From positions 1-20,261 of IMG/VR virus record IMGVR_UViG_3300025869_002573: a stretch of 20,261 nt of DNA; one strand, written 5' to 3'. The translations under genes were made by a program, and so were the position numbers. Positions 1-20,261 of the stretch are shown in pieces. Under the pieces are notes generated by a model. The model was not told the origin of the DNA. It did no database searches and saw only the letters and a list, made by a program, of their open reading frames with translations. Each line of letters starts with the position of its first letter. Positions within the stretch are counted from its first letter, which is position 1. Source of the stretch: a virus.

Positions 1-4
1 TCAT
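1..4 (-). CDS. First codon of the next leftward gene (truncated by window edge)
   Basis: On the minus strand an AGGAG ribosome binding site (10-14) lies 5 nt before an ATG at 2-4, just after the primase stop. The gene runs off the left edge, so only its start is visible. In T5-like phages a DNA polymerase often follows primase, but nothing here can confirm the product. Confidence 0.6.
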
Positions 5-12
5 GTGTACTC

Positions 13-843
13 CTAATTATATAATTGGTTTTTTAAGTTTACTACTTGTTCTTCTGAAAGGTCTCCAGGATCTCGTCCCTCAAGATTTATGTTTCGAGTA
101 TATAAACCTATCTCTTCCGCCATAGCTTTTACTTCTAAAGCTGCAGCTTGTCCTGGAGTATCTCCGTCAAAAAATATATCTACTCTTTGCACTCCTCGAA
201 GTTTTAATATGCCTAATTTATCTTTTGATATATTTTTTGTGCCAAAACAACATATAGCATTATTTAAACCTTTATCATGAAGATTCAGCATATCAAAGAT
301 ACCCTCTACTAATAAGCAGGTACTCCGTATAGGATTAGCATCACTAGGATACAGAGGAAGCTTAGCCTTAGGCGGCGCAATATAATATTTTGGTATGCCA
401 TTTGTTGTGTGTCTTCCATTAAATGCTACTATTCTCCCAGTTAAATCTCTTATAGGAAAAACTATTCTTCCTAAGTATTCTCTATCATGATGTTGAAATG
501 CTTCAAATTTTTTGTATGTTTCTGGCTTTATTCCTCTCCAGTTCCCAGTATAGGACGTGTAAGAGAGGGGAAAAGATAGGCCAACGCTGTCTGCGCGCTT
601 TTCGTTAATCTTATTTTTGAGTAGTTCACGTTTTAGCTGTAACTGACTTACCTTTTCCCCATACAAACTAAAAACGTTTCCCTTGTATCCACAAGAAAAA
701 CAATTAAATATGCCCGTAGTTCTATCCACTCTCATAGATGGATTACTATCGTCATGTTCGGGATTTAAACAACGTACAAGAAAGTCTTTTCCCTTAGCAA
801 GATAATCTATTCCTTTAGATTGTAGTAGCTCTTGTACTGTCAT
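13..843 (-). CDS. DNA primase, CHC2 zinc finger plus TOPRIM
   Basis: A 276-aa DnaG-type primase, which makes RNA primers for the phage fork with the DnaB-type helicase encoded just upstream. The N-terminal zinc finger has C25, H30, C48 and C51, with the usual FNCFSCGYKGN signature. A short linker leads to a TOPRIM fold with LLVEGIFDML (catalytic E180) and DGDTPG (D226, D228), the acidic residues that bind metal. It is about half the length of bacterial DnaG and lacks a clear C-terminal helicase-binding domain, as is common for compact phage primases. Its ATG overlaps the stop of the 64-aa gene by ATGA, so translation is probably coupled. It belongs to the unit driven by the promoter at 1378-1406. 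Confidence 0.93.
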   Translation of the reverse strand: MTVQELLQSKGIDYLAKGKDFLVRCLNPEHDDSNPSMRVDRTTGIFNCFSCGYKGNVFSLYGEKVSQLQLKRELLKNKINEKRADSVGLSFPLSYTSYTGNWRGIKPETYKKFEAFQHHDREYLGRIVFPIRDLTGRIVAFNGRHTTNGIPKYYIAPPKAKLPLYPSDANPIRSTCLLVEGIFDMLNLHDKGLNNAICCFGTKNISKDKLGILKLRGVQRVDIFFDGDTPGQAAALEVKAMAEEIGLYTRNINLEGRDPGDLSEEQVVNLKNQLYN

Positions 844-1034
844 ATAATCCAGGGCCTCCCTTCTTCTATAGCATCTTTAGCTACTTGATAATAGTCTTTC
901 TGCTCATCATTCATAAAACAGAAGTATATGTCTAAATAATTGACTACTTTTTCGGCTTCTTTGTAATTATTTGCTTCCATATTAATTTGCAAAACATCTA
1001 ATAAAGATTCTATTTTTTTATAAGCTCTTTTCAT
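840..1034 (-). CDS. Small hypothetical protein, 64 aa
   Basis: A 64-aa, mostly helical, charged protein with no recognised family. An AAGGA motif sits 4 nt before the ATG, and the stop shares an ATGA overlap with primase, so it is a real gene translated with primase. No membrane segment or metal-binding motif is visible. The position between the 103-aa gene and primase suggests a replication accessory role, but nothing in the sequence shows one. Confidence 0.75.
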   Translation of the reverse strand: MKRAYKKIESLLDVLQINMEANNYKEAEKVVNYLDIYFCFMNDEQKDYYQVAKDAIEEGRPWII

Positions 1035-1041
1035 TTAATCC

Positions 1042-1353
1042 TTAGTTAGACATTTTAGATATGTCTTTAGCATATTCCCTATTAGTTACAGGTACAGCAT
1101 TAGACTTGTGCATCGTTGCTATTCCGATGATATAGGTTCCGGTGTATTGGGAAGACTCTTTTCTAGTTCCTGCCGCCGCTTTGATAGTAGTAGTGCACGA
1201 TGGGTAGCATTTTGCCTCCTCTGAACGAACACTTGCATACGTCTTTTTTGGTTTGTACTCCTGAAACTTAGTCGGTTTTGCATGCTGTCTCCTGATTACT
1301 TTTCTTCTTCTACCACTATAAGTGTGATTTAGTGAACCATTAATTATTGGCAT
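1042..1353 (-). CDS. Conserved phage protein of unknown function, 103 aa
   Basis: First gene of the primase unit, 25 nt below the -10 box of the promoter at 1378-1406, with a strong AGGAGG site before the ATG. The N-terminal half is basic (GRRRKVIRRQ, YKPKK), which would suit nucleic-acid contact. The C-terminal half holds a YTGTYIIGIATMHKSNAVPV block that I associate with small conserved proteins of several tailed phages; no function is known to me. Two cysteines (KCYPSC) are too few for a zinc site within one chain. Confidence 0.8.
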   Translation of the reverse strand: MPIINGSLNHTYSGRRRKVIRRQHAKPTKFQEYKPKKTYASVRSEEAKCYPSCTTTIKAAAGTRKESSQYTGTYIIGIATMHKSNAVPVTNREYAKDISKMSN

Positions 1354-1377
1354 AGAGCCTCCTGATAATAAGCATAT

Positions 1378-1406
1378 ATTATATCAGATAATTATAGATT
1401 TGTCAA
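1378..1406 (-). promoter_or_regulatory. Phage promoter P1 for the primase unit
   Basis: Minus strand: TTGACA at 1401-1406, a 17-nt spacer, TATAAT at 1378-1383. The block GAAAATAGTTC abuts the -35 box. It lies between the helicase stop and the 103-aa gene, leaving a short leader with AGGAGG. Confidence 0.88.
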
Positions 1407-1427
1407 GAACTATTTTCAGGTAGATGA

Positions 1428-2804
1428 TTATATATCGTTGATTTCTTCACCCGTTTTACTAGAATCCGCTTCTTTAGGGCTGAGAACAGTCTCAGGACCA
1501 ATCCTTAAAGTTTCCCAGTCCATAAATGAGGTAAAATTTTCCATTCTACCACTTCTCATTTTTGAACACTCAAAAGTAATGCATTGATCTTCGGTTGTCC
1601 AAGGATTCAAAGTAAAAGCAGCATCAGCAGCATCAAGAATCCCTTTCGCAAATCTAGCCTCTCCACTGTTATCTATCTGATAAGGAGATACTATGGGCGA
1701 ATTGAACTCTTGTGCCATTGACTTTAGTGCCTTACTCACTTCAATCTGTTCCGTCCAGTCATACTGTCCCATGCGACTAGGTATGTTAGACCTTTTAACT
1801 TGATTTATATAGTCAACTATAATTACGCCAACATCTAAAGAAGACTTGACTTTTTTATCTAACTCTGATCTTATTTTAGATAGAGTTAATGCAGGATCAT
1901 ATACAATATCAAGTTGAGATACAGGGTCTAACTCGCAGGTAGTCCGTAATTTATGATGTAAATTATCAAAATCTCTGTCGACTAAATAAGACTTGTACAA
2001 CGCTTCTCCTCCCGTAAAACGAGAAGCCCACCAGGAGGCAACCTTTTCCCACTCAACTACACTAAGGTTTCTTGAGCGAAGTCTTAAGTGTGGGACTCCT
2101 GTTGCTATAGCGCACAAGCGCTGTAAAGTCGATTTACTATCCATTTCAATTGTGAAGTAGATAGCAGTTTTTCCTGACTGGTAAACATTGTTCGCGATAT
2201 TAGCGCACGTAATAGACTTACCTCCCCCTCTACGACCACCGATAAGAATTAAGTCTCGGGGAGAAAACATAAAACTCTCATCATATAATGTATTGAGTCC
2301 GAGGGGGAGGTAGCCTTCAACTTCTTCGTCAGACTCAAAAAGAGCTATACTTTGCATAGACTCCTCTGGAGATTCTAACTCTACTTTCTCTTCTAATTCC
2401 ATTACGAGTTCATGTAAATGATCTACAGTCTCTCTGGCACTCTCGAAAGCAATAGACTGATCTATATACTTTTCTAGTTGAGAAAAAGCCTCTGTTTGTA
2501 CGTAGTCATTTTTTAGATACTCTAGAAGCATACCCGCATCTGCTTCTACCTCTACACTAGAGATAGCTAGAATTTTTTCGCGAGTAACTCCATCGCGGAT
2601 GCTATAGTTTAGATCCTCGAAAGTAGGTAAGGTGTGATAGGTCTCTACATGCTTGTGCACGACAGACCATAAAGATTGGTATTCGGAGGGTAAATAGTGC
2701 TTGCGCAACTGAGTCCAGGTATCAAAGTCCTGTAACTCAATTATTTGTTTCAGCAACGCACTAGATAAATTCAAAAGATTCCCCGAGTATGAAAAAGCAA
2801 CCAT
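1428..2804 (-). CDS. Replicative DNA helicase, DnaB/RecA-like
   Basis: A 458-aa DnaB-family hexameric helicase that unwinds the fork with the primase downstream. Residues 1-150 form a helical N-terminal region, followed by the RecA-like core: Walker A GGRRGGGKS (189-197), the H1a block FTIEM with catalytic E220, Walker B VIIVDYINQV (327-336), the sensor glutamine Q376 in SPYQIDNSG, and SKMRSGR (414-420), matching the K-x-R arginine-finger region of DnaB. The ATG at 2802-2804 has only a weak GGA-type site and lies in the 3' arm of a perfect 9-bp hairpin, so initiation may be controlled. It is the last gene of the ligase B unit; promoter P1 starts a new unit just after its stop. Confidence 0.93.
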   Translation of the reverse strand: MVAFSYSGNLLNLSSALLKQIIELQDFDTWTQLRKHYLPSEYQSLWSVVHKHVETYHTLPTFEDLNYSIRDGVTREKILAISSVEVEADAGMLLEYLKNDYVQTEAFSQLEKYIDQSIAFESARETVDHLHELVMELEEKVELESPEESMQSIALFESDEEVEGYLPLGLNTLYDESFMFSPRDLILIGGRRGGGKSITCANIANNVYQSGKTAIYFTIEMDSKSTLQRLCAIATGVPHLRLRSRNLSVVEWEKVASWWASRFTGGEALYKSYLVDRDFDNLHHKLRTTCELDPVSQLDIVYDPALTLSKIRSELDKKVKSSLDVGVIIVDYINQVKRSNIPSRMGQYDWTEQIEVSKALKSMAQEFNSPIVSPYQIDNSGEARFAKGILDAADAAFTLNPWTTEDQCITFECSKMRSGRMENFTSFMDWETLRIGPETVLSPKEADSSKTGEEINDI

Positions 2805-2824
2805 GATCCGTAGACCATGGTTGC
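2797..2824 (-). promoter_or_regulatory. Hairpin over the helicase start codon
   Basis: A perfect 9-bp inverted repeat, GCAACCATG (2797-2805) and CATGGTTGC (2816-2824), with a 10-nt loop. In the minus-strand mRNA the helicase AUG is inside the 3' arm and the only ribosome-binding-like bases (ACGGAU) are in the loop. This arrangement could sequester the start codon or serve as a protein-binding operator in the RNA. There is no U-run after it, so it is not a standard terminator. Confidence 0.6.
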
Positions 2825-2851
2825 CCTAGTTAGAAAGATAGCGCTGTTGTT

Positions 2852-3583
2852 TTATTCAGCAGCTTTTTCTTTCTTAGCAGCTCCATCATAGTCTGAGGCA
2901 GTAAGACCTCGTCGGGTTAACATGGTTTTAACACCACGAGGTGTTTTCCCGATTTGTTCTGCAATCTCCTCAACAGTCATGTCTGACAGTTCAGTTTCGA
3001 TAGCAGCAAGAGGATCTTCTTTTGATCCGCCTTTAGTCGTTTCCTGACGAGGAATTGCATCGATAGACTGTGCGCGGAGAAGGCTAAGAGCCTTGCCTCG
3101 TACAGAGTTTACCGAACGACCTAAAGCTTCAGCAATTTGCTCTACAAAAGCGCCGTCGTTTACCATGGCAATAAACTTGGCTTCTTCTTCATCGTTGTAC
3201 GTTCGTACACTCTCAGGCTTAGGAGCAGGTTTTACATGCGAAGTCAATTCCATAGACAAAATTTTGCCTTGAATAGTCTTAGCAGTAAAAGCACCGCCTT
3301 CAAAATGCTCAGCGATTTGAGCATAAGTATATTGCTTACTATTGTCGGTGACAAAAGAAGACAAAGTAGCTTCTTGCTCTGGGCTGAAGGCACGGCCTCC
3401 ACGAGCTGAAGCAAGTTCTACATCAAAACCCATCTTTCGCAATTTGCTAGAGACAGATCGAGTAGAGGTTTCAAGACGATCAGCAGCAGAAGCTACAGTC
3501 TCTTGAGATACAGGAGACTCATCGCCTACAAATGTAGTTAGCTCTTCTGTACGTTCATCGGTCCACTTAGGAAGTGTTGACAT
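2852..3583 (-). CDS. Multi-HTH (Myb/SANT-like) DNA-binding protein, D5-like by position
   Basis: A 243-aa protein built from four related helix-turn-helix units at about 7-56 (starts PKWTDERTEEL), 65-119 (FSPEQEATLS), 128-175 (YNDEEEAKFI) and 196-234 (MTVEEIAEQIGKTPRGVK), ending in a lysine/alanine tail. Each unit reads like a Myb/SANT or terminase-type HTH, so it should bind double-stranded DNA at repeated or extended sites. GAGGA lies 7 nt before the ATG, inside the end of ligase B. The slot between ligase B and helicase is where, from memory, T5-like phages encode D5, a DNA-binding factor of late transcription and replication. The link to D5 is by position, not by alignment. The fourth unit resembles a segment of the 148-aa protein at 6122-6568. 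Confidence 0.75.
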   Translation of the reverse strand: MSTLPKWTDERTEELTTFVGDESPVSQETVASAADRLETSTRSVSSKLRKMGFDVELASARGGRAFSPEQEATLSSFVTDNSKQYTYAQIAEHFEGGAFTAKTIQGKILSMELTSHVKPAPKPESVRTYNDEEEAKFIAMVNDGAFVEQIAEALGRSVNSVRGKALSLLRAQSIDAIPRQETTKGGSKEDPLAAIETELSDMTVEEIAEQIGKTPRGVKTMLTRRGLTASDYDGAAKKEKAAE

Positions 3584-3586
3584 AAA

Positions 3587-4342
3587 TTATTCCTCTAAAA
3601 AACTTTTTAAGTTTTCAATTATTGTTATGCCAGATAGTCTGGCTTTTTCGGTTTTTGCAGTTTCTATACCACTTTCATTAACTAAATGTGTTACGTCTTT
3701 TGTAACACTAGTCTTTACTTCAAAGCCTGCGGCTTTTAAACAAGTTGTAGCATCTGCTTTTGTTTTAAAACTCTTCAGTTTTCCACTTATACATACAATT
3801 CCAGCCTGAGAGCTCTGCGGTGATTTATTAAACTTTAAGCTAAAAGGCAAAGAGCCCTCTAGCGTTGGGTAAAATACCTCATCTAACCATGTTGTTAGAC
3901 TCTCAGTAGATTTTGGGCCAAGTCCTGCCTCAGTGCAGCTTTGCTCATTGATTTCATATATAGTATCACATACTGAGCTTAGTTTTTCACTTGCGGTCTT
4001 ACCAATTAGAGGGATACTGAACCCCGCTAAAACTGTATTCAATGGTGCATTTTTTGAGTTTTCTATCTCTGCAAATAATTTAGATCCTAGTTTATCGGAA
4101 TCGAGTCCTACACATAATTCTTCTTCCGTGAAGCTGTAGATTTCGTCAACTCCTCTAATATCTAATCTTTTGATTGCTGCCGGGCCTAATCCTTTAATTT
4201 TTAAAGTTTTAGCAAAGTGTTCTACTTTCTTGCTCGATTGTGAAGCACAATCAGAATTACGGCAATAGAGTAAAGGGCTGAGCCATTCAAGAATACTATT
4301 GCAGCTAGGGCAATGTTGTGGTCTTGTAATCTGGGTCAGCAA
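3587..4342 (-). CDS. NAD-dependent DNA ligase, C-terminal subunit (Zn finger, HhH, BRCT)
   Basis: A 251-aa protein equal to the back half of bacterial LigA. It opens with a Cys4 zinc finger (C11, C14, C27, C32), continues with helix-hairpin-helix repeats (IKGLGPAAIKRL, LIGKTASEKLSS, GLGPKSTESL) and ends in a BRCT domain (about 175-251, with GIVCISGKLKSF and VTHLVNESG). Together with the adenylating subunit encoded upstream it should seal nicks using NAD+. The start is TTG, chosen because the zinc finger begins 11 residues later and a GAGAG site precedes it. It has its own promoter at 4370-4398, so the split is a stable two-gene arrangement rather than a fresh frameshift. Confidence 0.9.
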   Translation of the reverse strand: MLTQITRPQHCPSCNSILEWLSPLLYCRNSDCASQSSKKVEHFAKTLKIKGLGPAAIKRLDIRGVDEIYSFTEEELCVGLDSDKLGSKLFAEIENSKNAPLNTVLAGFSIPLIGKTASEKLSSVCDTIYEINEQSCTEAGLGPKSTESLTTWLDEVFYPTLEGSLPFSLKFNKSPQSSQAGIVCISGKLKSFKTKADATTCLKAAGFEVKTSVTKDVTHLVNESGIETAKTEKARLSGITIIENLKSFLEE

Positions 4343-4369
4343 TTTAGTTCTCTCAGAAAATGAAAATAT

Positions 4370-4398
4370 ATTATACGAAAATTTTGGGTTTTTGTCAA
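4370..4398 (-). promoter_or_regulatory. Phage promoter P2 for ligase B, HTH protein and helicase
   Basis: Minus strand: TTGACA at 4393-4398, 17-nt spacer, TATAAT at 4370-4375, with AAAATAATTC against the -35 box. It lies in the 83-nt gap between the two ligase genes. Confidence 0.9.
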
Positions 4399-4425
4399 GA
4401 ATTATTTTTTACAAGGTCTTAGGAA

Positions 4426-5346
4426 TCATACACGCCTTAAAATACGAGGTATAATTTCGCCACTACGAATAACCTCTACATTACAGCCTATCTCTAATTC
4501 CAGAGCATTTATATATTCCATATTATGCAAGGTGGCCCTCGAAACAACAGCGTCTCCAATTTTAATTGGATTTAGTATCGCTACAGGACTAACAACCCCT
4601 GATTTGCCTACCTGCCAAGTCACATCCAATAATGTAGTGACTATACCTTTTTGCTGTTGTTTGAGAGCAAAAGCGCCTCTAGGATGATGTGAGGTGTAAC
4701 CCGCATTATTAAATAGATAATTACTATCTAACCTAAAGACTTCTCCATCAGTAGGGTACTCTGACACATTAAAAGTTGTTACAACATTAAAGCCTTGAGA
4801 TTCAAGATAAGCTAACCCTTCAGTGAAGTAAGAAAACATATCTTGTTCAGACTGTAACCCGTAAGCAACAAATGTCAGAGGCCTACTTAGGAACTCGCTT
4901 TCGTCCTTGAGATTCAAGGAACCGGAAGCAAGATTTCTTGCGTTAGAGATATTTGAAGGACAAACAACTTCTCCAGTTACTTGAATAATATTCTTACTAT
5001 CCAAAGTATTGGGAGCGAGGTGCTTAACCTTATCTGTAATATCTCTGCCCAACTTTCCGTCACCCCTTGTAAGTCCCAGAACAAGCTCACCACCAACGTA
5101 TAGTAACGAGACAGCGGCTCCATCTAACTTTGGAGTACGGACGTATTTTTCTAAGTCAGAATATACTGACAAATCAAATACTTTCTGTAAGGAGTACATT
5201 TGAAACCAGTGTGCAGTGCCGTCAGTTACCGTATGACCGACGTCAGTATTTCCATACTTTAACGATAGAATATCAAATTCAGCGTCCGAAATAATCGGAT
5301 TGCCTGTATAGTAACACTCATTACATTGTGCAAGAAATTCTTTCAC
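4426..5346 (-). CDS. NAD-dependent DNA ligase, adenylation/OB subunit
   Basis: A 306-aa protein equal to the front half of bacterial LigA. Residues 10-30 are a shortened Ia domain that keeps the DAEFD block (D21, D25) contacting NMN. The adenylation domain carries the nucleotide-accepting lysine in KLDG (K73), then LTRGDGKLGRDIT (92-104), GEVV, and RNLASGSL. The loop between GEVV and RNLASGSL is shorter than in E. coli LigA. The OB fold ends with WQVGKSGVVSPVA and VSRATLHN, then IRSGEIIPRI. The chain stops exactly where the zinc finger would begin; that part is the next gene. It starts with GTG behind GAGAG, the same leader element as the ligase B gene. It is the only gene between promoters P3 and P2. 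Confidence 0.92.
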   Translation of the reverse strand: MKEFLAQCNECYYTGNPIISDAEFDILSLKYGNTDVGHTVTDGTAHWFQMYSLQKVFDLSVYSDLEKYVRTPKLDGAAVSLLYVGGELVLGLTRGDGKLGRDITDKVKHLAPNTLDSKNIIQVTGEVVCPSNISNARNLASGSLNLKDESEFLSRPLTFVAYGLQSEQDMFSYFTEGLAYLESQGFNVVTTFNVSEYPTDGEVFRLDSNYLFNNAGYTSHHPRGAFALKQQQKGIVTTLLDVTWQVGKSGVVSPVAILNPIKIGDAVVSRATLHNMEYINALELEIGCNVEVIRSGEIIPRILRRV

Positions 5347-5372
5347 TGGGTTCTCTCAATTACAGAAACAAT

Positions 5373-5401
5373 ATTATAGTATAATAACGAGTAAAAGTCA
5401 A
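5373..5401 (-). promoter_or_regulatory. Phage promoter P3 for ligase A
   Basis: Minus strand: TTGACT at 5396-5401, 17-nt spacer, TATAAT at 5373-5378. The block AAAATAGTTC abuts the -35 box, and its TAG is the stop codon of the upstream PC4-like gene. Confidence 0.88.
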
Positions 5402-5404
5402 GAA

Positions 5405-5707
5405 CTATTTTTGATACATGTCGTCTAAAATATCAGAAAAGTATTCTTCGAGTATATTCTTACTCTCTGCCAGAGAAAGAATCTCAACTAAGCCTGAAAA
5501 GAGCTCTTTAGAATTTTCAAACGATAAAGGCATAGACACTCCTTCATTACTCGGCTTCCATTCCTCTGTAAAATCTAAATAATACTTTCTTAAGTGAAGG
5601 TACTCAGTACCCCTAAACTCACTTACTACTAGCCTTACTTGAATCTGTTTTTCTGTATCATAATGTATAACTCTTTCGTATGTTTCAGGAGCTTGATATA
5701 ACTCCAT
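5405..5707 (-). CDS. PC4-like transcriptional coactivator / ssDNA-binding protein
   Basis: A 100-aa protein whose middle (about 22-80) follows the PC4/p15 pattern: basic QIQVRLVVSEFRG, then LHLRKYYLDF, then EEWKPSNEGVSMPLSFEN and an amphipathic helix. PC4 domains dimerise and bind single-stranded DNA; phage members are annotated as transcriptional coactivators and may act in replication, repair or promoter opening. The start is the ATG at 5705-5707, which has GGAGG 5 nt before it; a longer reading from 5746 overlaps the upstream gene and is unlikely. The acidic C-terminus (LEEYFSDILDDM) is an extension. Its stop lies in promoter P3. Confidence 0.75.
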   Translation of the reverse strand: MELYQAPETYERVIHYDTEKQIQVRLVVSEFRGTEYLHLRKYYLDFTEEWKPSNEGVSMPLSFENSKELFSGLVEILSLAESKNILEEYFSDILDDMYQK

Positions 5708-5708
5708 A

Positions 5709-5975
5709 TTAACCTCCGTTTTTAAGTACGGCCGAAAGCGGTACAATAGTAGTTACGTTTCTAGGTTTCAAGAGTCTATAAGAGTCAGTGTCCCAGCAAA
5801 ATAATAAAAGGGTGTCCTTAGTTTCTTTTGCTCTGTTCTTTTTATCCTGAATGTAGGGGGTAGAAAAGTCTAGCGTACATACATTATATTTTAACTTATT
5901 AGAGTTTTCACTCCTATAAGTTATAACTGCATCGCCATACTCTTTTACTGTGTCTGCTAGTTCTTCTTTTCTCAT
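5709..5975 (-). CDS. Conserved phage protein of unknown function, 88 aa
   Basis: An 88-aa protein with a good AAGGAG site before its ATG. The core (YNVCTLDFSTPYI, then LLLFCWDTDSYRLLKPRNVTTIVPLSAVL) looks like a small mixed alpha/beta fold. I associate similar blocks with conserved phage proteins of no known role. Its stop precedes the PC4-like start by one base, so the two are co-translated. It has no promoter of its own and lies below the paired hairpins at 6052-6104, which may process or attenuate its transcript. Confidence 0.75.
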   Translation of the reverse strand: MRKEELADTVKEYGDAVITYRSENSNKLKYNVCTLDFSTPYIQDKKNRAKETKDTLLLFCWDTDSYRLLKPRNVTTIVPLSAVLKNGG

Positions 5976-6051
5976 ATATCTCCTTAGTACTGCAGGTAAG
6001 TAAAATTTTTTACGTCTCTGACCTCTAAGGTTGTTTCTGTAAGACGAACTA

Positions 6052-6079
6052 AACCACGAGAAGTTTCCTTCTCGTGGTT
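6052..6079 (-). terminator. Strong 12-bp hairpin with GAAA loop (minus-strand RNA)
   Basis: Perfect 12-bp stem AACCACGAGAAG / CTTCTCGTGGTT with a 4-nt loop that reads GAAA in minus-strand RNA, a stable GNRA tetraloop. It is followed only by TAGTT, so it is at best a weak or attenuating terminator, or an RNA processing or stabilising element before the 88-aa gene. Confidence 0.6.
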
Positions 6080-6086
6080 ATAGTAG

Positions 6087-6104
6087 CTCCTCTCGAAAGA
6101 GGAG
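6087..6104 (-). terminator. 7-bp hairpin with UUCG loop (minus-strand RNA)
   Basis: Stem CTCCTCT / AGAGGAG with a loop that reads TTCG in minus-strand RNA. It lies 7 nt from the 12-bp hairpin. In the plus direction it is followed by TTTTT and would act as an intrinsic terminator for rightward antisense transcription, so the pair may work in both directions. Confidence 0.6.
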
Positions 6105-6121
6105 TTTTTGTTAGATTAGAG

Positions 6122-6568
6122 TTAGCTGTTTACGTTAGAGATAATGCCAGCAAAGTACATTGCTGCTTTACCCGTAAGTTTACTGATAATCTCTTCATCT
6201 ACTTCTTGGCCTGCGTCTGTAAGAGCCGCCGAGAGGCTTTCAATAGCTGCTGCTTTTGAAACTCGGCTACTACCACCGTTGCTGCCAGAAGATTTGGTTG
6301 CGCCAGTCGCAGGAGCCTTTTTTACATATACACCTGCTTTTGTCAGAATCATACGTACACCGTTTGGTGACTCATTAAGTTCTTCTGCGATCTCTTTTAC
6401 AATTTCCATTGAATTTTCAGGAGAAGGATCAGACTCAGTATACATACTTACTGCTTCTGCCTTCTTGTCATCATCCCATGCCATGCGTCTTGTCCTTTTA
6501 GGTTTGCCATAATACCCTGGGCATGTACCCAGGAACTCTAGTTGTTGTCGGTAGAATCGGTCGCCCAT
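6122..6568 (-). CDS. HTH-containing phage protein, 148 aa
   Basis: First gene of the P4 unit, with GAGGA close before the ATG. Residues about 30-75 form a helix-turn-helix (MAWDDDKKAEAVSMY, then EIAEELNESPNGVRMILTKA), similar to the fourth unit of the multi-HTH protein at 2852-3583. A glycine/serine/alanine linker (TGATKSSGSNGGSS) separates it from a helical C-terminal part (ESLSAALTDAGQEVDEEIIS). It probably binds DNA; whether it is a regulator, replication factor or structural protein cannot be read from the sequence. Confidence 0.72.
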   Translation of the reverse strand: MGDRFYRQQLEFLGTCPGYYGKPKRTRRMAWDDDKKAEAVSMYTESDPSPENSMEIVKEIAEELNESPNGVRMILTKAGVYVKKAPATGATKSSGSNGGSSRVSKAAAIESLSAALTDAGQEVDEEIISKLTGKAAMYFAGIISNVNS

Positions 6569-6592
6569 TGCTTCCTCAATTTTTGAAATACT

Positions 6593-6621
6593 ATTATAAT
6601 AAATAAATAAATATTTGTCAA
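6593..6621 (-). promoter_or_regulatory. Phage promoter P4 for the HTH/PC4 unit
   Basis: Minus strand: TTGACA at 6616-6621, 17-nt spacer made of ATTT repeats, TATAAT at 6593-6598. The block AAAATAATTC abuts the -35 box. Confidence 0.9.
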
Positions 6622-6641
6622 GAATTATTTTTCCAAAGGAG

Positions 6642-6704
6642 GTATTTTCCTTTTAAATTAGCTGCTTTTTCTAGTAGGGAAAAGCTACTTAGCAGGAAAA
6701 ATAC
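6642..6704 (-). terminator. Long imperfect inverted repeat at the end of the ThyX unit
   Basis: GTATTTTCC (6642-6650) pairs with GGAAAAATAC (6695-6704) with one bulge. Shorter inner pairs (CTGCT/AGCAG, AGTAG/CTACT) give a long imperfect stem. It fills the space between the stop of the 62-aa gene and promoter P4, where a transcript end is expected. There is no clear U-run, so the terminator call is tentative. Confidence 0.4.
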
Positions 6705-6708
6705 AATA

Positions 6709-6897
6709 CTAGTCTTTAGTAGCTTCGACATTAAGAGCTTGAAGGATTTCGATCCACTCTTCGTCTGATAACTTACGACTATTAAAATGTCCCGGAGCTT
6801 TTGTATCAGCTTCGTCTTCACCTTCTCTACCTCTATCTTCATTGCCATCTGCATTTAACTCTGTTTGTGCTCTTTGCCACGCTCTATAATCTCTCAT
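6709..6897 (-). CDS. Small acidic hypothetical protein, 62 aa
   Basis: A 62-aa very polar protein: the middle is rich in D, E, R and G (NEDRGREGEDEAD), the end is a short helix (LSDEEWIEILQALN). Its ATG overlaps the stop of the 232-aa gene by ATGA. A longer reading in another frame at 6618-6854 lacks such coupling and is less likely. No family is recognised. It is the last gene of its unit, before the inverted repeat and promoter P4. Confidence 0.65.
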   Translation of the reverse strand: MRDYRAWQRAQTELNADGNEDRGREGEDEADTKAPGHFNSRKLSDEEWIEILQALNVEATKD

Positions 6898-7592
6898 AGT
6901 TTAGTTAAATCCACACCATACTCTTTTAAATGTTCCAAGCTACCTAACTCACAAGCTAGAGAATACCCATTGAAACCTCCGGTAGAGGTTCCTATAAAAA
7001 ATTCTTGCACTTCCTGTTTGATCTCTTGAAATACATAAATTGCATAGCACTTAGAGAAGTATTTCTTCTCGTAGTTAGTATCGTTATATCCTTCTTTTTC
7101 TGCTTGATAATCCACACTTATTTCATCTTTTATGATTGCGGGTGCTTGATATTTAGCAGACCATACTCTTTGTCCTGTATAGAAAGTTTCAGCAACGCAT
7201 TCATCCGGGAGGTAGCAATAAGTAGACTTATCTACTTGAGGTACTCCAGCTTTTGTAATTATAGATTTTACAAAACCAGTAGACCTATATAAACTTTTTG
7301 CTATAGTTGATATGTTGTCTCCCTGTAGATACTCCGTTATTACTTGTTGTATCTCACCACGCGTTGCTGCCTTTCCCTTGTTCTGAGCTTTCCTTCTAGA
7401 AACAAATTCTAGTGTGTCTTTAAAGTCATCAATAATCTTACTAAGTCTAGTAGTATTATATGCGATATTTAAAATAGAACATGCTTCTTTTTTTGATATA
7501 GGTTTAATTTCATCTTCGAGAAGCGATATAACATGCCTTATATTAGACGACGAAAGTTTTTCATAATCTCTTCTCTTAATTCCTCTTACCAT
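6894..7592 (-). CDS. Conserved phage protein with HTH segment, 232 aa
   Basis: A 232-aa protein with AAGGAG 6 nt before its ATG. The N-terminal part is basic (MVRGIKRRDYEKL). Residues about 75-117 read as a helix-turn-helix (ATRGEIQQVITEYLQGDNIS, then TIAKSLYRSTGFVKSIITKA), like the resolvase or homing-endonuclease type. The C-terminal part (CYAIYVFQEIKQEVQEF, TGGFNGYSLACELGSLEHL) looks like a small globular domain that I associate with unnamed conserved proteins of marine phages. DNA binding is likely; a catalytic role is not visible. Confidence 0.75.
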   Translation of the reverse strand: MVRGIKRRDYEKLSSSNIRHVISLLEDEIKPISKKEACSILNIAYNTTRLSKIIDDFKDTLEFVSRRKAQNKGKAATRGEIQQVITEYLQGDNISTIAKSLYRSTGFVKSIITKAGVPQVDKSTYCYLPDECVAETFYTGQRVWSAKYQAPAIIKDEISVDYQAEKEGYNDTNYEKKYFSKCYAIYVFQEIKQEVQEFFIGTSTGGFNGYSLACELGSLEHLKEYGVDLTKL

Positions 7593-7593
7593 A

Positions 7594-7785
7594 TTAGCTC
7601 CTTGTTACCCAATTTTCTGCAATATCTTCAGCATAATTCATGCCTTTATTATGGCACTGTACTTCTGCTGATAGCTCATCATTTTGAAATAAAGATACAT
7701 AATAGTCCGGTTTTAAAATAGATTTATATACTACTGCCCGTCTATCCTGCTCCCAGAATTGTGATATAATAATTAAATTACTCAC
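7594..7785 (-). CDS. Small hypothetical protein, 63 aa
   Basis: A 63-aa protein starting with GTG inside the last codons of thyX (8-nt overlap), with a GAAG-type site upstream. It has a basic, beta-rich first half (AVVYKSILKPDYYVSLF) and an acidic second half. Its stop lies 1 nt before the next ATG. The tight packing supports a real gene; no function can be assigned. Confidence 0.65.
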   Translation of the reverse strand: MSNLIIISQFWEQDRRAVVYKSILKPDYYVSLFQNDELSAEVQCHNKGMNYAEDIAENWVTRS

Positions 7786-8458
7786 TTACTTCTTCCATAG
7801 CTTTTACAACGTCAGCAAAATGTACACCAAGAATATCCCAGCACTGATCTGCTACTTCCATGTGTTCTTTTTGTGTGCCATGACCCCGCCTCAGCTCGCA
7901 AAAATGAACCCAACTTCTTAGAGTTCCTGCCATATATAGGGTAGTTTGAGTGAGTCCCTCTGGCAATAAAGCTCTGGCTTGTTCTTTTGCAATACCGCTA
8001 TTTAATGCCATTTCATAATGATCTTTTGCTACTCTTGCAACTTCTGCCTGCATTTCACTAAAAATTTCTTGAGCTTTTTTCTGTTTTACAGGATCTTCGT
8101 CTTGCATACTTAGCTGACGATTTGTAGGGTGCTGTTTTCTTGCTTCTCTAGTTACACTAAATTTCTCACTAACAGCATAACGCTGTGAGAACTCTTGAAA
8201 AGAGAAAGATCTATGGCGAATTATTTGTCGAGAAATGTCTCGGGTTGTCTTAATTTCCATAGTTACTGATACCATCTCAAACGGGGACCAGTGACCTTCC
8301 TTAATCAAATAACGTAAAAGCTTAGAAGAAGTTTTTGTGTTATTTTGATTTTCAGGGTTGCTTACACGAGCTGCATAAGCTATAAGATCGTTTGCTGTAT
8401 GACACCCTGTAATTGCGCTCGGCATAGTCATGCCTACTAACTTAACTTCGGTTGTCAT
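7778..8458 (-). CDS. thyX: Flavin-dependent thymidylate synthase ThyX
   Basis: A 226-aa ThyX, which makes dTMP from dUMP using methylenetetrahydrofolate, FAD and NADPH, supplying thymidine for phage DNA synthesis. The family signature RHRxxSxxExSxRY is intact as RHRSFSFQEFSQRY (about 81-94). Downstream, ALLPEGLTQTTLYMAGTLRS and the H-F-x-x-LR stretch match the substrate and flavin-binding C-terminal half. The start used is the ATG at 8456-8458 because GAGGAG lies 5 nt before it and the upstream stop overlaps as TAATG. A GTG two codons earlier would sit on top of that site. The length is normal for the family. It is an orphan nucleotide gene in a unit of small unknowns. Confidence 0.95.
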   Translation of the reverse strand: MTTEVKLVGMTMPSAITGCHTANDLIAYAARVSNPENQNNTKTSSKLLRYLIKEGHWSPFEMVSVTMEIKTTRDISRQIIRHRSFSFQEFSQRYAVSEKFSVTREARKQHPTNRQLSMQDEDPVKQKKAQEIFSEMQAEVARVAKDHYEMALNSGIAKEQARALLPEGLTQTTLYMAGTLRSWVHFCELRRGHGTQKEHMEVADQCWDILGVHFADVVKAMEEVSE

Positions 8459-8727
8459 TAGCACTCCTCGTCTTCAGGCTTCCATAGCCAACTAACGGCC
8501 TCTAGAGCATCTTCAAGTTGAGTAAAAACTCTTTTGTGATGCTTCCAATTGTTATCTTTATCATCATACTCAATATATACTCCATTGTCACAGAATACGA
8601 TGTTTACACTATCTGTACGTCCTTCAACTGCTTTCATCTTTGATTCCTTTTTATCTTGTAAAAGCGATAAAGTTTTATTATATCGCTTGTTTAAATCTGC
8701 TAATGCTTCTTGTTTGTTTTTTGCCAT
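8458..8727 (-). CDS. Small hypothetical protein, 89 aa
   Basis: An 89-aa protein with a basic coiled-coil-like N-terminus (about 5-35, LADLNKRYNKTLSLLQDKKE) and a beta-rich C-terminal part ending WLWKPEDEEC. The stop overlaps the thyX ATG (TAATG) and the start is 6 nt after the zinc-ribbon gene, so it is part of the same operon. The ribosome binding site is weak. No family is recognised. Confidence 0.7.
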   Translation of the reverse strand: MAKNKQEALADLNKRYNKTLSLLQDKKESKMKAVEGRTDSVNIVFCDNGVYIEYDDKDNNWKHHKRVFTQLEDALEAVSWLWKPEDEEC

Positions 8728-8733
8728 ACTAAC

Positions 8734-8874
8734 TCATTCTTCATCTCCGTCGCAATAGTAAGGCCCAGAATCTGGTGGACTATACCACCAGTCCTCTTCA
8801 CTAACATTTATACAATGGAAAGGTAGTGTGTACCCATCTCCACTCATATCCTCCCCACAGTTTCTACAATACAT
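8734..8874 (-). CDS. Small zinc-ribbon protein, 46 aa
   Basis: A 46-aa protein starting MYCRNCGEDM and ending GPYYCDGDEE. C3, C6, C21 and C41 could hold one zinc ion, and H20 is a further possible ligand. Tiny CRxCGEDM-type zinc ribbons of this kind are common in phages and have no defined role; they may bind nucleic acid or another phage protein. It starts at an ATG inside the last codons of the upstream membrane gene (11-nt overlap). The composition and tight packing argue for a real gene despite its size. Confidence 0.75.
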   Translation of the reverse strand: MYCRNCGEDMSGDGYTLPFHCINVSEEDWWYSPPDSGPYYCDGDEE

Positions 8875-9247
8875 ACTGGGTTAATATATTCATTAATACA
8901 GCGGTACCACTTATGGCACTGCCTATCATAATTGCTTTATCATTCCAAACACTGCCTACAAAGACCCAGCTACACGCTGCTACAAGGTATGCGAACTCTC
9001 CTTCAATTCCAAAGCCTGCACTCATAAGAAATACACCAGCTACTCCTGTTATAGTTGCCACCCACTTTACATAGCTATCAACAGTACCTGTAGGTGTGAC
9101 TGGTGTCATGTCGTCTACTTGAGCTTGTAGTTCTTCCATCTCATGCTTGAGACGTTTCTTTTCAGCATTCAGCTCCATTGCAAGACGTCCAGCCTTAGAC
9201 ATAGTGCTATCTTGAAATTTTTCTTTAATACCTTCCAGATTAGCCAT
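8864..9247 (-). CDS. Small membrane protein with three TM helices, possible holin
   Basis: A 127-aa protein. Residues 1-50 are a charged coiled coil (SKAGRLAMELNAEKKRLKHE). Three membrane helices follow: about 60-80 (YVKWVATITGVAGVFLMSAG), 84-103 (FAYLVAACSWVFVGSV) and 105-126 (KAIMIGSAISGTAVLMNILT). Size and topology suit a holin, and the cytoplasmic lysozyme at 11891-12337 needs one. It is in a different unit from the lysis genes, so the call is tentative. The start used is the ATG at 9245-9247, which overlaps the upstream stop; an ATG three codons earlier (9256) is equally possible. Confidence 0.6.
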   Translation of the reverse strand: MANLEGIKEKFQDSTMSKAGRLAMELNAEKKRLKHEMEELQAQVDDMTPVTPTGTVDSYVKWVATITGVAGVFLMSAGFGIEGEFAYLVAACSWVFVGSVWNDKAIMIGSAISGTAVLMNILTQYVL

Positions 9248-9446
9248 CGTATCCATCGTATGCACCTTCCATATAAGTTCCTGGCACACTGTAAAATGCT
9301 CTTACAACATGAAGTGATCTTATCAAAGAATCGTCTTCCCAATGTTTAGGGGCTTTTTGATCTAATGCGTTCTCTAAAGCATTATCAAGTTCTTCGAGCA
9401 TGAACTTATCTATAGCTTCGTTAGTGAGACATTCACGTATTGTCAT
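9240..9446 (-). CDS. Small hypothetical protein, 68 aa
   Basis: A 68-aa acidic helical protein (EAIDKFMLEELDNALENALD) with a glycine/tyrosine tail (YMEGAYDGYDG). It overlaps the genes on both sides by 14 and 8 nt, with an AAGGTG site before its ATG. No family or motif is recognised. It is probably translated together with its neighbours. Confidence 0.6.
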   Translation of the reverse strand: MTIRECLTNEAIDKFMLEELDNALENALDQKAPKHWEDDSLIRSLHVVRAFYSVPGTYMEGAYDGYDG

Positions 9447-9720
9447 TTTTAAGCACCTTTTCTCGTCTATTTATTAATATTTCTTCTAGTATATCTACTA
9501 ATTTTTTATCTTCGGTCTCAGCTTTGTATACCAAGCACATAACACAATCTTCTACACTCATATGATGAGTGTATAGAGTACTTAGCATCCTAGAGTTCCA
9601 TATATCACTTAGGTTTGTCTCCGTATTGACACGGCTTCTTTCTAAGTTACAAAGCCTAGTAAACACAACATCTGCCGTTCCTCTAGCTTCTCCTGCCCAG
9701 TCAATTACATTCTTTTTCAT
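9433..9720 (-). CDS. Small hypothetical protein, 95 aa
   Basis: A 95-aa helical protein that starts in an ATGA overlap with the end of the 195-aa gene, so it is translationally coupled to it. It has a central DIWNSRMLSTLYTHHMSVED stretch and a basic C-terminal helix (EEILINRREKVLKN). Three cysteines are scattered without a metal-site pattern. No function is recognised. Confidence 0.65.
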   Translation of the reverse strand: MKKNVIDWAGEARGTADVVFTRLCNLERSRVNTETNLSDIWNSRMLSTLYTHHMSVEDCVMCLVYKAETEDKKLVDILEEILINRREKVLKNDNT

Positions 9721-10304
9721 TTCTGTCCTGATATTCTATTATCATAATCTGCTATCTCTTCGCTCCACCAGTAAGGTTTACCGCGAACTTTCCAGTTAGC
9801 ACCTTTACCAATAGCTGCTTTATCTTTCATATAAAACATACGATAAGACTCTACTGCATTATTGCTTTTTAGTTCTTCTGGCATAGCTTGCGCAAAGGGA
9901 GTAAGCCCTGTGCTAGGTAAGTGATCCATGTCTGGCAGTTTACTGATAACTTCTGAAAAAGATTTGTGATTTGCTCCACCTCTGTATATATGTTCTTGGT
10001 TGAGAGCGTGTGAATAGCAGAATAGCCATTCATAGTTTTGTTGTGACTCACGAGCCCAGATAGTACAAGGGTGGTTGTACATAGTAGGCAGATAGGGAAA
10101 GTCCCTGTCTGTATTTTTCTTGGCTTCTTTAAGTATACCCCACTCTTCCGAAGTTAGTTTTCTAGGTACATAACCTAGATACTTATCCACCCAATGATTT
10201 GTACATAGCATTTGTGCAGCCTCTAACTGCATTTTACCTGAGTGCGCATCAATATGGTATTGAGCACACAAATCGATATTTTCATCTAGTACAAATATAT
10301 TCAT
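9717..10304 (-). CDS. Conserved phage protein of unknown function, 195 aa
   Basis: A 195-aa protein of a type found in many tailed phages, recognised by MNIFVLDENI at the start, H-S-G-K-M-Q-L-E-A-A-Q, NHPCTIWARESQQNYEWLF, GLTPFAQAMPEE, YRMFYMKDKA and PYWW. The many fixed H, D, E, W and R residues suggest an enzyme or nucleic-acid protein, but no activity is known to me. It is the first gene of the ThyX unit. Only 6 nt separate the -10 box of P5 from its ATG, so the predicted transcript begins on the A of the start codon with no ribosome binding site. Confidence 0.82.
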   Translation of the reverse strand: MNIFVLDENIDLCAQYHIDAHSGKMQLEAAQMLCTNHWVDKYLGYVPRKLTSEEWGILKEAKKNTDRDFPYLPTMYNHPCTIWARESQQNYEWLFCYSHALNQEHIYRGGANHKSFSEVISKLPDMDHLPSTGLTPFAQAMPEELKSNNAVESYRMFYMKDKAAIGKGANWKVRGKPYWWSEEIADYDNRISGQK

Positions 10305-10310
10305 GGGAGT

Positions 10311-10339
10311 ATTATACTTAAAAAAGAGATATTTGTCAA
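10311..10339 (-). promoter_or_regulatory. Phage promoter P5, predicted leaderless start
   Basis: Minus strand: TTGACA at 10334-10339, 17-nt spacer, TATAAT at 10311-10316, with AAATAGTTC against the -35 box. Six bases (ACTCCC) separate the -10 box from the ATG at 10302-10304, so initiation at the usual distance falls on the ATG itself. Confidence 0.88.
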
Positions 10340-10350
10340 GAACTATTTAC

Positions 10351-10599
10351 TCATTCATACCCTGGAGTACTCATTTTTGTGAGTCTTTTTTGCACGTAAT
10401 CTTCTGTTTTGCTAGGATCCAGATCATATGCTTTTCCAATAATCGTTATCATAGCCTTTACATCTGCCATTTCTTCCTGCAAGTTTTGTAGATATTTGGG
10501 ATCATCTACTCCGTGTCTCATTACTTTTGAACAGGCGCGAATCAATTCCCCACACTCTTCCATTGTGATTACTAATTTATTTAGCTTACTCAAGTCCAT
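10351..10599 (-). CDS. MazG-like nucleotide pyrophosphohydrolase, 82 aa
   Basis: An 82-aa all-alpha NTP pyrophosphohydrolase. The metal-binding pattern is EECGE (E14, E15, E18) followed by EEMAD (E43, D46). Proteins of this family split nucleoside triphosphates to monophosphates and PPi. In phages they may recycle nucleotides, remove damaged ones or change alarmone levels. It is shorter than full MazG and close to single-domain MazG-like proteins. The start used is the ATG at 10597-10599, with AAGGA 6 nt upstream and a TGATG overlap with the preceding stop. It ends the lysis unit, just before P5. Confidence 0.82.
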   Translation of the reverse strand: MDLSKLNKLVITMEECGELIRACSKVMRHGVDDPKYLQNLQEEMADVKAMITIIGKAYDLDPSKTEDYVQKRLTKMSTPGYE

Positions 10600-10730
10600 C
10601 AAAGTCCTTTATTTTTAAACCAAGATATATATTCAGGCCAAGTAAAAAACTCCTGCCTGTACCAACACCAAAATTTTCCGTTATAGGGAGATTTTAGTTC
10701 TGCACCTAAATTTAATTCTGTCTGTCTCAT
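10599..10730 (-). CDS. Very small tryptophan-rich protein, 43 aa
   Basis: A 43-aa reading frame (MRQTELNLGAELKSPYNGKF at the start, then WCWYRQEFFTWPEYISWF) whose ATG overlaps the preceding stop (ATGA) and whose stop overlaps the MazG-like start (TGATG). Five aromatic-rich blocks in so short a chain, plus coupling on both sides, argue against chance. No function is known. Confidence 0.6.
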   Translation of the reverse strand: MRQTELNLGAELKSPYNGKFWCWYRQEFFTWPEYISWFKNKGL

Positions 10731-10906
10731 ACGTCCAATACTACCTCTTCAAGTTCGTTGTCTACAATATATACAGGTAAGAATCCTTCTTCAGCTTTTC
10801 TATTTGCAACATAGAGCGCTCTGCTGTATTCGTCCGTATTATACTCGCTTTCTTCAGGCTTGTGGGATATTGTATAAAATACTACTGTATATTTCTCTAT
10901 GGGCAT
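10727..10906 (-). CDS. Small hypothetical protein, 59 aa
   Basis: A 59-aa acidic protein with a beta-strand-like start (MPIEKYTVVFYTISHKPEES) and end (GFLPVYIVDNELEEVVLDV). It starts inside the end of the 67-aa gene and ends in an ATGA overlap with the 43-aa gene. The chain of three overlapping small genes between spanin and MazG-like protein indicates one operon. The fold could be a small ferredoxin-like unit, but this is a guess. Confidence 0.62.
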   Translation of the reverse strand: MPIEKYTVVFYTISHKPEESEYNTDEYSRALYVANRKAEEGFLPVYIVDNELEEVVLDV

Positions 10907-11100
10907 CTACAGACGCTCACAATAGTATTTTTAATTATATCCTCGTACCAGCCTTTACTGTTTAATATTACTATCCTATCAGATTTAGGATTATTTAATG
11001 TTGTTGGGATTTCTCCTTTCACCTCTAAAATTTCTCCTGTTTTCCAATGTTTAAATTTAACTATATGAGTCCCACTGCCCGGTATAATCTCAGGGTTCAT
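10897..11100 (-). CDS. Small hypothetical protein, 67 aa
   Basis: A 67-aa protein (MNPEIIPGSGTHIVKFKHWK at the start) with GGAG 4 nt before the ATG at 11098-11100. A reading from 11124 has no such site. It overlaps the end of the outer spanin by 11 nt. It is predicted beta-rich (HIVKFKHWKTGEILEVKG, DRIVILNSKGWYEDI), possibly an OB- or SH3-like barrel. It has no motif of a known family. Confidence 0.62.
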   Translation of the reverse strand: MNPEIIPGSGTHIVKFKHWKTGEILEVKGEIPTTLNNPKSDRIVILNSKGWYEDIIKNTIVSVCRCP

Positions 11101-11515
11101 TACTCTCCATCCAGTCTTTAGCACTAGTACCTTCAGACTCCGTGGTTGCTTCTCTATAATAAATGATTAGCTCTTTTTGTTGTCTAACGTACCTACGAAC
11201 TTCTTGAAAGTTCTCTGCCATCTTCTCATACCCGTCGGGGGTAAGGGCAAACACTACAAACTGCCCGTCTAACATCTTCTCGATAGTTTTTACTTGCTCA
11301 TCAAGATTCTCCTCCGTAATTACGAAAAAGTTTACATCAAGTAAATCAATCTCCGCAGGTAACGGTGGCTGGTAAATCCGAAGAGGTACTTTCTCAGTTA
11401 CCGTTATTATCTGTGGTTCCGGAGGTATTGGAGCCGCCGGAAACTTCGGAAGCCACTGGCACCCCTGAAGAAGCAGGCTCGCTGTCATCAGCGTCCATAA
11501 GTTCTTTTGTATCAT
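11090..11515 (-). CDS. Outer-membrane spanin lipoprotein (Rz1-like)
   Basis: A 141-aa lipoprotein whose first 125 nt overlap the inner spanin gene in another frame, the typical Rz/Rz1 layout. The N-terminus is a signal peptide with lipobox LQGC (C19), so the mature chain is lipid-anchored in the outer membrane. A proline-rich stretch (FPAAPIPPEPQ) follows, as in Rz1, and then a longer globular or helical part than the classic Rz1 has. With the inner spanin it should fuse the two membranes in the last step of lysis. GGAG lies 7 nt before the ATG. A lipoprotein of this kind requires a Gram-negative host. Confidence 0.85.
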   Translation of the reverse strand: MIQKNLWTLMTASLLLQGCQWLPKFPAAPIPPEPQIITVTEKVPLRIYQPPLPAEIDLLDVNFFVITEENLDEQVKTIEKMLDGQFVVFALTPDGYEKMAENFQEVRRYVRQQKELIIYYREATTESEGTSAKDWMESNEP

Positions 11516-11891
11516 TCTCTAGCTCCCTAAATACTTTTGCAGTTTTTGCATTCGCGCGTTTCTCAATCATGCCAGGTTTTGCTCTCGCAAGTCTCGTGAG
11601 GTTATGATCTTTGAATATCTTCATTGCATTATCTTTGTCTCTTTGTAGCTGCATATTTTTTGCGGTGAGACTTGACATTGCGGCTTCTGATTTCTTAGCG
11701 TTATCTTCAGCAGTTTTGAGTGATGCTTGTGCAGTTTGTACTGCTAATTCCATCTGGACTTGATTCTCTTTTAAAGTACGATTGTTAGCTTCAAGCTGAA
11801 CAACAGCACTCTCCAGTTTAGCGACAGTTGCAGTATGATACGCATATCCACCTCCTGCAGCCATTAAGAAGACTAGGATAAGCCAGGGCAT
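11394..11891 (-). CDS. Inner-membrane spanin (Rz-like)
   Basis: A 165-aa protein with one N-terminal membrane helix (PWLILVFLMAAGGGYAY, residues 2-18) and a long periplasmic coiled coil (about 25-140; KLESAVVQLEANNRTLKENQ begins it), ending in a flexible serine/glycine/asparagine tail. This matches Rz-type inner spanins, which bind the outer spanin and fuse the membranes once the peptidoglycan is degraded. It starts in a TAATG overlap with the lysozyme stop, and the outer spanin gene starts inside its 3' end. Confidence 0.85.
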   Translation of the reverse strand: MPWLILVFLMAAGGGYAYHTATVAKLESAVVQLEANNRTLKENQVQMELAVQTAQASLKTAEDNAKKSEAAMSSLTAKNMQLQRDKDNAMKIFKDHNLTRLARAKPGMIEKRANAKTAKVFRELENDTKELMDADDSEPASSGVPVASEVSGGSNTSGTTDNNGN

Positions 11892-12337
11892 TACATTTGC
11901 TCTAAACGTACCATGAGCCTTTCTGCTCGGTTCGTTACTTGCTTATGCCATCGTGAGTCGCGTCCCTCAACTGCTGCTTCCTTCCAATTATTAGCAAGGA
12001 GTGCTGCATTGAATTTCTTGAACTTAGACAACCTAGGTCTGCCCATGTTAAACATCATATTAACCACGACCTGCTTGACGGTCTCGGGAAATTCATCAAA
12101 GACCCCTTTGCCGTATAACACATGACACTCACTGATTGAGGTGTCGAGGTCTTTTTCGAAGCATTCCCATACTCTCTCCTCGGAGATCTTGGTGCCGAAC
12201 GGTTCACCCCATTCAGGGTCGTCGTTGGTGACCAAGTGTCCCACACCAAAGGTGTGATACCCGAGATGGTCTGCATATATTTCATACTTGACTCCCTCGT
12301 CGACTTTTAGTGTCTCGAAAATTTCTTCTCTGTTCAT
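11891..12337 (-). CDS. Endolysin, T4-type lysozyme (GH24)
   Basis: A 148-aa muramidase that cuts the NAM-NAG glycan strand of peptidoglycan. The catalytic triad of T4 lysozyme is present with constant spacing: E14 in KVDEGVKYEIYAD, D23, and T29 in YHTFGVGHLVT (T4: E11, D20, T26). The C-terminal half keeps the FNMGRPRLSKFKKF and RAERLM blocks. There is no signal peptide or signal-anchor, so release into the periplasm needs a holin. Its ATG overlaps the SET gene stop (TAATG), and the spanin genes follow directly, completing a lysis cassette. Confidence 0.95.
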   Translation of the reverse strand: MNREEIFETLKVDEGVKYEIYADHLGYHTFGVGHLVTNDDPEWGEPFGTKISEERVWECFEKDLDTSISECHVLYGKGVFDEFPETVKQVVVNMMFNMGRPRLSKFKKFNAALLANNWKEAAVEGRDSRWHKQVTNRAERLMVRLEQM

Positions 12338-12747
12338 TATAGCTTCTCCACTTTATCTCTACCATAGCTATCCCAGTAATTCTGGGGGCCATAGTACGTA
12401 CAGACTTCTGTTCCCTGTGGTATATCTTTTGCCGCAACATAAACAAATACCAAGTCTTTAGTAGGATGATTAGTCCAGTACGCATTATTATTATCTGAAT
12501 GATTATATATGCAACCAAAACCTGCTGGAAGTACTTGATACTGCCAATCGTCAGCTCCACTGCCTGCAGGGTAATTAAATCTATAATCAGCCAGCAGGTC
12601 TAATCTTGTATCGTTTCTATCGTATACAATTATTACAGGGCATTCTTCTATTATTTCACCTTCTTTTATAGGCTCAATAGCAAAAACGCCCCAGCCTTTT
12701 GACTGTGTTTTTAAAATAACACATTTAGATGGAGGAATTAGGTCCAT
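12337..12747 (-). CDS. SET-domain protein, putative lysine methyltransferase
   Basis: A 136-aa protein matching a minimal SET domain: GWGVFAIEPIKEGEIIEECP (18-37) as the N-terminal SET strand pair, GFGCIYNHSDNNNAYW (76-91) with the NHS core, and IPQGTEVCTYYG (109-120) with the catalytic-region tyrosine. These form the SAM and lysine pockets. SET enzymes methylate protein lysines; the target of this one (host or virion protein) is unknown. It lacks the cysteine-rich post-SET region. It lies just upstream of the lysozyme and is co-transcribed with the lysis genes, with only a weak AGAG site before its ATG. Confidence 0.85.
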   Translation of the reverse strand: MDLIPPSKCVILKTQSKGWGVFAIEPIKEGEIIEECPVIIVYDRNDTRLDLLADYRFNYPAGSGADDWQYQVLPAGFGCIYNHSDNNNAYWTNHPTKDLVFVYVAAKDIPQGTEVCTYYGPQNYWDSYGRDKVEKL

Positions 12748-12771
12748 TGCTTTTTCTCTTTAATAAGTTTA

Positions 12772-12882
12772 CTACATTATAGGTGCGAACAATACAGTCA
12801 TCATTATGACTGAGCCAACAACTATTAGGGTGTCCCCATGAAACACTAGTACATTTCTTGCTTTTTTTAATGTTTTTACCAT
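12772..12882 (-). CDS. Possible 36-aa membrane peptide
   Basis: A 36-aa frame in the 157-nt gap between the methyltransferase and SET genes. It has a basic start (MVKTLKKARNVLVF) and one hydrophobic helix (TLIVVGSVIMMTVLFAPIM). The shape suits a small phage membrane peptide, even a holin accessory. The nearest AGGAG is about 18 nt before the ATG, which is too far to be convincing. The DNA also holds a palindrome at 12795-12812. Confidence 0.4.
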   Translation of the reverse strand: MVKTLKKARNVLVFHGDTLIVVGSVIMMTVLFAPIM

Positions 12883-12904
12883 TACGTGATACTTTTTTCT
12901 ACTC

Positions 12905-13477
12905 CTAACTCTTTCGAGTTCTGTCGCAGGCAACGAGTGCTTGCGGTTTCCATGCCATCCAAGTGGGATAGCGACTCCAGGTATTATTTTCCACTATACC
13001 TGTTACAAATAATTCTTTTATATCTTTATCTTCGCAAAACTTATTTACGTTGTTGTATACTAAAGGCCACTTCTTTTTATCATAGTCATCGCCCGCAAAC
13101 ATACCTCCAGGCTTAAGTTTGGGCCACCAGTCATAAAAGGTTTGACCGTTTTCTTCGCCAGTATGAGCATACCCATCAACATAAATAAAGTCAAGACTAT
13201 TATCCTCAAATAAGTCTAATGCCTCGTCAAACCGCATTTTCAACAAAGAATATTCAGAAAAAATACCTACGCAAGATAAAGCTTTCTTATACTGCGATAA
13301 ATCATGTCCTCTGTCGGAATACATATCTATTCCTATATACTTTTTAAACTTACCTGAAGCTATAGCTCTACGAGAAAACACCCCTTCTGCTACTCCTAAC
13401 TCCAATCCTAGGTTAGAATTTCCTTCAAGTTGTTTTAAAATACCTTGCCTTTGGATTTTTAATAAAGTTACTTTCAC
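12905..13477 (-). CDS. Class I SAM-dependent methyltransferase, 190 aa
   Basis: A 190-aa Rossmann methyltransferase of the Methyltransf_24 type. Motif I is LGLELGVAEGVFSR (23-36), IGIDMYS gives the acidic residue that holds the SAM ribose, and DFIYVDGYAHTGEE carries the VDG metal- or substrate-binding stretch, followed by LKPGGMFAGDDYD. Relatives methylate sugars or small molecules more often than DNA; no DPPY-type DNA-methylase motif is present. It starts with GTG in a GTGA overlap with the HNH gene stop. The substrate is unknown. Confidence 0.8.
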   Translation of the reverse strand: MKVTLLKIQRQGILKQLEGNSNLGLELGVAEGVFSRRAIASGKFKKYIGIDMYSDRGHDLSQYKKALSCVGIFSEYSLLKMRFDEALDLFEDNSLDFIYVDGYAHTGEENGQTFYDWWPKLKPGGMFAGDDYDKKKWPLVYNNVNKFCEDKDIKELFVTGIVENNTWSRYPTWMAWKPQALVACDRTRKS

Positions 13478-13917
13478 TGAAAAGGTATTTCTAATTCTTC
13501 AAAAACTTTTTCTTTTAAAAGCTGAGGACTATGGTGCTCAGCATGGCAGTTTTGACACAAGACGGCACACTTCTTTAGTTCATCTACAAAAGTCTCAACT
13601 GTTCCATGTCTTCGCTTTGATATTTCAAACGATTTAAGGGAAGGATCAATATGATGAAAGGCAATAGCAGATAAATTTTTATCATAACCACAGACTTCAC
13701 ACTCCCACGATTTCCCTATGACTGCTAGAGCGGTGCTCAGTCTCGTATAAAATTGCTTGTAATCTTTTGAGTTTGAACATTGTCTACAGGAAGGTTTATA
13801 CTTCTTTCTGCCGTTAGGCTGGTAGCCATTTCCATGAAACTCTGAAAGACTCTTTCTAGTGTTACACAAATTACATACTTTATCTTCTACTAATGCCTCT
13901 AGGGCGGGTTCGCTCAT
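13474..13917 (-). CDS. HNH endonuclease with zinc-binding cysteines
   Basis: A 147-aa nuclease of the HNH/ColE7 fold. The first half has two CxxC pairs (C15/C18, C44/C47) around a basic segment, which should bind one zinc. The second half holds CEVCGYDKNLSAIAFHHIDP (C73, C76; H88, H89) and CAVLCQNCHAEHH (C121, C124; H128), the typical metal-finger HNH core in which H88 or H89 is catalytic. It could be a free-standing homing endonuclease or a packaging-associated nicking enzyme. There is no intron or terminase next to it in the window, which favours the first option. AGGAAG precedes the ATG. Confidence 0.85.
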   Translation of the reverse strand: MSEPALEALVEDKVCNLCNTRKSLSEFHGNGYQPNGRKKYKPSCRQCSNSKDYKQFYTRLSTALAVIGKSWECEVCGYDKNLSAIAFHHIDPSLKSFEISKRRHGTVETFVDELKKCAVLCQNCHAEHHSPQLLKEKVFEELEIPFQ

Positions 13918-13926
13918 TTTACTTCC

Positions 13927-14109
13927 TTAAGCTTTTTCACAGTCTGGTAGTCTATCTTGAGGCGCAATTAAAAAATCAATCTGCCCACAAGAAATACGAG
14001 CATTATGTTTTTCAATACATTTTCCACAAACAGTACCAATTTTATTCACTAAAAAGGGTTCTTCTAAAAGATCTTTCTCCGATATAGCATTACAAATACA
14101 AAGGTACAC
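13927..14109 (-). CDS. Bfd-like [2Fe-2S] protein
   Basis: A 60-aa protein with the cysteine pattern of bacterioferritin-associated ferredoxin: MYLCICNAIS (C4, C6) and GTVCGKC (C28, C31), spaced to hold one [2Fe-2S] cluster in a helix-turn-helix fold. Bfd reduces bacterioferritin to release iron; a phage copy could free host iron or act as a redox or scaffold module. The C-terminal 25 residues differ from the bacterial family. It starts with GTG in a TAGTG overlap with the 48-aa gene. Confidence 0.8.
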   Translation of the reverse strand: MYLCICNAISEKDLLEEPFLVNKIGTVCGKCIEKHNARISCGQIDFLIAPQDRLPDCEKA

Positions 14110-14255
14110 TAGTCTTCGTCTAACTCTAATATACCTTCATCTATAAAGTGTTCTATTAGAGCCTCCATACCTTCTTTTCTTCCTAGAAAAAAGGATGAGA
14201 GCCCTGTTCCAATCATACAAAAAGCAAAGATAGCTATTAGTTCAATTGTTAACAT
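14109..14255 (-). CDS. Small single-pass membrane protein, 48 aa
   Basis: First gene of the P6 unit. The ATG at 14253-14255 is preceded by CCGGAG at 6 nt spacing; an in-frame TTG at 14291 would remove most of the leader and has no site. One hydrophobic helix (LTIELIAIFAFCMIGTGLSS) is followed by FFLGRKEG and an acidic tail. An inner-membrane peptide with a cytoplasmic acidic C-terminus is the likely topology. It could assist lysis, given its unit, but no motif shows this. Confidence 0.65.
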   Translation of the reverse strand: MLTIELIAIFAFCMIGTGLSSFFLGRKEGMEALIEHFIDEGILELDED

Positions 14256-14300
14256 AAAATTCTCCGGTTTGCTTTTGATTTTTAATTCCAATCAGGGGAT

Positions 14301-14329
14301 ATTATACTTAAATTTAGGTCGAATGTCAA
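14301..14329 (-). promoter_or_regulatory. Phage promoter P6 for the lysis/modification unit
   Basis: Minus strand: TTGACA at 14324-14329, 17-nt spacer, TATAAT at 14301-14306. The upstream block is a variant, AAAAAAATTTC. It follows the terminator at 14352-14390, which insulates it. Confidence 0.88.
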
Positions 14330-14351
14330 GAAATTTTTTTGCTTAAGACAT

Positions 14352-14390
14352 AAAAAAACCTCGATCACCACTAAAGTAGTGTATCGAGGT
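14352..14390 (-). terminator. Rho-independent terminator (leftward)
   Basis: An 8-bp stem ACCTCGAT (14358-14365) / ATCGAGGT (14383-14390) with a further inner 5-bp stem CACTA/TAGTG. In the minus-strand direction it is followed by seven T residues (A-run at 14352-14358). It closes the short unit that starts at P7. Confidence 0.9.
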
Positions 14391-14420
14391 CTAAAATTAG
14401 AAAATTGTTAAGCGTCTAAA

Positions 14421-14576
14421 CTACCGTTTCTTTTGGATATAGTAGTTCCTGCATTCTTGATGAGATTCTGCGATTCCGTCAAGGACTTCCTGCGCACATT
14501 TTTCATCAAGTCTTCGGTTGCCGTCTTTTACAAGTACAGCTCCAATTAACAACATTGCAATTACCATTCCTGGCAT
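14421..14576 (-). CDS. 51-aa membrane peptide under a long leader
   Basis: A 51-aa protein (MPGMVIAMLLIGAVLV at the start), with one hydrophobic N-terminal helix and a polar, cysteine-containing rest (DEKCAQEVLDGIAESHQECR). AAAGGAG lies 5 nt before the ATG. It is the only clear gene between P7 and the terminator at 14352, after about 400 nt of structured leader. It has no lipobox. It could be a membrane-acting early peptide such as a superinfection or host-takeover factor, but this is inference. Confidence 0.7.
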   Translation of the reverse strand: MPGMVIAMLLIGAVLVKDGNRRLDEKCAQEVLDGIAESHQECRNYYIQKKR

Positions 14577-14590
14577 TTGTTCTCCTTTTT

Positions 14591-14981
14591 ATGGTGAAGT
14601 GACTACCTACCTACTTTCACTTCGACGTGTCCCTCACGAGATGGCTATAGGACACCCCTGATGGGGGACTGTGGTTATGGTCTGAATAAGTCCCTCCACT
14701 GTAGTTAAACACCCATAACAATATCTAGTAATTTTCGTGTGTTTAACTTTTTTGCTCTGTTTACCTTTTTCGTCATGATAGTAGTAGCTACGGAGGACGG
14801 ATACTGCCTTAACGAACGAGTATCTGAACGGCTGGGTACTTTGGCGTCCCAGCTGACCCCTTCCACTTAGCCAGAGGAAGGAAATATGGAGAAATTGGAG
14901 CTTCGGCCGAGTGATTTCTTTCACCGAGATCTTTACTGCCTTATCACTATAAATTGTGTCTCTGGCTTCTCTCAATTTCTG
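14591..14981 (-). ncRNA. Structured 400-nt leader or noncoding RNA
   Basis: The stretch from the predicted P7 start to the 51-aa gene holds no convincing gene and is richer in G+C than its surroundings. Inverted repeats include GCTGGG/CCCAGC (14831-14836 / 14848-14853), CCCC/GGGG (14655-14658 / 14663-14666), GTGTCC/GGACAC (14627-14632 / 14650-14655) and GAAGTGA/TCACTTC (14596-14602 / 14617-14623). The last three stand in a row just before the ribosome binding site. A 113-aa open frame (14634-14975) starts with TTG without a ribosome binding site and uses more GC-ending codons than neighbours, so I treat it as the less likely reading. Confidence 0.5.
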
Positions 14982-14987
14982 AATACT

Positions 14988-15016
14988 ATTTTACAGAAGA
15001 AAGCAACTAAAGTCAA
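14988..15016 (-). promoter_or_regulatory. Phage promoter P7 for the structured leader unit
   Basis: Minus strand: TTGACT at 15011-15016, 17-nt spacer, TAAAAT at 14988-14993, with AAAATAATTC against the -35 box. It points away from P8, whose -35 box begins 40 nt to the right. Confidence 0.82.
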
Positions 15017-15055
15017 GAATTATTTTTTAAACGGTGGTGGGTAAAAAAATAAAAC

Positions 15056-15084
15056 TTGACTTAAACCTACTTTTATCGTATAAT
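15056..15084 (+). promoter_or_regulatory. Phage promoter P8 for the plus-strand operon, predicted leaderless start
   Basis: Plus strand: TTGACT at 15056-15061, 17-nt spacer, TATAAT at 15079-15084. An A-rich block (AAAAAAATAAAAC) precedes it but lacks the TARTTC core. Six bases separate the -10 box from the ATG at 15091. Confidence 0.88.
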
Positions 15085-15090
15085 ATACTT

Positions 15091-15267
15091 ATGAAAAATT
15101 ACAGAAAAAAGCCTTGGAGTTATAAAGAAAGAATGCTTTTACGTGATCATTATTATTTTGTGGGAGGGGAAGAGATGCAAAACATTCTACCAGGTAGAAC
15201 ACATAACTCTATAGTTAAGCAAGTTGCCTACTTAAAAGCAAGAGGCTGGTGGTTTAAAAAACCATGA
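15091..15267 (+). CDS. Myb/SANT-like small DNA-binding protein, 58 aa
   Basis: A 58-aa basic protein that reads as a single Myb/SANT-type helix-turn-helix: WSYKERMLLRDHYYFVGGEE, then LPGRTHNSIVKQVAYLKARG and WWFKK. The spaced tryptophans and the PGRT-NSI recognition-helix block are characteristic. The start is the ATG at 15091; a longer frame from 15034 would run through promoter P8. The predicted transcript begins at this ATG, so translation would be leaderless. As first gene of the operon and the smallest HTH protein here, it may be a regulator of the promoter family. It overlaps the next gene by ATGA. Confidence 0.75.
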   Translation: MKNYRKKPWSYKERMLLRDHYYFVGGEEMQNILPGRTHNSIVKQVAYLKARGWWFKKP

Positions 15268-15908
15268 TAAGCGCAAAAGTTAATACAGCAGCAGGGTACG
15301 TTACAGGAAGAATTGATCCTTCGTTACTTACAATGCTTCAAGCAGAAGCAGTAAAAATGGAGAAAACAAACTTTAAAGGCTTAGACAAGTACCAGAAGTA
15401 TTTAGCGGGACACTTAAAGCACGAATACTCTCTTGAACATCCTTCTTTAGTAGCTGAAATTAATAAGCAGATTGTTGAGTGTGTCGAGCTTTATGATGAA
15501 ACTTTCGGTTCAGGTTTAGTTGAACAGGAAATGAAAAGAGGGAGCAACAAAACAGGAATAGATTATGAGATTGATATGGGTCCAATATGGATTAACTTTA
15601 TGCAAAAGTATGAATTTAATCCTTCTCATACTCATTCAGGGCTTTTTTCTTATGTAATTTGGATTAAAGTGCCTTACAGTCTAGAAGAAGAAGCTAAACT
15701 TTGGGATACTCCAAATAAGTATGCAGGATGTTTTGCGTTTCAGCATTTGGATTGTATTGGCAGGTTTGTTACAGATATACAAGAAAGTGAGGAGGGTGGA
15801 ATGGTGTTTTTTCCGGCTAATTTAACTCACACTGTTTTTCCTTTCTACACCTCTGACGAGTTTAGGGTGAGTGTGTCTGGAAATGTATTTTTAAAGGAAA
15901 TTGCATGA
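15264..15908 (+). CDS. 2OG-Fe(II) oxygenase-like protein, 214 aa
   Basis: A 214-aa double-stranded beta-helix protein of the phage 2OG-Fe(II) oxygenase type. The iron site is suggested by the H-x-H of NPSHTHSG (H122, H124) and by H189 in FFPANLTHTVFPF; R201 in the FRVSVSGNVF strand would bind 2-oxoglutarate. WINFMQKYEF just before the first histidines is typical of this group. The usual ligand pair is H-x-D/E, so the second histidine at that position is a variation to note. The target is unknown: phage relatives may hydroxylate proteins, bases or small molecules. It is ATGA-coupled to both neighbours. Confidence 0.8.
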   Translation: MISAKVNTAAGYVTGRIDPSLLTMLQAEAVKMEKTNFKGLDKYQKYLAGHLKHEYSLEHPSLVAEINKQIVECVELYDETFGSGLVEQEMKRGSNKTGIDYEIDMGPIWINFMQKYEFNPSHTHSGLFSYVIWIKVPYSLEEEAKLWDTPNKYAGCFAFQHLDCIGRFVTDIQESEEGGMVFFPANLTHTVFPFYTSDEFRVSVSGNVFLKEIA

Positions 15909-16054
15909 AAATTAAAGAAATTTTAATGTATGTCGAAGGATTATATTATTCTTCTTTTTCAGAAGAAGATATAGCTAAAATGGGAAGTCGAGAATTTAAT
16001 GTATCAGAAGATTACATCAAACAAGTTTATAACGACTTCAAGAAATATAAGTAG
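15905..16054 (+). CDS. Small hypothetical protein, 49 aa, possible HTH
   Basis: A 49-aa protein (MKIKEILMYVEGLYYSSFSE at the start) whose ATG overlaps the oxygenase stop. The middle and end (DIAKMGSREFNVSEDYIKQV) look like a short helix-turn-helix. It ends 3 nt before the bS21 gene. No family is recognised; a regulatory role is possible given the HTH-like pattern. Confidence 0.65.
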   Translation: MKIKEILMYVEGLYYSSFSEEDIAKMGSREFNVSEDYIKQVYNDFKKYK

Positions 16055-16057
16055 TTT

Positions 16058-16243
16058 ATGGAAATAAAAGTTAAAAATGGGAATGTTGAAAAAGCAATCC
16101 GTAGTTTAAAAAGAAAAACCCTGGATAAGCTGTTTGAAGTACGTGAAAGACAGTATTATCTTAAACCATCAGTAGCTAGACAAAATAATAAAAAGGCTGC
16201 TAGAATAAGAGAGCAAAGGAGGATTCGTGCTCAAAAGCAATAA
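16058..16243 (+). CDS. rpsU-like: Ribosomal protein bS21 homologue (phage-encoded)
   Basis: A 61-aa, strongly basic protein with the bS21 layout: a short beta start MEIKVKNGNVEKAIRSLKRK, then LFEVRERQYYLKPSVARQNN, matching the conserved E-x-R-R-x-(F/Y)-Y-x-KP block, and a lysine/arginine-rich C-terminal helix. bS21 sits on the 30S platform near the anti-Shine-Dalgarno end of 16S rRNA and assists initiation. Phage copies are known from several aquatic phages and are thought to replace the host protein. It is shorter than E. coli S21 (71 aa). Its C-terminal codons contain the AGGAGG site of the next gene, with a 17-nt overlap. Confidence 0.88.
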   Translation: MEIKVKNGNVEKAIRSLKRKTLDKLFEVRERQYYLKPSVARQNNKKAARIREQRRIRAQKQ

Positions 16244-17264
16244 GCGTATTTTAATCACGGGTGGAGCAGGCTTTATCGCCCACCATGTAGTAGAGAAAAT
16301 TTTAATAGAAACAGATTGGGATATTGTAACACTTGACAGACTAGATTTCAGTGGAAATCTGAATAGGCTTGCAGAGGTAGTATCAAACACTGCAGGCCAT
16401 CTGGGAAGGGTAAAAGTTGTTCACCACGATCTGAAAGCTCCTTTAAATCCCCAAATTGCTTCCGCCATTGGAGAAGTTGACTATATTGCTCACATGGCTG
16501 CAGGCTCTCATGTAGATAGATCTATTGATTATCCCATGGAGTTTGTACTTGACAATGTTGTAGGAACTGTAAACTTGTTAGACTATGCAAGAACTGTAAA
16601 AAGTCATAAAAGACCTCCTTTGTTTGTCTACTTTTCCACAGATGAAGTGTTTGGGCCCGCCCCTGATGACGTGAAGTATAAAGAAAATGATAGGTATAAC
16701 TCTACTAATCCTTATTCTGCTAGTAAGGCAGGAGGGGAAGAATTTGTAGTTGCGTATCAAAATACTTATGGTCTTCCTGCTATAATTACACATACTATGA
16801 ATGTATTTGGAGAGCGTCAGCATCCAGAAAAGTTTATTCCAATGTGTATTAAACGGGTACGGGACGAAGAAGTAATTACAGTACATAGTAATAAAGAGAA
16901 AACTAAGGCTGGATCAAGACATTATATACATGCTGCTGATGTAGCGGATGCTTTATTATTTTTATTAAACACTGATCTTTCTAAAGCTCCTACTGAGTAT
17001 AATGAAACAAAGTGTAAAAAATTTAATATAGTAGGTGCAGAAGAGCTAGATAATTTAGAGTTAGCTCAAATTATTGCAAATACGATAGGTAAAGAATGTA
17101 AATATGAAATGGTAGATTTTCACTCTCAAAGACCCGGACATGATCTTCGTTATGCTCTTGATGGAGATAAGCTAAGAACGATGGGATGGGAGCCTAAACC
17201 GATTCGAGATAGATTGGATCAAGTAATTAATTGGAGTTTGGAGAACTCAAGATGGTTGATGTAA
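16227..17264 (+). CDS. RmlB-like NAD-dependent sugar-nucleotide dehydratase/epimerase
   Basis: A 345-aa extended short-chain dehydrogenase. NAD+ binds at TGGAGFIAHH (GxxGxxA, 11-20). STDEVFG (137-143) is the active-site block typical of dTDP-glucose 4,6-dehydratase, with the D-E acid/base pair, and YSASK (Y163, K167) is the catalytic YxxxK. The substrate should be an NDP-hexose, turned into a 4-keto-6-deoxy sugar; the nucleotide cannot be read with certainty. The GTG start is supported by AGGAGG 4 nt before it inside bS21. Length is normal. Product sugars could feed glycan or DNA modification, and the nearby glycosyltransferase fits this. Confidence 0.9.
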   Translation: MLKSNKRILITGGAGFIAHHVVEKILIETDWDIVTLDRLDFSGNLNRLAEVVSNTAGHLGRVKVVHHDLKAPLNPQIASAIGEVDYIAHMAAGSHVDRSIDYPMEFVLDNVVGTVNLLDYARTVKSHKRPPLFVYFSTDEVFGPAPDDVKYKENDRYNSTNPYSASKAGGEEFVVAYQNTYGLPAIITHTMNVFGERQHPEKFIPMCIKRVRDEEVITVHSNKEKTKAGSRHYIHAADVADALLFLLNTDLSKAPTEYNETKCKKFNIVGAEELDNLELAQIIANTIGKECKYEMVDFHSQRPGHDLRYALDGDKLRTMGWEPKPIRDRLDQVINWSLENSRWLM

Positions 17265-17650
17265 TGTTAAGTGGAACTAACTTTGAACTAGTTGGTGATT
17301 TTATGGAGGCTTTTGGACAGGAGGTACGTTTAGAACCTAGCTGGCCAGACTTCTCAACTAGAGAACTAAGAGTGGATTTAATCGAAGAAGAACTGGAAGA
17401 GCTAAAAATAGCTATTGCTAATAAAGACCAAGTGGAGGTAGCAGATGCGCTTACTGACTTATTATATGTTATTTACGGAGCAGGTCACGCCTTTGGTCTT
17501 GATCTTGATGCTTGCTTTACAGAAGTTCATGCAAGTAATATGAGTAAACTCGATGAGAACGGAGTCCCTATTTACCGTGAAGATGGAAAAGTACTTAAAG
17601 GGCCTAACTTTTTTGCCCCTGACTTAAGGAAAGCTCTGTGGCTGGATTAG
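17252..17650 (+). CDS. MazG/PRA-PH-like nucleotide pyrophosphohydrolase, 132 aa
   Basis: A 132-aa all-alpha pyrophosphohydrolase. Metal-binding residues are in LIEEELEELKIAI (E46, E47, E50) and DALTDLLY (D65, D69). The C-terminal block SNMSKLDENGVPIYREDGK, then KGPNFFAPDL, is typical of the phage phosphoribosyl-ATP-pyrophosphatase-like group. The likely role is to hydrolyse NTPs or dNTPs during infection. The start used is the ATG at 17252, with GGAG 8 nt upstream; the ATG at 17264, in a TAATG overlap with the dehydratase stop, is an alternative. It is a second, different MazG-type protein from the one at 10351-10599. Confidence 0.85.
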   Translation: MVDVMLSGTNFELVGDFMEAFGQEVRLEPSWPDFSTRELRVDLIEEELEELKIAIANKDQVEVADALTDLLYVIYGAGHAFGLDLDACFTEVHASNMSKLDENGVPIYREDGKVLKGPNFFAPDLRKALWLD

Positions 17651-18798
17651 AAGCTTATGTGGTTGGATATGGATCAATAGATACTCTTGGAAATAATCCT
17701 TGGTCCAGTTTCCAAAAAACTTTAGATAATGTAGACTATAAGACATGGTTTGATGATCTTGGCCTCATGGCTTATCCTGTTGACGATGATACTATAGTAT
17801 ACCCTAGCGGATGGAAGCCCCGAAACAACAGTCGTGCGCAGAAATTTTTCATGCACGCAACCAATCTTGCCTTGGAGCACTCAACCCTTCCCATTGTTCC
17901 TAATGTTGCTGTTATTCTTTCTTCTACTCTTTCTGAAGGCGAACTCAATGAGGAAAACTTTCCAAAAAGAGCTGCAGGAAAAAGAATTCCTCTCCGAAGT
18001 CTTGTAAATACTATTACTGATATGTGCACCTATCATGTGTGTAATCACTGGGGATTTCATGGGTTATCCACTTCTGTGGCTGCTGCTTGTGCTACTGGAT
18101 TAGTAGGAATTGATTATGCCATGCGCATCTTGCACAAATATGACTATGTAATAGTCGGAGGTGCTGACGCGGGTATTTATAAAACTACTCTGGAAGGCTT
18201 TGATAGTATAGGAGCGCTGTCTTCGGATAATAGTCCTTTCGATGATAATAGATCAGGTTTTGTAATGGGAGAGGGCGCTGGAGTTGTAATACTTCAAAGT
18301 AAGGAGAATGTAGATAAATTTAATAGCAAACCTGTTGCTAAATTATATGAGCCGGGTCATGCTACCGAAGGATTAAGTTTAACAAGCCCAGCAGAGGACG
18401 GCAGAGGAGCTACTCAAGCAATGAGGCAAGCTTTAGAAAACTCTCCTGTAAGTATGGTAGATAGTATTTGTTGTCATGCAACCTCTACCTCTATAGGGGA
18501 TATAACGGAGTATAAAGCAATAGATAGGGTACATTCTAATAATCCTATTCTATGGGCTCCCAAAAGTAAACTAGGGCATACTGTGGCCGCATCTGGGATA
18601 CTCGAAACTATTCATCTTTTTGAAGCGTTTAGAGCCCGTATGATTCCTCATATACAAAACTTAGATAAATGTTCTTTTGATAAAAGAAATCTTCTTGCAT
18701 ATAGCAATCGAGGTATTGGATCTGACAACAACTGGGCTATGAATAATTCTTTTGGTTTTGGAGGTAAGAATATGTCTCAAGTAATAGAACTATATTAG
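17638..18798 (+). CDS. FabF-like beta-ketoacyl synthase
   Basis: A 386-aa condensing enzyme of the thiolase fold that would join an acyl chain to malonyl-ACP. The active site is intact: nucleophile C151 in VAAACATGLVGI, H280 in CCHATSTSIGD (FabF: HGTST), K311 and H314 in KSKLGHTVAASG. GFVMGEGAGVVIL (208-220) and the C-terminal NNSFGFGGKN oxyanion/dimer loop are also present. It is about 25 residues shorter than bacterial FabF. It starts with GTG in the end of the MazG-like gene, with AAGGA upstream. No acyl carrier protein or other fatty-acid gene is in the window, so host ACP would be needed. The role may be in changing host lipids or in building an acylated sugar. Confidence 0.92.
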   Translation: MAGLEAYVVGYGSIDTLGNNPWSSFQKTLDNVDYKTWFDDLGLMAYPVDDDTIVYPSGWKPRNNSRAQKFFMHATNLALEHSTLPIVPNVAVILSSTLSEGELNEENFPKRAAGKRIPLRSLVNTITDMCTYHVCNHWGFHGLSTSVAAACATGLVGIDYAMRILHKYDYVIVGGADAGIYKTTLEGFDSIGALSSDNSPFDDNRSGFVMGEGAGVVILQSKENVDKFNSKPVAKLYEPGHATEGLSLTSPAEDGRGATQAMRQALENSPVSMVDSICCHATSTSIGDITEYKAIDRVHSNNPILWAPKSKLGHTVAASGILETIHLFEAFRARMIPHIQNLDKCSFDKRNLLAYSNRGIGSDNNWAMNNSFGFGGKNMSQVIELY

Positions 18799-20070
18799 CA
18801 ACTCTCCAGGAAACCTCTCTCCGTCAGGATCTTTCAAAGCAACTAAAGCAACTCGAGTTGCTATAATATTATCTCCCCAGTCATAGTTAGCAGTATCATA
18901 GTGCTGAAATCTTACTGGAGAAGGAGGGAGAAACCGAGCTTTATCTTCTCGATAATAATACCAAAAAGAATTTGAATTCCAATAACTTACGTGTGTAGGG
19001 TCTTGGAAAGCCCCTCTACCATCTGTACTCGGTACTTCTACTAACAGCCATCCTCCGTGAGCCAGAACTCTCCAACATTCTTCTATAATCTTTTGCTTAT
19101 CATATAAATGCTCAAGAATGTGCCAAGCTCTAATAACTCCTACTGAGTTGTCTGGAAGAGGTATACCATCATTTAGATCGTGTTTAATATCACCGTGCCG
19201 AAGATCTATATTAGTAAACCCAGGCCAGGTACTACTTTCTCCTCCACCTAACTCGATAGCTGCGAGGTTTCTTTTTCCAGCCTCTACTAGAGCAAGGTTT
19301 GTAACATTATTTCTAAACTTATCTATGCAAGCAACTTGTATATGCTCATTTCTTATTGTAAGAGAATTGTTACTGCCTGTTACTCTATAGTAGTATAAAG
19401 CTTTTGGGATATGCCTCATTTCTGTACCACTAAGATAAGTTCTTATTATTAGATCAAGATCGTCACAAGACCAATCTTCAGGATTATACCCTCCCACACT
19501 ATCATATACGGTTTTTCTCCAACTTCGAACGTGATCAGGAGCCCACCAAATCTGACCTACAGATTTAGATGATACAGGAAAAGAATGAGTAACAACTCCA
19601 GTGTGTCCCGGAGTGTCATGCCATTCTTCATAATGATGAGTCCATCCCATACGTTCCTGAAATGGATGAAACACCTGACCAGGTTCAGGCATATACAAAC
19701 AATCTGTGTATATAAAACCTACTTGAGGCTCTGTACTATATACATTAAATAGTTCTTGTAAACAGTCTGGATGAAGCTTATCATCGTGGTCAACTTCTGT
19801 AATTATATCCCCTGTCGCGAGAGAAGCTGCCGCATTTTTTATATCTCCAATGCTCTTTTCATTAAGATAGACGCGCTCATGTTCTCTAATCTCGTCAGAC
19901 CAAAGTACTCTTTCGTCTTCGCAAAACTTTATGTCGTCAACGGTTACACCGTTACAATAAACTACCCACTCCCAATTTTTGTATGTTTGAGCAACGAGAC
20001 TATCGTATAACTCTCTTAGAAAGGGAAGGTTTTCTTTTGTATGTTCGGGGGTTATTACACTAAATTTCAT
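18790..20070 (-). CDS. Glycosyltransferase family 2 fused to a SAM methyltransferase
   Basis: A 426-aa two-domain protein. Residues 1-240 form a GT-A glycosyltransferase: FSVITPEHTKENLPFL, ASLATGDIITEVDHDD with the metal-binding D-x-D (94-97), then VGGYNPEDWSCDDLDLIIR, the acceptor-side ED region. Residues 265-426 form a class I methyltransferase: AIELGGGESS (motif I, 271-280), AWHILEHLYD (315-324), ECWRVLAHGGWLLVEVP (331-347). It probably adds a sugar and then methylates that sugar or its target. The ATG at 20068-20070 is used; a TTG four codons earlier has no better site. Its 3' end overlaps the convergent synthase gene by 9 nt. Confidence 0.88.
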   Translation of the reverse strand: MKFSVITPEHTKENLPFLRELYDSLVAQTYKNWEWVVYCNGVTVDDIKFCEDERVLWSDEIREHERVYLNEKSIGDIKNAAASLATGDIITEVDHDDKLHPDCLQELFNVYSTEPQVGFIYTDCLYMPEPGQVFHPFQERMGWTHHYEEWHDTPGHTGVVTHSFPVSSKSVGQIWWAPDHVRSWRKTVYDSVGGYNPEDWSCDDLDLIIRTYLSGTEMRHIPKALYYYRVTGSNNSLTIRNEHIQVACIDKFRNNVTNLALVEAGKRNLAAIELGGGESSTWPGFTNIDLRHGDIKHDLNDGIPLPDNSVGVIRAWHILEHLYDKQKIIEECWRVLAHGGWLLVEVPSTDGRGAFQDPTHVSYWNSNSFWYYYREDKARFLPPSPVRFQHYDTANYDWGDNIIATRVALVALKDPDGERFPGELLI

Positions 20071-20074
20071 ATTA

Positions 20075-20261
20075 TTACTCAAAGAAAAATAAATGGACTA
20101 AACGTCCGGTTTCATCGGTATTGCCAAAGTAAGGCCCTGCAGAGTGAATACTTTGACCGTCAAAGATTATACATCTATTATATATATTTCCTACACTACT
20201 GATTACAGGAAAATTAGTCGAATCGAAATAGCCTGTAGGAAAAGCCTCGTCTATTCTTTCG
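20075..20261 (-). CDS. DUF6445-like oxygenase-fold protein, C-terminal part (truncated by window edge)
   Basis: The last 61 codons of a leftward gene whose start lies beyond the right edge. The visible chain includes RIDEAFPTGYFDSTNFPVIS and NRCIIFDGQSIHSAGPYFGN and ends GRLVHLFFFE. This resembles the C-terminal half of DUF6445 proteins, a 2OG-Fe(II) oxygenase-like fold in which a late histidine (here in IHSAGPYFG) and an arginine (GRLVH) belong to the metal and co-substrate site. It lies 4 nt before the glycosyltransferase ATG, so the two are co-transcribed and may share a glycan or protein target. Confidence 0.6.
   Translation of the reverse strand, partial: ERIDEAFPTGYFDSTNFPVISSVGNIYNRCIIFDGQSIHSAGPYFGNTDETGRLVHLFFFE

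Follow-up and report, generated by a model that had tools for sequence, protein, structure and literature searches.

The window analysed here, a 20,261-nt stretch of viral DNA, contains a region of about 400 nt (14,591–14,981) that raises the question of whether it encodes a protein, a leader that senses a signal, or an RNA that functions in its own right. A conserved structured RNA was found to occupy the minus strand of this region (14,981–14,591). Judged by sequence comparison, it belongs to a previously undescribed, strongly conserved RNA family, whose host phages are uncultured, mostly marine and distantly related to the T5 group. The RNA was not described in the open-access sources searched, a scope outside of which most subscription journals lie.

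The GC content of the region was 45.0% compared with 38.1% window-wide, a value reached by only 3.7% of 391-nt windows, and several inverted repeats lie within it. The promoter of the RNA, TTGACT-N17-TAAAAT (14988–15016, minus strand), is of the type found ahead of most relatives, and its extended context, AAAATAATTCTTGAC, recurs at other window promoters; the probable start of transcription is near 14980. The same transcript carries a 51-aa membrane peptide with an AAGGAG-type ribosome binding site (14421–14576, minus strand), and the unit closes with an intrinsic terminator consisting of a strong hairpin and a T-run (14352–14389, minus strand). Given a start near 14980, the unit and its leader match those drawn in the first-pass annotation, which had placed a GC-richer, hairpin-rich leader of some 400 nt between a promoter and a 51-aa peptide with a strong terminator; all of these elements were located on the minus strand. 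Folding of the single sequence was modestly better than chance for the minus strand (z = −2.0; 2/100 shuffles), with z = −1.2 for the plus strand. Since such energies are only mildly unusual and by themselves no proof, comparative evidence was needed.

A long inverted repeat at 15010–15062 holds two divergent promoters, one on the minus strand for the RNA and one on the plus strand for the next genes, each with A/T tracts upstream. A perfect TTGACA-17-TATAAT is present at five window promoters (1406, 4398, 6621, 10339, 14329; minus strand), which have similar upstream contexts and form an unusually uniform set.

A DNA search of relatives returned the region at 70% identity in one record, and two others shared a conserved block of 28 nt. 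Sequence patterns and then covariance models for finding members were developed from these matches, a covariance-model search having also been proposed in the first-pass annotation. The 5' domain of the RNA was detected in 37 viral contigs besides the window (29 records with E values of 3e-17 to 5e-26, plus 8 more), and covariation was found in both of its domains. Because several of these records are near-identical, the independent lineages are fewer than 37; 28 distinct 5' domains were parsed. G001, a record of 35 kb, represents almost the same virus as the window. The window DnaB helicase has many relatives at 63–91% identity in viral contigs, but only about 31% identity to its counterparts in isolated T5-group phages. 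The order of a D5-like gene, helicase and primase recalls T5, and the same order occurs in two Vibrio phages. The NAD-dependent ligase of T5 is split, and an NAD-dependent DNA ligase of the window, named by eye, is likewise apparently divided over two frames (3587–5346). The isolated T5-like phages pVp-1 and VCPH gave no match to the RNA better than E 0.8, and DNA similarity searches of phage GenBank records returned no homologue. Eleven exact pattern matches in cellular genomes were rejected, all of them lying in unrelated contexts that resembled chance.

The conserved 5' domain (14887–14982, minus strand) is about 95 nt long and takes the form of a three-way junction of helices P1, P2 and P3 with a pseudoknot. 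It contains long invariant stretches, including GAAGCCANNGAC and GAUAAGGCAGUAAAGAU. Across the 16 distinct sequences aligned (L115 having been entered with its tandem repeats shortened), GAAGCCA, GAC and GAUAAGGCAGUAAAGAU are invariant, as is GATAAGGCAGTAAAGAT (14929–14945), which makes up the 3' side of P2 and the strand joining it to P3. All helices lie on the minus strand. P1 pairs GAAATTGAGAG (14969–14979) with CTCCAATTTC (14891–14900). Within 14938–14966, P2 consists of an invariant GCC (14966–14964) and GGC (14940–14938), and P2b of CAC (14958–14956) and GTG (14947–14945), which covaries. P3 (within 14903–14927) pairs TCGG (14927–14924) with CCGA (14906–14903), and the pseudoknot joins CTC of the P3 loop (14911–14909) to GAG (14962–14960).

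Over P1, P2, P3 and the pseudoknot, 98.3% of cells were paired, with double-sided changes in 12 of 18 pairs (0/500 shuffles), and pairing fell to 25–50% when the partners were shifted by one to three columns. RNAalifold, supplied with no structure, recovered the same 15 nested pairs, i.e. all except the pseudoknot. Six members found after the structure had been fixed retained P1 (5/5) and P3 (4/4), among them the new P1 pairings GGAGG/CCTCC and TCAGG/CCTGA; P2b was present at 3/3 in four of the six and at 2/3 in two. The pseudoknot is the weakest and least certain helix: variation is confined to two of its three pairs, and a lenient swap control, the script for which mis-parsed four members, found a complement in 69% of the foreign loops. 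Tandem copies of a 17-nt unit, TTTTGTACTTGATACAG, lie within the P2 loop of L115, L116 and L124 (about three, four and five, respectively). As the copy number differs among otherwise near-identical phages, this loop tolerates rapid expansion.

The 3' domain (14591–14749, minus strand) is composed of a hairpin with AAAATTACTA..ATTGTTATG (14748–14703) followed by helices P5 (14699–14661), P6 (14655–14627) and P7 (14623–14596, with the loop AAGUAGGUAGGUAG). Here 96.5% of cells were paired, with double changes in 14 of 20 pairs (0/500 shuffles). The window copies of the 5' and 3' domains scored 88.8 bits (model R1) and 110.4 bits (model R2), values that are expected by construction because both copies sit in the build sets of the models; the weight therefore rests on the covariation counts. 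This domain of about 150 nt is common to the window, L124 and its relatives, L117/L122/L127/L131 and L112/L120/L123/L134. Its model also matched L187, a further phage (9.6e-19), and L193 (4e-12), with weaker matches in L128/L129/L137–L140 (about 1e-5). The 3' domain is thus recognisable in part of the family only, so that it either evolves fast or gets replaced, and a single shared function of the whole RNA is left unsupported. Three further pattern matches to a stand-alone 3' domain elsewhere scored with neither model. L113 has a hairpin resembling that of the 3' domain, but placed upstream of its 5' domain (E 0.005), an arrangement only hinted at in L119, L121 and L126 (E above 1). In L193, each domain has a transcript of its own: first comes the 5' domain together with a peptide, next a tRNA-Trp gene, and last an RNA that contains the 3' domain and has its own promoter.

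A protein reading of the same region deserves consideration, since a frame of 113 aa at 14975–14634 is open in the window and gave a weak PHROG match (E 0.045). Its TTG start, however, falls inside P1 and is not preceded by a ribosome binding site, no Pfam match was obtained, and a protein search found the same virus as its only relative. The region is conserved along base pairs rather than codons. In the homologous region of L124 (70% identical DNA), stops interrupt all three frames, which rules the protein out; we give its existence virtually no credence. The doubt voiced in the first-pass annotation was well placed, and of the protein homologues that it had named as grounds for abandoning an RNA reading, none appeared beyond the same virus.

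In most lineages, a promoter is followed by the RNA, an intrinsic terminator and then a gene under its own promoter. P1 and the T-run of the terminator lie about 130–650 nt apart, and the shortest forms (L130, L135) have little beyond the 5' domain ahead of the terminator. No conserved ORF was found between RNA and terminator in most lineages (L112, L117, L118, L128, L130, L132, L133, L136 and others). With its own promoter and terminator, no conserved ORF within it and a next gene that is promoted separately, the RNA is usually a stand-alone transcript and not a leader. Some lineages, namely the window, the L115/L116/L124 clade, L119/L121/L126 and L193, do place a small membrane peptide, equipped with a ribosome binding site, after the RNA or its 5' domain. 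In L119, L121, L126 and L193 it comes directly after the 5' domain. The 51-aa peptide of the window resembles the 50-aa peptide of other clades (relatives in L115, L116, L119, L121, L124 and L126) and was for this reason taken as a real gene.

Several other genes of these phages drew attention. In L112–L140, the RNA terminator is often followed by a small protein of about 105–130 aa that has its own promoter and an FP motif at the N-terminal end (e.g. MAQIIQFPERK); its PHROG matches were weak. At 13927–14109, the window encodes a small cysteine-containing protein with a weak resemblance to a BFD-like [2Fe-2S] domain (E 0.007); other phages have relatives of this protein next to their RNA and tmRNA, e.g. 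downstream of the RNA in L119/L121. A beta-ketoacyl synthase-like frame (FabF type) at 17638–18798, unusual as phage cargo and named by eye, lies beside an epimerase-like frame.

A permuted tmRNA was present in 15 RNA-bearing records (about half), in every case on the strand of the RNA and no more than 1.43 kb away; it lies upstream of the RNA in nine of them and downstream of it in the other six. ARAGORN additionally detected a tmRNA in L187 and L224. A tRNA-Trp gene adjoins the RNA in nine contigs and a tRNA-Met gene in one. As the records are not independent, no formal probability can be attached to this association, and no tRNA or tmRNA gene was detected in the window or G001. The 8.5-kb contig L115 contains two tmRNA genes (579–877 and 6532–6902) with different tags, ANDEVYDLAIAA and ANDDIYSLAA, both of which also match the permuted tmRNA family. 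The tRNA/tmRNA neighbourhood suggests a possible role of the RNA in translation during infection.

Such a setting invites comparison with known phage RNAs. GOLLD is a large structured phage RNA that frequently neighbours tRNA genes and combines a conserved part with a variable one, and ROOL is a structured phage RNA near tRNA islands (PMC12286853); neither has an assigned function. The new RNA shares with GOLLD the phage tRNA-island niche, with tRNA-Trp, tRNA-Cys or tRNA-Met and tmRNA beside it in several relatives, as well as the division into a conserved and a variable half. It differs in that its conserved part is the 5' one, in being shorter, at about 130–650 nt, while many GOLLD members exceed 800 nt, and in adjoining a permuted tmRNA. 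The resemblance to ROOL lies in being structured and near tRNA islands, whereas the helices and invariant sequences are others. Searches of Rfam at the gathering threshold (window and eight relatives) gave no GOLLD or ROOL match; at E≤3, there was no match in L112 or L117 and nothing relevant for the window. The permuted tmRNA (RF04321, RF01849) is a stable RNA that many of these phages encode nearby and on the same strand, but it is a separate gene, and the two models matched this neighbour and never the new RNA. The idea that the core mimics E. coli ribosomal RNA was also considered, but the similarity did not rise above that of shuffles. On the Rfam, sequence and structure comparisons run here, the new RNA fills the GOLLD/ROOL niche yet is a distinct family.

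We consider it reasonably probable that this phage RNA family, with its own promoter and usually its own terminator, represents a stable trans-acting RNA of the GOLLD/ROOL sort. This reading is favoured by the conserved core, by a promoter and terminator dedicated to the RNA and by the absence of any constant gene downstream; the terminator present in most lineages makes action in trans most likely. Transcribed from a strong sigma-70-type promoter of its own, the RNA would adopt a nearly invariant 5' domain, in which P1 closes a three-way junction and the pseudoknot docks P2 and P3, followed by a larger, faster-evolving 3' domain. We infer that it would be abundant and would work in trans during infection, its 5' domain being the putative contact surface for a partner that, from the neighbouring genes alone, may belong to host translation or RNA machinery; in the window, the 51-aa membrane peptide shares the transcript. 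The regulatory RNA with a small coding end envisaged by the first-pass annotation holds up in the main, the RNA being conserved and covarying and the 113-aa frame not conserved. Its signal-sensing leader finds no support across the family, in most lineages of which the RNA has its own terminator and a separately promoted next gene, and may still apply in the few peptide-bearing lineages, the window included.

That leader is the main rival, and a rather unlikely one, in the form of a riboswitch-like 5' domain that controls the downstream membrane peptide, with the peptide-less lineages having lost it. The compact, pseudoknotted junction with its many invariant bases does look like a riboswitch-type aptamer with docked arms, and the peptide follows in the lineages named above. 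However, a conserved gene directly downstream is confined to these peptide-bearing lineages, a constant expression platform is lacking, most lineages have no conserved gene before the terminator and a separately promoted gene after it, and in the window the 3' domain places 300 nt between 5' domain and peptide. Less probable still is an RNA-only multimerising assembly of the ROOL/GOLLD sort, unrelated in sequence: by analogy, the tRNA-island niche, the pairing of a conserved with a variable half as in GOLLD (PMC12286853) and the length of about 130–650 nt with several hairpins would fit it, but neither Rfam family matches in sequence or structure, and L130 and L135 possess little besides the 5' domain. 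Between these two in likelihood is a two-domain RNA machine, the parts of which could be separately transcribed and reordered, assemble in trans and act with the phage permuted tmRNA and tRNAs on host ribosomes; the L193 form split around tRNA-Trp, with a promoter of its own for the 3' domain, and the upstream hairpin of L113 (weakly that of L119, L121 and L126) hint at it.

To the large structured RNAs known from phage tRNA islands, GOLLD and ROOL among them, this adds a further family with its own invariant core and a defined neighbourhood of permuted tmRNA and tRNA-Trp. Its minimal forms (L130, L135), its split form (L193) and the peptide coupling of some lineages are natural variants that point to the essential part and so make the family directly testable. 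For annotators of marine viromes, it provides a concrete RNA to look for.
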